DNA from: Caulobacter radicis
GTDB taxonomy: Bacteria > Pseudomonadota > Alphaproteobacteria > Caulobacterales > Caulobacteraceae
Direction of reading: 5' to 3'
Assembly: GCF_003094615.1 (NCBI RefSeq)
Contig: NZ_QDKO01000024.1
Span: 62,001-126,000 of the forward strand
Length of the DNA: 64,000 nt
Shown here: positions 1 to 64,000 of the stretch, in pieces
Numbering within the stretch: the first letter of the stretch is position 1
How the letters are laid out: each line of letters opens with the position of its first letter
Made by a program: the position numbers and the translations under genes
The notes under the pieces: model-generated
Seen by the model: the letters and a program-made list of their open reading frames with translations, nothing else
Databases searched by the model: none
What the model was told of the DNA's origin: nothing

Positions 1-405
1 CTTTCGGGCGGCAATCCGCAGATCCCCAAGGGCGACGGCGACGGGCCCGTGCAGGCCTATATCGCCGCCATGCCGGGCTGGAAGCGCCAGGTGGGCGAGC
101 GGATCGACGCCGTGGTCGCCCGCGAGGTTCCCGGCGTGCGCAAGGCGGTGAAGTGGAACTCGCCGTTCTACGGCGCGCCGGACGGCGAGGGCTGGTTCCT
201 CAGCCTCCACTGCATGACCCGTTACGTGAAGGTGGCGTTCTTCAAGGGCGCGGCCCTGGAGCCGCCGCCGCCGGGGCCGTCGAAGCAGGCCAATGTCCGC
301 TATCTCGACGTCTACGAGGACAGCCTGGGCGACGGGGGCTGGGACGAGGCCCGGTTCGCCGACTGGGTGCGCCAGGCCGCGGCCCTGCCTGGCGAGAAAC
401 TGTGA
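1..405 (+). CDS. DUF1801 domain protein (5' end outside window)
   Basis: The reading frame is open from the first base of the window, so the true start lies upstream; the first in-window start codon (GTG at 49) is probably internal. The visible 134 residues carry the DUF1801/YdhG-like core: an amphipathic helix with WKRQVGERIDAVV, the conserved VKWNSPFYG segment, and an LHCMTRYVKVAFFKG strand pair. Proteins of this fold are small, cytoplasmic and without an established reaction; some are compared with iron chaperone-like frataxin folds. It is followed 13 nt later by a second DUF1801 gene on the same strand, so the two look like a tandem paralogous pair in one transcript. Family call is from visible motifs; function unknown. 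Confidence 0.75.
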   Translation, partial: LSGGNPQIPKGDGDGPVQAYIAAMPGWKRQVGERIDAVVAREVPGVRKAVKWNSPFYGAPDGEGWFLSLHCMTRYVKVAFFKGAALEPPPPGPSKQANVRYLDVYEDSLGDGGWDEARFADWVRQAAALPGEKL

Positions 406-418
406 GGGAGGATCGAGC

Positions 419-844
419 ATGAAGGCGGGAGCCACCGGCGAGCCGCAAAGCGGCGTTGAAGCCGGCAAGCTGATCGACGAGCGCATCGCCTCGCTGGGCG
501 ACTGGCGCGGTGAGACCCTGGCCAGGGTGCGGGCCCTGATCCACGCGGCCGACCCCGACGTGCTGGAGGAGTGGAAGTGGCGTGGCACGCCGGTGTGGTC
601 GCACGCCGGCATCGTCTGCACCGGCGAGACCTACAAGGCCTACGTCAAGCTGACCTTCGCCAAGGGGGCGTCGCTGCCCGATCCTGCGGGTCTGTTCAAC
701 TCCAGCCTGGACGGCAACACCCGCCGGGCGATCGACATCCACGAGGGCGCGGCGATCGACGAGGCGGCGCTGAGGGCGCTGTTCCTGGCCGGCGTGGCGC
801 TGAACCTGAGCAAGAAGGGGAAGGCGAAAAACCCTCTCTCTTAA
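419..844 (+). CDS. DUF1801 domain protein, second tandem copy
   Basis: A 141-residue protein starting at ATG 419, chosen because GGGAGG precedes it by about 7 nt and the homologous region begins soon after. It shares the DUF1801 pattern of the gene before it (helix, then EEWKWRGTPVW, then ETYKAYVKLTFAKGA). No catalytic motif is visible. The last codons (N-P-L-S-stop) fall in the sequence aaccctctctctta, which is duplicated immediately downstream and belongs to the palindromic repeat that follows. The natural C-terminus therefore seems to have been replaced or extended by repeat DNA. Function unknown. Confidence 0.75.
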   Translation: MKAGATGEPQSGVEAGKLIDERIASLGDWRGETLARVRALIHAADPDVLEEWKWRGTPVWSHAGIVCTGETYKAYVKLTFAKGASLPDPAGLFNSSLDGNTRRAIDIHEGAAIDEAALRALFLAGVALNLSKKGKAKNPLS

Positions 845-846
845 AA

Positions 847-1172
847 CCCTCTCTCTTAGAGAGAGGGAGGGGCCCGCCGCGAAGCGGTGGGAGGGTGAGA
901 GGTTTCAAAGTTCGCTGGTTTCACCTTCACCTCACGGCCGTCATCCCGGGCGGAACGCAGCGCAGACCCGGGACCCAGGGGCCGCCGCAATGCGTGCGGC
1001 GTCCATCGGGTGTTTGAGCCAAGCTTCGAGCCCGGTCGCCTGGGTCCCGGATAAGCCCTGCGGGCTTTCCGGGATGACGATCTTTGGGTGTCCTTACCGC
1101 TGAGAGCGTACCCACTCACCCTCCCACGCCTGCGGCGCGGGTCCCTCCCTCTCTCCATGAGAGAGGGAGGGA
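847..1172. repeat. Composite intergenic repeat: inverted pair of family-B repeats around a family-C palindrome
   Basis: Family B (about 60 bp, typified by ccctctctcttagagagagg followed by ggaggggccc, a GC hairpin and gggagggtgagagg) occurs at 847-905 and in reverse at 1112-1172. Between them lies a family-C palindrome, 940-1078, which opens GTCATCCCGGG, closes with GGGATGAC and contains GACCCGGGACCCAGG near its left arm and CCTGGGTCCCGG near its right arm. The same architecture recurs at 28462-28786, and an inverted B pair without C at 6880-7096. This fills most of the 396-bp space between the DUF1801 gene and the receptor terminator; no gene is visible in it. Confidence 0.85.
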
Positions 1173-1182
1173 CCAAAAAGCC

Positions 1183-1220
1183 AAGAAAAAAGCCGCCCCG
1201 GTCGCCCGGGACGGCTTTCT
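1183..1220 (-). terminator. Rho-independent terminator of the TonB-dependent receptor
   Basis: A GC-rich stem, AAAGCCGtCCCGG against CCGGGGCGGCTTT, with a short loop is followed on the minus strand by a T-rich run (complement of 1182-1190). It lies about 20 nt past the receptor stop codon. Confidence 0.85.
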
Positions 1221-1240
1221 CGTTTCGCTTTCGCGGCGCC

Positions 1241-4200
1241 TTAGTACTTGAAGGTGGCGCCCATGAAGAAGCGGCGGCCGGCGTAGCCGGTGTTGATCAG
1301 GCGGATGTCGCCGGCCCAGCTGGTTTCGTCTTCCTTCGTGAGGTTCTTGCCCTCGGCGAAGAACGAAAGGCCCTTCACCGGCGTGCGCCAGGTGATCTTG
1401 CCGTCCAGGTAGCCGGTCGGGTCGCGGAAGATCGGGTTGCCCGACTGGTCCGCGGCGGTGACCAGGTATTCCGAACGGTAGTTGTAGGCCAGGCGAGCGT
1501 TGATCGGGCCCTTGTCGTACCAGAGCGTGGCGTTGTAGCTGTGCTCCGACAGGCCCGGATAGGGCAGGGACGAGCCGTCCAGCGAGCTGAACACGCCGAC
1601 GTCCTTGGCCTTCTGGTAGGTGTAGTTCAGGTCGACGCCGAAGCCCGACAGCAGGCCCGGCAGCCAGGTGAAGGCGGTCTTGGCCGTCAGTTCCAGGCCC
1701 GAGATCTTGGCACCGTCGCCGTTGATGTAGGTGTTGTAGTAGTACAGCGTGCCGTCGCCGAAGATGTCCTGCTGGCCCAGGTTGGTCCGCTGCGACAGGT
1801 AGAACGACTTGATGTCCTTGTAGAAGAAGCCGGCCGACAGCTGGGTGTCGGTGTCCGGATACCACTCGAACGACAGGTCGTACTGGTCGGCGCGATAGGG
1901 CTTGAGGCCCGGGTTGCCGGCCGAGCAGCTGTCGGGACCGTCTTCGGCCGTGCCGTCGTTGGTGTAGTTGATGGTGCAGGTGACGTTCGGGATGATGAAG
2001 TTGCCCAGCGGGCGGGCCATCAGCTGGGCGTAACCGGCGCGCGCGCTCAGGCGGTTGTCGATCAGCCAGGTCTGGATGTTGAAGCTGGGCAGCCAGATCG
2101 TGTAGTCGCGCTTGAACGTCGCCTGGGTGTTGGACACCGTGTTGGTCGAGGCGACGCCGTTGACCAGGCGGGTTTCGTTGCGGGTCACCTGACCGGTCGA
2201 CGACGTCTCGGTGTAGACGCGGCGCAGGCCGAAGTTGCCCAGCACCTCACGGCCGCCGAGGTCGAAGCCGTAGTCCAGTCGCAGGTACTGGGCGTTGGTC
2301 TTCTCGTCGATGCTGTAGGGGATCTGGTCGTAGGTCTTACCGTCGTTGCCGACGCCCTGATACAGGTTGTTCAGGTTGAAGTGGCTGGTGTCCAGGTACT
2401 GGGAGATGCCGGCGAAGGTCGGGTACTTCCAGGTCGAGGGCAGGCCGTTGCCGGCATAGTAGAAGTTCGACGGCAGGTCGGTCATCGCCGCGGCGAAGAC
2501 CTGGTTCGAGAAGGCGCGCGACCAGTTCTCGGTCGAGTTCCAGTAGCTGGTCTGGTAGGCGTTGCCGAGCACCGGGTTGGTCTGGTCGGCCGCCTGGCCG
2601 TTGACCACCGTGGCGGTCGAGTTGACCGAGTTGGCGTAGATGACGATGTCGTCCAGGGCGCTGGTCGGGTTGGCGCCGCCGTCGATGACGCGACCGCCGT
2701 AGCCGTAGCCCGAGATCGCCGCGTTGGAGTAGCGGCCGCCGAACTTGATCGACTTGATGATCGGCAGTTCGGTCCGGTACTCGAAGTCGATCTTGTACTG
2801 GTCTTCCGAGTTGGCCGACTGCGAGGGGCGGTACTGGATCTGGTACTGGTTGACCGCCGCCGCGTCCGACGGGCTGAAGCCCGGGGCGAAGGTGAAGATC
2901 GGCGCCGAGGTGCCGTCGGCCAGGGTGACCTTCAGGCCCGGCGTGTTGAACGACACCGAGGCGTTGTTGGTCTCGCTGATGGTCTCGGTCGAGGCGTTCG
3001 AACCGACGAAGTCGATCTTCCAGCGGTCGTTCTGGTAGTTGAAGCCGTAGGTGACGTACTCGGAGTCCGTCTCGTAGGTGAAGTCGCGCGACGAGATGCT
3101 GAAGGCGTTGTTGCCGCCGCGGTTGGCCGTGCCCAGGCAGTCGCCGATGACGAATTCGGTGACGTTGTGGTTGGCGTCGACCTTCACGCCGGGAACGTTC
3201 TGGGCCGTGGCCGGCGTCACGCGGGCGCAGCCGGGGCCGTAGTTCAGGGCGTCGAGCGACGTCAGGCCGGTGCCGTAGTTGATGTCGTTCATCACGTCTT
3301 CGCGCTTGTTGCGCTGATAGGTGACGTACGCCGTCAGGTCGTCGGTGAACTTGTACTGGGCGGTCAGTTCGGCCGACGAGCGCTTGGAGTCACGGTCCCA
3401 GACGCGGTAGCGCGGCACGCGCGGGCTGTAGTCGTACCACTGGCTTTCGCAGGCGGTGCGGGCCTGGGCGTTCGACAGCACCGACGAGTCCGGGGTGACG
3501 ACGCTGGCGCAGCTGGCTTCGGTGTTGAAGCCGCGCAGGTAGTCGTTGACCGTCTGGTTGTAGGCCGGGTTGTAGTATTCGACCGTCTTCTCGGCCGTGT
3601 TGTCGAAGTCGGCCAGGCGGGCCCACGAGTTGCCGTCGTAGTAGTCGCCGCGGGTGATGACGCGGTCGTAGGTCAGGTTGCCCATCAGGCCCAGGCGGCC
3701 TTCGAACAGCTGGGTGGCGCCGAACAGGTTGCCGCGCGGCTTCCAGCCGCCCTGGGTGTCGAGCTTCTGGCCCGAGGCGGTCATCGAGAAGGTCGGCTTC
3801 TTGAAGTCCAGCGGCTTGTTGGTGGTCACCGAAACGGTGCCGCCGACGCCGCCTTCGGTCATGTCGGAGGTGAAGCCCTTGAACACGTCGATCGACTTGA
3901 CCAGTTCCGAGGGCAGTTCGCGGAAGTCGTTCGAGCGGCCGCCGCCGCCGTAGACGCTGAGGTTGCCGGCGGTCGACAGGGCGCCCACGCCGTTGATCTC
4001 GACGCGGTTCAGATCGGGCTCGACGCCGCGGATCGACACCGCGTTGCCTTCGCCGAAGTCACGCGCCAGCTGGACGCCGGTGATGCGGCCCAGGGCCTCG
4101 CCGACGTTCTTGTCGGGGAACTGGCCGATGTCTTCGGCGACGATCGAGTCGGAGACGGTGTTCGCGCGCTTCTTGCGGCCCATGGCCGACTGCAGGCTGG

Positions 4201-4381
4201 CGCGGGTGCCGACGACGATGACTTCCTCGACGGCGTTTTCCGTCGCGGCGCCGGTGTCCTGGGCGGGAGCCGGAGCCGTTTGGGCGAGGGCCGAGCCGCC
4301 GCCGATCATCAGCAGGATAGCCGCCATGCCCGTGGTGCGCAGCAGTCCGTTATCGCGTCGGACCTTGGTGTTGACCTTCAT
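1241..4381 (-). CDS. TonB-dependent outer-membrane receptor
   Basis: A 1046-residue beta-barrel receptor. Residues 1-34 form a signal peptide ending ALAQ. A short linker leads to the plug, beginning EEVIVVGTRASLQSA and continuing through FPDKNVGEALGRITGVQ and SIRGVEPDLNRVEINGV, the pattern of the Xanthomonas/Caulobacter receptor group (TIGR01782-like). The rest is long aromatic-rich barrel strands ending in FKY. ATG 4381 is preceded on the minus strand by AGGAGGAATACT, an excellent ribosome site, so longer in-frame upstream starts were rejected. It stands alone, with a terminator downstream, so no neighbour reveals the substrate. It would be energised by the ExbB-ExbD-TonB system encoded at 20359-22464. 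The plug start resembles that of the receptor at 37854. Confidence 0.93.
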   Translation of the reverse strand: MKVNTKVRRDNGLLRTTGMAAILLMIGGGSALAQTAPAPAQDTGAATENAVEEVIVVGTRASLQSAMGRKKRANTVSDSIVAEDIGQFPDKNVGEALGRITGVQLARDFGEGNAVSIRGVEPDLNRVEINGVGALSTAGNLSVYGGGGRSNDFRELPSELVKSIDVFKGFTSDMTEGGVGGTVSVTTNKPLDFKKPTFSMTASGQKLDTQGGWKPRGNLFGATQLFEGRLGLMGNLTYDRVITRGDYYDGNSWARLADFDNTAEKTVEYYNPAYNQTVNDYLRGFNTEASCASVVTPDSSVLSNAQARTACESQWYDYSPRVPRYRVWDRDSKRSSAELTAQYKFTDDLTAYVTYQRNKREDVMNDINYGTGLTSLDALNYGPGCARVTPATAQNVPGVKVDANHNVTEFVIGDCLGTANRGGNNAFSISSRDFTYETDSEYVTYGFNYQNDRWKIDFVGSNASTETISETNNASVSFNTPGLKVTLADGTSAPIFTFAPGFSPSDAAAVNQYQIQYRPSQSANSEDQYKIDFEYRTELPIIKSIKFGGRYSNAAISGYGYGGRVIDGGANPTSALDDIVIYANSVNSTATVVNGQAADQTNPVLGNAYQTSYWNSTENWSRAFSNQVFAAAMTDLPSNFYYAGNGLPSTWKYPTFAGISQYLDTSHFNLNNLYQGVGNDGKTYDQIPYSIDEKTNAQYLRLDYGFDLGGREVLGNFGLRRVYTETSSTGQVTRNETRLVNGVASTNTVSNTQATFKRDYTIWLPSFNIQTWLIDNRLSARAGYAQLMARPLGNFIIPNVTCTINYTNDGTAEDGPDSCSAGNPGLKPYRADQYDLSFEWYPDTDTQLSAGFFYKDIKSFYLSQRTNLGQQDIFGDGTLYYYNTYINGDGAKISGLELTAKTAFTWLPGLLSGFGVDLNYTYQKAKDVGVFSSLDGSSLPYPGLSEHSYNATLWYDKGPINARLAYNYRSEYLVTAADQSGNPIFRDPTGYLDGKITWRTPVKGLSFFAEGKNLTKEDETSWAGDIRLINTGYAGRRFFMGATFKY

Positions 4382-5440
4382 AGTATTCCTCCAAGCGTGG
4401 GCGGCGAACCGCCCGGGCCAGCGGCGTCTCTCGAGGCGGCTGGCTTTAAAGTCGTGAGATGGAAGCCTGGGCGGCGGAAGCGTCCGACGAAGACCGGCAG
4501 TCGAATCGGAAGTCCCGGGCCTGGGCCGTTGCGATGCGCGAAGGTCGAGGACAGGACGGACCCGGCGGCGCTGTGCGCTCTGGCGGGCGATCGTCCTGAC
4601 GGCGGGCCTGGGGTAAGGAGCTGACGCCTCGACGGCCGGCGGCGAAACGCTGCGCCGGTCCGTATCTCGATCTTCTGCGATCGTGCGCGTGTTGCGGGCA
4701 CGCGGCACTGTCTAAGGCGGTCTGTCGTTCCGCCGCGAACCTTTGGTCTCTGCGTACGGAACGTATCCATCCATTTCCAAACCGAAGCGCCGAGTCAACG
4801 GTCGGGAGACAAAATTACGTCCGTGAGGCCCGCAGCCCCATTCATGTGACAATTAAAGCACTTTGTTCCCATATGATGGAATGCTTTTGCAACAATCGGG
4901 ATTAGTGCTTGATTTTGGCGCTCATCCTGCTCAGTGTGGCGACATTCGGCGCGTCCGCGCGCCCGGCCGACGGCAAGATCGGGATTGAGAGGAAGCGACA
5001 GGAGACGCCCAAGCGGCCCTTCCCAAGCTCCAAACGCCCCGCCGAAACCGCCTGCCGTCTGGGGTAGTCAGCAAGGAGGGACAGTCATCCCACCGGTCGC
5101 TTCGGCGGCGCGCCCGGAGCCATCGGAAGGCGGCTCAGGCGCGACGAGGATACCGGTGTCTATAGCGGTCTTTTAGTCACTACAGATTGTGGTCGCGTTT
5201 CTCGGCGTTGTGTGTGCGTGCCGTGGTCGACGCTTCCGGAAGGCGGGTCTCGCAAGGGGTTGCGGGCGCGCCTGAAAGCTCTGACCGTTCCGTCCTGCAG
5301 AGGGCGGGGCCAGTTCCATTTTCTGGGGGGCTCCGCCGGGCGTCAATGCGCCTGGCGAGTCTGTCGACCGCGCTTCGTGGAGGCGCGAGCGAGGCGCGTG
5401 GCGCCGAGATTTTCTATTCGCAAAACGTCGTTCCGAAACG
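4382..5440. other. Gene-poor region upstream of the receptor
   Basis: About 1.06 kb with no convincing coding sequence on either strand: the ORFs here lack ribosome sites and have no recognisable protein character. 4800-4930 is clearly AT-richer than its surroundings and probably holds the receptor promoter, giving a long 5' leader of several hundred nt. From 4931 to 5440 I see nothing recognisable. Confidence 0.5.
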
Positions 5441-5471
5441 AAAGAAGCCCCGGACCGTGTCCGAGGCTTCC
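5440..5471 (-). terminator. Terminator downstream of the 20-codon ORF
   Basis: GAAGCC-CCGGAC / GTCCG-GGCTTC forms a stem with a 3-nt loop. On the minus strand it is followed by tttcgttt. It lies about 70 nt beyond the small ORF at 5541-5603 and would end a short transcript. Confidence 0.6.
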
Positions 5472-5540
5472 GATCCGTTCACGGCCTGCGCTCGGGCGCG
5501 CGGCCGAAGGACGGCATTTGTCCGCAAAAGGCGCTGGAGG

Positions 5541-5603
5541 TCAGATTTGACCCATGGTCTTCACGGAGCGTTCCAGCGCGTTCGCGATCGACAAATGAGA
5601 CAC
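5541..5603 (-). CDS. Candidate 20-residue peptide with a perfect Shine-Dalgarno
   Basis: Reading the minus strand from GTG 5603 gives MSHLSIANALERSVKTMGQI and a TGA at 5541-5543. The reason for calling it is the ribosome site: AAAGGAGGTGATCC directly upstream (5605-5618) is complementary to the whole 3' tail of 16S rRNA, at normal spacing from the GTG. An inverted repeat, GCGTCA/TGACGC, lies just upstream near 5624-5640, and an intrinsic terminator follows, so a transcript of roughly 180 nt is plausible. The peptide has no family I recognise; it could be a small protein, a leader peptide or a dual-function RNA. Too short for coding statistics, so existence as a gene is inferred from the signals alone. 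Confidence 0.5.
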   Translation of the reverse strand: MSHLSIANALERSVKTMGQI

Positions 5604-5801
5604 TGGATCACCTCCTTTCGGCTGCGCGTCACAACCTGACGCAACACTAAGGTTGGGTGCTGGCGCGCCGTTGGCAAGAGGCGGGACGTCGCAGGGCGAC
5701 GGGGCCGTGTCGAAGCTGTTTCGGCGAGCAGAGTTGGGGGCAGCCCCGGGTCGCGCAAAGGGGGGCGATGCGCGATCCGGGGCCGCGCTCCTGGGAACTG
5801 G

Positions 5802-5951
5802 CTAGAGGGCGCGCCAGGCCAGGAGGATCAGGGTCCAGAGACCAAGGTTGAGGGCCAGGGCCGCCACGCGGGGGCCGTTCACGCGCGCGGCGAGGGCCAC
5901 GGCGCGGGGGCGCTGGGCGGTCGGGGCGGCGGTAGCGGCGGTGCGGGTCAC
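5802..5951 (-). CDS. Small membrane protein (49 aa), hypothetical
   Basis: From GTG 5951 (AGAGGA nine nt upstream on the minus strand) the frame encodes an Ala/Thr/Arg-rich N-terminus followed by one hydrophobic helix, VAALALNLGLWTLILLAW, and ends RAL-stop. This is typical of single-span alphaproteobacterial small membrane proteins. It is divergent from the methyltransferase at 6097. No function can be proposed. The start could also be a later GTG, but the upstream one has the better ribosome site. Confidence 0.5.
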   Translation of the reverse strand: MTRTAATAAPTAQRPRAVALAARVNGPRVAALALNLGLWTLILLAWRAL

Positions 5952-6096
5952 GGCGATGGTTCCTCTGGATGACGGGGCGACGCTGCGTGCGTCGCTCTTA
6001 CCCTTCTAAGATAGGAAGCCGGCCGATGGTTTCATATGCGACAAAACGGACGCGGGGCTCCATGGTCGTGCGCGAATTGTCGCAGAGAGTCGCGCC

Positions 6097-6870
6097 ATGC
6101 CCGCCTGGGATCCCGACGTCTATTCCCGCTACCGCGCCTATCGCGACCGGCCGGCCCTGGACCTGATGTTGAAGATCCCTCGCGACCTTGATCCGAGGGA
6201 GATCTGGGATCTGGGCTGCGGGCCGGGCGAGCATGCCGCCCTGCTGGCCGCGCGGCATCCCGGGGCGGTGGTCCACGGCCTGGACTCCAGCCCGCAGATG
6301 CTGGAGCGCGCCCGGGGGCAGGGCGCGGACGTCGACTGGGTGCTGGGCGACATCGGTTCGTGGCGTCCGGCCGTCGCGCCGGACCTGATCTTCACCAACG
6401 CGGCCCTGCAGTGGCTTGACGGGCACGAGACGCTGTTTCCGCGCCTGCTGGACAGCCTGGCGCCCGGCGGGGTGCTGGCCTGCCAGATCCCCCAGGTCGA
6501 GGACGCTGGCTGGCGGCGCAGCCTGCGAGAGGTCGCCGCCGACGGTCCGTGGGCCGGCAAGCTGGCGGCGCTGGACGGCGTGCGCCAGGGCCACGATCCG
6601 CGCGCCTATCACGACTGGCTCTCGCCGCTGGCTTCGGACCTCGACGTGTGGGTGACGACCTATGTCCACGCCCTGGAGGGGGAGGACCCGATCGTCGACT
6701 GGACCTCGGGCACGAGCCTTCGGCCGTATCTGGAGCGGCTGGAGCGCGGCGAGGAGACGGCCGCGTTCCTGGCGACGTGGCGCACGCGGTTGGCCGAGGA
6801 CTATCCGAGGCGCGCGGACGGGATCACGCTGCTGCCGTTCACGCGGCTGTTCGTGGTGGCGCGGCGGTAG
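6097..6870 (+). CDS. tam: Trans-aconitate 2-methyltransferase
   Basis: 257 residues, the usual length for Tam. It would transfer a methyl group from S-adenosylmethionine to trans-aconitate, a spontaneous and inhibitory by-product of the citric acid cycle, in the cytoplasm. The N-terminal W-D-P-D-V-Y motif and spaced aromatic residues match Tam. Methyltransferase motif I is at residues 38-44 (DLGCGPG); motif II-like GLDSSPQML and the FTNAALQWL segment follow, the latter being characteristic of this family. The ATG is the first base of the similarity. The gene stands alone between a small divergent ORF and a repeat region. Confidence 0.9.
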   Translation: MPAWDPDVYSRYRAYRDRPALDLMLKIPRDLDPREIWDLGCGPGEHAALLAARHPGAVVHGLDSSPQMLERARGQGADVDWVLGDIGSWRPAVAPDLIFTNAALQWLDGHETLFPRLLDSLAPGGVLACQIPQVEDAGWRRSLREVAADGPWAGKLAALDGVRQGHDPRAYHDWLSPLASDLDVWVTTYVHALEGEDPIVDWTSGTSLRPYLERLERGEETAAFLATWRTRLAEDYPRRADGITLLPFTRLFVVARR

Positions 6871-6879
6871 AGGGTGTCG

Positions 6880-7096
6880 ACCCTCTCTCTTTGAGAGAGG
6901 GAGGGGCCCACGCCGCAAGGCGTGGGAGGGTGAGAGGTTACCCTCTCTCCGAATGGAGCGCGCCTGGTTGGGTATTCGGCAGTAGTCGCGGGATTTCGCT
7001 CGTAGTTGAAGGAACCGAGGTTCGCCGGCTGACGGTGAAACCTCTCACCCTCCCACCGCTTCGCGGCGGGCCCCTCCCTCTCTCCAAGAGAGAGGG
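6880..7096. repeat. Inverted pair of family-B repeats
   Basis: Copy at 6880-6940 in forward and copy at 7039-7096 in reverse orientation, each ending in the gagagagg-type stem. The 98-bp interior lacks the family-C palindrome found in the other two composites, but contains another ccctctctcc fragment. It sits between two convergent genes, where it may also act as a bidirectional terminator. Confidence 0.8.
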
Positions 7097-7104
7097 ATCA
7101 AAAA

Positions 7105-8859
7105 CTACCCCATCTCCGCCAGGCTCTTCCTGCGCCGCAGCTCCGTCACCGGAACCTCCAGGCTGTCCAAGGCCAGGGCAGCCGCCTCGAAGCCCGCCGC
7201 CACGGCCGGTTCGAAGGCCTTCCAGTCGCGGATGTCGACGCCTTCCAGCTTTGGCGTGATCAGCACGTCGCTGGCCTCGCGGCTGGCGGCCAGGTCTCGG
7301 CCGGTGGAGACGGTGGCCGCGCGCATCAGCAGGGCGACGATCGGCGGGCCCTTGCGCCATTCGCCCGAGAACAGCCAGCGCCAGAACGAGGGCGGGGTGA
7401 CGATGTCGTCGGCGGTGATGCTGCGGCCGCGGGTGACGTCGACACCGATGATAGGCCCCAGCTGGAAGGCGCGCATGACGTCGGCGGGAAAGTTCTTCAT
7501 CACCGCCCCGTCGACCAGCACGGCCTCGCCGTCGGTCACCGGCGGCAGCACGCCGGGCAGCGAGATCGAGGCCCTCAGCGCCTGATGCAGGGGCCCCGTG
7601 CGATGCAGGTGATAGGCGCCCGAGGTCAGGTTGGACGAGACGCAGAAGAACGGCAGCCACAGGTCGGCGATGTCGATGTCGCCGAAATGCTCGTGCAGTC
7701 GATCCTTGACCTTCTCGCCCCGGGTCATGGCGATCAGGGGAAAGGCGATGTCGTCCAGGGGGCTGGACTCCACGAAGGCCTGGCGGATGCGGGTCTCCAT
7801 CTCGCCGTCGTCCCAGCCCATGGCCAGGCCGGCCGCGACAATCGCCCCCATCGAGGCGCCGCCGACGAAGTCGATGGGCACGCCGCGCTCGCGCAGGGCC
7901 TGGACGGCGCCGACGTGGGCGTAGGCCCGCGCGCCGCCGCCGGAGAGGACAAGCCCCACCGATTGCCCGGTGAGCACCCGGGCCAGCCGCTCGACGTCGG
8001 CCAGGCCGTTTTCGCGCAGGTGGAACAGGCGGGCGGCGTCGGTGGCCTCCAGCCAGGCCTGAGAGCCCTGCGGCCGCTTGGCGCTGGGCGGCTGGATCAG
8101 GATCAGGTCGATCAGGCGCTGGGCCTGGAGGGGGCGCGAGGCGTAGGTCGGCAGCTCGCCCGGCGGGCGGTGGTCGCCGCGACCGACGCGGAACAGGCGG
8201 TCGACCTGGCGGCCGACCACGTGCTTCCAGGCCGTCTCGCCCATCTCGGCGACGTACAGCACGAAGTCGTGGGTGCGCTCGACGCGGCTGAACCACTCGG
8301 TGGGGGCCAGCAGGCTCTCGCCGCCCTCGACGGTGACGGCGTAGCCCAGCGAGGCGATGCAGCGGGCGATGCGTTCGACGATCGGACGGATCGGCGGGCC
8401 CTCGCTGGCGGCGATGAAGCCGTAGACCGACGGATCGCCGATCGAGGCGTGGGCGCCGGCCTGGCGGGCGCGGCGGATCATCAGCCGCGACAGCTCGATC
8501 ATCACGTCGGGGTCGCGCTCGACCGCCTCGAAGAAGGCCGTGCGGGGCAGGGCCAGGACCTCGGAATCACGCAAGGCGACCATGTGGGCCGAGTGCGGCG
8601 CGCCGGCGATCATCGCCATCTCGCCGGCCGGCTCGCCCGGGCGGATCACGCCCAGGAACTGCGGTTCCTGGCCTTCTTCCCGCCGGAACGCGCCCAGGCG
8701 GCCGGTGCGCAGGAAGTAGAGGTGGTCGGAGGCCTCGCCCGGCGCATAGAGTAGGGAGCCGCCGGGCAGGGAGAACCAGGCGGCGTCGCCCTCGCGCCCT
8801 TCGCGCGCGAACAGCCGGGCCAGGGCCGAGTCGGCCATGAAGTCGGGTAGGGTGACCAC
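7105..8859 (-). CDS. Patatin-like phospholipase with N-terminal cyclic-nucleotide-binding domain
   Basis: 584 residues of the NTE/RssA type. Residues ~10-130 form a Crp-like cyclic-nucleotide fold (YFLRTGRLGAF, then PGEPAGEMAMI). A linker region ~140-290 precedes a patatin domain with the oxyanion glycines GGGA at 307-310, the nucleophile in GASMG (Ser336) and the dyad Asp in DGA (450-452). The expected reaction is hydrolysis of phospholipid or lysophospholipid acyl esters, perhaps gated by a nucleotide. The GTG at 8859 is the longest start; ATG 8838 is an alternative, and neither has a clear ribosome site. It is divergent from mccB, with only 92 bp between them. Confidence 0.88.
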   Translation of the reverse strand: MVTLPDFMADSALARLFAREGREGDAAWFSLPGGSLLYAPGEASDHLYFLRTGRLGAFRREEGQEPQFLGVIRPGEPAGEMAMIAGAPHSAHMVALRDSEVLALPRTAFFEAVERDPDVMIELSRLMIRRARQAGAHASIGDPSVYGFIAASEGPPIRPIVERIARCIASLGYAVTVEGGESLLAPTEWFSRVERTHDFVLYVAEMGETAWKHVVGRQVDRLFRVGRGDHRPPGELPTYASRPLQAQRLIDLILIQPPSAKRPQGSQAWLEATDAARLFHLRENGLADVERLARVLTGQSVGLVLSGGGARAYAHVGAVQALRERGVPIDFVGGASMGAIVAAGLAMGWDDGEMETRIRQAFVESSPLDDIAFPLIAMTRGEKVKDRLHEHFGDIDIADLWLPFFCVSSNLTSGAYHLHRTGPLHQALRASISLPGVLPPVTDGEAVLVDGAVMKNFPADVMRAFQLGPIIGVDVTRGRSITADDIVTPPSFWRWLFSGEWRKGPPIVALLMRAATVSTGRDLAASREASDVLITPKLEGVDIRDWKAFEPAVAAGFEAAALALDSLEVPVTELRRRKSLAEMG

Positions 8860-8951
8860 GGGACGGACGCTAAACGGAACCGGCGAGCTTTGCCAATGAG
8901 GGTGAAATATCGCCGCTTTCGGATGGAAACGGAAAAGGCTATGCCTCGTAT

Positions 8952-10544
8952 ATGCCGAAGCTGAACACGCTTATTGACAAGAACAGCGCTTCGTTCGCGA
9001 AAAACGCTGCCCACAACACGGCCCTGGTGGAGGAACTGCGCGAAAGGGTCGCGACCGCGGCCCTGGGCGGCTCGGAGAGCGCCCGCAGCAAGCACGCCGC
9101 CCGGGGCAAGCTCTTGCCCCGCGAGCGGGTGGAGCGCCTGCTCGACCCGGGCTCGCCGTTCCTGGAGATCGGCCAGCTGGCCGCCTTCGACCTCTACAAG
9201 GGCGAGGCGCCGGGCGCGGGAATCATCGCCGGCATCGGCCGGATGTCGGGCCGCGAGGTGATGATCGTCGCCAACGACGCCACGGTTAAGGGCGGCGCCT
9301 ATTTCCCGATGACGGTGAAGAAGCACCTGCGCGCCCAGGAGATCGCCGAGCAGAACCGCCTGCCGTGCGTCTATCTGGTCGACAGCGGCGGCGCGAACCT
9401 GCCCCACCAGGCCGAGGTGTTCCCCGACCGCGACCACTTCGGCCGGATCTTCTTCAACCAGGCGCGGATGAGCGCCCGTGGCATCGCCCAGATCGCCTGC
9501 GTCATGGGGTCTTGCACGGCCGGCGGCGCCTATGTGCCGGCGATGAGCGACGAGACCGTCATCGTGCGCGAGCAGGGCACCATCTTCCTGGCCGGCCCGC
9601 CGCTGGTGAAGGCCGCCACCGGCGAGGTGATCAGCGCCGAGGAACTGGGCGGGGCCGACACCCACGGCCGCCGCTCGGGCGTGGTCGACCACGTGGCCGA
9701 CGACGACGAGCACGCGCTGGAGATCGTCCGTTCGATCGTCGCCAACCTGAACGCCGAGAAGCGTCACGAGGCGGTGGTCGCCGACGCCGAGCCGCCGCTT
9801 TATGACCCGGAAGAGATCTACGGCGTCGTGCCGACCGACGTGCGCGCGCCCTACGATGTGCGCGAGGTGATCGCCCGCATCGTCGACGGTTCGAAGTTCG
9901 ACGAGTTCAAGGCGCTGTACGGCACGACCCTGGTCTGCGGCTTCGCCCGCATCTGGGGCCAGCCGGTGGCGATCCTGGCCAACAACGGCGTGCTGTTTTC
10001 CGAAAGCGCGCTGAAGGGCGCGCACTTCATCGAGCTGGCCTGCAAGCGCAAGATCCCGCTGGTGTTCCTGCAGAACATCTCGGGCTTCATGGTCGGCGGC
10101 AAGTACGAGGCCGGCGGCATCGCCAAGGACGGCGCCAAGCTGGTGACGGCGGTGGCGAGCGCGGAAGTGCCGAAGTTCACGGTGTTGATCGGCGGCAGCT
10201 TCGGGGCCGGCAACTACGGCATGTGCGGCCGGGCCTACAGCCCGCGCTTCCTGTTCACCTGGCCCAATTCGCGGATCTCGGTGATGGGCGGCGAGCAGGC
10301 CGCCAGCGTGCTGGCCACGGTGCACCGGGACGCGGCGACCTGGAGCGAGGACGAGGCCGAGGCCTTCAAGGCCCCGATCCGCCAGCGCTACGAGGACGAG
10401 GGCAACCCGTACCACGCCACCTCGCGGCTGTGGGACGACGGCATCATTGATCCGGCTCAAACCCGCGACGTGCTGGGCCTGGCCATATCGGCCAGCCTGA
10501 ACGCGCCGATTCCGGAGACCACCTTCGGCGTCTTCAGGATGTGA
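8952..10544 (+). CDS. mccB: Methylcrotonyl-CoA carboxylase, carboxyltransferase (beta) subunit
   Basis: 530 residues, the family length. It transfers the carboxyl group from carboxybiotin to 3-methylcrotonyl-CoA in leucine/isovalerate breakdown. Diagnostic segments are [46 protein letters not shown] and [17 protein letters not shown]; these separate MccB from propionyl- and acetyl-CoA carboxylase beta chains. The C-terminal half has [19 protein letters not shown] and [11 protein letters not shown]. The biotin-carboxylase partner (mccA), normally adjacent, is not in this window. A palindromic repeat separates the gene from the hydratase that follows. Confidence 0.93.
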
Positions 10545-10605
10545 CGGTTCAAGCGGAACCTCTGCTTTGGGCGTATCGTTGACGAGGGCCGTGCATGGAC
10601 CCCGC

Positions 10606-10675
10606 CCTTCGACGAGCTCAGGGTGAGGTCCAAGGCGCGGATCGTAGAAAAACCTCATCCTGAGCTTGTCGAAGG
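10606..10675. repeat. Family-F palindromic repeat
   Basis: Inverted arms CCTTCGACGAGCTCAGGGTGAGG and CCTCATCCTGAGCTTGTCGAAGG (written here as two 23-bp arms each with mismatches) surround a 24-bp loop. A second copy is at 35913-35988. This cttcgac-ag-ctcag arrangement is a common alphaproteobacterial intergenic repeat. Confidence 0.85.
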
Positions 10676-10727
10676 ACGAGGTTTTCGCCCCAGTGTGTGA
10701 CGGCGGACTTCAACAAGGAGCGTGCTC

Positions 10728-11573
10728 ATGACCAACCCCATCGCCGACCCGATCGTCGAGGTGCCGGACACCGACGCCATGAGCCCGCTGGTCCACATGG
10801 AGTCCACGCCCGAAGGGGCGGTGACGGTGTGGATCAACCGGCCGGAGAAGAAGAACGCCTTCGATCAGGCGACCATCGCCGCCCTGGCCCAGGCCTTCGA
10901 GACCCTGCACGGGGCCGAGGGCGTGCGGATCGTGTTCCTGCGCGGCGTGGGCGGCACGTTCTGCGCCGGCGCGGACCTGGAATGGATGGCGGCCGCCGCC
11001 GAGTGGGACGAGGACGACAACCGCGACGACGCGCTGGAACTGGCGCGGATGCTCAAGGCCCTGCACGACATTCCGGCCCTGACCGTGGCCCTGGTCGAGG
11101 GCGCGGCCTTCGGCGGCGGCGCCGGCCTGGTGGCCGCCTGCGACCATGCGCTGGCCACGGCCGACGCCAAGTTCGCCTTCTCGGAGGTGAAGCTGGGCCT
11201 GACCCCGGCCACCATCAGCCCCTACGTCATCGCCGCCCTGGGGCCGCGCACCTCCAAGCTGCTGTTCGCCACCGGCCGGGTGTTCGACGCCGACGCGGCC
11301 TGGAGCTACGGCCTGGTCGACGAGGTGTTCGACGACGTCGAGGGGCTGGTCGCCGCCCAGGACGCCCTGATCGAGGAGGTGGTCGTCTGCGCGCCTGGCG
11401 CGATCGGCGACGCCAAGGCCTTGGTCAACGACTTCGCCTTCGAGAAGATCGACCGCGGCCTGATCGACGACAGCGCCCGCCGCATCGCCCGCCGCCGCGT
11501 CTCCGACGAGGGGCAGGAAGGCGTGCGGGCGTTCCTGGCCAAGCGCAAGCCCAGCTGGATGGCCGAGGGCTAG
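10728..11573 (+). CDS. Enoyl-CoA hydratase/isomerase family, probable methylglutaconyl-CoA hydratase
   Basis: 281 residues of the crotonase fold. ATG 10728 is chosen over GTG 10722 because AAGGAG lies 7 nt upstream of it. Visible family features are the N-terminal WINRPEKKNAFD, the first oxyanion segment GTFCAGADLEWM, and the second, EGAAFGGGAGLVAACD, followed by FAFSEVKLGLTPATISPYV. The last segment is typical of methylglutaconyl-CoA hydratases, and mccB upstream makes this the next step of leucine degradation (methylglutaconyl-CoA to HMG-CoA). The specific substrate is inferred from context; the fold is certain. It converges on the J-like gene, with only 4 bp between stop codons. Confidence 0.85.
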   Translation: MTNPIADPIVEVPDTDAMSPLVHMESTPEGAVTVWINRPEKKNAFDQATIAALAQAFETLHGAEGVRIVFLRGVGGTFCAGADLEWMAAAAEWDEDDNRDDALELARMLKALHDIPALTVALVEGAAFGGGAGLVAACDHALATADAKFAFSEVKLGLTPATISPYVIAALGPRTSKLLFATGRVFDADAAWSYGLVDEVFDDVEGLVAAQDALIEEVVVCAPGAIGDAKALVNDFAFEKIDRGLIDDSARRIARRRVSDEGQEGVRAFLAKRKPSWMAEG

Positions 11574-11577
11574 CCGC

Positions 11578-13304
11578 CTAGCGAGCCGACGTCCTGTCGC
11601 GTGCTTCGATGGTCAGCGACAGGATCACGCCCACGGCCATGCCGATCAGCATCCATAGGGTGCTGATCACCAGCCAGGAGCCGACGATGACGTCGAGGCC
11701 CCGGCTGAGCCAGAACAGCACGAACATGCCGTAGTAGCGGACCTGGGCGAGCTGCTCGCCCAGCACGGCGGTGGGCAGCCGGTGGCCGATCGCCAGGGCC
11801 AGGACCACGGCGACGCAGAGCGGGGCCCAGGCCGGCAGGGTCTCGCCGGTCATTCGCCACGCCGCCAGACCGGCTACGATCACCGCGGCCAGGAAGGCCA
11901 ACGCGCCGAGGAGGCGCAGGGGCTTGGCCATCTCCAGATGCCAGGCCTGGATCACCTGCGTGCCGCCGCGGAAGTCGACGGCGGCCGCCACGCCCAGGGC
12001 GAGGATCATCGACGGGGTGATCACGTCGACGTCGAACAGCGGCAGGCTGAGCGCCCACGCGAACGGGACAACCTGTCCCAGCAGGCGCTGGTGCAGGGGA
12101 AGGGCCAGCCCCGAGGCCTCATCGGTAGTGATGTAGGTCCAGGCCAGCAGCAGGGCGCCCAGGCCGGTCACTGCGAGCGGGCTCCACAGGGTGTCGGGCA
12201 GCAGCGCCGACACCGGCAGCAGCACGAGGCTGAGCGGCGCCCAACCGATCCGTTCCAGCGCGCCGGCGCGCCAGGAGCGATGGATCTCCCAGGCGGTCTT
12301 CAGGCGCAGGTAGCCGTGGAGATAGAAGAGCTGGCCGGCCAGGATGACGCCCGCCGTGGCGAGGTAGACCGCCAGCAGGGTTGGGGGCGACAGGTTGTTG
12401 ACGGCGGCGATCAGCGGGGCCAGCAGCGGCGCGCCCAGCGTGAACCAGATCATGCCCGAGCTCAGCCGGGGCCGCTCATACCGTCTGCGCCAGAGGGCGA
12501 CCGTTTCGGCGTCGAAGCCGGCCATCAGCACCCCGTCGCCGGCGCCGAGACGCTCCAGCAAGGTCTTCATGACGATCTCGAAGCGCGGATTGAGGCGTCG
12601 CCACAGCGGGACCTTGGCCGTCGGCGGCCCCTGCAGCACGGCCACGACCGCGCTGGCCTGATCGTCGTTGCGCAGCAGGCGATCGCGGCGCTCGACGAAG
12701 TCGCGGCGCTGGATGATCGCCTCGGCGGCGGCCGAGGGTTCGAAATGCAGGTCGTCGCGCCGCCAGCGGAAGGCGTCGACCGCCGGCGCGAGCAGGGCGT
12801 CCGATCGGGGCGCGGTTTCCAGCAGCAGGTGGGACAGCCGGGCCTCGACCTCGTCGGCGACCGCGATCTGTTCCAGGGCCTCGGCGTTCAGCACGGCGTG
12901 GAAGGCGGCTTCGAGCTCTGCGGCAGGCGCGATCTCGTAGCCACGCAGCAGGAGTTCGAGACGCTCGATCCGCGCCTGCAGCTCCTCGGCCTCGGGCGTG
13001 GGCGGCGCGGGCGAGGCGGGAAGGGCGCGCTCCATCGTCGCCAGGGCGACAGGCGCGAGGGTCGGCGAGGCGGCGTGCGGATCGCCGGCCTGGCCGCCAT
13101 CAGCGTCTTCGCCCTCTTCGTCCTCCTCCCACATCCAGTCCCAGTCGATCCGCGCGACCGCCTCGTCGTGGGCCTCGCGCAGGCGCATGAAGCCCTCGGC
13201 GTCGTCCTCGGGATTGGTGACGCGCAGTTTGCGGGCGTAGGCGCGGCGGATGGTGTCGCGGTCGCGGGTGGGCTCGATGCCGAGCACGTCCCAGATGTCG
13301 TGGC

Positions 13305-13308
<4 letters not shown>
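11578..13308 (-). CDS. Membrane protein with degenerate J-domain (DjlB/DjlC-like), partner of HscC
   Basis: 576 residues. Residues 3-55 resemble a J-domain (IWDVLGIEPTRDRDTIRRAY, then FMRLREAHDEAV), but the HPD tripeptide that stimulates Hsp70 ATPase is replaced by N-P-E at 32-34. An acidic stretch (WEEDEEGEDAD) and a helical segment follow. The C-terminal half holds many hydrophobic helices, so it is a polytopic inner-membrane protein with a cytoplasmic J-like end. GTG 13308 overlaps the stop of the upstream Hsp70 gene (GTGA), implying translational coupling. Enterobacteria pair hscC with the membrane J-proteins djlB/djlC; this looks like the same system. The role of the pair is not established. 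Confidence 0.85.
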
Positions 13309-15005
<1,697 letters not shown>

Positions 15006-15160
15006 GCGACGCTCCCCCGTACGCAAACTCAAGCTTGGGTTTAGACGCCCGCTCGGCCGGAACCAAGGGGCGTCTTGTGTGGGCGCGATCGCCAGCGGCG
15101 CTGGCGGCGGCGTGGGGATTTCTCCCTTGCTCCCGCCGCAAAAACGCGCATCTAGGCCCC

Positions 15161-16447
15161 ATGCGCCGGTTCGACTTTTCCAGCCCCGACTTCGCCCAGG
15201 CCTTCAAGGCCTTCCTCGACGAGCGCCGCGGTTCGCCCGCGGACGTCGACGCCGCGACCGCGGATGTGCTGGAGGCCGTGCGACACGGCGGTCTCGACGC
15301 CGTGCTCGACTACACCCGCCGCTTCGACAAGGTGGAGCTGACGCCCGACACCGTGCGCGTCACCGCCGACGAGATCGAGGCCGGCGCGGCCGAGTGCTCG
15401 CAGGAAGTCCGCGAGGCCATCGCCTTCGCCGCCGAACGCATCCGCGTCTATCACAGCCGCCAGCGTCCGGCCGACCAGGCCTGGACCGACGAAGCCGGCG
15501 TCGAGCTCGGCTGGCGCTGGACGCCGCTGGAGGCCGTGGGCGTCTATGTGCCCGGCGGCCGCGCGGCCTATCCCTCGACCGTGCTGATGAACGCCGTGCC
15601 GGCCCAGGTGGCGGGGGTGGACCGCATCGCCATGGTCACTCCGCCCGGCAAGCTTCAACCCGCGGTGCTCGCGGCGGCCAAGGAAGCCGGCGTCACCGAG
15701 ATCTGGCGCGTGGGCGGGGCCCAGGCCGTGGCCGCCCTGGCCTATGGCGCGGGTCCAATCCAGCCGGTCGACAAGATCGTGGGCCCGGGCAACGCCTATG
15801 TCACCGCCGCCAAGCGCCGCCTGTACGGCGTGGTCGGCATCGACGCCCTGGCCGGTCCGTCCGAGATCGTCGTCGTGGCCGACGCGGCCAACAATCCCGA
15901 CTGGATCGCCGCCGACCTGCTCAGCCAGGCCGAGCACGACCCGGCCGCCCAGTCGATCCTGATCACCGACGACGAAGGCTTCGCCGCCGCCGTCGAGGCC
16001 GCCGTGACCGAACGCCTGAAGACCCTGTCGACCGGGCAGGACGCCGCCGCCTCGTGGCGCGACCACGGCGCGGTGATCATCGCCCCGCTGGACGAGAGCC
16101 CGGCCCTGGTCGACGCCATCGCGCCCGAGCACGTCGAGTTCGCCATGGAGAACCCCGAACGCCTGTCGGACCGGGTGCGCCACGCCGGCGCGATCTTCCT
16201 GGGCCGCCTGACGCCCGAAGCCATCGGCGACTACGTGGCCGGCTCCAACCACGTGCTGCCCACCAGTCGCGCGGCGCGCTTCCAGTCGGGCCTGTCGATC
16301 TACGACTTCATCAAGCGCACCTCGATCGTGAAGTGCGACGCGGCCTCGTTCGGGATCCTGGGGCCGCACACGGCGGCGCTGGCGGAAGCCGAGGGCCTGC
16401 CGGCGCACGCCTTGTCGGCGTCGATCAGGTTGCCTTCGAAGAGCTGA
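15161..16447 (+). CDS. hisD: Histidinol dehydrogenase
   Basis: 428 residues. It catalyses the last two oxidations of histidine biosynthesis, L-histidinol to L-histidine with NAD+ and zinc. Family landmarks: [68 protein letters not shown] (zinc/catalytic region), PEHVEFA and [17 protein letters not shown] 15161 begins the conserved FDFSSPDF sequence. It heads a same-strand run with the UPF0262 and phosphatase genes, 20 nt and then 2 nt apart; no other his genes are in the window. Confidence 0.97.
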
Positions 16448-16467
16448 CGGGCAAATCTCGCCATCCG

Positions 16468-16941
16468 ATGTCAGACACGCCCAAGCACTTCCTGAAGACG
16501 ATCGCCATCGACGAGGATTCGCTGGCGGCGGCCTCGCGCGACCAGGAGCAGGAGCGCCAGGTCGCGATCTTCGACCTGCTGGACGAGAACTATTTCGAGC
16601 CGGCCGAGGCGCAGGGCGGGCCTTATGACCTGAAGCTGTCGCTGATCGAGAACCGCCTGGCGCTCGACATCGTCGGCGGCGGCTACGAGAAGCGGCACCT
16701 CTTGTCGCTGTCGCCGTTCCGCGGGGTGATCCGCGACTATTTCATGATCTGCGACAGCTACTACCAGGCGATCCGCAACTCGACGCCGCAGCAGATCGAG
16801 GCCTTGGACATGGGCCGGCGCGGCCTGCACAACGAGGGCTCGGCCCTGCTGCGCGAGCGGCTGGACGGCAAGGTGAAGACCGATCTCGACACGGCCCGGC
16901 GCCTTTTCACCCTGATCTGCGCGCTGCACTGGCGGGGCTGA
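16468..16941 (+). CDS. UPF0262 family protein
   Basis: 157 residues of a conserved alphaproteobacterial family of unknown function. It is recognisable from [26 protein letters not shown] and the [20 protein letters not shown] block. No signal peptide or membrane helix, so cytoplasmic. It lies between hisD and the small phosphatase in a tight same-strand cluster, an arrangement I remember from other Caulobacter relatives. The ATG is 20 nt after the hisD stop. Confidence 0.85.
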
Positions 16942-16943
16942 TC

Positions 16944-17402
16944 GTGGTCGATCTGCCCGATGCGGTGCTGTTCACCTGCAACTACAACCGCGTGCGCTCG
17001 CCGATGGCCGAGGCGCTGTTCAAGCGGTTCTACGGAACCCGGGCCTATGTCGACTCGTGCGGCCTGAAGCCTGATCCGGCCGGGGAGGGGATCGACCCCT
17101 TCGTGGTGGCGGTGATGGACGAGATGGGCGTCGACGTCGCGACCCATCGGCCCAAGACCTTCGACGAGCTGGAGGACGACAGCTTCGACGTCGTCGTCTC
17201 GTTGACGCCGGAAGCCCAGCACCGGGCGGTGGAGCTGTCGCGCGACCGCGCCGTCGAGATCGAGTATTGGCCGACCCACGATCCGACCCTGGTGAACGAC
17301 GGCTCGCGCGAGGCGATGCTGGCCGCCTATCGTGAGGTTCGCGACACGCTTTCGGCCGCGATCCGCGCGCGTTTCGGGACACCATCGACGTTCGGGGGGT
17401 GA
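16944..17402 (+). CDS. Low-molecular-weight protein-tyrosine-phosphatase family protein
   Basis: 152 residues. Near the N-terminus, FTCNYNRVRSPMAEAL carries the P-loop C-X5-R signature (Cys-Asn-Tyr-Asn-Arg-Val-Arg-Ser). The general-acid region near the C-terminus is WPTHDPT, supplying the Asp of the DP motif. It would hydrolyse phosphotyrosine esters or act as an arsenate-reductase-like relative; the substrate is unknown. GTG 16944 starts 2 nt after the UPF0262 stop, which suggests coupling. The P-loop differs from the canonical C-x-GN-x-CRS in the residues between Cys and Arg, so it belongs to a divergent branch. Confidence 0.85.
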   Translation: MVDLPDAVLFTCNYNRVRSPMAEALFKRFYGTRAYVDSCGLKPDPAGEGIDPFVVAVMDEMGVDVATHRPKTFDELEDDSFDVVVSLTPEAQHRAVELSRDRAVEIEYWPTHDPTLVNDGSREAMLAAYREVRDTLSAAIRARFGTPSTFGG

Positions 17403-17500
17403 ATGCGCTATAAGCCCCGCCTCGCAGCCGCGGCTCGCGTCACGACTCGCCCACGGGTCGCGCGGGCCGCGTTGCTATTGAACCCCTGTTGAGAGGCCTG

Positions 17501-17719
17501 ATGGCTAAGGAAGAACTGCTTGAGTTTCCCGGTACGGTCAGCGAACTGCTGCCCAACGCCACCTTCCGCGTGAAGCTCGAGAACGATCACGAGATCATCG
17601 CCCACACCGCTGGCAAGATGCGCAAGAACCGCATCCGCGTGCTGGCCGGCGACAAGGTGCTCGTGGAAATGACGCCCTACGACCTGACCAAGGGCCGTAT
17701 CACCTACCGCTTCAAGTAA
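17501..17719 (+). CDS. infA: Translation initiation factor IF-1
   Basis: 72 residues, the standard IF-1 length, with an OB fold that binds the A site of the 30S subunit during initiation. The sequence is classical: [42 protein letters not shown], then [16 protein letters not shown] 17501 follows GAGAGG by 4 nt. The 98-bp gap before it is the likely promoter. maf starts 13 nt downstream. Confidence 0.99.
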
Positions 17720-17732
17720 GCCGGGCGCGCAC

Positions 17733-18332
17733 ATGACGGTCGCCCAGCCTTCGCTGGTCCTGGCCAGTGCGAGCCCCAGGCGCTTGGACCTGTTGGCCCA
17801 GGTCGGCGTAACCCCCGACCGGGTCGATCCCGCCGACATCGACGAGTCGCCGCTGCGCGACGAGGCTCCGCGCCGCCATGCCCTGCGCCTGGCGCAGGAG
17901 AAGGCGCGCGCCGTGGCCGCGCGCTCGCCGGGTGATTTCGTGCTGGCCGCCGACACCGTGGTGGCCGTGGGGCGCCGCATCCTGCCCAAGGCCGAGACCG
18001 AGGCCGACGTCCGCTATTGCCTGAAGCTGCTGACCGGCCGCGCCCACAAGGTGCTGACCGGCGTGGCGCTGATCGGGCCGGACGGAACGATCAGCTCGCG
18101 GGTGATCGAGACGCGGGTGGTGTTCAAGCGCCTGTCCGACACCGAATTCGAATCCTACGTCGCCAGCGGCGAGTGGCGCGGCAAGGCCGGCGGCTACGGC
18201 GTGCAGGGCGTGGCCGGCGGCTTCATCGTCGACCTGCAGGGCTCCTATCCCAGCGTGGTCGGCCTGCCGCTGTACGAGACTCTTTGCATGCTGGACGGCA
18301 AGGGCTGGACCCGCCGCGAGGCCGTCGCATGA
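17733..18332 (+). CDS. maf: Maf family nucleoside triphosphate pyrophosphatase
   Basis: 199 residues. The N-terminal LASASPRRLDLLAQVG is the Maf signature, binding the phosphates of non-canonical or canonical nucleotides; DFVLAADTVVAVG supplies metal-binding acidic residues, and LTGRAHKVLTGVAL, GKAGGYGVQG and GSYPSVVGLPLYE complete the family pattern. The reaction is house-cleaning hydrolysis of NTPs to NMP and pyrophosphate. Its stop overlaps the start of the RNase gene (ATGA), so the two are translationally coupled. Confidence 0.95.
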   Translation: MTVAQPSLVLASASPRRLDLLAQVGVTPDRVDPADIDESPLRDEAPRRHALRLAQEKARAVAARSPGDFVLAADTVVAVGRRILPKAETEADVRYCLKLLTGRAHKVLTGVALIGPDGTISSRVIETRVVFKRLSDTEFESYVASGEWRGKAGGYGVQGVAGGFIVDLQGSYPSVVGLPLYETLCMLDGKGWTRREAVA

Positions 18333-19369
18333 GCGAGCGTCGCGCATACCTCTACAAGGGCGTCGGCGAGACCGTCGGCGTCGTCACCCTGGACGGCCGG
18401 CCCGAGCGCCTGATCGTGCAGTGGGCGGGGGATGATCCGCTGGACGCCGAGGGCGTGCGCGGCGTGGCCCGGGTGAAATCCATCGAACGCGCCTTCGGGG
18501 CCGCCTTCGTGGCCCTGCCGGGCGGCGCCGACGTGCTGCTGCCGATCAAGCCCGACATGCCCAAGCTGGTGCAGGGCGGCCTGGTCGAGATCGAGATCCG
18601 CACCGCCTCGCGCGCCGACAAGGCCGCCGTGGCCCGCTTCGTCGGGGAAGGGGAGGGAGAGCCGCGCGTGCTGGCCGCCGCTCCGACGCTCGAGGAGCAG
18701 CTGCGCCACTATGTGAAGGCCGGTTCGCCGACGACGGGCGAGCGCGCCCTCGAGGCGGTGGAGGCCGCCGAGGCCGACATTCTGGAAACGGTCTTCGCCC
18801 TGCCGGGCGGCGGCGACGTCGCCATCGAGACGACCCGCGCCCTGACCTCGGTCGACGTCGACCTGGGCGGCCGGGAAGGCGACGCCAAGCGCGCCGCCCG
18901 CCAGGCCAACATGGCCGCGATCGGGGTTTCGGCCCGGGTGCTGCGCCTCAAGGGCCTTGGGGGGCTGGTGGTGTTCGACCTGGTCGGGCGCGGCCATGAC
19001 GGCCAGGCCCTGACCGTGGCCGCCCGCAACGCCTTCGCGCCCGACAATCCGGGCGTGGCGGTCGGGGCGATCAGCAAGTTCGGGGCGCTGGAGATGGCCC
19101 TGCCGCGTCGCGCGCGGCCGGTCATGGAGCGCCTGGTGGACGCTCGCGGCGGCTGGACCGCGCCCTACGCCGCTCGCCGCCTGGCCAGGGCCCTGGAGCG
19201 GGAGGGGAGGGCCGACCCCGGCGGCCGCCTAGCCGCTCGCTGCGCCCCGGCGGTGCTGGAGGCCTTCGCCGCGCTCGACGCCGGTCTTGCCGAGCGCCTG
19301 GGCCGCCGTTTCACCGTTTCGGCCGAACCCGGCTGGAGCAACGACCGTATCGAGGTGTCCGCGGCATGA
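18329..19369 (+). CDS. Ribonuclease E/G family protein (short form)
   Basis: 346 residues, much shorter than RNase G (about 490) or RNase E. The N-terminus keeps a reduced S1-like region (ERAFGAAFVAL, ADVLLPIK) and the catalytic RNase-H-like part has TTRALTSVDVDLGG and LGGLVVFDLVG with the metal-binding aspartates. The zinc-link CPxCxG segment and C-terminal extension of RNase E/G are missing. Start ATG 18329 overlaps the maf stop, and the stop overlaps yacG (ATGA again). It probably processes rRNA or mRNA ends, but the short form is less well characterised. Confidence 0.87.
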   Translation: MSERRAYLYKGVGETVGVVTLDGRPERLIVQWAGDDPLDAEGVRGVARVKSIERAFGAAFVALPGGADVLLPIKPDMPKLVQGGLVEIEIRTASRADKAAVARFVGEGEGEPRVLAAAPTLEEQLRHYVKAGSPTTGERALEAVEAAEADILETVFALPGGGDVAIETTRALTSVDVDLGGREGDAKRAARQANMAAIGVSARVLRLKGLGGLVVFDLVGRGHDGQALTVAARNAFAPDNPGVAVGAISKFGALEMALPRRARPVMERLVDARGGWTAPYAARRLARALEREGRADPGGRLAARCAPAVLEAFAALDAGLAERLGRRFTVSAEPGWSNDRIEVSAA

Positions 19370-19536
19370 GCAGCGCCTGCCCCATCTGCGGCAAGGCCGC
19401 CCAGGACGCCTCCCGTCCGTTCTGCTCCAAGCGCTGCGCGGACGTCGACCTGCAGCGCTGGCTGTCGGATCGCTATGTCGTGCCGGGCGCCCAGGACGAC
19501 GAGGAAAACCCTCCATCCACAGACTTCGACAATTAG
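19366..19536 (+). CDS. yacG: DNA gyrase inhibitor / zinc-binding protein YacG
   Basis: 56 residues, in the normal YacG range. Four cysteines at 5, 8, 20 and 24 (CPIC and CSKRC) bind one zinc; the following DVDLQRWLSDRYVVPG is the conserved gyrase-contact helix region. In E. coli YacG binds GyrB and blocks DNA binding. The start overlaps the RNase stop by 4 bp. A small hairpin, TTCGAC-aatta-GTCGAA, spans the stop codon. tRNA-Phe follows about 100 nt downstream. Confidence 0.95.
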   Translation: MSSACPICGKAAQDASRPFCSKRCADVDLQRWLSDRYVVPGAQDDEENPPSTDFDN

Positions 19537-19637
19537 TCGAAAAGGGCGCTGGACAAGCCCAGCGGGCTCTCTTATAGACCCCCTCCTCGCCGCCGGGCGA
19601 GGCCAGAAGCGGCCTTCACCGCTTCGAAGGCCCAAGG

Positions 19638-19713
19638 GCCTGGGTAGCTCAGTTGGTAGAGCAGCGGATTGAAAATCCGCGTGTCGCTGGTTCGATTCCG
19701 GCCCCAGGCACCA
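19638..19713 (+). tRNA. tRNA-Phe (GAA)
   Basis: Acceptor arms GCCTGGG and CCCAGGC pair perfectly; the discriminator is A and the CCA is encoded. The anticodon stem CGGAT/ATCCG carries the loop TTGAAAA, with anticodon GAA, and the T-arm is GCTGGTTCGATTCCGGC. All arms are standard. Confidence 0.97.
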
Positions 19714-20358
19714 CCTTCCTTTCATACTGTTCAGAACGACGCCGGCAATGGCGGGCGATCTCTCGCGTCGCCGTTTCGGCGGGTAGGGGCTTTCACCCGA
19801 GCTTACCGGTAAGTCGGCGGGGCGACGGATTCTTGTCCGATGAGGACATTTGCGAGCGGGCTCAGAGATTCTGAGGCGCCTCGTTTGAGGGACATCTGAC
19901 CACCTCGCGCGCACTCAGCGGAAGATCGCTGTTTTGTCGGCATGCTGCGCTGCGGCGCCAATATTCCCTTTGATAGGGAAAAACCGCCTCGAATTCCTGA
20001 TTTCTCATTTGTGCGGTGCAGCAAAGGGCGTTCACCGGGGGTGACTGTCGTAAATTTATGCCCAAGCGGCCCCCTTGACGGTGCGAAAAGGGGTTGCCAA
20101 AGGACCCATGCCGCAATTCTAACATTGCGGTAAGGCCTGGGCTTCGAGAGGAGCTCCGGTCACTCGCGCTTCGAAACGATCCTTCACGGCGGGCATGAGC
20201 CTTCCGCGGCGGGCGTAACGGGTCGAGCGCAGCGAAGCGGGTTCGCCCACCTTCCGAGAGATCGGATGGGAAAGCGGGCTTTTCAAGTTAGGGTGGAGAC
20301 GCTCTCGCGCGACGACCCTCGGTCCAAACGTGCTAGACCAATCAGGAACTGGCGACAG
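19714..20358. other. Long intergenic leader before exbB
   Basis: 645 bp without a convincing ORF. It is AT-richer than its surroundings, particularly around 19930-20130. It should contain the promoter of the exb-tonB operon. I see no Fur-like inverted repeat that I would defend. The in-frame upstream extension of exbB into this region (to 20266) lacks protein character and was not used. Confidence 0.5.
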
Positions 20359-21273
20359 ATGCTCGACATTAAACGGAAGACCCCCCTCATCGCTCTCGTC
20401 GGCGCCATGGCGCTGATGGCGAGCGCCCCGGCCTTCGCTCAGGACGCCGCCGCTCCCGCGCCGGCCACCACCGAAGCCGCCGCTCCGGCCGCCACCCCGG
20501 CTGCTGAAACCCCGGCCCCGGCCGCTGACGCCGCTCCCGCCGAAGGCGCGGACGCTGGTGAAGCCGCCACCGAAAAGATGAAGTCGCACTCGCTGACCCC
20601 GGTCGGCATGTTCCTGGCCGCCGGCATCGTCGTTAAGGTCGTGATGATCGGCCTGATCCTGGCCTCGATCTTCTCGTGGGTTCTGCTGATCACGAAGCTC
20701 CTCGAGTTCGCCAGCCTGAACAAGCAGACCGACCAGTTCCTGGAAGCCTTCCGCGGCGCCCGTTCGATCTCGGACATCGCCCGCATCGGCTCGTCGGAAG
20801 AATTCGAAGGCAACCCGCTGGCCGACATGGCCGCCGCGGCCGCCCAAGAAGTCGAACTGTCGCGTCAAGCTGGCCTGCAAGTCGGCGGCGAGCACCGCGA
20901 CTCGACCCTGGCCCGCGCCACCTACGCCATCAACGCCGTGCAAGCCTCGCTCGCCAAGCGTCTGTCGGGCGGCATGGTGTTCCTGGCTTCGGTCGGTTCG
21001 GGCGGTCCGTTCATCGGTCTGTTCGGTACGGTGTACGGGATCATGACCTCGTTCATCAGCATCGCGAACACCAACACGACCAACCTCGCCGTCGTGGCCC
21101 CGGGTATCGCTGAAGCCCTGCTCGCCACCGGTATCGGTCTGTTCGCCGCTATCCCGGCCGTTATCTTCTACAACTACTTCCAAACCCGCATCTCGGCCTA
21201 CGGCACCCGCTCGGAAGGCTTCGTTGCTGAACTGATGAACGCTATCTCGCGTCAGCTCGACAAGGGGGCGTAA
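20359..21273 (+). CDS. exbB: TonB-system proton channel subunit ExbB
   Basis: 304 residues. The start ATG 20359 gives a cleavable signal sequence (LIALVGAMALMASAPAFAQ), followed by an Ala/Pro-rich periplasmic extension to about residue 75; longer upstream starts have no signal peptide. The MotA/TolQ/ExbB core has three membrane helices: VGMFLAAGIVVKVVMIGLIL, then SGGMVFLASVGSGGPFIGLFGTVYGIM and the final AEALLATGIGLFAAIPAVIFYN. With ExbD it converts the proton gradient into TonB movement. It is followed 5 nt later by exbD. Use of an N-terminal periplasmic extension is common in alphaproteobacterial ExbB. Confidence 0.96.
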   Translation: MLDIKRKTPLIALVGAMALMASAPAFAQDAAAPAPATTEAAAPAATPAAETPAPAADAAPAEGADAGEAATEKMKSHSLTPVGMFLAAGIVVKVVMIGLILASIFSWVLLITKLLEFASLNKQTDQFLEAFRGARSISDIARIGSSEEFEGNPLADMAAAAAQEVELSRQAGLQVGGEHRDSTLARATYAINAVQASLAKRLSGGMVFLASVGSGGPFIGLFGTVYGIMTSFISIANTNTTNLAVVAPGIAEALLATGIGLFAAIPAVIFYNYFQTRISAYGTRSEGFVAELMNAISRQLDKGA

Positions 21274-21278
21274 GACCG

Positions 21279-21713
21279 ATGGCCGCCAAACTTTCGGGCG
21301 GCGGCGGCGACAGGTTCAACGTCGAACAGAACAGCGAGATCAACGTCACGCCCTTCGTGGACGTCATGCTGGTCCTCCTGATCATCTTCATGGTGGCGGC
21401 CCCGCTGGCCTCCGTGTCGATCGAAGTGAACCTGCCGCCGGCGGTAGCGAAAGCATCGCCTAACCCGCCGAAACCGGTCTACATCTCCATCAAGTCAAAC
21501 GGTCAGCTGTACATCGGCGACGATCGCACTTCGATTGACACGATGGGTGAGGACCTGACGAAGAACATCGGCAGACGCGACCCTTCGAAGGAGCGCATCT
21601 TCATCCGTGCTGACGAAAAGACGCGCTACGGCTCGTTCATGGAGGTGATGAACACCCTCCAGGACAATGGGTTCTACAGCGTGGCTCTCGTGGGCCGTGA
21701 TGAGAACAGCTGA
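21279..21713 (+). CDS. exbD: TonB-system proton channel subunit ExbD
   Basis: 144 residues of the ExbD/TolR family: a short cytoplasmic N-terminus, one membrane helix with the essential proton-carrying aspartate (NVTPFVDVMLVLLIIFMVAAP, Asp28) and a periplasmic domain with YISIKSNGQLYIGDD. It pairs with ExbB upstream (5-nt gap) and TonB downstream (10-nt gap), so the three are one operon. Confidence 0.97.
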   Translation: MAAKLSGGGGDRFNVEQNSEINVTPFVDVMLVLLIIFMVAAPLASVSIEVNLPPAVAKASPNPPKPVYISIKSNGQLYIGDDRTSIDTMGEDLTKNIGRRDPSKERIFIRADEKTRYGSFMEVMNTLQDNGFYSVALVGRDENS

Positions 21714-21723
21714 GGGGTGATGC

Positions 21724-22464
<741 letters not shown>

Positions 22465-22490
22465 CGACCGACCTGGGACGATCCCAAGAA

Positions 22491-22526
22491 GACGCCTCGG
22501 AACTCCGGTTCCGGGGCGTTTTTCTT
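22491..22526 (+). terminator. Terminator of the exbB-exbD-tonB operon
   Basis: Stem ACGCCtCGGAAC / GTTCCGgGGCGT with loop tccg, then TTTTTCTTT. Confidence 0.92.
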
Positions 22527-22654
22527 TGCCCGTAACGCCGGGCGAAGGCGCGGCGGCATCAAGGCCTGTTCGAGGCGTGAAAATTTCCCCGTCGGACGCC
22601 TTTTCGCCGCTTGATCCCGGGGGCGGGTCCGACTAAGAACACGCCTCTCGCGGA

Positions 22655-22731
22655 GCCGCCTTAGCTCAGTTGGTTAGAGCGCTAGATTGTGGATCTAGAG
22701 GTCCTCGGTTCGAGCCCGAGAGGTGGTACCA
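22655..22731 (+). tRNA. tRNA-His (GTG), lacking encoded G-1
   Basis: The anticodon stem CTAGA/TCTAG holds the loop TTGTGGA, anticodon GTG. Acceptor strands GCCGCCT and AGGTGGT pair with two G-T pairs (1-72 and 4-69); the discriminator is A73 and CCA is encoded. The base before position 1 is A, not the G that most bacteria encode as G-1, and A73 could not pair with it. This matches the unusual alphaproteobacterial tRNA-His recognised by a divergent histidyl-tRNA synthetase. Confidence 0.96.
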
Positions 22732-22746
22732 CGAGACGACGAACAG

Positions 22747-22776
22747 GCCCGGCGGCGACGCCGGGCTTTTTCTTTT
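22747..22776 (+). terminator. Terminator after tRNA-His
   Basis: GCCCGGC / GCCGGGC stem with a 6-nt loop followed by TTTTTCTTTT, 16 nt past the tRNA. Confidence 0.92.
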
Positions 22777-23015
22777 CCGCGCCCTGGCAGCCGCTCCTGA
22801 AGGCCGCGCCATTGCGTCGCGGCGGCGGAGCGCCGCATGGCGAGGCCTGGCGGTCCATGGGATCTACCGGGCGCGGACAGGGTTTCGTGAGACGGATCGT
22901 CGCGCACTTGCACGGACCATAGCCAAGTCGCGTGGAACGTGCGTACGGTGACGCTCACGACACCGCCGCTTGAGCGGGCCCGCGCGCGTCGCGGAGCGAG
23001 ATCGGGGAGGAAGCA

Positions 23016-23255
23016 ATGGCGGACGGCGCTATGGGAAAGGTTCCGACGGAAGAGCAATTGGCGGCCGCCGCGCTGGACGTGGCCGGGCTGCTGGGATTCG
23101 CCGACCTGCTGCCGGCCTATGCCGCGGCGCAAGGCGGCGAGAAGCTGGACGTGCTGGGCGCCATCGTGCGCGTGATCGCCGCCGATGTGCTTGGCGTCGA
23201 GCCCGGCGGCGACCGCATCGCCCCTGAGTCGGTGTTGCTTCTAGGCCAGGACTAG
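23016..23255 (+). CDS. Hypothetical small protein, 79 aa
   Basis: ATG 23016 is preceded by GGGGAGG at 5 nt. The product is hydrophilic-to-amphipathic, with ALDVAGLLGFADLLPAYAAA and DVLGAIVRVIAADVLGV suggesting two helices; there is no signal peptide or cysteine motif. It sits alone between the tRNA terminator and the convergent efflux operon. I do not recognise a family. The strong ribosome site and typical composition are the only support. Confidence 0.55.
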   Translation: MADGAMGKVPTEEQLAAAALDVAGLLGFADLLPAYAAAQGGEKLDVLGAIVRVIAADVLGVEPGGDRIAPESVLLLGQD

Positions 23256-23374
23256 AGGCGCGTTGGAGGCGGCGGCGCTACCGCGGGCCTCCGCCTTCCT
23301 TCCCATGCATCCATAGTTCCGGGCCTTGTGGCCCGCATTGCTGGCGCTCCTGCGAAGCCCGGAGCGCCGGCCGT

Positions 23375-24748
23375 CTACGGCGCGGTCCAGCCGCCGCCCA
23401 GGGCCTGGTAGAGCGCCACGGCGTTCAGCAGGCGGGCTTCGCGCACCTGCGACAGGGCAAGTTCCGTGGCCAGGAGGCCACGCTGGGCGTCCAGTTCCTC
23501 CAGATAGGCGACGTAGCCGGCCTGGTAGCGCTTGCGGGCGTGGTCCAGCGTGCGGGCCGCGGCGGCGCGCTGCAGGCGGGCGTGGTCCTCCTGCTCGGAC
23601 AAGCGGCCCTGGCCTTCCAGGGCGTTCTCGACCTCGTTGAAGGCCGTCAGCGCGGCCTTGCGATAGGCGAAGGCGGCCTGGTCGCGGCGGGCGGCGGCGG
23701 CGCCCGAGGCGCCGCGCAGGCGTTCGCCGTCGAAGATCGGGGCCAGCACGCTGCCGCCCAGGCTCCAGGTGGTCAGCGGATCGATGTGCAGCACCTTCAG
23801 GCCGCCGGCGGCGGCCGACAGCCTGACCTGCGGCAGGAAGGCGGCGCGGGCGGCGGCCAGGCTGGCGTCGGCGGCCGCGAGGCTGGCCTCGGCCTGGGCG
23901 ATGTCGGGGCGGCGCTCCAGCAGAGTGGAGGGCAGGGGAGCGGCCGGCTGCGGCACGGCCAGGGCGTCCAGGCCGCCTCGGGCGATCAGCCCGGCGCCAT
24001 CGTCGCCGGCCAGCAGGGCCAGGCCCGCCTCCTGGCGGCGGACGGCCAGCTCCAGGGCCGGCACGCGCTGGGCGGCGGCCTCCAGCTCGCCCTCGGCCTG
24101 GCGCAGTTCGAGATTGGAGGTCAGGCCCTGTTGAGCCCGGCGCCGCGCGCGCCCGGCGGCCTCCTGGCGCGAGACCAGGGTGGCGCGCGCCGTGGCCAGC
24201 TGGGCGTCCAGCGAGGTCAGGGAGATATAGGCGCGGGCCACGGCGGCGGCGACGGAGAGGCGGCCGGCGTCGCGGCCGTAGCGGCTGGATTGCAGGCTGG
24301 CGCGGGCGGCGGCGTCGCCGGCCCGCAGCCGGCCCCACAGGTCGATCTCATAGGCGGCCTGGAGCTGGCCCTGGGCGGCCAGCGGTTCGGCCGGCGTGCC
24401 GAAGGCCGACAGCTCGCGCTGTTTCTGCACCCCGCCCGCGGCGTTCAGCGTCGGAAGCAGGGCCGCGCGCGATTGGGCGGCCAGGCCCTCTGCCTCGCGC
24501 ACCCGGGCCTCGGCGATCCCGAGGTCGGCGTTGCGAACGAAGGCGGCGGCCACGAGGTCGGAAAGCCGGGGATCGCCGAAGGCCTTCCACCAGGCGGCGG
24601 CGACGGCCTCCTGGCCGGCGGGCGACCCGGCGCGCCAGCCGGCGGGAGGGCTGACGGCGGCCTCGCTGGGCGGGGCGGTCTTGGGGCCGGGTGTGGCGCA
24701 GGCGGCGAGCAGCAGCGTCGTGGCCAGCAGAGGGAAGGCATGGCGCAT
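23375..24748 (-). CDS. Outer-membrane efflux lipoprotein, NodT/OprM family
   Basis: 457 residues. The signal peptide ends in the lipobox LAAC (Cys17). The mature protein begins with the PPAGWRAG and AAAWWKAFGDPRLSDLV pattern of NodT-family channels and contains two repeats of the TolC-like helical barrel (YEIDLWGRLRAGD; LLERRPDIAQAEASL; FNEVENAL). It provides the outer-membrane exit for the pump encoded upstream. Its ATG overlaps the stop of the membrane-fusion gene (TGATG), so the three genes are one coupled operon, transcribed leftwards. It has no terminator that I can see. Confidence 0.93.
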   Translation of the reverse strand: MRHAFPLLATTLLLAACATPGPKTAPPSEAAVSPPAGWRAGSPAGQEAVAAAWWKAFGDPRLSDLVAAAFVRNADLGIAEARVREAEGLAAQSRAALLPTLNAAGGVQKQRELSAFGTPAEPLAAQGQLQAAYEIDLWGRLRAGDAAARASLQSSRYGRDAGRLSVAAAVARAYISLTSLDAQLATARATLVSRQEAAGRARRRAQQGLTSNLELRQAEGELEAAAQRVPALELAVRRQEAGLALLAGDDGAGLIARGGLDALAVPQPAAPLPSTLLERRPDIAQAEASLAAADASLAAARAAFLPQVRLSAAAGGLKVLHIDPLTTWSLGGSVLAPIFDGERLRGASGAAAARRDQAAFAYRKAALTAFNEVENALEGQGRLSEQEDHARLQRAAAARTLDHARKRYQAGYVAYLEELDAQRGLLATELALSQVREARLLNAVALYQALGGGWTAP

Positions 24749-25902
24749 CAGCGGCGCTCCTTCTCGCGCGGCGCCTTGGCCAGGTCGACCTGGGCCTCGA
24801 CCGACATGCCGGGGCGCAGGCGGGCAAGGTCGGGCTGGCCGGCCTCGAGCACGATGCGCACGGGCAGGCGCTGAGCGATCTTGGTGAAATTGCCGGTGGC
24901 GTTCTGGGCCGGCAGGATGCTGAACTCCGAGCCGGTGGCCGGCGAGATCTGCTCGATGCGGCCGTGGAAGCGCCGGTCGCCCAGGGCGTCGACCGTGACG
25001 CTGGCGGGCTGGCCAGGGCGCATGCGGCCGGCCTGGCGCTCCTTGAAGTTGGCGATGATCCAGCGCTGGGGCGGCACCAGCGAGACGAGCTGGGTCCCGG
25101 CGGTGACGAACTGGCCCTGGCGCACACCGATCTGGCCCAGCTGGCCGTCCGTGGGGGCCAGGACGAGCGTGTTGTCCATGTCGATCTCGGCGAGGCGCAG
25201 GGCGGCGCGGGCGGCGGCCACGGCGGCCTCCAGGCCCTGCCGCGAGACGCCGACCGAGCGGACGTCCTGGCGGGCGATGTCGCGGCCGACCTGGGCGGCC
25301 ACCACCTGGGCCTCGGCGGCGCGCAGGGCCGCGCGGGCCTGGTCGCGTTCGCGCAGCGAGACCGAGCCGTCGGTGGCCAGGTCGGCGACGCGGGCCATGT
25401 CGGCGCGGGCGCGCTCCAGCTGGGCCTGGGCCGAGCCGATGTCGGCGTGGCGGGCGGCCAGGGCGGCCTCGCGAGAGGCCTGGGCCTGGGTCGAGTTGGC
25501 CAGGTCCGCCTCGCGAGCGGACAGGGTGGCGCGCGCCTGGTCCAGGCGCTGGCCGTAGATGCGGCGGTCGATCTCGACCAGGGGCTGGCCGGCGCGCACG
25601 GTCTGGAAGTCCTGCACCAGCACCTTGGTGACATAGCCGCTGAGCTGGGGCGCGATGACGGTGACCTGGCCGCGCACATAGGCGTTGTCGGTGCGCTGCA
25701 CCGAGCCGGCGAAGGGCGGCAGCTTCCACAGGAACAGGATCAGCAGCACCACGGCCAGGGTGATGACGGCCGTCAGCACGATGGCCCGCACGCCCGGCGG
25801 CTTGGGCCGGGCCGGAGGCGGGGCGGCCGCGGCGGCGCGGTCTTCCGGCTGCGGCTGAGGTGAGGGATTGGCGGGCGGCGGCGGGGCGGCGGCGTCGGTC
25901 AT
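24748..25902 (-). CDS. Membrane-fusion protein, EmrA/HlyD family
   Basis: 384 residues. A Pro/Ala-rich cytoplasmic N-terminus (about 37 residues) leads to one membrane helix (AIVLTAVITLAVVLLILFLW). The periplasmic part starts with the EmrA hallmark TDNAYVRGQVTVIAPQLSGYV, followed by a long coiled-coil hairpin (about 90-200) and the barrel domain with NTLVLAPTDGQLGQ and GQFVTAGTQLVSLVP. It links the inner-membrane transporter to the outer-membrane channel. It overlaps both neighbours by a few bases (ATGA and TGATG). Confidence 0.95.
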   Translation of the reverse strand: MTDAAAPPPPANPSPQPQPEDRAAAAAPPPARPKPPGVRAIVLTAVITLAVVLLILFLWKLPPFAGSVQRTDNAYVRGQVTVIAPQLSGYVTKVLVQDFQTVRAGQPLVEIDRRIYGQRLDQARATLSAREADLANSTQAQASREAALAARHADIGSAQAQLERARADMARVADLATDGSVSLRERDQARAALRAAEAQVVAAQVGRDIARQDVRSVGVSRQGLEAAVAAARAALRLAEIDMDNTLVLAPTDGQLGQIGVRQGQFVTAGTQLVSLVPPQRWIIANFKERQAGRMRPGQPASVTVDALGDRRFHGRIEQISPATGSEFSILPAQNATGNFTKIAQRLPVRIVLEAGQPDLARLRPGMSVEAQVDLAKAPREKERR

Positions 25903-27593
25903 GCGGGTTCCGAGGCGGGCTTGGATGATGTCGGGGGAGACGGCGGCGCGGGCGCCTGGCCGCCCTGGCGTTTCATGCGCACGGCCAGCAGCACGAACAG
26001 CAGGGCGGCGTAGAAGAACTGGGCGACGGCGATGATCCCGATCACCCGGAAGACGTCGTTGAAGGCCAGGATGTTGGCCTGCTGGATCAACTGTTGGGTC
26101 AGCAGGGCCACGCCGTCGGCGGCGCGGAAGGCCGGGTCGCCTTGAGTGGCGGCGTAGGCGCCGCCATAGGCCTGCAAGGTCGCGGCGACGGCCGGATCGG
26201 AGCCGGTCAGGTGCTCGGCCAGATAGACGGCGTGATGCTGGGCCCGCACGGTCTGCAGCGTGCCCAGCAGCGAGGCCCCGAACAGGCCGCCCAGGTTCTG
26301 GGCGACGCCGAACATCACCGAGAAGGTGATGATCGAGCCCAGGCCTCGGGTCAGCAACTGGCCGATGCCGAACATGAAGGCTGGTCCCAGGAACATGGCG
26401 GCGGCGAAGGCCAGCAGGGCCTGGCTGAGATAGAGATTGACCGGCGCGGTCAGCACCGTGGCGCGGGCGTCGAGGAAGGCGCCGACGGCGATCAGCAGGA
26501 TCGAGCCGAGGAACTGCGGGGCCAGGGTCTTCTGGTTGAGGGTCGTGGCGCTGACCACGACGCCGGCTATGGTGGCCAGCAGGACCACGCCGTAGAGCAG
26601 CCGCTGCTGTTCGGCGGCCAGGCCCAGGGCGTTCATCAGGCCAGCGGCGCCGACGCTCTGTTCGGACAGGATCAGGCGCACCAGGGCGATGTTCAGGCAG
26701 AAGCGCAGGAAGGCGCCGGTGGCCACCCAGCGGGTGTCGATCAGCGGGTGGACGCGGCCGTGCTCGACCAGCGAGGCGACGGCGATCATCACCACGGCGG
26801 CGGCAAGGCACCAGCCGAGCCACGGCGCCTCGAACCACCAGACGATGCGGCCAAGGCCCAGGACGGCGACGACCAGGCCAAGGCCGCCGCCCAGCAGGGC
26901 GAAGGTCAGGACGTCGGTCTTCTCGAAGACGTGGATGCGCACCCCGTGCGGCAGGCGAAACAGCAGCACGGCGGCCAGGCAGGCGGCGGCCAGGCACGCT
27001 TCCAGGGCGTAGAGGCCGTGCCAGTAGGCGGCGTCGAGCAGGCCGGTGGAGATCACCCGGGCCAGCGGCGCGCCCAGTTGCGAGACGCCGACCCCCAGCA
27101 CCAGCGCGCCCATGCGGAACGAGGCGGGGAAGGCCTGCAGCATGTAGAACATGGCCAGGGCGCTGAGCGCGGCGGCGCCGACGCCGCTGATCGCCCGCAG
27201 GGCCAGGGCCATCGGATAGTTGTCGAGGAACAGGTGGGCGAAGGCGGCCACCGTGTAGAGGCTGAGGAACACCAGGGTGAACCGCCGGATGCCGAACTGC
27301 TGGCGGTACTTCACCAGCAGCAGGTTCATCGAGATGTTGGTCATGATGTAGATCGTGGTCAGCCAGGCCCCTTGGGTGGGGGTCAGGCCCAGCGAGCCCT
27401 GGATGGCCGGCAGGTTGACCGAGATCAGCGCCGTGCCCAGCGAGCCGGTGACCCCGATCAGCAGGCTGATCAGGCCATGGACGATGCGGAAGGGCAGGGG
27501 GAAGTCCGGCGTCGAGGGCGAGCCGGGCATCATCGGCCGCTCGTGCGGCAGCCAATCCGGGGTCTGGCCGATCGTCTCGCCGTGCCGGGGCAT
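25899..27593 (-). CDS. Multidrug MFS transporter, EmrB/QacA (DHA2) family
   Basis: 564 residues with about 14 hydrophobic helices, the DHA2 topology. Family features include VNLPAIQGSLGLTPTQGAWL in the first periplasmic segment and ALRAISGVGAAALSALAMFY in helix 4-5 (motif C region). It uses the proton gradient to drive drug or amphiphile export. ATG 27593 is chosen because AAGAGG lies 4 nt upstream; a TTG 54 nt further out (27647) would add 18 residues but has no ribosome site. First gene of the efflux operon, divergent from a TetR gene. Confidence 0.92.
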   Translation of the reverse strand: MPRHGETIGQTPDWLPHERPMMPGSPSTPDFPLPFRIVHGLISLLIGVTGSLGTALISVNLPAIQGSLGLTPTQGAWLTTIYIMTNISMNLLLVKYRQQFGIRRFTLVFLSLYTVAAFAHLFLDNYPMALALRAISGVGAAALSALAMFYMLQAFPASFRMGALVLGVGVSQLGAPLARVISTGLLDAAYWHGLYALEACLAAACLAAVLLFRLPHGVRIHVFEKTDVLTFALLGGGLGLVVAVLGLGRIVWWFEAPWLGWCLAAAVVMIAVASLVEHGRVHPLIDTRWVATGAFLRFCLNIALVRLILSEQSVGAAGLMNALGLAAEQQRLLYGVVLLATIAGVVVSATTLNQKTLAPQFLGSILLIAVGAFLDARATVLTAPVNLYLSQALLAFAAAMFLGPAFMFGIGQLLTRGLGSIITFSVMFGVAQNLGGLFGASLLGTLQTVRAQHHAVYLAEHLTGSDPAVAATLQAYGGAYAATQGDPAFRAADGVALLTQQLIQQANILAFNDVFRVIGIIAVAQFFYAALLFVLLAVRMKRQGGQAPAPPSPPTSSKPASEPA

Positions 27594-27785
27594 CGCGCCT
27601 CTTGGTGCTGACGGCGTCACTGTGGGATGCGCCGCGTCGTCGGTCAAATGTCGTCGATGACGCAGGCTTGGGAGCGTGGCCGGGCTGCGTCTTGAACGAA
27701 ATTCCTCAGACCTCGGCGCATCTTGACGCTTGCGCCAAATTCGAACGCTTGTAAGGGTTCCCTAGGGGTAAAGGGGATTGAAGTC
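27594..27785. promoter_or_regulatory. Divergent control region, efflux operon / TetR gene
   Basis: 192 bp between divergently transcribed starts, the usual place for a TetR operator. Two direct ACGCTTG repeats start at 27726 and 27745, 19 bp apart, and overlap a TTGACG that could serve as a -35. No perfect palindrome is evident, so the binding site is not assigned. Confidence 0.4.
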
Positions 27786-28454
27786 TTGAGTTCGACCACC
27801 GAGATCGCCGCCGGCCAGGACGCCGAAGCGCAGGAAACCGAAGCTGTCACCAAGAACCTGGTGTTCACGGCGGCCGAGCGGCTGTTCGCCCTGCACGGCT
27901 TCCAGAACGTGTCGGTGCGCGACATCACCGCCGCGGCGGGCGTGAACCTAGCGTCGGTGAACTATCACTTCGGCTCCAAGGACGCCCTGCTGTTCGAGAT
28001 CTTCAAGCGCCGCACGGCCGAGCTCAACCGCGAGCGGGCCCGGATGCTGCACGAGGCCAACGACAGGAACGAGGGCGCCCCGCCGGTGCGCGAGATCCTG
28101 GCCGCGCTGCTGACCCCGCCGCTGCGCTGGCTGGCCCCCGACCACGAGCGCCGCATCTCGCTGCAGTTCCTGATCCGCGCCCGCAGCGAGGGCACCGACG
28201 AGATCCGCAGTGTGCTCAAGACCGACGTCTCGCACCTGCGCCGCTTCTCCGACGCCCTCCTGAAGGCCCGCCCGGACCTGTCACCGGAAGACGTCTACTG
28301 GCGGCTGCACTTCACCCTGGGCATGCTGCACAACAACCGCTTCGCCGAGTTCGACCGCCTGAACGTGCTGTCGGAAGGCCAGACCAGCGAGGCCGATGTG
28401 GTCTCGCTGCTTGAGCGGATGCTGGCCTTCGCCGAGGCCGGCTTCGCGGCTTAA
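27786..28454 (+). CDS. TetR/AcrR family transcriptional regulator
   Basis: 222 residues from TTG 27786, chosen because AAGGGG precedes it by about 9 nt; an upstream in-frame TTG (27723) would add 21 residues without a ribosome site. Residues ~20-70 form the TetR helix-turn-helix (LVFTAAERLFALHGFQNVSV, then ITAAAGVNLASVNYHFGSK). The C-terminal ligand domain (RFSDALLKARPDL, HFTLGMLHNNRF) resembles PsrA-like TetR proteins. From its divergent position it very likely represses the adjacent efflux operon and itself. The ligand is unknown. Confidence 0.9.
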   Translation: MSSTTEIAAGQDAEAQETEAVTKNLVFTAAERLFALHGFQNVSVRDITAAAGVNLASVNYHFGSKDALLFEIFKRRTAELNRERARMLHEANDRNEGAPPVREILAALLTPPLRWLAPDHERRISLQFLIRARSEGTDEIRSVLKTDVSHLRRFSDALLKARPDLSPEDVYWRLHFTLGMLHNNRFAEFDRLNVLSEGQTSEADVVSLLERMLAFAEAGFAA

Positions 28455-28461
28455 GGTAGAA

Positions 28462-28786
28462 GCCCTCTCTCATGGAGAGAGGGAGGGGCCCGCGCCGCAG
28501 GCGTGGGAGGGTGAGAGGGTACGCTCTCGCCGATGAAGCGCCCCCACTTCGTCATCCCGGAAAGCCCAAAGGGCTTATCCGGGACCCAGGGGACTGGGCT
28601 CGGCAGCCAGTTTGGGCGCCCCGGCGGATATCGACGCAGTGCGGCGGCCCCTGGGTCCCGGCTCTCCGCTTCGCTGCGGCCGGGATGACGGCTTAAGGCG
28701 AGAATTGGGATCCACGGCCAGGGGTGAAACCTCTCACCCTCCCACCGCTTCGCGGCGGGCCCCTCCCTCTCTCAAAGAGAGAGGGG
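28462..28786. repeat. Composite repeat: inverted family-B pair around a family-C palindrome
   Basis: B copies at 28462-28519 (forward) and 28727-28786 (reverse) flank a C palindrome at 28551-28689, which begins GTCATCCCGG and ends GGGATGAC with internal GGGACCCAGG/CCTGGGTCCC. This is the same order and spacing logic as at 847-1172. It fills most of the 427-bp gap between the TetR gene and the transglutaminase; no gene is visible. Confidence 0.85.
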
Positions 28787-28881
28787 CTATAATCAGCGCG
28801 CACCAACTCAGCTTCCGATCACCTGCACGAATCACCGGCATGTGAGGAACGATCGCCCGGCCTGAGGGTTAAGGTGGCCCC

Positions 28882-29760
28882 ATGGCCCGGCTCGGCATCA
28901 CTCACGAGACCCGTTACGCTTACGAGCGCCCGGTGGCGTTCGGGCCGCACCGGCTGCTGATCCGGCCGCGCGACAGCCACGCCATCCGCATCGTCGAGGC
29001 CAGGCTGGCCACCTCGCTGCCCGGCCAGACGCGCTGGAGCTACGACGCCAGCGGCAACTGCGTCTGCACCTTCCAGCCGGAGGGGCAGGCCGAGTTCCTG
29101 ACCATCACCAGCAGCCTGGTGATCGACCGCTTTCCAGCGCCGCTGAGCGACCAGGCGATCGACGACCCGCACACGGTCTCGCCGATCGTCTACGGTCGCG
29201 AGGACCGGGCGGTGCTCGATCCGTTCATCCGCCCGGCCACGGAGGACGCCGACCGGGTGCTGCTGCGCTGGCTGCGCGAGCAGATGGAGCGGCCCGACGA
29301 GCCGGCGCTCGATTTCCTGCTGCGCCTGAACGCCACGATCCACGACCAGTTCGAATACCAGGCCCGCGCCGCCGAAGGCACCCAGAGCCCGGCCCTGACC
29401 GTGGCGCGCGGGGCGGGCACCTGCCGCGACTTCGCCTGGCTGATGGTCGAGGCGCTGCGGCGGCTGGGCTACGCGGCGATGTTCGCCACGGGCTACATCT
29501 ATAGCTCCGCGCATGGGGGCGTTCGAGGCGCGGGCGCGACCCATGCCTGGTGCGAGGTTTTCCTGCCCGACCTGGGCTGGACCGAGTTCGACCCGACCAA
29601 CGGCCTGGCCGAGTCCGAGGACCTGATCCGGGTGGCCGCCACCCGCACCCCCGCCGAGGCCCTGCCGGTCTCGGGCACGGTGATCGGCGATCCGGGCCTG
29701 TCGGAGCTCAGCGTGGCCGTCGACGTGCAGCAGCTCGATGCGCTGTGCGAGGCGGCTTGA
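28882..29760 (+). CDS. Transglutaminase-like family protein
   Basis: 292 residues. The N-terminal beta domain (residues 1-95, THETRYAYERPV; PHRLLIRPRDSH) and the papain-like core match bacterial transglutaminase-like proteins. The catalytic triad is visible: Cys181 in GAGTCRDFAWLM, His221 in ATHAWCEVFL and Asp237 in WTEFDPTNG. No signal peptide, so probably cytoplasmic. Family members are thought to act as proteases or amidases, but no substrate can be named here. A small ORF follows 62 nt later. Confidence 0.92.
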   Translation: MARLGITHETRYAYERPVAFGPHRLLIRPRDSHAIRIVEARLATSLPGQTRWSYDASGNCVCTFQPEGQAEFLTITSSLVIDRFPAPLSDQAIDDPHTVSPIVYGREDRAVLDPFIRPATEDADRVLLRWLREQMERPDEPALDFLLRLNATIHDQFEYQARAAEGTQSPALTVARGAGTCRDFAWLMVEALRRLGYAAMFATGYIYSSAHGGVRGAGATHAWCEVFLPDLGWTEFDPTNGLAESEDLIRVAATRTPAEALPVSGTVIGDPGLSELSVAVDVQQLDALCEAA

Positions 29761-29822
29761 GGCCGATCAATGAAAAACGCCGCCAGAGGGCGTAGAGTGA
29801 TGTTCAGACGGGAGGCGCCGCC

Positions 29823-29975
29823 ATGATGACCAAGCCGTTCCAACACCAGAACCCGATGACCAACTACGCGGTCCCGAAATCGGAGCCCAAGGCCCAGCAC
29901 GGCCAGAAGCCCGACAAGGACTGCGTCGAGCTGAAGGACGAGAAGCGCTCGTTCGAGCCGCGTCCGGGGCATTGA
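29823..29975 (+). CDS. Small hydrophilic protein, 50 aa, hypothetical
   Basis: ATG 29823 (a second ATG follows directly) lies 8 nt after GGGAGG. The product is charged and proline-rich (KPFQHQNPMTNY, KPDKDCVELKDEKRSFEPRPGH), with no membrane segment. The codon pattern is like its neighbours, with G/C third positions, and it ends cleanly just before a family-C repeat. I know of no function. Confidence 0.6.
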   Translation: MMTKPFQHQNPMTNYAVPKSEPKAQHGQKPDKDCVELKDEKRSFEPRPGH

Positions 29976-29988
29976 GGCCTTCAATATC

Positions 29989-30137
29989 GTCATCCCGGGC
30001 GGAGGCGCGCTTGCGCGCCGTAGACCCGGGACCCAGGGGGCGATGCACGGCAGCGGCTCCCGCCGACCGCGCCTGATCCACCCACCGCGCCCCGTCTCCT
30101 GGGTCCCGGCTCTCCGCTGCGCTGCGGCCGGGATGAC
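29989..30137. repeat. Family-C palindromic repeat, solitary
   Basis: Starts GTCATCCCGGGCGG, contains GGGACCCAGG and CCTGGGTCCCGG, ends GGGATGAC. Unlike the other two copies it is not enclosed by family-B arms. Confidence 0.85.
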
Positions 30138-30161
30138 GAGGGTAAGGAGAGTGGGCGAGGC

Positions 30162-30674
30162 TCACCCCCGCCGCAGGATGAACTCCAGGTCCTGGATCTC
30201 GCCCACCGGGAAGAAATACTCGCCGGCTTTTTCGAACCCCATGCGGCCGTAGAGGCGCTGGGCGCCGAAGTTCTCGGACCAGACGCCGATCCACAGCGGG
30301 CGCGGACCATCCTGTTCCAGCCATTCCAGCGCGGTGTTCAGCAGCAGCGAGCCGCGGCCGCCGCCCTGGTGATCCTTCAGCACGTAGATTCGCTTCAGCT
30401 CGCCGTGACCCGGCTCGACGTCCGGGTGGGGCAGGTCGCAGGGACCGGCCAGGGCGTAGCCGATCGCCTGGCCGTCGTGCTCGAGGATCCAGCTGGCCTT
30501 TTCGGGATCGGCAAGGTCGCGGCAGGTGCGCTCCAGGCCGTAGGCATAGGCCAGGAAGGTCGCCAGGTCCTTGGGCGGATAGAGGTGCGCGAAGGTCTCG
30601 GTGAAGGTGCGCGCCCCCAGGGCGGACAAGGTCTCGGCGTCGCCTGGGGCGGCGCGGCGCAGGGTCGTGCTCAT
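30162..30674 (-). CDS. GNAT family N-acetyltransferase
   Basis: 170 residues. The acetyl-CoA-binding core is GELKRIYVLKDHQGGGRGSLL (about residues 91-111, written across the R/Q-x-x-G-x-G/A turn), followed by WIGVWSENFGAQRLYGRMGF, the usual GNAT C-terminal motif. The N-terminus (LRRAAPGDAETLSALG, FTETFAHLYPPKDL) resembles acetyltransferases of the PaiA/spermidine-like branch. The acceptor is unknown. It faces away from zwf, sharing the intergenic region. Confidence 0.88.
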   Translation of the reverse strand: MSTTLRRAAPGDAETLSALGARTFTETFAHLYPPKDLATFLAYAYGLERTCRDLADPEKASWILEHDGQAIGYALAGPCDLPHPDVEPGHGELKRIYVLKDHQGGGRGSLLLNTALEWLEQDGPRPLWIGVWSENFGAQRLYGRMGFEKAGEYFFPVGEIQDLEFILRRG

Positions 30675-30855
30675 GGGCAGTTGATGCCTGAAAAAGGGCG
30701 GCGCGGACAGGCCATGTGACGCGTTCTTGAAATGCGATTGGTCTTATGGCGACCGGCCGACAAAGGGCCTAGGTAGGGGCCGCCACAGCGCGGTTTTTGG
30801 GGTCGGCCTCGGGCCGGACCGACCCCCATGCTTGCCAAGCGCGCACGGGCATGTC

Positions 30856-30871
30856 ATGACAACGTTGTCAT
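30856..30871. promoter_or_regulatory. LacI-type operator upstream of zwf
   Basis: ATGACAACGTTGTCAT is a perfect 16-bp palindrome, ending 13 bp before the zwf start. The CG-centred symmetry is typical of LacI-family sites, and near-identical copies lie before lacI, the receptor gene and bglX. Confidence 0.8.
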
Positions 30872-30884
30872 AGGGTGGACGAAA

Positions 30885-32351
30885 TTGACCAAGAAAAAAG
30901 CCGAGAACGGTGAGACGGGCCGCGACGTCCTGGTGCTCCTCGGAGGCGCCGGCGACCTGGCCCTGCGGATGCTTCTGCCGTCGCTGTATTTCCTGGAAGT
31001 CGATCGGCTGCTGCCGCGCGACCTGCGCATCTTCGGCGTCGCGCGCGGCGAGCTGGACGGCGCGGGCTACCGCAAGCTGGTGCGCGAGCACCTGGGCAAG
31101 CGCGCCAATGTCGAAGAAGCCGCCTGGGAGCGCCTGGCCGCCCGCCTCGACTACCTCTCGGTCGACATCACCAAGGAAGAGGGCGCCAAGGCCCTGGCCG
31201 GCAAGATCGGCGGCCACGACTCGCTGACGGTGTTCTTCGCGGTTTCGCCCAGCCTCTATCCGTCCGCCTGCCAGGCCCTGCAGGCCGCCGGCCTGACCGG
31301 CCCGTCGACGCGCCTGGTGCTGGAAAAGCCGATCGGCCGCGACCTCGAAAGCTCCAAGGCCACCAACGCCGCCGTCGGCGCCGTGGTCGACGAGAGCCAG
31401 ATCTTCCGCATCGACCACTATCTGGGCAAGGAGACGGTCCAGAACCTCACCGCCCTGCGGTTCGCCAACGTGCTGTTCGAGCCGCTGTGGGACAACAAGT
31501 CGATCGACCACGTCCAGATCACCATCGCCGAGACCGAGAAGGTCGGCGACCGCTGGCCCTATTACGACGAGTACGGCGCCCTGCGCGACATGTTGCAGAA
31601 CCACCTGCTGCAACTGCTCTGCCTGGTGGCCATGGAGGCCCCGTCGGGTTTCGACCCCGACGCCGTGCGCGACGAGAAGGTCAAGGTGCTGCGCAGCTTG
31701 CGCCCCTTCACCAAGGACAACGTGGCGCACGACACCGTCCGCGGCCAGTACGTGGCGGGCGTGGTCGAGGGCACGGCCCGCGCCGGCTATGCCGAGGAAG
31801 TCGGCCAGCCGTCCAGGACCGAGACCTTCGTGGCCATGAAGGTGGCCATCGACAACTGGCGCTGGGCCGGCGTTCCGTTCTTCCTGCGCACCGGCAAGAA
31901 CCTGCCCGACCGCCGCACCCAGATCGTCGTGCAGTTCAAGCCCGTGCCGCACAACATCTTCGGCCAGGTGACGCAAGGCGAGATGCAGGCCAACCGCCTG
32001 GTCATCGACCTGCAGCCGGAAGAAGACATCTCGCTGTCGGTGATGACCAAGCGTCCGGGCCTGTCGGAAGAGGGCATGCGCCTGCAGTCGCTGCCGCTGT
32101 CGCTGAACATGGCCGCGCCGGGCGCGCGCCGCCGGATCGCCTACGAGAAGCTGCTGCTGGACGCGTTCCGCGGCGACCGCACCCTGTTCGTCCGTCGCGA
32201 CGAGGTCGAGGCCGCGTGGCGGTTCGTCGACGGCGTGGCCAAGGCCTGGGCCGATGCGGGCATCGAACCGGCGACCTACGCCGCCGGCACCTGGGGGCCG
32301 CCCAGCGCCGCCTCGCTGATCGCGCCGCAAGGCCGCGGCTGGAAGTCGTAA
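30885..32351 (+). CDS. zwf: Glucose-6-phosphate 1-dehydrogenase
   Basis: 488 residues from TTG 30885, preceded by GGTGGA at 5 nt. An upstream ATG (30828) would place the operator inside the gene and has no ribosome site, so it was rejected. The enzyme oxidises glucose 6-phosphate to 6-phosphogluconolactone with NAD(P)+. The dinucleotide loop is GGAGDLALRMLLPSL (the usual GASGDLA has Ser at the third position; here Gly-Ala-Gly). The active-site RIDHYLGKE is present, as are EKPIGRDL and VPFFLRTGKNLP. First gene of zwf-pgl-edd-glk. Confidence 0.97.
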   Translation: MTKKKAENGETGRDVLVLLGGAGDLALRMLLPSLYFLEVDRLLPRDLRIFGVARGELDGAGYRKLVREHLGKRANVEEAAWERLAARLDYLSVDITKEEGAKALAGKIGGHDSLTVFFAVSPSLYPSACQALQAAGLTGPSTRLVLEKPIGRDLESSKATNAAVGAVVDESQIFRIDHYLGKETVQNLTALRFANVLFEPLWDNKSIDHVQITIAETEKVGDRWPYYDEYGALRDMLQNHLLQLLCLVAMEAPSGFDPDAVRDEKVKVLRSLRPFTKDNVAHDTVRGQYVAGVVEGTARAGYAEEVGQPSRTETFVAMKVAIDNWRWAGVPFFLRTGKNLPDRRTQIVVQFKPVPHNIFGQVTQGEMQANRLVIDLQPEEDISLSVMTKRPGLSEEGMRLQSLPLSLNMAAPGARRRIAYEKLLLDAFRGDRTLFVRRDEVEAAWRFVDGVAKAWADAGIEPATYAAGTWGPPSAASLIAPQGRGWKS

Positions 32352-32366
32352 GAGGGTATCCGCAAC

Positions 32367-33053
32367 ATGCCCAAGATCGAAGTCTTCCCGACGCGCGAAG
32401 CCCTGTACGACGCGGCCGCCTCGACCATCGCTGGCGCCCTGACCACGGCCGTGGCCACCCACGGCAAGGCCGGGTTCGCCGCCACCGGCGGCACGACGCC
32501 CGCGCCGGTCTACGACCGCCTGGCGACCCTGACCGTTCCCTGGGACAAGGTCACCGTCACCCTCAGCGACGACCGCTTCGTGCCGCTCGACCATCCGGGC
32601 AGCAACGAGGCCCTGGTGCGCCGTCACATGCTGACCGGCGACGCGGCCAAGGCCGCCTTCGCGCCGCTCTATTTCGACGGCGTCGACCACGAAGCCTCGG
32701 CCGCGAAGGCCGAAGAAGGCGTCGCCCAGGCCCTGCCGTTCGGCGTGGTGCTGCTGGGCGTCGGCGCCGACGGCCATTTCGCCTCGCTGTTCCCGGGCAA
32801 CCCGGCCCTGGCCGCGGGCCTGGATCCCGACACCGACCGCCTGGTCGTGGCCGTGCCGAAAGGCGAGCCGGCCCCCGACCTGCCCCGGATCAGCCTGACC
32901 TTCCAGGCGTTGATTCAGGCGTCGCTGATCGTGTTGCTGGTCACGGGCGAGGCCAAGCGTGAGCTCCTGGCCGGCGAGGTCGATCCCGACCTGCCGATCG
33001 CCAGGATCCTGAAGCAGGACCGCGCCCCGGTCCGCATCCTCTGGGCGGAGTAA
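32367..33053 (+). CDS. pgl: 6-phosphogluconolactonase
   Basis: 228 residues, normal for bacterial Pgl of the NagB-like fold. It hydrolyses 6-phosphogluconolactone to 6-phosphogluconate. Visible are the phosphate-binding AATGGTTPAPVYDRL, the SDDRFVPLDHPGSNEALVR segment and the catalytic region LLGVGADGHFASLFPG. It starts 15 nt after zwf and ends 6 nt before edd. Confidence 0.97.
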   Translation: MPKIEVFPTREALYDAAASTIAGALTTAVATHGKAGFAATGGTTPAPVYDRLATLTVPWDKVTVTLSDDRFVPLDHPGSNEALVRRHMLTGDAAKAAFAPLYFDGVDHEASAAKAEEGVAQALPFGVVLLGVGADGHFASLFPGNPALAAGLDPDTDRLVVAVPKGEPAPDLPRISLTFQALIQASLIVLLVTGEAKRELLAGEVDPDLPIARILKQDRAPVRILWAE

Positions 33054-33059
33054 GTTCTG

Positions 33060-34871
<1,812 letters not shown>

Positions 34872-34887
34872 AGGGAACGGGAAACCC

Positions 34888-35877
34888 ATGAACGGCGCCA
34901 CTGCACACGGCCTGGGCCTCGTCGGAGACATCGGCGGCACCAATGCGCGCTTCGCCCTGGTCGACTTCGACGGTCCGGATCCCCGGCTGATCGAGCCCAC
35001 CGCCTACAGGGGCGAGGACTACGACACGGCCGAGGACGCCATCGAGGACTATCTGGCCAAGGTGGGGGTCAAGCACCCCGACCAGGCCGTGGTCGCGGTG
35101 GCGGGCCCGATCGAGCACGGCGCCGTTCACTTCACCAACATCGACTGGCGCCTGTCGGAAGACAGCCTGCGCCGCGCGGGCGGCTTCCGGAGCGCCCGCC
35201 TGATCAACGACTTCACGGCTCAGGCCCTGGCCGCGCCGCGCCTGAGCCCCAAGGACCTGCGCCAGATCGGCCCGCTGCCGACCTCGGGCGAGGGCGACCT
35301 AGCGATCATCGGCCCGGGCACCGGGTTCGGCGCCGCGGGCATGGTGCGCCGCCACGGCTGCGACACCCCGCTGACCACCGAGGGCGGCCACATCTCGTTC
35401 GCCCCGGTCGACGAGTTGGAGATCGAGATCCTGCGCGGCCTGCAGGCCAAGTACGGCCGCGTGTCGGTCGAGCGCATCCTGGCTGGCCCCGGCATGGAGG
35501 ACCTGCACGTCCTGCTGGCCAAGATCGAGGGCCGCCCGGTCGAGGAACTGGCCGCCAAGGCCATCACCGAAGGCGCCGTGGCGGGCCGCGAATGCTGCAA
35601 GACCACGGTCGAGCGCTTCTGCGCCATTCTCGGCTCGGTGGCGGGCGACCTGGCCCTGGCGCTCGGCGCGCGCGGCGGCGTGTTCATCGCTGGCGGCATC
35701 GCGCCCCGGATCATCGACCTCCTGGAAGCCAGCGCCTTCCGCGAGCGCTTCGAGGCCAAGGGCCGGCTGAGCGACTATGTGCGCGACATCCCGACCCACG
35801 TGATCCTGCACCCGCATACGGCGCTGATCGGGGCTGCGGTGGCTATGACGCCGGACGGCCAGGCGTCGATTTCGTAG
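34888..35877 (+). CDS. glk: Glucokinase
   Basis: 329 residues of the proteobacterial Glk (GLK, not ROK) family. It phosphorylates glucose with ATP, feeding zwf. The N-terminal phosphate loop is [14 protein letters not shown]; then [28 protein letters not shown] (catalytic Asp) and [23 protein letters not shown] 34888 follows GGGAACGGG. Last gene of the Entner-Doudoroff operon; a family-F repeat lies just downstream. Confidence 0.97.
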
Positions 35878-35912
35878 GGCTGGTTTTCCCGGCGCCGGTG
35901 CGTGGTCCCCGT

Positions 35913-35988
35913 CCTTCGACGAGCTCAGGATGAGGACCATGGCCGGCGTTCCGGACGTATGGAAACCTCATCCTGAGCCTGTCGAAGG
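35913..35988. repeat. Family-F palindromic repeat, second copy
   Basis: Arms ccttcgacgagctcaggatg and catcctgagcctgtcgaagg flank about 30 bp. It lies in the space between glk and the LacI gene and matches the copy at 10606. Confidence 0.85.
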
Positions 35989-36060
35989 ACGAGGTTTCCG
36001 CCGCGGAAGTCGCCGCTAGGACCTCCGCTTTCAGCCCCTTCGTTCAAAAAGGGGTCGCCT

Positions 36061-36074
36061 TGACAAGGTTGTCA
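36061..36074. promoter_or_regulatory. LacI-type operator upstream of the lacI-family gene
   Basis: TGACAAGGTTGTCA, differing from the zwf palindrome at one central base, 51 bp before the regulator's start. It suggests autoregulation. Confidence 0.75.
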
Positions 36075-36125
36075 TGGCTTGTTGTCTCGCTTGAAGGCTG
36101 AATCAACGCCGCGCGAGGCCATTTC

Positions 36126-37145
36126 TTGAACGCCAAGGTTACGATCCATGACGTCGCCCGCATGTCGGGCGTTTCGATCAAGACCGTGTCGCGGGTGCTG
36201 AACCGCGAGCCCAACGTCAAGGCCGACACCCGCGACCGGGTGCAGGAGGCCGTGGCGGCGCTGAACTACCGGCCCAACATCTCCGCCCGCAGCCTGGCGG
36301 GCTCCAAGGCTTATCTGATCGGGGTGTTCTTCGACAACCCAAGCCCCGCCTACGTCACCGACGTGCAACTCGGGGCGATCGGCCGGTGCCGGACCGAGGG
36401 CTATCACCTGATCGTCGAGCCGCTCGATTCGGAAGGCGACGTCGAGGAGCAGGTGGCGCCGATGCTGGCCACCCTGCGGATGGACGGGGTGATCCTGACC
36501 CCGCCGGTCTGCGACGACGTGCGCGTGCTGGACGTGCTGGACGCCGAGGGCGTGCCGTATGTGCGCCTGTCGCCGGACAGGGACCTGGACCGCTCGGCCT
36601 ATGTGCGGATGGACGACGTGGCCGCGGCCTATGACATGACCGCCCACCTGATCAAGCTGGGCCACAAGGACATCGCCTTCATCAAGGGACACCCCGATCA
36701 CGGCGCGGCCCACCTGCGCTACGAAGGCTACGCCAAGGCCATGGCCGAGCACGGCCTGGTTGTGCGCGAGGATCGTGTCGCCCAGGGCTGGTTCTCGTTC
36801 CGCTCGGGCTTCGAGGCGGCCGAGACCCTGCTGGCGGGCGAAGACCGGCCGACGGCGATCTTCGCCTCCAACGACGACATGGCGCTCGGCGTCATGGCCG
36901 TGGCCAATCGCCTGCGGCTGAACGTGCCCGACACCCTGTCGGTGGCCGGCTTCGACGACACGCCGGGCGCCAAGGTCGTCTGGCCGCAACTGACGACCGT
37001 ACGCCAGCCGATCCAGGCCATGGCCGCCGCCGCCGCCGACCTGCTGCTGAGCGGCGCGCTGAAGGGCGAGGACGGGGTCGCCCCCTCGCGCCTGCTGGAT
37101 TTCGAGCTGGTGGTGCGCGAGAGCACCGGACCGGCGGCGGGGTAG
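36126..37145 (+). CDS. LacI-family transcriptional repressor of the glucoside/Entner-Doudoroff cluster
   Basis: 339 residues from TTG 36126. The helix-turn-helix and hinge are clear: TIHDVARMSGVSIKTVSRVL, then NREPNVKADTRDRV and LNYRPNISARSLAGSKAYLIG. The C-terminal periplasmic-binding-like domain ends with the DDMALGVMAVANRL and VAGFDDTP landmarks of sugar-responsive members. It lies between the Entner-Doudoroff operon and a receptor-halogenase-glucosidase cluster, and matching palindromes precede all of them, so it probably represses both sides until a glucoside or sugar phosphate binds. The effector is not predictable from sequence. Confidence 0.92.
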   Translation: MNAKVTIHDVARMSGVSIKTVSRVLNREPNVKADTRDRVQEAVAALNYRPNISARSLAGSKAYLIGVFFDNPSPAYVTDVQLGAIGRCRTEGYHLIVEPLDSEGDVEEQVAPMLATLRMDGVILTPPVCDDVRVLDVLDAEGVPYVRLSPDRDLDRSAYVRMDDVAAAYDMTAHLIKLGHKDIAFIKGHPDHGAAHLRYEGYAKAMAEHGLVVREDRVAQGWFSFRSGFEAAETLLAGEDRPTAIFASNDDMALGVMAVANRLRLNVPDTLSVAGFDDTPGAKVVWPQLTTVRQPIQAMAAAAADLLLSGALKGEDGVAPSRLLDFELVVRESTGPAAG

Positions 37146-37390
37146 GGGGAGACTGTCGCTCCCCGTTGCGTCTTGGTGAAAAAATCTGCTCGCCGCCGTT
37201 TGCGGCGGGGTTGAACATTGCGATCGGCTCACCATATGAGCGTCAGAGTTGATCGCCCGCTGCCTGTCAGGCAAGTTGCGCGATGTGCTCCATCGCCCAT
37301 TTCGCGCGGCGTTTCGAACGCCGCCCTTCGGGCTTCCACCCTCTGTTGAACTTTTGGTTCGGCGACACGCCGAGCCCTGTCTGGAATTAT

Positions 37391-37546
37391 ATGAACACCA
37401 ATACCGCCCGTGCGGCCGCCGCTCAGCGCAAGCCCCGCACCCAACCGCATTCGCGCGCCGTGACGCCGCCTGCCCGCACCGAGTGGGCGTGGCCGGGACT
37501 CACCCGCGCCGAACTGCGCGAACACATCATCGAACAGATCGGCTGA
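37391..37546 (+). CDS. Small hypothetical protein, 51 aa
   Basis: ATG 37391 opens an Arg/Ala-rich N-terminus followed by WAWPGLTRAELREHIIEQIG-stop, a compact helical end that looks like genuine protein and that I associate with short conserved Caulobacter proteins. No good ribosome site is visible. A longer frame from 37283 adds residues of uncertain character. Function unknown. Confidence 0.5.
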   Translation: MNTNTARAAAAQRKPRTQPHSRAVTPPARTEWAWPGLTRAELREHIIEQIG

Positions 37547-37853
37547 TCACGGCCTTCGCGGCCGGACGTTGTCCGCGCCGCCCTGCTGTTTCCGCGAAGC
37601 CTTTTCCCGCAAGGCTTCGCGGCTTTCAGCCGATAAATCACACAAATATCGAAATCGAATTTTGTTACGCGATTGACAGCGTTGTCCATTGACAGCGCTG
37701 TCGCGTTACTCCTAGGTTGCATCCGCCGACCCCCGAGAAGGGTCGGAGAACAAGGGAGGATGCGCAAGGCATCCCGCAAAACTGGCGAACTTGCTCACGT
37801 CGACACCGTCGGCGGAGATCGGCTCTCTGCGGCCGTAACCTAGGGGAATGCTC
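37547..37853 (+). promoter_or_regulatory. Promoter/leader region of the receptor gene
   Basis: 307 bp without a gene. AT-rich sequence at 37633-37672 precedes two operators; TTGACA of the second operator (37689-37694) could be a -35. The remaining ~150 nt would be the 5' leader, ending in AGGGGA before the start codon. Confidence 0.6.
37674..37703. promoter_or_regulatory. Tandem LacI-type operators upstream of the receptor gene
   Basis: TGACAGCGTTGTCC (37674-37687) and TGACAGCGCTGTCG (37690-37703) are spaced 16 bp centre to centre. Both match the TGACAnCGnTGTCA pattern with one end mismatch. Each overlaps a TTGACA that could be a -35 element, so a bound repressor would block polymerase. Confidence 0.8.
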
Positions 37854-40817
37854 ATGATTTCGAAGACTTACGCGACCCGGTACGCGCTGATGGCGGCGGC
37901 GTCCTCGGTCGTCCTGATGGGCGCGGGCCAGGCCCTGGCCCAGACCGCCGCGACCGACGCGGCGGCTCCGGCCTCGGCCCAGGAACCATCTGCGGTTGAA
38001 GAGGTGATCGTCACCGGCTTCCGCGCCTCGCTGCAGAGCGCGCTGTCGGCCAAGAAGAACTCGAACCTGATCATCGAGTCGGTCACCGCCGAGGACATGG
38101 GCAAGTTCCCCGACCAGAACATCGCCGAGTCGCTGCAGCGCCTGCCCGGCGTGCAGATCGACCGCGAGAACGGCCAGGGCACCCGGGTGCGTATCCGCGG
38201 CCTCGACCAGAACGTCACCGTCCTGAACAACGACATCTTCGTCTCGGGCATGGAGCTGTTCCGCCTGGGCGAGGGCAAGATCAACCAGACCAACTCGCTG
38301 GAAGGCATCCCGTCCGAACTGATCGGCGGCGTCGACGTCTACAAGTCGCCGGACGCCTCGCTGCTGGAAGGCGGCTTGGGCGGCATCATCAACCTGAAGA
38401 CCCGCAACGCCCGGTCCCTGCGCGACGACGTCACGATCGCGGGCGATCTGCGCGGCAACAAGGCCGGCGAGACCGACTGGAACCCGACCGGCTCGCTGGT
38501 GCTGGGCTACAAGTTCAGTGACCGCTTCGCCGTGCTGGGCACGCTGTCCTACGACAAGACCGAGCTGCACACCGACGTGCTGGGCGGCGAGAACCGCGGC
38601 GGCTGGGCGTTCAACGACCGGCCGGTGGTCGGCGGCGGAACCCTCGACGTGTGGTCGCCGGAGTACCGCTACGCCACCTATCGCGACCAGGAGCGCAAGC
38701 GCCTGGGCGCCTCGATCAACCTCGACTTCGCCCTGACCGAGTCCCTGCAGCTGACCGGCGACTGGTTCCATTCGGACCTGAAGATCAAGACCAGCGAAGC
38801 CTCGATCAAGTTCCCGTTCGCCAACGAGAACGCCACCTATGCCGCCGGCGCCAGCGTCGACAGCAACGGCGTGCTGCAGAGCGGCACGGTCACCGCCAAC
38901 TCGGCCGAGGGCACCTCCTACCTGCAGGACTCGCAGGCCAAGACCGACAACTTCCAGGTCGCCTTGAACTGGGACAACGGCGGGCGGGTGACCGGCAGCG
39001 TGCGCGCGGCCTACTCCACCGCCGACTATGAGAGCGCCAGCGCCAACAACGACGTGCGCTACACCCAATACACCGTGCGCAACGGCACGGCCGCGGGCCT
39101 GACGCCCAACGCCACCGCGCCGGCGACCTTCACCTACAGCTACGCCAACGGCGACAATCCGCGCTTCACGCCGGCCAACGCCGCCCAGTTCACCACGCCG
39201 TCCAGCGTGTTCGCCAAGTCGCACTGGGTGTTCGGCGAGGACACCCAGATCGACAACACCTCGATCCGCGGCGACCTGAAGTGGCGGCCCGAGTTCGGCG
39301 AGAGCGGCGACCTGGTGATCAGCGCCGGCCTCCGCTACGCCGAGCGCAAGATCGACTCGGAGTTCTGGCAGCTGCTGGCCGACTATTCCGGCAAGGGCGA
39401 GCTGAACGGCCGGTCCTTCGGCCAGGACTGGACGCCGTACGGCTACTTCCAGGACGGCGCTATCGGCTTCAAGTCGTGCGGCCTGCCGGCCGGCACGCCG
39501 GGCCGCCCCAACTGCGGCCAGACCGCCACCGACGACGGCCGCTTCGGCGCCTCGCCGGCCCTGATCACGCCCTACCAGACGGCGGCGTCGAACCCCGAGC
39601 GGTTCGAGACCCTGACGGTCGGCGGCATCACGGCGCTGTTCCAGAACCGCAGCCAGATGGAAAATCCGGTCGCCTGGCTGTCGAACCTCTATTCCTCGAC
39701 GCCGTTCAAGAAGTTCGCCGACCCGATCCAGTCGTTCCGCATCAAGGAGCGCACCACGACCGGCTACGGCATGGTCGACCTGGGCGGCTCGGACGATCGC
39801 TACCACGTCAACGCCGGCGTCCGCGTGGTCCGCACCGAGCTGACCATCGACTCCAGCGGCACCCCGACCACGCCCTGGTATTGGGGCACCGACAGCTGGA
39901 ACGGCGTGATCGGCAATCCGGACGCCATCAAGACCACCCGCGAATATACCGACGTCCTGCCCAGCGCGAGCGCGGTGTTCGACGTCAACGACAGCGACAA
40001 GGTGCGCGTGTCGGCGGCCCGGGTCGTGTCGCGTCAGGACCTGTTCCAGCTGGGCCAGGGCTCGGCCTTCAACTTCACCCGCAGCTCGACGCCGGGTCCG
40101 AACCTCAACCGCTTCCTCTATACCAACGGCAGCGGCGGCAACCCGGACCTCGACCCGTACCGCGCCTCGCAGTTCGACATCGCCTACGAGCGCTACCTGG
40201 GTCGTAGCGGCATCATCTCGGGCGCGTTCTTCTACAAGAGCGTCGACTCGTTCATCCAGACCGACACCGTGCCGCGCACCGTCGCCGACGGCTCGGTCGA
40301 GGGGGCGACCCTGGGCGTCTACACCGCGCCGGTGAACGGCGACGGCGGCAGCATCAAGGGCGTCGAACTGGCGGCTCAGTACGCCTTCGAGAACGGGTTC
40401 GGCTTCAACGCCAACTACACCTTCTCGGACTCCGAGACCTCGAAGTCGAACGACTACGACGACAACCTGCCGATCCCGGGGGTGGCCAAGCACGCCTTCA
40501 ACCTGCAAGGCTTCTATGAAGGCCACGGCTTCGAGGCCCGGGTCTCCTACGCCTGGCGCGACAAGAGCTACCAGGGCGACTTCTCGTTCGGCTCGGGCGC
40601 GGATCGCCACAGCCTGGGCACGTGGGAGCGGGCCTATGGCCAGCTCGACGCCCAGGTCGGCTACCAGGTGACCCCGGCGATCAAGATCGTGCTGGAGGGC
40701 ATCAACCTGACCGAGGAGCCCACCGGCCGTTATCTCCAGTGGGAGAACCTGCCGTTCCGCTACGCCACGGCCGATCGCCGGATCGTGCTGGGCGCGCGGT
40801 TCAAGCTGGGCATGTAA
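37854..40817 (+). CDS. TonB-dependent outer-membrane receptor of the glucoside regulon
   Basis: 987 residues from ATG 37854, which has AGGGGA 6 nt upstream (ATG 37848 is an alternative). Signal peptide ends GQALAQ (about residue 31). The plug runs from EEVIVTGFRASLQSALSAKK through FPDQNIAESLQRLPGVQIDR and RIRGLDQNVTVL; the barrel ends GARFKLGM. It has the Xanthomonas/Caulobacter receptor pattern (TIGR01782-like). Two LacI-type operators in its promoter and the downstream halogenase and beta-glucosidase suggest uptake of a glycoside. A hairpin follows the stop codon, so only part of transcription may reach the next gene. Confidence 0.94.
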   Translation: MISKTYATRYALMAAASSVVLMGAGQALAQTAATDAAAPASAQEPSAVEEVIVTGFRASLQSALSAKKNSNLIIESVTAEDMGKFPDQNIAESLQRLPGVQIDRENGQGTRVRIRGLDQNVTVLNNDIFVSGMELFRLGEGKINQTNSLEGIPSELIGGVDVYKSPDASLLEGGLGGIINLKTRNARSLRDDVTIAGDLRGNKAGETDWNPTGSLVLGYKFSDRFAVLGTLSYDKTELHTDVLGGENRGGWAFNDRPVVGGGTLDVWSPEYRYATYRDQERKRLGASINLDFALTESLQLTGDWFHSDLKIKTSEASIKFPFANENATYAAGASVDSNGVLQSGTVTANSAEGTSYLQDSQAKTDNFQVALNWDNGGRVTGSVRAAYSTADYESASANNDVRYTQYTVRNGTAAGLTPNATAPATFTYSYANGDNPRFTPANAAQFTTPSSVFAKSHWVFGEDTQIDNTSIRGDLKWRPEFGESGDLVISAGLRYAERKIDSEFWQLLADYSGKGELNGRSFGQDWTPYGYFQDGAIGFKSCGLPAGTPGRPNCGQTATDDGRFGASPALITPYQTAASNPERFETLTVGGITALFQNRSQMENPVAWLSNLYSSTPFKKFADPIQSFRIKERTTTGYGMVDLGGSDDRYHVNAGVRVVRTELTIDSSGTPTTPWYWGTDSWNGVIGNPDAIKTTREYTDVLPSASAVFDVNDSDKVRVSAARVVSRQDLFQLGQGSAFNFTRSSTPGPNLNRFLYTNGSGGNPDLDPYRASQFDIAYERYLGRSGIISGAFFYKSVDSFIQTDTVPRTVADGSVEGATLGVYTAPVNGDGGSIKGVELAAQYAFENGFGFNANYTFSDSETSKSNDYDDNLPIPGVAKHAFNLQGFYEGHGFEARVSYAWRDKSYQGDFSFGSGADRHSLGTWERAYGQLDAQVGYQVTPAIKIVLEGINLTEEPTGRYLQWENLPFRYATADRRIVLGARFKLGM

Positions 40818-40829
40818 GGCCTCTCACGT

Positions 40830-40870
40830 CGGCGGCGGGGGTCTTGCGAGCCCGCCGCCGGCTCTTTTCC
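40830..40870 (+). terminator. Hairpin between receptor and halogenase genes (possible partial terminator)
   Basis: CGGCGGCGGG and CCCGCCGCCG form a 10-bp stem around an 11-nt loop, followed by gctcttttcc. The U-run is short, so read-through into the halogenase gene 44 bp on is plausible. Confidence 0.6.
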
Positions 40871-40913
40871 TGACACGCGCTCCGCCAGAGGGCGCGAACG
40901 GGGAGGAAACGCC

Positions 40914-42431
40914 ATGGATCGCGCCATAGGTTCCATCGCCATCCTCGGCGGCGGCACAGCCGGCTGGATGGCCGCCGCCGTGCTGTCCCAGGTGCTGCGC
41001 GGGACGAAGACGACCATCACCCTGGTCGAGAGCGCCGAGATCCCCACCGTCGGGGTGGGCGAGGCGACCATCCCGCCGATCATCGACTTCCTGCGGCTGC
41101 TCGAGATCGACCAGGGCCAGTTCATGGCCGCCACCGAGGGCAGCTTCAAGCTGGGCATCCGCTTCGACGACTGGCGGGTCGTGGGCGAGCGCTACTGGCA
41201 TCCGTTCGGAACCTTCGGGCCGTCGGTCGACCGCCGCCCCTTCCATCATATGTGGCATCGCCTGCGGGCGGCGGGCGATGATCCCCGCGTCGAGGCCTAC
41301 AGCCTGGCCACGGCCCTGGGCGACGCCGGCCGGATGGCCTTCGCCGACGGACAAGGCGAGGGGCGGGGGCAGGGACCCCTGGGCGGCATGCGCCACGCCC
41401 TGCATTTCGACGCCGGCCTGGTGGCCCGGTTCCTGCGGACCTATTCCGAACAGCGCGGCGTGCGCCGGCTGGAGCGGCGCGTCGAGGGCGCGACCCTGAA
41501 GGATGACGGCTTCGTCGAGGCGCTGGTGCTGGACGGCGGCGATCGGCTGGCGGCCGACCTTTTCATCGACTGTTCGGGCTTTCGGGGCGTGCTGATCGAG
41601 GGCGCGCTGAAGACCGGCTACGAGGACTGGAGCGCCTTCCTGCCCTGCGACCGGGCGGTGGCGGGCCTGACCGCGCGCGACGCCAATCCGCCGCCCTTCA
41701 CCCAGGCCGCGGCGCGGCCGGCCGGCTGGCGCTGGCGGATCCCGCTGCGCCATCGCACCGGCAACGGCTATGTCTATTCCAGCGCCCATGTCAGCGACGA
41801 CGAGGCCCTGGCCGACCTGGAGCGCGAAGCCGGCAAGCTGCTGACCGAACCGCGCGTGCTGAGGTTCACTGGGGGGCGTCGCAAGGCGTTCTGGAACCGC
41901 AACGTCGTGGCGCTGGGCCTGGCCTCGGGCTTCATCGAGCCGCTTGAGTCGACCAGCATCCACTTCGTGACCAGCGGCCTGATGAAGCTGCTCGACCACT
42001 TCCCGGACAAGGATTTCGACGGCGCCAACATCGCCGACTACAACAAGGCGCTGATCGCCGAGTACGAGGCCGCGCGCGACTTCATCGTGCTGCACTACCA
42101 GCCCACGCGGCGCGACGAGCCGTTCTGGCGCGAACGGGCGGCCGCGGCGCTGCCGCCGGATCTGGCCGAACGCCTGGCGCTCTATCGCGGCACGGGGCGC
42201 ATTCCGCACCGGCCGACCGAACTCTTCACCGAGCCGTCGTGGTTCTACGTGCTGGAAGGCATGGGCGTGCGTCCGGACGCCTATGATCCTCTGGTGGACC
42301 TCTCCAACCTTTCGCAGGTGCGCGAGGGGCTGGCCGGCTGGCGGCGGCGCGTGGCCGAGATCGTCCAGGCTTCTCCCCTGCACGACGCGGCGCTGGACGT
42401 GGTGGCCGGCCGGCGGCGACCGGCGGCCTGA
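40914..42431 (+). CDS. Flavin-dependent halogenase (tryptophan halogenase family)
   Basis: 505 residues, ATG preceded by GGGGAGG. The FAD-binding GGGTAGW is at residues 12-18, the halogenase motif W-R-W-R-I-P at 272-277, Lys79 in GSFKLGIRF at the position of the catalytic lysine of PrnA, and the EPLES motif with the catalytic glutamate at 342-346. All active-site elements of a true halogenase are therefore present. Such enzymes use FADH2, oxygen and halide to chlorinate or brominate aromatic substrates, with a separate flavin reductase. Its neighbours are a receptor and a beta-glucosidase; in Caulobacter and Xanthomonas relatives of this family often accompany receptors, with no known natural substrate. 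Confidence 0.9.
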   Translation: MDRAIGSIAILGGGTAGWMAAAVLSQVLRGTKTTITLVESAEIPTVGVGEATIPPIIDFLRLLEIDQGQFMAATEGSFKLGIRFDDWRVVGERYWHPFGTFGPSVDRRPFHHMWHRLRAAGDDPRVEAYSLATALGDAGRMAFADGQGEGRGQGPLGGMRHALHFDAGLVARFLRTYSEQRGVRRLERRVEGATLKDDGFVEALVLDGGDRLAADLFIDCSGFRGVLIEGALKTGYEDWSAFLPCDRAVAGLTARDANPPPFTQAAARPAGWRWRIPLRHRTGNGYVYSSAHVSDDEALADLEREAGKLLTEPRVLRFTGGRRKAFWNRNVVALGLASGFIEPLESTSIHFVTSGLMKLLDHFPDKDFDGANIADYNKALIAEYEAARDFIVLHYQPTRRDEPFWRERAAAALPPDLAERLALYRGTGRIPHRPTELFTEPSWFYVLEGMGVRPDAYDPLVDLSNLSQVREGLAGWRRRVAEIVQASPLHDAALDVVAGRRRPAA

Positions 42432-42474
42432 GCGCAGGGCGGTCCCGCGAAACGCAACGATACAAAAAGAGGAT

Positions 42475-42488
42475 AGACAGCGCTGTCA
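42475..42488. promoter_or_regulatory. LacI-type operator upstream of bglX
   Basis: AGACAGCGCTGTCA, a near-perfect palindrome matching the other operators except for the first base. Confidence 0.75.
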
Positions 42489-42758
42489 AGAAATGGTGTC
42501 TGATCGATGTGACCGCTATCGCGACGCGCCTCGAAGGGGCGGCGGGCGAGGCGGCCGCGCAACGAAACCAGGGAAGGAAACCGCTTCGGGCCGATCGGCG
42601 CGCGACCGCGCCGGGGCCCTGTCGTCACCCATCGCCACTCATCCCGCTCCAGCGTCGACGCTGTTTCGTCGACGGGATGCCGCCTTCGGCTGTTCGGTCC
42701 CCCCTCCGGCCGACGGCGGTGGCTGGAGGCCCCTCCTGCAAGGGGTTGCTCCCACTAC

Positions 42759-42790
42759 GGCGCGGCGGGTTCGCCGCGCCGATCTTTTCC
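42759..42790 (+). terminator. Terminator-like hairpin in the bglX leader
   Basis: GGCGCGGCG / CGCCGCGCC around GGTT, followed by gatcttttcc, 27 bp before the bglX ATG. It could end transcription from the halogenase gene or attenuate bglX. Confidence 0.5.
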
Positions 42791-42816
42791 GATTTCTCGC
42801 TTTCAAGGGCCCCGTC

Positions 42817-45300
42817 ATGAACCTTCGCCGTCCGCTCCTTCGCGCCTCGTCGCTGGCCTTGACCGTGGGCCTGGCCCTGCCGGCGCTGGCGGCCGAGCCG
42901 AGCCTGGTCGCGACGACCCCGCAGACCACGGCCCATCCCGAGCTGTGGCCGGCGGCCAGGAGCCCGGCCAGCATCACCGACGCCAAGACCGAGGCCTTCA
43001 TCACCCAGCTGATGAGCAAGATGAGCGTCGAGGAGAAGGTCGGCCAGACGATCCAGGGGGACATCGCCTCGATGACCCCGGCGGACCTGGCGACCTATCC
43101 GCTGGGCTCGATCCTGGCCGGCGGCAACTCGGCGCCCGACGGCAACGACCGCGCCACGCCCAAGGCCTGGACCGATCTGGTCGACGCCTATCGCAAGGAG
43201 GCCCTGGCCAAGCGCCCGGGTCGCACGCCCATTCCGCTGATGTTCGGCATCGACGCCGTGCACGGGCACAACAACATCGTCGGCGCCACCATCTTTCCGC
43301 ATAATGTGGGCCTGGGCGCGATGCGCGACCCGGCCCTGATCGAGCGCATCGGCCAGGCCACCGGCGAAGAGGTGGCGGTGGTCGGCGGCGACTGGACCTT
43401 TGGTCCGACCGTGGCCGTTCCCCGCGACGACCGCTGGGGCCGCAGCTACGAGGGTTATGGCGAGGATCCCGAGATCGTCGCCAGCTATTCGGGCCCGATG
43501 ACCCTGGGCCTGCAAGGCAAGCTTGTCCCCGGCAAGCCGATCGCGCCGGGCCGCATCGCCGGCAGCGCCAAGCACTTTCTGGCCGACGGCGGCACCCAGG
43601 ACGGCCGCGACCAGGGCAATGCGGTGATCTCCGAGCAGGAGCTGGTCGCCGTCCACGCCCAGGGCTATCCGCCCAGCATCGACGCCGGCATCCTGACGGT
43701 GATGGCCTCGTTCTCCAGCTGGAACGGCCAGAAGATCACCGGCAACAAGACCCTGATCACCGACGTCCTGAAGGGCCGCATGGGCTTCGAAGGCTTCGTG
43801 GTCAGCGACTGGAACGCCCACGGCCAGCTCCAGGGCTGCTCGAACGTGTCGTGCCCGCAGGCGATGAACGCAGGGCTCGACATGTACATGGCCCCCGACA
43901 GCTGGAAGGGGCTCTACGAGAACACGGTCAAGCAGGTGAAGTCGGGCGAGATCCCGATGGCGCGGCTGGACGACGCCGTGCGGCGGATCCTTCGGGTGAA
44001 GGTCAAGTCGGGCCTGTTCGACCGCCTCGCGCCGCAGGTGCAGGGCAAGTTCGACCGCCTGGGCTCGGCCGATCACCGCGCCATCGCCCGCGAGGCGGTC
44101 TCCAAGTCGCTGGTGCTGCTGAAGAACGACGGCGTGCTGCCGATCAAGGCCGGCGCCAAGGTGCTGGTGGCCGGCGACGCCGACGACATCGGCAAGGCCT
44201 CGGGCGGCTGGACCCTGACCTGGCAGGGCACGGGCAACAAGAACAGCGACTTCCCCAACGGCCAGTCGATCTGGGGCGGCCTGAAGGAGGCGGTGGAAGC
44301 GGCCGGCGGCAAGGCGACCCTGGCCAAGGACGGCAAGTTCGCGGGCGAAAAGCCCGATGTCGCCATCGTGGTGTTCGGCGAGGACCCCTATGCCGAGTTC
44401 CAGGGCGACGTGGCCAACCTGGCCTATCAGCCCAACGGCAAGACCGACCTGGAGCTCCTCAAGACGCTGAAAGCCCAGGGTATCCCGGTGGTGGCGGTGT
44501 TCCTGTCGGGGCGCCCGCTGTGGGTGAACCCCGAGATCAACGCCTCGGACGCCTTTGTCGCCGCCTGGCTGCCGGGCTCGGAAGGCGGCGGCGTCGCCGA
44601 CGTGCTGGTCGCCGGCAAGGACGGCAAGTCCAGGCGCGACTTTACCGGCAAGCTGTCGTTCAGCTGGCCAAGGCGCGCCGACCAGGGCCCGCTGAACCGC
44701 GGCCAGCCGGGCTATGACCCGCAGTTCGCCTATGGCTACGGCCTGTCCTACGCCAAGCCCGCCAAGGTGGCGCAGCTGTCGGAGAGCGCCGGCGACCTCG
44801 GAACCGCCGCCAGCGTCGACCGCTACTTCGTGGCTGGCCGTGTGCCGGCCCCGTGGATGCTGAGCTTCTCGGGCGCGGGGGCGGTCAAGACGATCGACGC
44901 CGGGGCCCAGGAAAACGGCCGCCAGGCGACCTGGAGCGGCGAGGGCGAAGGCCTGCTGGCCGTTCAGGGCCCGCCGGTCGACCTGTCGCGCCAGACGACC
45001 GGCGACATGGCGGTGCTCGTCCGGTGGCGAGTCGACAAGGCGCCGGTTGCGCCGGTTTATCTGACTGTCGGTTGTGGCGAATCCTGCGGTGGGAGGCTAG
45101 ACGTAACGTCAACGTTGTCAGGCTCGAAAATCGGCGAATGGCGTTCAGCCAAGATCAAACTTTCCTGTTTCCAGGCGGCGGGCGCCCAGATGGCGCACGT
45201 TTCGACTCCGTTCGGCCTGAGCACCTCGGGGCCGCTGGCGATTTCGCTCACCGAAATCCAGCTGGCGTCCAACGAGGGCGACGCTTTCTGTCCCAAATAA
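42817..45300 (+). CDS. bglX: Periplasmic beta-glucosidase, glycoside hydrolase family 3
   Basis: 827 residues. The signal peptide (SSLALTVGLALPALAAEP) sends it to the periplasm. The GH3 N-terminal barrel includes MSVEEKVGQTIQGDIASM, GIDAVHGHNNIVGATIFPHN, RDDRWGRSYEGYGEDP, KHFLADGG and the nucleophile Asp331 in GFVVSDWNAH. The second domain and a C-terminal beta region follow. It would release glucose from beta-glucosides brought in by the upstream receptor; glucose is then phosphorylated by Glk and enters the Entner-Doudoroff pathway. pyk begins 28 nt downstream. An imperfect operator lies within its 3' end. Confidence 0.95.
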   Translation: MNLRRPLLRASSLALTVGLALPALAAEPSLVATTPQTTAHPELWPAARSPASITDAKTEAFITQLMSKMSVEEKVGQTIQGDIASMTPADLATYPLGSILAGGNSAPDGNDRATPKAWTDLVDAYRKEALAKRPGRTPIPLMFGIDAVHGHNNIVGATIFPHNVGLGAMRDPALIERIGQATGEEVAVVGGDWTFGPTVAVPRDDRWGRSYEGYGEDPEIVASYSGPMTLGLQGKLVPGKPIAPGRIAGSAKHFLADGGTQDGRDQGNAVISEQELVAVHAQGYPPSIDAGILTVMASFSSWNGQKITGNKTLITDVLKGRMGFEGFVVSDWNAHGQLQGCSNVSCPQAMNAGLDMYMAPDSWKGLYENTVKQVKSGEIPMARLDDAVRRILRVKVKSGLFDRLAPQVQGKFDRLGSADHRAIAREAVSKSLVLLKNDGVLPIKAGAKVLVAGDADDIGKASGGWTLTWQGTGNKNSDFPNGQSIWGGLKEAVEAAGGKATLAKDGKFAGEKPDVAIVVFGEDPYAEFQGDVANLAYQPNGKTDLELLKTLKAQGIPVVAVFLSGRPLWVNPEINASDAFVAAWLPGSEGGGVADVLVAGKDGKSRRDFTGKLSFSWPRRADQGPLNRGQPGYDPQFAYGYGLSYAKPAKVAQLSESAGDLGTAASVDRYFVAGRVPAPWMLSFSGAGAVKTIDAGAQENGRQATWSGEGEGLLAVQGPPVDLSRQTTGDMAVLVRWRVDKAPVAPVYLTVGCGESCGGRLDVTSTLSGSKIGEWRSAKIKLSCFQAAGAQMAHVSTPFGLSTSGPLAISLTEIQLASNEGDAFCPK
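45107..45120. promoter_or_regulatory. Weak LacI-type operator inside bglX, upstream of pyk
   Basis: CGTCAACGTTGTCA matches 12 of 14 positions of the zwf operator, with one intact half-site. It lies within the bglX coding sequence, 209 bp before pyk. Confidence 0.4.
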
Positions 45301-45328
45301 TCCCCCAAACAGACAAAGGAGCGGCCGC

Positions 45329-46759
<1,431 letters not shown>

Positions 46760-46765
46760 AAGGAA

Positions 46766-46884
46766 CCTCCCCCTCTGGGGGAGGCGATCGCCTTGCGATC
46801 GGTGGGGGGAGGGACGATCAGCGCCTCGGCGGCTGAAAACGTCCCCCCTCCGGCCCCCTGGGCCACCTCCCCCAGAGGGGGAGG
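46766..46884. repeat. Family-E palindromic repeat
   Basis: Hairpins cctccccctctgggggagg (46766-46784) and cctcccccagagggggagg (46866-46884) enclose 81 bp including a gggggga/tcccccc region. It fills the space between pyk and the convergent Crp-type gene. The same family lies inside the helicase gene at 60812-60966. Confidence 0.85.
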
Positions 46885-46888
46885 ATCT

Positions 46889-47608
46889 TTACGACCCGAA
46901 CGGCTCGGGCAGCAGCCGCTCATAGCCTTTCCTCACCGCGCCGTAGCATTCGCAGGCGATGGCCTCGAGGCCCGCTCGGTCGAGGATGTCGACCACGCCG
47001 CGGCGATAGCGGATCAGGCCCTTGGCCTGCAGGGCGCCGGCCACGGCGGTGACCGTGGTCCGCTGCACGCCCAGCATGTCGGCCAGGAACTCCTGGGTCA
47101 GGCTTATGGTGTCGACGTCTATGCGGTCGCGGAACCCCAGCAGCCAGCGGCAGAAGCGAGCCTCCACCGCGTGCAGGGCGTTGCAGGCCACCGACTGGAT
47201 GGCGTGGCCGAACAGCGCGTCGTTGTGGCGCTCGATCAGGTCACGCAGGATCGCGCTGCGCTCGACGCCTTCGCGCAGGGCCGAGGCCGAAATGCGGGAG
47301 ACCCCGCCCGGCGCCTGGACGATGGCGCGCGACAGCGACTGGCGCGGCGAGATCGCCGCCATCAGTCCCATGCCGCCCTCGCGGCCGATGGTGGCCGACT
47401 CGATGGCCGCGCCGTTCTCCATCAGCGTCATCAGCGAGATGACGCAGTCGTGCGGGAAGTAGACCGTGTCGATCTGATCGCCGGGATCGTACAGCAGCTT
47501 CCCCTTCTCCAGGTCCTGATGGGACAGCTGGGCGGCGATGTAGCCGAAATCCTCGGGGGGCAGGGAAGCGAGCAGACGGTTCTTCAAGGGATGTAGAGGC
47601 CCTGTCAT
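46889..47608 (-). CDS. Crp/Fnr-family transcriptional regulator
   Basis: 239 residues from ATG 47608 (a TTG 36 nt upstream is possible). The N-terminal effector domain (residues ~15-130) has LLASLPPEDFGYIAAQL, GKLLYDPGDQIDTVYFPHD and GREGGMGLMAAI, a pattern of the alphaproteobacterial branch that need not bind cAMP. The C-terminal winged helix is SLTQEFLADMLGVQRTTVTA followed by GLIRYRRGVVDI. There are no Fnr cysteines. The targets are unknown; nothing in the neighbourhood points to one. Confidence 0.9.
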   Translation of the reverse strand: MTGPLHPLKNRLLASLPPEDFGYIAAQLSHQDLEKGKLLYDPGDQIDTVYFPHDCVISLMTLMENGAAIESATIGREGGMGLMAAISPRQSLSRAIVQAPGGVSRISASALREGVERSAILRDLIERHNDALFGHAIQSVACNALHAVEARFCRWLLGFRDRIDVDTISLTQEFLADMLGVQRTTVTAVAGALQAKGLIRYRRGVVDILDRAGLEAIACECYGAVRKGYERLLPEPFGS

Positions 47609-47906
47609 GGCGAATCGAACGCCGGCTTGCGGCAAGGGTTGCAAGCTATAGGCAGGACTGAGGTGCGGCGCTGTCAGGTAGCCGACGCAATGCAGGCGCT
47701 GTCGGGCCTAAATCGAGATGGGGCTATATTGTGGCCGTATGGGCTGCAATAGCTCTGACTATCTCGCCTATGTCGGGTTCCCGACAAAGAGTTTTGACGG
47801 GGGCTGAAACTACAGAGAAATCAACGAGCCATCAGGACTTTCCCCAGGGAAAAGGCCGCGCCGTCGGCGGCGCGGCCTTCGTCGTTGGTTAAGTCCGTGA
47901 ACGGAC
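47609..47906. other. Intergenic region with a strong hairpin
   Basis: 298 bp, AT-richer around 47700-47820. A 12-bp perfect stem, AAGGCCGCGCCG/CGGCGCGGCCTT (47852-47879) with a 4-nt loop, follows the FMN-protein stop on the minus strand and is flanked by tttcccc; it is a likely terminator of that gene. No ORF is supported. Confidence 0.6.
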
Positions 47907-48410
47907 TCAGGCGATGCCGATATGGGCCCGATCTCCAAGGTCGGGCTGGCTGTCGGTGAGGTTGGCCTTGGCGATCTCCCAGGCGAAGCGGACGGCGCCG
48001 CCCTTGGAGATCCAGAGCTCGGCGTCGCGGGCGTCCAGGCGCAGCAAGGTCAGGCGCGGGTCGTCCTGGCCGTCGGGATACCAGGCGGCGACGATCGGCG
48101 ACCACCAGCGCTGGATGCGGGCGGTGTCGTGATCGCGGCTCAGGCGGCCCCCGATGCAGGCCTGGAAGTCGCCGTCCTTGGCCTGGACCACGAACATGGC
48201 GTCGCCGCCGTCGCCCGCCACGGCCTGGGCCAAGTCGGTGTCGTCGCGGGTGAAGAACCAGATCTGGCCGGTCTCCGGCTCGGCGAAGGCGGTCATCGGC
48301 TGGTAGTGCTGGTGGCTGTGGACGAGACCCAACATGCCGAAGCGGGCATGCTCGACTTCCTTCCAGAGGCGCTTTTCGACGTCGGCCTTGTCGTGGGGGT
48401 CGGTGCTCAT
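47907..48410 (-). CDS. Pyridoxamine 5'-phosphate oxidase-related, FMN-binding split-barrel protein
   Basis: 167 residues of the general-stress-protein-26 type. Characteristic segments are ARFGMLGLVHSHQHYQPMTAFAE (given in part), IWFFTRDDTDLAQAV, FQACIGGRLSRDHDTARIQRWW and the C-terminal LTLLRLDARDAELWI. These proteins bind flavin on a split barrel; the reaction is generally not known. Cytoplasmic. Divergent from a small membrane protein. Confidence 0.9.
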   Translation of the reverse strand: MSTDPHDKADVEKRLWKEVEHARFGMLGLVHSHQHYQPMTAFAEPETGQIWFFTRDDTDLAQAVAGDGGDAMFVVQAKDGDFQACIGGRLSRDHDTARIQRWWSPIVAAWYPDGQDDPRLTLLRLDARDAELWISKGGAVRFAWEIAKANLTDSQPDLGDRAHIGIA

Positions 48411-48576
48411 GGGGGTCTCCTGCGCTTTGCGGTAAGGCAGGAGAACCGGCCGGGGAGGGGGCGGTTCCTAGGGCGAAGGTCTGGACCCCGCGCTCTCGCT
48501 TGCATAAATGACGAATACGAACTCGCCTTAAGCGAGCGTCGGCGTGTTCCAGCGCTGGCGATGGTTGGAGGGACGA

Positions 48577-48903
48577 TTGCAGGATCTCAGCTATTGGGCG
48601 CTGATCTATGGCGCGGCGATCGTACAGGTCGTGCTTGCGGGCCTCGTCTACCTGATCCCGTTCTGGGCGGCTTCCAGCCGGGGCCATCCGCGCAAGATGT
48701 CGATCCTGGCGCTGAACCTGCTGCTGGGCTGGACGATGGTGGGCTGGGCGGCGGCGCTGATCTGGGCGCTGACCCGGCCGTCGCCGCGCGAGTTGCCCGA
48801 GGACGAGCAGATCCTGCGCTTCGCCGGCCTGCGCGACCAGGGCCTGATCACCGAGGCCGAGTTCCTGGCCAAGAAGCAACAGATCCTGGGAAGCCCGGCC
48901 TGA
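48577..48903 (+). CDS. Small membrane protein: superinfection-immunity-like helices plus SHOCT domain
   Basis: 108 residues from TTG 48577, which has GGAGG 5 nt upstream; GTG 48544 would add 11 residues but lacks a site. Two membrane helices (YWALIYGAAIVQVVLAGLVY and the LNLLLGWTMVGWAAALIWAL segment) match the superinfection-immunity family, named after a phage T4 protein but widespread in chromosomes. Residues ~75-105 (EDEQILRFAGLRDQGLITEAEF) form a SHOCT oligomerisation motif. The membrane and SHOCT combination is common in housekeeping proteins, so a phage-defence role should not be assumed. Confidence 0.82.
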   Translation: MQDLSYWALIYGAAIVQVVLAGLVYLIPFWAASSRGHPRKMSILALNLLLGWTMVGWAAALIWALTRPSPRELPEDEQILRFAGLRDQGLITEAEFLAKKQQILGSPA

Positions 48904-48922
48904 CCGGGCTTCCCGCGGCCTT

Positions 48923-50056
48923 CTAGAATCCCATGATCCGCGCGTAGCGGTCGCGGTGGAACGAGGCCCCGCCGAACAGGGCCTCGGCCACGCGGGCCCG
49001 CTTCATGTAGAGGCCCGAGTCGTGCTCGTCGGTCATGCCGATGCCGCCGTGCATCTGGACCATCTCGTTGGAGGCTAGGTGCAGCACCTCGCTGGCCTTG
49101 GCCTTGGCGAGGGACGACAGGGCGCGGGCGTCGGCGCCGGCGTCCAGGGCCTCCAGGGCGGCCTCGACGCAGGAGCGGGTGGTCTCGAGATCCGTGAACC
49201 ACTTGGCGGCGCGGTGCTGCAGGGCCTGGAACGTGCCGATGACCTGGCCGAACTGGGTGCGGGTCTTCAGGTAGTCGAGGGTGATCTCGAAGGCTGCGCT
49301 GGCCGTGCCCAGCATCTCGGCCGCCAGGCCCGCATAGGCGCGGTCAAGCACGGGTTCGAGGATCGTCCAACCCTTGCCGACCTCGCCCAGGACGGCGTCG
49401 GCGCCGACCTCGACGCCGTCGAAGGCGATCTGGGCCGCGCCGCGGCTGTCGGCCAGCGACAGGTGGGTGCGAACGATGCCGGGCGCGTCGCCGGGCACGA
49501 GGAACAGGGTGACGCCGTCGGTGTCGCCGCTGGCCCCGCCGGTGCGGGCGGCGACGATCAGCAGGTCGGCGGCCTCGCCGTCGAGGACGAAGGTCTTGGT
49601 CCCGTTCAGGGCCCAGCCGTCGCCGCTCGTGGTGGCCGAAAGCGCGATCCGCGTCGGATTGTGGTGGGCGTGCTCGTCGATCGCCAGGGTGGCGACCGCT
49701 TCGCCGGTGGCGATCCTGGGCAGCCAGGCGGCCTTCTGGGCGTCCGAGCCGCCCAGTTCCAGCGCCGAGGCGGCGATCAGGGCGGTGGAGAGGAGGGGAG
49801 AGGCGGCCAGGGTCTTGCCGGTCTCTTCCAGGATCAGGCCCAGGCCCAGATAGCCGAAGCCCGAGCCCTCATAGGCCTCGGGCACGACCACGCCGGCCCA
49901 GCCCATCTGGCCCATCTCGCTCCAGGCGGCCGGATCGAAGGTCTGCCTGGAGCCCTCGTTGCGCAAGCGACGCAAGGCCGAGACCGGGGCGCTTTCTTGC
50001 GACCAGGCCTTGGCGGCGTCGCGCAGCATCGTCTGTTCTTCGGTCAGGACGGCCAT
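48923..50056 (-). CDS. Acyl-CoA dehydrogenase family protein (smaller subunit)
   Basis: 377 residues. Visible are the N-terminal helical bundle (LTEEQTMLRDAAKAW), GYLGLGLILEETGKTLAASPL, the DGWALNGTKTFVLDG barrel segment and the C-terminal MVQMHGGIGMTDEHDSGLY. The classical catalytic Glu position near the C-terminus (E of IYEGTSQ in MCAD) is Gly here (ALFGGASFH). ATG 50056 is separated by one base from the preceding isomerase stop. With the larger dehydrogenase at 50701 it may form a heteromeric FadE pair, as known for steroid-side-chain enzymes. Confidence 0.88.
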   Translation of the reverse strand: MAVLTEEQTMLRDAAKAWSQESAPVSALRRLRNEGSRQTFDPAAWSEMGQMGWAGVVVPEAYEGSGFGYLGLGLILEETGKTLAASPLLSTALIAASALELGGSDAQKAAWLPRIATGEAVATLAIDEHAHHNPTRIALSATTSGDGWALNGTKTFVLDGEAADLLIVAARTGGASGDTDGVTLFLVPGDAPGIVRTHLSLADSRGAAQIAFDGVEVGADAVLGEVGKGWTILEPVLDRAYAGLAAEMLGTASAAFEITLDYLKTRTQFGQVIGTFQALQHRAAKWFTDLETTRSCVEAALEALDAGADARALSSLAKAKASEVLHLASNEMVQMHGGIGMTDEHDSGLYMKRARVAEALFGGASFHRDRYARIMGF

Positions 50057-50057
50057 G

Positions 50058-50669
50058 TCAGGCGCTCTCCATGTCTTGATGGCGGACGGCCCAGTCGAGG
50101 GCCTGTTCGAGACGGTCGTTGCCCCAGAAGAGCTCGCCGTCGGCGGTGACGAAGGAAGGGGCGCCGAACAGCCCGCGCTCGCGGGCCTGGCGCACATGGT
50201 CTTTCAGCTGGTCCTTGATCGGCGCCGAGGCGGCCGCGGCCAGGACGTGCTCGGGGCCCGCGCCGACACTGGCGATCAGCGGGGCCAGGACCTCAGGGCT
50301 GCTGATGTCGAGGTCGTCGACGAAATTGGCCTGATAGACGGCGCGGCTGAAGGCCGGCGTCCAGCCGTCTTCCAGTCCGCAGATCGCCACCCGCGCGGCC
50401 AGCAGGCTGTTGCGCGGGAACTGGCTGGGATGGTGCAGCGGCAGGCCCTCGCGATCGCAGACCCTCTGCAGGTCGCGCCACATATAGTCGCCCTTCACCG
50501 GGAAGGCGTTGAACGGGCTGTCGGTCAGGCCCTGCTGCTCGTTGAACAGCGGGCCGACGATGAAGGGGCGCCAATGCACCACTACCCCGGCCTGGTAGGC
50601 CAGGTGCTCTACCCGCATGGCGGCGGGATAGGAGTAGGTGGAGGCGAACTCGTACCAGAACTCGATCAT
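50058..50669 (-). CDS. DsbA-like 2-hydroxychromene-2-carboxylate isomerase family protein
   Basis: 203 residues with the thioredoxin/DsbA-like fold of the HccA/kappa-GST group. The N-terminal strand-loop IEFWYEFASTYSYPA places Ser10 where these isomerases have their active Ser. RNSLLAARVAI, FSRAVYQANFVDDLDIS and GLFGAPSFVTADGELFWGNDRLE follow the family pattern. HccA isomerises an aromatic ring-cleavage product using glutathione, but relatives act elsewhere; here it is enclosed by two acyl-CoA dehydrogenase genes, implying a role in degrading an aromatic or alicyclic acid. Confidence 0.85.
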   Translation of the reverse strand: MIEFWYEFASTYSYPAAMRVEHLAYQAGVVVHWRPFIVGPLFNEQQGLTDSPFNAFPVKGDYMWRDLQRVCDREGLPLHHPSQFPRNSLLAARVAICGLEDGWTPAFSRAVYQANFVDDLDISSPEVLAPLIASVGAGPEHVLAAAASAPIKDQLKDHVRQARERGLFGAPSFVTADGELFWGNDRLEQALDWAVRHQDMESA

Positions 50670-50700
50670 GACCTTGTCTCCGCTGCGTGGCGGAAGGCTC

Positions 50701-51924
50701 TCACTGGTGATCGAGCAGGCCAAGCACCCGCTTGGCGACGACGTTCAGATTGACCTCGCTGGTGCCGCCTTCGATCGAATTGCCCTTGGCGCGCAGCATC
50801 GCGCGCAGGGCGGCGATCTCGTCGGGGGTGAAGCCTTCGCCTTCCCAGCCCAGGCCTTGCAGGCCCAGCGCCTCGACCAGGAGCTCGGTGCGTTCCTGGT
50901 TCATCTTGGCGGCGGCGTACTTGATGATCGAGACGGCGGCGCTGGGGCCCGAGCCGGTCTTGGACTCCGCCTCGGCCCGGCGCACGGTCAGCAGGAAGGC
51001 GTGGGCGTCCATCTTGTGGGCGGCGATGCGGGCGCGCAGGTCGCCGTCGGCGATGCGGCCTTCGGCGTCGACGCCGACATGGGTCTTGGCCGCCTCGACC
51101 ACGTCCAGGGCGGCGTTGCCGCCAAAGCCCGAGGCGCTGATGTTCTGGCGTTCGTACTGCAAGAGTCGCTTGGCGATCTCCCAGCCGCCGTTGACCTTGC
51201 CGACCAGCTGTTCCTTGGGAACCTTCACATTGTCGAAGAAGGTCTCGCAGAACGGCGAGGAGCCGCTGATCAGCTTGATCGGCCGGGCCTCGACGCCGGG
51301 CGAGGTCATGTCGAACAGCACGAACGAGATGCCCTCGTGCTTCTTGCTGGTGTCGGTGCGCACCAGGCAGAAGATCCAGTCGGCCTGGTCGGCATAGCTG
51401 GTCCACACCTTCTGGCCGTTGATCAGCCAGTGGTCGCCCCCATTCTCGTCCTTAACTTCCTCGCACTTGGTCTGCAGGCTGGCGAGGTCGGAGCCCGCGC
51501 CCGGCTCGCTGTAGCCCTGGCACCAGCGGGTCTCGCCGCGCACGATGCCGGGCAGGAAGCGTTGCTTCTGCTCCTCGGTGGCGTATTCCAGCAGCACCGG
51601 GCCCAGCATCCAGACGCCAAAGCTCATCAGGGCGGGGCGGGCCTTGATGCGGCGCAGTTCCTGCTCGAGCACCTTGTTCTGGGCCTTGGAGAGGCCGCCG
51701 CCGCCGTACTGGGCGGGCCACATCGGCGCGGTCCAGCCCTTGTCGGCCATGCGATCGAGCCAGAGCTTGGCGTCGGGGTTCTTCCATTCCGCCTTGCGGC
51801 CGCCCCAGGGGGCTTCCTTCTCGTCCGTCATCGGCGTGCGCATCGACGGCGGGCAGTTGGCCTCCAGCCAGGCGCGCGTTTCGGCGCGGAAGGTGTCGAG
51901 TTCGGTGGCGCCGAAGTCGGCCAT
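50701..51924 (-). CDS. Acyl-CoA dehydrogenase family protein (larger subunit)
   Basis: 407 residues, ATG preceded by GGGAGAG. Signature blocks: GWTAPMWPAQYGGGGLSKA, RWCQGYSEPGAGSDLASLQT, HWLINGQKVWTSYADQADW and the C-terminal GNSIEGGTSEVNLNVVAKRVLG. FAD-dependent alpha,beta-desaturation of an acyl-CoA is expected. The base-Glu of MCAD-like enzymes corresponds to Gly in IEGGTSEV, so if active it must use another residue or a partner. First gene of a three-gene minus-strand operon with the isomerase (31-bp gap) and the second dehydrogenase. Confidence 0.9.
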   Translation of the reverse strand: MADFGATELDTFRAETRAWLEANCPPSMRTPMTDEKEAPWGGRKAEWKNPDAKLWLDRMADKGWTAPMWPAQYGGGGLSKAQNKVLEQELRRIKARPALMSFGVWMLGPVLLEYATEEQKQRFLPGIVRGETRWCQGYSEPGAGSDLASLQTKCEEVKDENGGDHWLINGQKVWTSYADQADWIFCLVRTDTSKKHEGISFVLFDMTSPGVEARPIKLISGSSPFCETFFDNVKVPKEQLVGKVNGGWEIAKRLLQYERQNISASGFGGNAALDVVEAAKTHVGVDAEGRIADGDLRARIAAHKMDAHAFLLTVRRAEAESKTGSGPSAAVSIIKYAAAKMNQERTELLVEALGLQGLGWEGEGFTPDEIAALRAMLRAKGNSIEGGTSEVNLNVVAKRVLGLLDHQ

Positions 51925-52114
51925 GGCGGGCTCTCCCTGGATCGTGCTGGGCGCTTGGCGGCCCGCTTCGGCAGGCAGACTACGCCACGGAACGCTGGGA
52001 GCAAGTCGATTCAAACAATCGTTCGCATCGCCGTGCGCGACGAGAACGTCCTGGACGCGTTATAGAAGCGCCGATGACGTTTCCCGGTCCGGGATTCGCC
52101 GTTCAGGGGTCTTG

Positions 52115-53773
52115 ATGTCCGCGCCAGAACTGAGACCCGCCGCTCTGGCGGTCGCACCGACTCTCGCCGCCATCCTGGCCGCCTCGGCCGGCGTGCTGCT
52201 GCTGGCGTCCGGCGCGACCCCGTCCGAGCCGACGCGTTTCGCGATCCTGCTGGCCTTCGCCCCGTCGGCGCTGATCGAGATCAGCCACTTCGTCTCGTCG
52301 ATCATCGGGCTTGTGCTGGTGCTGCTGGCCTTCGGCCTGCGCGCGCGGCTCGACGCGGCCTGGTGGGCCAGTCTGGTGATGCTGGCCGCCGGCGCGGTGC
52401 TGGCGATTTTCAAGGGCCTGAACTGGGAAGAGACGGCGACCCTGACCGCCTTCTTCGTGGCCATCCTGCCGTTCCACGAGGCCTTCCCGCGCAAGGCGGC
52501 CCTGTCGCGGATGGAGATCACGCCCGGCTGGCTGCTGTCGGCGGCCGCGGCCATCGGCGGGGCGGCGTTCCTGGGCTGGTGGATGTTCAACCACGTCGAG
52601 TACGCCGACCGCTCGTGGATGCGGATCATGGGCGACCGCGAGGCCGCCCGCGCCATCCGCTCGTCGATCGCCGCGGCGGTGGTGCTGATGGGCATCGGCG
52701 TGTGGCGGCTGATCGCCACTCCGGCCACGCCGCCTGTCGTCGACGACACCGATCCCGACTTCGACCGCGTGCGCGCCATCCTGGCCAAGGCGCAGGCCGC
52801 CGAGCCGGCCTCGAACCTGGCCTTGCTGGGCGACAAGCGCTTCCTGTTCTCGGCCTCGGGCGAGAGCTTCCTGATGTTCGGCGTGCGCCGCCGCTCGTGG
52901 ATCGCCCTGGGGCCGCCGATCGGCCGCCACGACGAGCGCATGGAGCTGTTCTGGCGCTTCCGCGAACTGGCCGACGCCCATGCCGCGCGGGCGGGCTTCT
53001 ACGCCCTGGGCCCGGAGGACCTGCCCGACACGGTCGACCTGGGCCTGGCCATCCAGAAGACCGGCGAGAGCGCCATCGTGCCGCTGGAGAGCTTCACCCT
53101 GGCCGGCCGCCGCCGCGAGGTCCTGCGCCGCAACTGGCGCAAGGCCGGCGAAGGCGGGGCGGCGTTCGAGGTGCTGCCGGCCGGCGCGGCCATGACCGTG
53201 ATGGCCGAGCTGCGGGTGATCTCCGACGCCTGGCTGGCCCACCACGCCGGCGGCGAGAAGAGCTTCTCGATGGGCGGTTTCGATCCGCGCTACGTGGCCG
53301 AGTTCCCGGTCGCCCTGGTGCGCTCGGAAGGCCGCATCGTCGCCTTCGCCACCCTGTGGACCACGGCCCAGAAGGCCTCGTTCTCGATGGACCTGATGCG
53401 CTACTCCGACGAGGCGCCCAAGAACATCATGGACTACCTGTTCGTCGAGCTCCTGCAGTGGGGCAAGGCGGAAGGCTATACGGCGTTCGAGTTCGGCATG
53501 GCCCCGCTGGCCGGACTGGACGACCGGCCGCTGGCGCCGATCATGTCGCGCGTGGGCCGCCTGCTCTACGAGCGCGGCGAGGGGATCTACAATTTCCAGG
53601 GCGTACGCCGGTACAAGGACAAGTACGACCCCGTCTGGCAGCCGCGCTACATTGCCGCGCCTCGCCGCTGGGCCATCCCTTTCCTGCTCGCCGACATCGG
53701 CCTGCTGTCGTCCGGCGGCATGTCCGGCCTGACGAAACGGCCGCGGCCTAATAGCGCGGGTCGCCCGTCTTAA
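52115..53773 (+). CDS. MprF-like phosphatidylglycerol lysyltransferase domain protein (DUF2156)
   Basis: 552 residues. The N-terminal part (about 1-215) has six or so membrane helices (LAVAPTLAAILAASAGVLLL; HFVSSIIGLVLVLLAFGL; GWLLSAAAAIGGAAFLGWW). The C-terminal half is the MprF catalytic domain of tandem GNAT fold: NLALLGDKRFLFSASGESFLM, RRREVLRRNWRKAGEGG and FSMDLMRYSDEAPKNIMDYLF. It transfers an amino acid from aminoacyl-tRNA to phosphatidylglycerol in the inner membrane, changing surface charge. It is shorter than Staphylococcus MprF (840 aa), because only part of the flippase region is present. ATG 52115 has AGGGG upstream. Confidence 0.88.
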   Translation: MSAPELRPAALAVAPTLAAILAASAGVLLLASGATPSEPTRFAILLAFAPSALIEISHFVSSIIGLVLVLLAFGLRARLDAAWWASLVMLAAGAVLAIFKGLNWEETATLTAFFVAILPFHEAFPRKAALSRMEITPGWLLSAAAAIGGAAFLGWWMFNHVEYADRSWMRIMGDREAARAIRSSIAAAVVLMGIGVWRLIATPATPPVVDDTDPDFDRVRAILAKAQAAEPASNLALLGDKRFLFSASGESFLMFGVRRRSWIALGPPIGRHDERMELFWRFRELADAHAARAGFYALGPEDLPDTVDLGLAIQKTGESAIVPLESFTLAGRRREVLRRNWRKAGEGGAAFEVLPAGAAMTVMAELRVISDAWLAHHAGGEKSFSMGGFDPRYVAEFPVALVRSEGRIVAFATLWTTAQKASFSMDLMRYSDEAPKNIMDYLFVELLQWGKAEGYTAFEFGMAPLAGLDDRPLAPIMSRVGRLLYERGEGIYNFQGVRRYKDKYDPVWQPRYIAAPRRWAIPFLLADIGLLSSGGMSGLTKRPRPNSAGRPS

Positions 53774-53960
53774 ATCCCAGAAGATTGAGCGCGTGAGCGG
53801 CCAGAAGCAGGGTCGCCACCGCCGTCGCCATCATCATCGGGCGCCACGGCGCCATGCGCGGACCCTTTGCCGGGTTGGAAGGGCGCGCGCCCAGCCAGCC
53901 GAACAGCACGGTGAGGGCGGTCGTCGTCGCGGCCGCGATCAGGGTCGGGATCATGTCCAT
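53748..53960 (-). CDS. Small two-helix membrane protein, 70 aa, hypothetical
   Basis: Two hydrophobic segments, TLIAAATTTALTVLFGWL and MMMATAVATLLLAAHALNLL, separated by a basic loop. It overlaps the end of the MprF-like gene by 26 bp tail to tail. ATG 53960 and a second ATG six nt later are both possible. No family recognised; the membrane pattern supports it being real. Confidence 0.6.
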   Translation of the reverse strand: MDMIPTLIAAATTTALTVLFGWLGARPSNPAKGPRMAPWRPMMMATAVATLLLAAHALNLLGFKTGDPRY

Positions 53961-53998
53961 GGGCCGCAGATGGCCTGCGACAATCGGTCTGGCAATAG

Positions 53999-54162
53999 GT
54001 TAATACGCATTAACACATTGGAACCAAATCCTCTGTACATACCTTGGTAACTGTGTCTGTTAACCTGTCCACAGGAACGCTAAATCTAGCGTTTACCGTC
54101 GCGTTTACACGCTAGGAATCGGTGACTAGCGTGGGTCCCCAGGTGCGGGGAGAGCGATTCGC
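53999..54162 (+). promoter_or_regulatory. podJ promoter region with cell-cycle motifs
   Basis: Contains the palindrome GTTAATACGCATTAAC (53999-54014, two TTAA halves six bases apart, CtrA-like), CTGTCCACA (54065, two mismatches from the DnaA box), GANTC methylation sites at 54116 and 54156, and four copies of ACGCTA/TAGCGT at 54077, 54087, 54109 and 54127. podJ in C. crescentus is known to depend on GcrA and DnaA and to be repressed by CtrA; assignment of the motifs here is by resemblance. Confidence 0.65.
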
Positions 54163-57162
54163 ATGACTGCTGCAGCGCCATGGAGCGTAAAGGGAATTGA
54201 CCCGAAGGCACGGGAGGTCGCCAAGGACCTCGCCCGTCGCTCGGGCATGACCCTTGGCGAGTGGTTGAACCGGATGATCATCGAGGGTGATTCCGCCGGT
54301 TTTGACGCGCCTCCCGCCGATCCCGTTAACGATACCGGTCGTTCGAACGGCCGATCCGTTTACCTTGAAGCCGAGCGCGCCGAGGCGCCGCCGCGCATCG
54401 AGGCTCCGGAGCATCCCGCCGACGAGGTGGGGCGCATGGCGTCGGCGCTCGACCGCCTGACCCAGCGCATCGAGGCGGCCGAGGCCCGCTCGGCCCAGGC
54501 CATCACCGGCATCGACCAGTCCGTGCGTGGCGCGCTGCAGCGCCTGTCGCATTCCGAACGCGAGCAGATCGCCGTCGCCGCCCGCTTCGAGGGCCTGGCC
54601 GACGAGATCAAGACCGAGCAGGTCCGCAGCGCCGAGCGCCTGCGCCGCATCGAGAACGAAGCCGCCGGCCCGCGTTCGGCCGAGGCCCTGCGCGCGCTGG
54701 AAAGCGCCGTCGGCCGCGTGGCCAACCACCTCTACGAAGGCGAAGGCCGCACCCGCGAGACCCTGGCCGCCCTGGAAGCCAAGGTCGCCGCCCAGGCCGC
54801 CGCGCCCGCGTCCGGCCTGGTCGACGAGGTCGTCGCCCGCCTGCAGGAACGCCTGGAAGCCGCCGAGGCCCGCACCGCCGATGCGCTGCAGCAGCTGGGC
54901 GGTTCGTTCCACGCGCTCGACACCCGCCTGTCGGCCGTCGAGGGCGAGGGCGGCAGCGCCCAGAAGCGCCTCGAGGAACTGGCCGGCAGCCTGTCGGCCA
55001 AGATGGAGGCCGCCCGCGCCGAGATGGCCGCCAAGCTGCGCGAGACGGCCGACGGCCGCTTCGACCGCATGGAGCGCAAGCTGGGCGAGATGACCGCCCA
55101 CATCCAGGCCGCCGAGGCGCGTTCGGCCCAGGCGATCGAGCGCATGGGCCGCGAGGTCGTCGGCCTGGCCGACGCCTTCAACCGCCGCATCCAGACGTCC
55201 GAAGCCCGCCAGGCCAACGCCATCGAGCAGGTCGGCGGCGAGGTGGCTCGCATCGCCTCGAGCGTCGAGCACAAGCTGAACCGCGCCGACAGCGTCCAGG
55301 CCCAGGCCCTTGAGAAGCTGGGCGTCGAGATCGCCCGCATCACCGAGAAGCTGGCCGAGCGCATCAGCGCCTCGGAGCGCCGCAACGCCCTGGCCATCGA
55401 CGATGTCGGCGACCAGGTGGTCCGGGTCACCGACCGCCTGAACCAGCGCGCCGAGCGCAGCTCGCAGGAGCTGATCGACCGCATCCGCCAGTCGGAGGAG
55501 CGCACCGCGCGCCTGCTCGACGAAGCCCGCGAGAAGATCGACACCCGCCTGGCCGACGCCCAGCGTCGCCTGGCCGAGACCCCGGCCGCCGCGCCGGCTC
55601 CGGCCCGCCAGCCCACGCCCGCCGCCTCGCCGTTCGACGCCGACCGCTTCTCGTTCGGCGGCGAGACCGTCTCCGAGGAGGTGTTCGAGCAGCCGGCCTT
55701 CCCGCAGGCGGCCTTCCAGGCGCCCGTCGCCGCCCCGCAGGCCGCCGCGCCCGCGCCGACCCCTACCGTCGACACCGGCTGGTCGGCCTCCAGCGGCTTC
55801 GACGCCGACTTCCCGGTCGAGGAGCCCGAGGCTCCGAGCTTCGCCGACGAGGATTTCGAGGCCGCCGACGGCTTCTCCGCGACCCCGCGCATCGAAGCAC
55901 CGTCGTTCGAGGCCGACGCCTTCGATCCCGAGCCCGAACTGCCGATGGCGCCGGCCCGCGCCCTGTCCACCCGCGAGGTGATCGAGCAGGCCCGCGCCGC
56001 CGCCCGCGCCGCGGCCGCCGGCGCCGAAACCAAGGCCAAGGCGAAGACCAAGGCCGACAAGGCCGCGGCCAAGTCGCTGTTCGCCGGCTTCGGCAAGGCG
56101 CTGCAGAAGAAGGACAAGCGCACGTCCTCGACCCTGGTCACCGCGCTGCTGGTCTCGGCCGGGGCCGCGGCCCTGGGCGTCGGCACCGCCGGCCTGACCC
56201 TGCTGCCCAAGGACAGCGACGGCGCGCTCAACGACCGCGTGGCCCGGGCCATCGCCGGTCGCGCCGCCGACGTCGAGATCAAGACCCGCGAGGCCGACAC
56301 CACGCCGGCCCAGCCGCGCGTGGCCATGGCCGTCGTGACCCCCGCCGCTCAGCCGGGGGGCGCCCAGCCGTCCGCCGAACCCGAGGCGCCGGCTCCCGCC
56401 GCCGTCGACGAGGGCGCGGCCCTGTTCGCCGAAGCGGTCAGCCGCCTGGAGGCCAAGGATCGCGGCGGCCTGGTCCTGCTGCGCAAGGCCGCCAACCTGG
56501 GCCAGCCCAAGGCTCAGTTCCTGCTCGCCAAGATGGCCGAGATGGGCGAGGGCGGCGTCAAGAAGGACCTGGCCGAAGCCCGTCGCTGGTACGAGCGCGC
56601 GGCCCAGGGCGGCGACCCCAGCGCCATGCACAACATCGCCCTGTTCGCCTATCGCGGCGACGGCGGGGCCAAGAACCTGACCACGGCCGCCAACTGGTTC
56701 CGCAAGGCCGCCGAGACCGGCCTGGTCGACAGCCAGTTCAACCTGGCCCAGCTGTACGAGAACGGCCGCGGCGTCGCCCAGAACCCGGCCGAGGCCTATC
56801 GCTGGTACCTGATCGCGGCCCGCGCCGGCGACGCCGACGCGCGCACCCGCGCCAGCGCCCTGCGCGGCGGCCTGACGCCTGAAAGCCAGCGCATCGCCGA
56901 ACGCTCGGCCGAGGCCTTCCGCTCGCGCCTGGCCGCCGCCCCGCGCACGACCCAGGTGGCGACCGCCGCCGCGCCGTCGGCCGGAACGGCCACCGCGCAG
57001 CGCGCGCTCTCCAGCCTGGGCTATTACCAGGGCCCCAAGGACGGCGTTTCTTCGCCAGCCCTGCGCATGGCCATCCAGTCCTATCAGCGCGACCAGAACC
57101 TGCCGGCCTCCGGCGCCCTGGACGGCGAGACCCTGAACCGCCTTTCGGCCTTCGCGCGCTGA
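54163..57162 (+). CDS. podJ: Polarity/scaffold protein PodJ
   Basis: 999 residues. It organises the flagellar pole of Caulobacter and recruits PleC and pilus factors. The N-terminus (WSVKGIDPKAREVAKDLARR) is distinctive. Residues ~60-470 are heptad-like coiled coil with repeated AEARSAQAI-type segments; ~470-640 is Pro/Ala/acidic and disordered; one membrane helix lies at ~654-685 (STLVTALLVSAGAAALGVG). The periplasmic part holds Sel1 repeats (~768-890, RRWYERAAQGGDPSAMHNIA and ENGRGVAQNPAEAYRWY) and a C-terminal peptidoglycan-binding domain (~942-997, ALSSLGYYQGPKDGVSSPAL). The longer ORF on the opposite strand is a shadow. Confidence 0.96.
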   Translation: MTAAAPWSVKGIDPKAREVAKDLARRSGMTLGEWLNRMIIEGDSAGFDAPPADPVNDTGRSNGRSVYLEAERAEAPPRIEAPEHPADEVGRMASALDRLTQRIEAAEARSAQAITGIDQSVRGALQRLSHSEREQIAVAARFEGLADEIKTEQVRSAERLRRIENEAAGPRSAEALRALESAVGRVANHLYEGEGRTRETLAALEAKVAAQAAAPASGLVDEVVARLQERLEAAEARTADALQQLGGSFHALDTRLSAVEGEGGSAQKRLEELAGSLSAKMEAARAEMAAKLRETADGRFDRMERKLGEMTAHIQAAEARSAQAIERMGREVVGLADAFNRRIQTSEARQANAIEQVGGEVARIASSVEHKLNRADSVQAQALEKLGVEIARITEKLAERISASERRNALAIDDVGDQVVRVTDRLNQRAERSSQELIDRIRQSEERTARLLDEAREKIDTRLADAQRRLAETPAAAPAPARQPTPAASPFDADRFSFGGETVSEEVFEQPAFPQAAFQAPVAAPQAAAPAPTPTVDTGWSASSGFDADFPVEEPEAPSFADEDFEAADGFSATPRIEAPSFEADAFDPEPELPMAPARALSTREVIEQARAAARAAAAGAETKAKAKTKADKAAAKSLFAGFGKALQKKDKRTSSTLVTALLVSAGAAALGVGTAGLTLLPKDSDGALNDRVARAIAGRAADVEIKTREADTTPAQPRVAMAVVTPAAQPGGAQPSAEPEAPAPAAVDEGAALFAEAVSRLEAKDRGGLVLLRKAANLGQPKAQFLLAKMAEMGEGGVKKDLAEARRWYERAAQGGDPSAMHNIALFAYRGDGGAKNLTTAANWFRKAAETGLVDSQFNLAQLYENGRGVAQNPAEAYRWYLIAARAGDADARTRASALRGGLTPESQRIAERSAEAFRSRLAAAPRTTQVATAAAPSAGTATAQRALSSLGYYQGPKDGVSSPALRMAIQSYQRDQNLPASGALDGETLNRLSAFAR

Positions 57163-57187
57163 TCCCCAGGCCAGCCAGACGTTCGCA

Positions 57188-57219
57188 AACGCCCTCGGAG
57201 TTCGCTTCGGGGGCGTTTT
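57188..57219 (+). terminator. Terminator of podJ
   Basis: AACGCCCtCGgAG / CTtCGgGGGCGTT with TTCG loop, then TTT, 26 nt after the stop. Confidence 0.88.
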
Positions 57220-57405
57220 GCCGTCCACTTCCAGCGTGGACCTGACCGCCGACCTCGGTAATAGTCACCGTTTCGACGCAAACCGGGCCGGGTGAAACAA
57301 TCCAAGGCCCGGTTCGGACTAGGGTTTGCGCGAACGACCGGGACGCCGGCGATCGCGGACGGGGCGGGGGAAGGCTTTCGGGCCTGCCGGAGGAGTGACG
57401 AGCTG

Positions 57406-57867
57406 ATGACGGATCACGTGACCGAACGCGTGCCGGTTCCGCGCGCCGTATGGGTGTTCGGCCTGTGCACGCTGGCGCCCTTCATCATCGCCTCCGGGCT
57501 GTTCTGCTACGGGCCCCAAGGACAGCGCGGCCCGGCGCTGGTGGCGCTGCTGGCCTATTCGACGGCGATGCTGTCGTATCTCGGCGGCGTGCGTTGCGGG
57601 CTCGAGATCGACCACGTCCAGCCGCGATGGATGACCCTGGGCCTGTCGCTGCTGCCCCCCTTGGCCGGCGTGGCCCTGATGCTGGGGGCCGAGCGCTTCG
57701 GCGCCGCCTGGCAGCTTTCCGGCTTCCTGTTCGTGTTCCTGCTGCAATGGCTGTGGGACGTCACCAGCCACGAGGGCCCCGCCTGGCGGCCTCGCCTGCG
57801 CACCCTGCTGACCACCGGCGCGGCTCTGTCGCTGGCCTTCGCGCTCGAGCAGGCGCTGGCGCTCTAG
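57406..57867 (+). CDS. DUF3429 family membrane protein
   Basis: 153 residues with five hydrophobic segments. It matches the DUF3429 pattern: VFGLCTLAPFIIASGLF, YSTAMLSYLGGVRCGLEI, LGLSLLPPLAGVALML and LSGFLFVFLLQWLWDV. ATG 57406 is about 10 nt after GGAGGAG. Function unknown. It converges on the lipoprotein gene, the stop codons overlapping by 4 bp. Confidence 0.85.
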   Translation: MTDHVTERVPVPRAVWVFGLCTLAPFIIASGLFCYGPQGQRGPALVALLAYSTAMLSYLGGVRCGLEIDHVQPRWMTLGLSLLPPLAGVALMLGAERFGAAWQLSGFLFVFLLQWLWDVTSHEGPAWRPRLRTLLTTGAALSLAFALEQALAL

Positions 57868-58205
57868 CGCGTCGCCACGGCCTTTCGCGCCAGCGGGTCG
57901 TCGAGACAGGCCTTGGCCACCGCGTGGTTCAGCTTGGCCTTCTTCCTTTCCAGCCTGTGGGTCAGCGCGCCGCCCGCCGCGGCGCCGGCGAAGGGCATGA
58001 CCACGTTGCCGCCCACGCCGACGACGGCGCGGACGATGCGGTGCTCGTTGTATCGCTCGGCCTCGGCCCGGGCCTTGCGGCACCTGGCGCTGTCGTAGCG
58101 CGGATGGCTGGCGTCGAGCCTGGCGACGGTGTCGCGCGGGGCCGGGTTGCTGGCGCAGGCCGACAGGACCAGAAGGACGGCGACGCTCGGGATCAGCGGG
58201 CGCAT
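57864..58205 (-). CDS. Small lipoprotein, hypothetical
   Basis: 113 residues. ATG 58205 gives a lipoprotein signal peptide, SVAVLLVLSACASN, with lipobox LSAC. The mature part is Arg/Ala-rich with a glycine-rich hydrophobic stretch (VVGVGGNVVMPFAGAAAGGAL). No enzyme motif. An upstream in-frame extension to 58334 lacks a signal peptide and was rejected. Function unknown. Confidence 0.7.
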   Translation of the reverse strand: MRPLIPSVAVLLVLSACASNPAPRDTVARLDASHPRYDSARCRKARAEAERYNEHRIVRAVVGVGGNVVMPFAGAAAGGALTHRLERKKAKLNHAVAKACLDDPLARKAVATR

Positions 58206-58281
58206 GGAGCGGGGTCTCCCGGGTGGAGGTTTCCGGGCAAACGCCGCCGAACGCCTCGGCGATCCCTGGGCGCAGCTTGCG

Positions 58282-58989
58282 TCAGTCCGGCCGCAGCGAC
58301 TTCGGCCCCACCGCGTGCACCCGCTTGCCGCCAAGCGCGCCGGCCAGGGGCGGGGCGGAAAACAGGCCCGCGAACGCCGCGTCGAGGATGTTCAGGCCGC
58401 CGGTATAGGCCCCGAAGGCCGGCAGGATCAGCCGCTGGCCGTCGGTGACGAAGCAGCGCTTGCGCACGCTGCCGCGACCGCTGGAGACCCGCGCCGCCGG
58501 GTGCAGGTGGCCGGCCACCTCGCCGGGCTGGATCCCGGGCTCGGGCTCGTGGCGCAGGATCAGGCCGCCGATGGGCATCTCGTCGATCACCTGGCCGGGC
58601 AGGGCGCGCGGGCCGTCGGCGTCGTGGTTGCCCACCGCCCAGATCAGGTCGCGGCCGACCGACAGGGCCCGAAGACGCTCGGCGTCGTCGGCGGCCAGGC
58701 GATCCTCGCCCGCGCCGTCGTGAAAGCTGTCGCCCAGGAAGATCAGCGTCGCCGGCGCCACGGCCGCGACCTCGGCCTCCAGGCGGGTCAGGGTTTCGCG
58801 GGTGTCGTAGGGCGGCAGCATCTGGCCAAAGCGCGCGGCGTAGGACGAGCCCTTCTCGAAGTGCAGGTCGGCCACCACCAGGGCGCGCTCGGCCTCCAGC
58901 CACAGGGCGCCCGAGCCGCGCAGCAGCACCGTTCGCCGGGCCACCAGCACCGCCAGGCCGCCGCAATCGCTGGACTGGAACCTGGTCAT
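58282..58989 (-). CDS. pdeM: Ligase-associated DNA-damage-response endonuclease PdeM
   Basis: 235 residues of the calcineurin-like metallophosphoesterase fold. The metal ligands are visible: LVVADLHFEKGSSYA, FLGDSFHDG, VGNHDADG and VAGHLHPAA. It occurs with an Lhr-like helicase in the DNA-ligase-associated repair set. Its ATG overlaps the helicase stop (TGATG), so the two are translated together. The usual ligase and beta-lactamase-fold exonuclease partners are not adjacent. Confidence 0.92.
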   Translation of the reverse strand: MTRFQSSDCGGLAVLVARRTVLLRGSGALWLEAERALVVADLHFEKGSSYAARFGQMLPPYDTRETLTRLEAEVAAVAPATLIFLGDSFHDGAGEDRLAADDAERLRALSVGRDLIWAVGNHDADGPRALPGQVIDEMPIGGLILRHEPEPGIQPGEVAGHLHPAARVSSGRGSVRKRCFVTDGQRLILPAFGAYTGGLNILDAAFAGLFSAPPLAGALGGKRVHAVGPKSLRPD

Positions 58990-61583
58990 CAGGAAAGGGC
59001 CTCCGCGATCAGGTCTTCCTCCGCCTCGGCCAGGATCATGTCGCTGGCCGCGTCGCCCGGCGCGCGTTCGCGGCCGATCTCCAGCATGATCGGCACGGCG
59101 AAGGGCGAAACCTTGTCCAGCGCCGCATGGCGAATCCGCCCCTTGATGCGGGCCAGCAGGTCGCCCAGCCGCGCCACGTCCAACTGGCCGGTCGCCGCGT
59201 CGGCGCGGGCGCAGCGCAGCAAGAGGTGGTCGGGCTGGTGCTTGCGCAGCACGTCATAGATCAGGTCGGTGGAGAACGTCACCTGCCGGCCCGACTTCTC
59301 CTCGCCGGGATAGCGCCGCTCGATCAGCCCGCCGACCAGCGCGCAGGCCTTGAAGGCGCGCTTCATCAGGAAGCTCTCGTTCAGCCAGTCCTCGAGATCG
59401 TCGCCCAGCATGTCCTGGTCGAACAGGTCATCCAGGTCGAGTTCATCCATCGGCTTCAGCGACCAGATGTTCAGCGCGTAGTCGTTGCAGACGAAGCCCA
59501 GCGGCCCCACGCCCAGGCGGTCGAGCCGCCGGGTCAGCAGCATGGCCAGGGTGGTGTGGGCCAGGCGGCCCTCGAACGGATACATGACCATGTGGAACCG
59601 CTTCCCGCGCGGGAAGGTCTCCAGCAGCATCTCGTCCTCGTCGGGGATGATCGAGCGGGCCTTCTGGTAGGCCATCCATTCCTGCACGTCGGGCGGCAGG
59701 GCGGTCCATTCGGCCTCGTCGTGCATCATCTTGCGCACGCGGCTGGCGAGATAGGTCGAGAGCGGGAACTTCGAGCCGCCCCAGCTGGGCATCTTCGGGT
59801 CCTTGGCCGGGGCGGGCGAGACGTAGGCGTCGGCTCCCACCAGGCTGTTGAATCGCCAGACCTGTCCTGCGAAGACGAAGGTGTCGCCGGGCGTCAGCTG
59901 CTCGAAATAGCCTTCCTCGGCCTCGCCGATCTTGCGACCTCCCATGGGGCGCCGGCCGCCGCCGATACGGACGTTGACCACCGCCGGCGAGACGATGGCG
60001 CCGACGTTCATCCGGTGGCGCTGGACGACTTGCGCGTTGCGGGCCTTCCAGAAGCCGTCGGCGTTTTCCACGATCCGGCGGAAGCGGTCGTAGGTCTTCA
60101 GGGCGTAGCCGCCGGTCGAGACGAAATCGACGACGGTCTCGAAGTCTTCCCACGACAGGTCGGCATAGGGGCCGGCGGTGCGGATCTCGTCATAGAGGTC
60201 GACCAGCTTGAAGGGCTCTGAGCAGGCGCAGCCCATCACGTGCTGGGCCAGCACGTCGAGGGCGCCGACCCGGGCCGGCTCGCCGTCGAGGTGGTTCTCC
60301 AGGATGGCGTCGGCGGCGGCGCGGCACTCCAGCATCTCGAACCGGCTGGCCGGCACGAAGAGGGCGCGGCTGGGCTCGTCCAGGCGATGGTTGGCGCGGC
60401 CGATCCGCTGGACCATCCGGGAGGCCCCCTTGGGCGCGGCCAGCTGGATGACCAGATCGACGTCGCCCCAGTCGATGCCCATGTCCAGCGTCGAGGTGCA
60501 GACCACGGCCCGCAGGTCGCCGCGCGCCATCGCCGCCTCGACCTTGCGCCGCTGCTCGGCCGACAGGCTGCCGTGGTGCAGGGCGATCGGCAGGTCCTCG
60601 TCGTTGAGCTTCCACAGCTCCTGGAACGCGAACTCGGCCTGGAAGCGCGTGTTGACGAACACCAGCGCCGTACGGGACTGACGAATGATCTCGTAGACCT
60701 CGGCCATGGCGTGCTGGGCGGTGTGGCCGGCCCACGGTACGCGGCCGCCGGAGACGAGGACTTCCACCACCGGCTGGGCGCCGCCGGAACCGAGGACGAG
60801 GTCGACGGAGGAAACCTCCCCCAGAGGGGGAGGATCCTTGGTTTTCAGATCCTCCCCCCAAAGGGGGAGGTGGCCCGGAGGGCCGGAGGGGGAAGGGGCT
60901 GTTGAGGTGGGATCACTTCCCCCTCCGTCGGCTTCGCCGCCACCTCCCCCTTCGGGGGGAGGATTTCTACCCAGCCACCGCCGCACCAGGTCCGGATCGT
61001 CCACCGTCGCCGACAGTCCCACCCGGCGCATCCGCGGCGCGAAGGTTTGGAGCCGCGCGATATCCAGCGCCAGCAGGTCGCCGCGCTTGGAGGGCCACAT
61101 CGCATGCGCCTCGTCGATGATCACGCACGACAGGTCGGCGAAGTATTCCCGCGCGCCTTCCCAGGCGCAGAACAGGGCCAGCTGCTCGGGCGTGGTCAGC
61201 AGGATGTCGGGCGGGCGGATCCGCTGGCGGGCCTTGCGGCTCTCGCCGGTGTCGCCGGTGCGGCTTTCGGCGACGATCGACAGGCCCATCTCGCGGATGG
61301 GCGTCATCAGGTTGCGCTCGACGTCGACGGCCAGGGCCTTGAGCGGCGAGATGTAGAGGGTGTGGATCCCGGCGGGCGTGTTTCGCGGCGGGCGCTCGTA
61401 GAGCTCGATCAGGCTGGGCAGGAAGCCCGCCAGGGTCTTGCCGCCGCCGGTCGGGGCGATCAGCAGGGCGTCGCGGCCGGCCTTGGCCTTCTGGATCATG
61501 GCCAGCTGGTGGGCGCGCGGAGACCAGCCGCGGGCGGCGAACCACTCGGAAAAGCGCGGGGGAAGCAGGTCGGCCGGAACCAT
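58989..61583 (-). CDS. Ligase-associated DEXH-box DNA helicase (Lhr-like) with in-frame repeat insertion
   Basis: 864 residues. Walker A PTGGGKT at 44-50, DEAH-box IIDEAH at 155-160, motif III SATV at 191-194, then the second RecA domain (VFVNTRFQAEF, CTSTLDMGIDWGDVDLV, QRIGRANHR) and a long C-terminal domain typical of Lhr proteins (YEDF-type FETVVDFVSTGGYAL; NVRIGGGRRPMGGRKIG). It unwinds DNA or RNA:DNA in repair. Between RRWLG (residues 201-205) and SVDLVLGSGGAQPVVE (from 259) lie about 54 Pro/Gly/Ser-rich residues encoded by palindromic repeat DNA, absent from the normal family pattern. Frame and downstream motifs are intact, so the protein is probably still made. Confidence 0.93.
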   Translation of the reverse strand: MVPADLLPPRFSEWFAARGWSPRAHQLAMIQKAKAGRDALLIAPTGGGKTLAGFLPSLIELYERPPRNTPAGIHTLYISPLKALAVDVERNLMTPIREMGLSIVAESRTGDTGESRKARQRIRPPDILLTTPEQLALFCAWEGAREYFADLSCVIIDEAHAMWPSKRGDLLALDIARLQTFAPRMRRVGLSATVDDPDLVRRWLGRNPPPEGGGGGEADGGGSDPTSTAPSPSGPPGHLPLWGEDLKTKDPPPLGEVSSVDLVLGSGGAQPVVEVLVSGGRVPWAGHTAQHAMAEVYEIIRQSRTALVFVNTRFQAEFAFQELWKLNDEDLPIALHHGSLSAEQRRKVEAAMARGDLRAVVCTSTLDMGIDWGDVDLVIQLAAPKGASRMVQRIGRANHRLDEPSRALFVPASRFEMLECRAAADAILENHLDGEPARVGALDVLAQHVMGCACSEPFKLVDLYDEIRTAGPYADLSWEDFETVVDFVSTGGYALKTYDRFRRIVENADGFWKARNAQVVQRHRMNVGAIVSPAVVNVRIGGGRRPMGGRKIGEAEEGYFEQLTPGDTFVFAGQVWRFNSLVGADAYVSPAPAKDPKMPSWGGSKFPLSTYLASRVRKMMHDEAEWTALPPDVQEWMAYQKARSIIPDEDEMLLETFPRGKRFHMVMYPFEGRLAHTTLAMLLTRRLDRLGVGPLGFVCNDYALNIWSLKPMDELDLDDLFDQDMLGDDLEDWLNESFLMKRAFKACALVGGLIERRYPGEEKSGRQVTFSTDLIYDVLRKHQPDHLLLRCARADAATGQLDVARLGDLLARIKGRIRHAALDKVSPFAVPIMLEIGRERAPGDAASDMILAEAEEDLIAEALS
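60812..60966. repeat. Family-E palindromic repeats inserted inside the helicase gene
   Basis: Three hairpin modules, cctcccccagagggggagg (60815), cctccccccaaagggggagg (60851) and cacctcccccttcgggggga (60942) with flanking ccggaggg sequence, share sequence with the intergenic repeat at 46766-46884. All lie within the helicase reading frame. Confidence 0.85.
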
Positions 61584-61713
61584 CGCGGTGGCTATAGCAT
61601 GTTCCCGTTCTGTTTCTGGCGGGGAATCGACAGTTCCGACAGAACGACGTGCGAAGTTTGCGTATCCAGGCGGAGCTTCCTAGGGTCGGCCCCGAAATTC
61701 TCGGAGTTCGCCC

Positions 61714-63393
61714 ATGTCCCGCCGCGCCGCCCTTCTGCTGACCGCCGCCCTGGCGCTGCCCGCCCTGGCTCATGCACAGGACGCCAAGGTGGATAGCGGC
61801 CCGATCGACCCGGCCAGGCTGTCGGAGATCACCCGGGTCCTGGCCAGCGACGAGTTCCTGGGCCGCGCTCCGGGCGGTCCGGCCGAGCAGAAGACCACCG
61901 ACTACATCGCCGGCCAGTTCAAGGCCCTGGGCCTGGAGCCGGCAGGCGACGCGGGGTCCTACACCCAGAAGGTGCCGCTGGTGCACACCCGCATCGACGG
62001 CCCGGTGGCCATGAGCTTTTCCACGGCCGCCGGCCTGGTGACCCTGGCCCAGGGCGAGCAGGCCCAGGTCATGACCTTGCTGCCGGTCGACAAGGTGGCG
62101 ATCAAGGACGCCCCGCTGGTCTTCGTCGGCTATGGGGTTTCGGCCCCCGAGCGCGGCTGGGACGACTTCAAGGGCGTGGACCTCAAGGGCAAGGTCGCCG
62201 TCTTCCTGATCAGCGACCCCGACCTGGAGGCGCAGGCCGCCGAGCCCGCCTACGGCAAGTTCGGCGGCAAGGCGGCCACCTACTACGCCCGCTGGACCTA
62301 CAAGTACGAGGAAGCCGTGCGGCGCGGGGCGGTCGGGGCCCTGATCGTGCATGAGACCCTGGGCGCGGGCTATGGCTGGAGCACGGTGAAGGCCTCGAAC
62401 GGCGAGGGCTACGACATCCAGCGCGCGGAACCCGCCAAGGAGAAGCTGCAACTGCAAGGCTGGATCCAGCGCGATACGGCCGTCGACCTTTTCAAACGCT
62501 CGGGCCTGGACTTCGAGACACTGAAGAAGTCGGCGCGTGATCCTGGTTTCAAGCCGGTGGCGCTGAAGGGAGCGGCGTTCTCGGCCGCCTACAAGGTGGC
62601 TCACGAGCCGATGGTCAGCCACAACGTGGTCGCGCGCCTGCCGGGCTCGACCCACGCCGACGAGAGCATCATATACGCCGCCCACTGGGACGCCTACGGC
62701 GTGGGCGCGCCGGATGCGCAGGGCAAGACCATCCGTCCGGGCGCGGCCGACGACGCCATCGGCGTGGCGGGGGTGATCGAGGTGGCGCGAGCCTTCAAGC
62801 AGGGCCCGGCGCCGGAGCGCTCGATCGTCTTCGCCGCCTGGACGGGCGAGGAGCGGGGCCTGCTGGGCTCGGAATACTACGCCGTGAAGGCCGGTGACGC
62901 CGCTCTGGGCAAGATGGCCGCCAACTACACCCTCGACGTGCTGCAGACCGCCGGCCCGGCCAAGGACATCGTGCTGGTCGGCGCCGGCCAGAACGAGCTG
63001 GAGCAGGGCTTGGCCAAGGCCGCGGCCGCGCAAGGGCGCACCGTGACGCCGGACGCCAAGCCGGAACGGGCTCTCTTCTATCGCGCCGACCACTTCTCGC
63101 TGGCCAAGCGCGGCGTGCCGGTGCTGCTGGTCATGGGCCTGGGCGGCGGGGCCGACCTCTTGAACGGCGGCCGCGCGGCCGGCGACGCCTGGGTCGCCGA
63201 CTACACCGCACGCTGCTACCACCAGCCCTGCGACGCCTGGAGCGCCGACTGGGACCTGCGCGGCGCGGCCCAGGACGTGGCCCTGGTCTACGAGGCCGGC
63301 AAGGCGATCGCCAATTCGCGGGTGTGGCCGGACTGGAACGCCGGTTCGGAGTTCAAGCCGGTGCGGGCGGCGAGCGCCGGCCAGCGGAAGTAG
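61714..63393 (+). CDS. Secreted M28-family metallopeptidase
   Basis: 559 residues. A signal peptide (LLLTAALALPALAHAQ) exports it. A PA domain is inserted about residues 130-260 (PLVFVGYGVSAPERGWDD; VDLKGKVAVFLISDPD). The di-zinc site is visible: His324 and Asp326 in AAHWDAYG, Asp in GAADDAIG, Glu379-Glu380 in GEERGLLGS, Asp in YTLDVLQTAG and His503 in CYHQPCDAW. It is an aminopeptidase or carboxypeptidase-like enzyme acting in the periplasm or outside. It stands alone and is divergent from the helicase. Confidence 0.93.
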   Translation: MSRRAALLLTAALALPALAHAQDAKVDSGPIDPARLSEITRVLASDEFLGRAPGGPAEQKTTDYIAGQFKALGLEPAGDAGSYTQKVPLVHTRIDGPVAMSFSTAAGLVTLAQGEQAQVMTLLPVDKVAIKDAPLVFVGYGVSAPERGWDDFKGVDLKGKVAVFLISDPDLEAQAAEPAYGKFGGKAATYYARWTYKYEEAVRRGAVGALIVHETLGAGYGWSTVKASNGEGYDIQRAEPAKEKLQLQGWIQRDTAVDLFKRSGLDFETLKKSARDPGFKPVALKGAAFSAAYKVAHEPMVSHNVVARLPGSTHADESIIYAAHWDAYGVGAPDAQGKTIRPGAADDAIGVAGVIEVARAFKQGPAPERSIVFAAWTGEERGLLGSEYYAVKAGDAALGKMAANYTLDVLQTAGPAKDIVLVGAGQNELEQGLAKAAAAQGRTVTPDAKPERALFYRADHFSLAKRGVPVLLVMGLGGGADLLNGGRAAGDAWVADYTARCYHQPCDAWSADWDLRGAAQDVALVYEAGKAIANSRVWPDWNAGSEFKPVRAASAGQRK

Positions 63394-63410
63394 GCTCTAA
63401 AACCCGAACA

Positions 63411-63496
63411 ATCCCCGCGAAAGCGGGGACCCAGGCTTTTTCTGAAACGCGTGGCGCTCAACGATAAAACACCTGGGTCCCCGCTTTCGCGGGGAT
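63411..63496. repeat. Family-D palindromic repeat
   Basis: Inverted arms at 63411-63435 and 63472-63496 (ccccgcgaaagcggggaccc and its complement, plus AGG) enclose 36 bp. Shares the GACCCAGG core with family C. It lies after the peptidase stop and may act as terminator. Confidence 0.85.
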
Positions 63497-63567
63497 TTTA
63501 CGGGGGAGAGCGCACGGGCGCCGAGTTCCCCGTTCGTTTCCCCGCGCCAAAGTGTTAATCCACGCTC

Positions 63568-64000
63568 GTGAGCGCGCTTCCTCCGAATCTTGACCTTGCC
63601 CCGGCCCTGGTAGTGCTGCCCGGCCCGCGCGCCGGCCTGGCCGACGGTTCGGGCGAGGGGCGGGTGATCCGGCCGCCGGACGCGCGCGACCTGTTCGAGC
63701 ACGGTCCCGTGCTGGTGGCCCATGCGGCCATGACCGCCAAGCGCCTGAACCTGCACGCCCCGCTGCGCTATCCCGGCATCTTCGACGTGCTGGAGCTCTA
63801 CGCCTTCACCCGGCCGGCGACCTTCTGCGCGCCGTCGGCGGTGGGCCTGGCCATGGCCTTGGGCCTGCCGGAGCCGCGAGGTCCTGCCGCCCAGGCCCAG
63901 ACCCTGCGCGAGGCCGCCGATTTCCTGCTGCGCGAGCTGGCCCTGACGCCGCGTCCGTCACGCGAAGAAGCCCTGGCCGTGGCCGAGACCCTGGCCCGCG
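63568..64000 (+). CDS. Probable DinG-like ATP-dependent helicase (N-terminal part only)
   Basis: An open frame from GTG 63568 runs off the window after 144 residues. The start of the sequence (LPPNLDLAPALVVLPGPRAG), then GPVLVAHAAMTAKRLNLHAP and PGIFDVLELYAFTRPATFCAP, resembles the vestigial exonuclease-like N-terminus of alphaproteobacterial DinG/Rad3-type helicases. None of the helicase motifs is yet visible, so the call rests on this region alone. The codon composition and open frame make it a real gene. Confidence 0.6.
   Translation, partial: MSALPPNLDLAPALVVLPGPRAGLADGSGEGRVIRPPDARDLFEHGPVLVAHAAMTAKRLNLHAPLRYPGIFDVLELYAFTRPATFCAPSAVGLAMALGLPEPRGPAAQAQTLREAADFLLRELALTPRPSREEALAVAETLAR

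Follow-up and report, generated by a model that had tools for sequence, protein, structure and literature searches.

A REPIN-like palindromic element in frame in a helicase loop of Caulobacter, probably replaced in place

How does a repeat that is otherwise kept between genes come to be translated within a conserved enzyme? The question is raised by Caulobacter radicis, in which three palindromic hairpins are read through in the gene for a ligase-associated helicase. This article describes the insert, follows the same loop across the genus and beyond, and argues that the loop is probably a permissive place in which a REPIN-like element is filtered only for reading frame and replaced in place.

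Palindromic repeats within and between genes

In the REPIN/RAYT system, two inverted REP-like hairpins are combined with a variable spacer, and the elements are dispersed mainly between genes. Related repeats were surveyed by Di Nocera et al. (2013, PMC3733652), and the sections of that survey drawn on here describe REPs as lying mostly between convergent or co-directional genes, but also as palindromic dimers in frame within ORFs, many of them in replication and repair genes, with different REPs at approximately the same recB site in two Xanthomonas species. The same sections define a CGTC superfamily by a CGTC-like tag, with CCTC variants allowed, and a stem starting with A-T pairs (PMC3733652); its members come mostly from alphaproteobacteria and apparently lack a dedicated transposase, and how palindromes of this sort spread is left open by the survey, the main text of which makes no mention of Caulobacter. 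Rickettsia palindromic elements (RPEs), as outlined in the parts of PMC2229807 and PMC10969869 used here, are palindromes of 100-150 bp that are read in frame within conserved enzymes, and one tested RPE-bearing protein remains active with its insert. From Caulobacter itself come the CIR elements (Chen and Shapiro 2003, cited here from part of PMC2229807), abundant intergenic repeats of ~110 bp with GANTC sites; they are said to be absent from genes and to be closed by stops in each of the six frames.

The helicase gene and its in-frame insert

The window analysed here, a stretch of 64,000 nucleotides from one contig of C. radicis, carries on its reverse strand (58989..61583) an open frame of 864 aa for a ligase-associated, Lhr-like DEXH helicase. 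By profile search the protein belongs to TIGR04121, with 1074 bits against a cut-off of 850, and the match consists of two profile stretches, the better of which begins at residue 260. A gene for a PdeM-type nuclease (TIGR04123, by profile search) adjoins it on the same strand (58282..58989). The closest named helicase loci are those of Caulobacter, e.g. C. zeae, C. endophyticus and C. hibisci, and structures of relatives, as judged by sequence, include 5v9x and 7lhl. Comparison with orthologues in which the site is empty delimits an in-frame insert at 60807..60965 (reverse strand), corresponding to residues 207-259. The initial annotation had placed three hairpins at 60812-60966, encoding some 54 additional residues in a tolerated loop between motif III and the second RecA domain, and this description has held up: CCTCCCC-GGGGAGG hairpins lie at 60815-60833, 60851-60870 and 60943-60962, the frame stays open across them and about 53 residues are extra. 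In an AlphaFold model made with 37 sequences (mean pLDDT 76), residues 211-257, between a helix (197-204) and a strand (260-264), fall below a pLDDT of 50, as do two shorter stretches (598-608 and 762-769), and the insert is modelled as occupying a disordered linker loop between RecA1 and RecA2.

The second and third hairpins are the outer ends of a single inverted-repeat dimer, the 26-nt arms of which (60849-60874 and 60939-60964) are 96% complementary. Recognized by this arm pairing, the REPIN-like dimer (60849..60964, reverse strand) consists of two half-elements face to face, with a central spacer at 60895..60915, and belongs to a subfamily that is labelled A here. The first hairpin (60815..60833, reverse strand), which a spacer at 60834..60848 separates from the A dimer, probably stems from an element of a second subfamily, C, either as its relic or by fusion with it; relatives with a whole C element have the C end in common with the helicase insert. 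Because the two subfamilies are frequently fused in the source genome, the insert may have arrived as a unit, or A may have arrived beside a C relic. The transcript of the insert has a predicted fold of -113.7 kcal/mol (z = -6.1), with none of 200 shuffles as low, and an Rfam scan at the gathering threshold found no family at the site.

The helicase also has a second site of insertion, at residue ~547, where four genus genomes (L074, L090, L091 and L092) have similar inserts of ~25-28 residues that are not of the CCTCCCC type; in several of the order's genomes, too, helicase matches break in two near residue 545. Another inverted pair, ccccgcgaaagcgggg ... ccccgctttcgcgggg, is found at 63410-63497 of the window, directly downstream of an aminopeptidase-like gene.

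The repeat family and its avoidance of genes

The pattern CCTCCCCN{2,8}GGGGAGG has 483 occurrences in the source genome and its reversed control none, and it is present in 59 of 61 genomes of the genus, the reversed pattern appearing 0 to 2 times per genome. Comparison of the 155-bp genic stretch with the genome (40 of 295 candidates scored) yielded 113 matches with E values up to 1, among which many represent the two strands of a single palindrome. Within the window alone there is a weak excess, CCTCCCCC being found 12 times against 6.8 expected, a number that 2 of 100 shuffles reach. An intergenic element of the same family by sequence comparison, with one C-like and one A-like half, lies at 46766..46884 between pyk and a Crp-like gene, the latter resembling NtcA/Crp only weakly (19 bits, well under the cut-off). 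That the intergenic and the genic copies make up one repeat family, as was first proposed, is borne out by the genome match search and by the pattern count.

Do such repeats generally enter genes? A survey of 1.72 Mb, or 31% of the source genome, grouped 169 hairpins into 104 clusters, of which 102 were scored for coding frame. An open coding frame contains only two of the 102, whereas the same test places 492 of 1000 random stretches of 120 bp in a gene, an approximately 25-fold depletion from genes in the sampled part; 33 lie between convergent coding frames and one between divergent frames, while six are flanked on either side by one and the same frame, interrupted by a stop (60 of 1000 random stretches). 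The two in-gene clusters are that of the helicase and one at a gene junction. Regions selected around the helicase in four relatives gave 27 scored clusters, and the 4 that fall within a gene are the helicase cluster of each relative. The initial annotation had likened the repeat to the palindromes that colonise genes in Rickettsia; what stands of this is the in-frame copy within a conserved enzyme, whereas general colonisation is not supported by the survey of the sampled 31%, and this helicase loop is the exception to gene avoidance.

At the junction cluster (L295, G000:C9 ~614074-616401, G000 being the source genome), a family B element is present where two genes share a stop-free frame of 776 codons, as if a stop had been lost. 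The first of them is presumably puuD-like and the one into which it runs an aminotransferase gene.

Occupancy of the loop in the genus and beyond

The helicase was found in 59 of the 61 genus genomes, and its loop is readable across in 55, the other four being masked or at a contig end. Judged by eye, 30 of these loops have several hairpins, 8 have one, 16 are short and one (L056) is long and G/P-rich with no palindrome. A strict automatic test of 54 readable loops assigned at least two perfect 7-bp hairpins to 24, one to 6 and none to 24, the last class including imperfect elements. Across the 31 genus loops of at least 50 aa there are 59 perfect hairpins, against 8.3 in codon shuffles. Occupied genomes carry a median of 22.4 hairpins per Mb, compared with 12.4 in short-loop genomes (p = 0.0016) and 7.5 in single-hairpin genomes, and within the inner clade (26 occupied vs 6 short-loop genomes) the difference in load has p = 0.019, both p values being uncorrected for kinship. 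In two draft genomes (L059 in G004 and L094 in G050) a contig breaks off within the element of the helicase, and draft assemblies may therefore divide such genes.

In a sample of the order, the helicase is present in 105 of 120 genomes. Outside the genus, 18 of 22 loci can be read, with at least two hairpins in 12, one in 2 and none in 4; since the ranking put the best loci first and thereby favours occupied ones, the 14 of 18 with a hairpin are not a rate. The occupied loci represent three more genera of the same family together with three genera in two further families. A further 14 named loci, including Phenylobacterium, divide into 7 with at least two hairpins, 3 with one and 4 with none. 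At the level of whole genomes, 3 to 91 CTCCCC hairpins are present in 18 genomes outside the genus against 0 to 3 in the control; one short-loop genome among those outside the genus has no excess (3 and 3). Among 34 distant loci, mostly of Rhizobiales, 26 are readable, and these include no loop of 50 aa or more and a single hairpin in one. In other species and genera the loop is occupied by different families of palindrome. The initial reading of the residues as an insertion is supported, in that 16 of 55 genus loops are short with no palindrome and 26 of 26 readable distant loops are under 50 aa; other genera of the order carry other palindromes there. One metagenome-assembled genome of Caulobacterales (L170) has an insert at the same site that reads PLTPANAGAQ...LGPGVRRDE, which we take to resemble a CGTC-type repeat.

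Selection on the insert and its flanks

The comparison of divergence covered 19 short pairs, not independent of one another, over fixed helicase flanks; in 12 of them both members carry the same family of element. The flanks are under purifying selection, with dN/dS of 0.052-0.126 in 18 of the 19 pairs and 0.223 in the other. In the 12 same-family pairs, the insert has a dN/dS of 0.48-1.70 and a dN above that of the flanks in all 12, and the peptide thus bears no sign of selection beyond the frame. At silent sites the insert is less diverged than the flanks in 10 of the 12; the deficit is clear in six A pairs and one C pair (0.09-0.17 vs 0.26-0.44 in the flanks) and is missing from two B pairs (0.252 vs 0.249 and 0.547 vs 0.220). 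Hence the A palindrome seems to be conserved or homogenised as DNA and that of family B does not. In 11 aligned A elements, changes on both sides affect 11 of 45 predicted pairs, in part from loops shifting in the alignment.

Turnover at the site

Occupancy and family were placed on a quick tree of 71 helicases from which the insert had been removed, with family labels assigned by eye; the tree leaves out 30 loci regarded as duplicating genus genomes, a further 8 that were cut, masked, partial or broken, and 30 of the 34 distant loci. Presence or absence requires at least 11 changes on this tree (shuffle mean 20.7) and the family labels 29 (shuffle mean 41.9), with none of 1000 shuffles as low in either case. 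For the A, B and C labels alone (30 rows), the tree signal is absent, with 14 changes against a shuffle mean of 13.6 and 728 of 1000 shuffles no higher. Sister pairs differ in state in 9 of 22 cases, one of them on a poorly supported fork.

The closest comparisons come from a few genomes. In G020 and its sister G043, the 140-bp windows on both sides of the insert are 94-99% identical, yet the elements belong to families B and C, respectively. Over 109 bp the B element of G020 matches that of G007 at 92% identity, the flanks of G007 being 89-95% identical, so the B element is common to these two by descent or transfer, and the exchange left the flanks behind. The helicase element of G044 matches that of G020 at 81%, and the only other place that aligns across the B spacer, in six genomes with 40 candidates scored in each, is one in G035 (71%). 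For the B element of G019, the best full-length copy in its own genome is 77% identical and the copies of relatives are 75-77% identical; the element being equally far from both, a donor in its own genome is not indicated. Loss may be seen in G040 (L072, ~880-1000), where one hairpin is left between flanks that G001 (L046) has intact, with a break in the frame that is possibly an assembly error.

Orientation within A and within B appears by eye to be constant at the helicase site, and spacers recur between lineages, an A spacer being common to L036-L039, L046 and L047. From this it follows that many labels were inherited or transferred and do not represent independent insertions. Inspection by eye revealed neither a target-site duplication nor a shared target motif, and no fresh insertion or transposase was seen at the site. 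A comparison with phages gave 6 records with distant partial matches. As to intergenic DNA, several of the same intergenic sites hold different palindrome families in sister species (G000 C24, 28216-146508, compared with G005, G055, G019 and G021).

How the loop may have come to be occupied

What process would leave such a pattern? The explanation that we consider probable is that a REPIN-like element resides in a permissive loop, where reading frame is the only filter and one element is substituted for another in place. The loop would tolerate a wide span of lengths and peptides, so that selection would bear mainly on the reading frame, and the peptide would be a by-product of a DNA element. 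A resident palindrome would be exchanged for another through events confined to the element, whether by insertion into or beside the resident followed by its loss, or by recombination between hairpins. Occasional loss could occur by collapse between the two end-hairpins, which, being palindromes, are also direct repeats. Against repeated insertion stand the orientation within A and within B, apparently constant at this site, and the recurrence of spacers; the six clusters flanked by a single frame with an intervening stop also weigh against the explanation.

A more far-reaching version of this explanation is possible and is offered tentatively. It holds that the loop is a standing exchange site, at which palindrome is swapped for palindrome without the flanks by a hairpin-directed process that also acts at intergenic sites, the gene serving as an in-frame reporter.

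It is rather unlikely that the pattern reflects a few old insertions that were inherited and then exchanged between species as alleles, through homologous recombination of the helicase gene, with little or no repeated insertion. The constant orientation within A and within B, as read by eye, would fit such a history, and so would the A spacer common to six loci and the B element of G020 and G007, which recurs less closely in G044 and elsewhere, among the places scored, only in G035. Allelic exchange of the gene is, however, at odds with G020, G043 and G007, in which the element's affinities are not shared by the windows up to 140 bp from the insert, and separate arrivals would be needed in any case for the different palindrome families in different genera.

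Less likely again is that the DNA of the loop is a particularly favoured target of palindromic elements, and not just permissive of them. The helicase is the sole gene hit in its interior within the sampled regions, the site is occupied in several genera, and 32 of 34 genus loops, which are not independent of one another, agree in the codon phase of their first CCTCCCC; against this, loci elsewhere vary in phase (6 of 8 named loci and 7 of 11 order loci), and neither motif nor duplication was seen by eye.

Retention of the insert for a function, either as a disordered linker useful to the helicase or as an RNA hairpin that tunes expression, is improbable. Its presence across several genera, the strong RNA fold, the reduced silent divergence in 10 of 12 same-family pairs, clear for A, and the paired changes in the A alignment with its shifted loops are all in keeping with a function. 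But any palindrome is missing from 16 of 55 readable genus orthologues, unrelated families substitute for each other, the same palindromes exist in hundreds of copies between genes, the insert dN/dS is 0.48-1.70, and both pairs in which insert dS is not below flank dS are of family B.

That the insert is merely an ordinary low-complexity Pro/Gly loop with chance hairpins, or part of a pseudogene, is scarcely credible, for despite the G/P-rich loop with no palindrome in L056 and the broken orthologue L072, both versions are rejected, the former by the hairpin excess over codon shuffles (59 vs 8.3) and the fold (z = -6.1), and the latter by a flank dN/dS of ~0.06 between this gene and its near relatives.

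Relation to known systems

Returning to the REPIN-like element in a permissive loop, the likeness to REPINs consists in two facing palindromic half-elements with a variable spacer, as in the helicase, and in a high copy number that is mostly intergenic (483 hairpins; 2 of 102 scored clusters in open frame). With regard to a RAYT, a search for Y1_Tnp genes gave 0 candidates in G000, 10 of 41 genomes have one, and there is no CCTCCCC hairpin within ~1.5 kb of the Y1_Tnp genes of relatives at the 6 loci inspected among 13 matches listed; a Y1 transposase flanked by the repeat was rejected on these grounds. Unpaired GTAG beside the stems, as in the GTAG REP superfamily, was not noticed in copies read by eye. 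The family does not fit the CGTC superfamily, as its stems begin with G-C pairs, though the tag by itself could pass.

Judged by their partial descriptions, RPEs share with the helicase element an in-frame copy inside a conserved protein gene, but they occur in many genes (PMC2229807, PMC10969869), whereas the clusters described here are depleted from them in the sampled 31% of the genome. CIR elements are set apart, again by description, since the helicase element is read through in frame. In the portions of the REP survey used here, other replication and repair genes have REPs at different sites (PMC3733652), whereas in Caulobacter a single loop accommodates several families, in the genus and beyond it. 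Since in-frame palindromes are known from Rickettsia and REPs are known from repair genes (PMC3733652), the kind of phenomenon is already familiar. A search of titles and abstracts found nothing on palindromes in this helicase, nor on one loop with several families across genera, on element-confined exchange or on selection mainly for frame. What appears to be new here is recurrent exchange at one site, by several families and across genera, with selection mainly on frame.

Significance

The helicase offers a single conserved, frame-filtered site of which short, single-hairpin, occupied, swapped and broken versions exist in dozens of species, so that gain, loss and replacement become countable, and the loop is in this sense a defined site, in a harmless genus used in the laboratory, at which to assay the movement of palindromes. 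If the loop is indeed an exchange site, it would be a natural in-frame reporter of how REP-type elements with no known transposase move.
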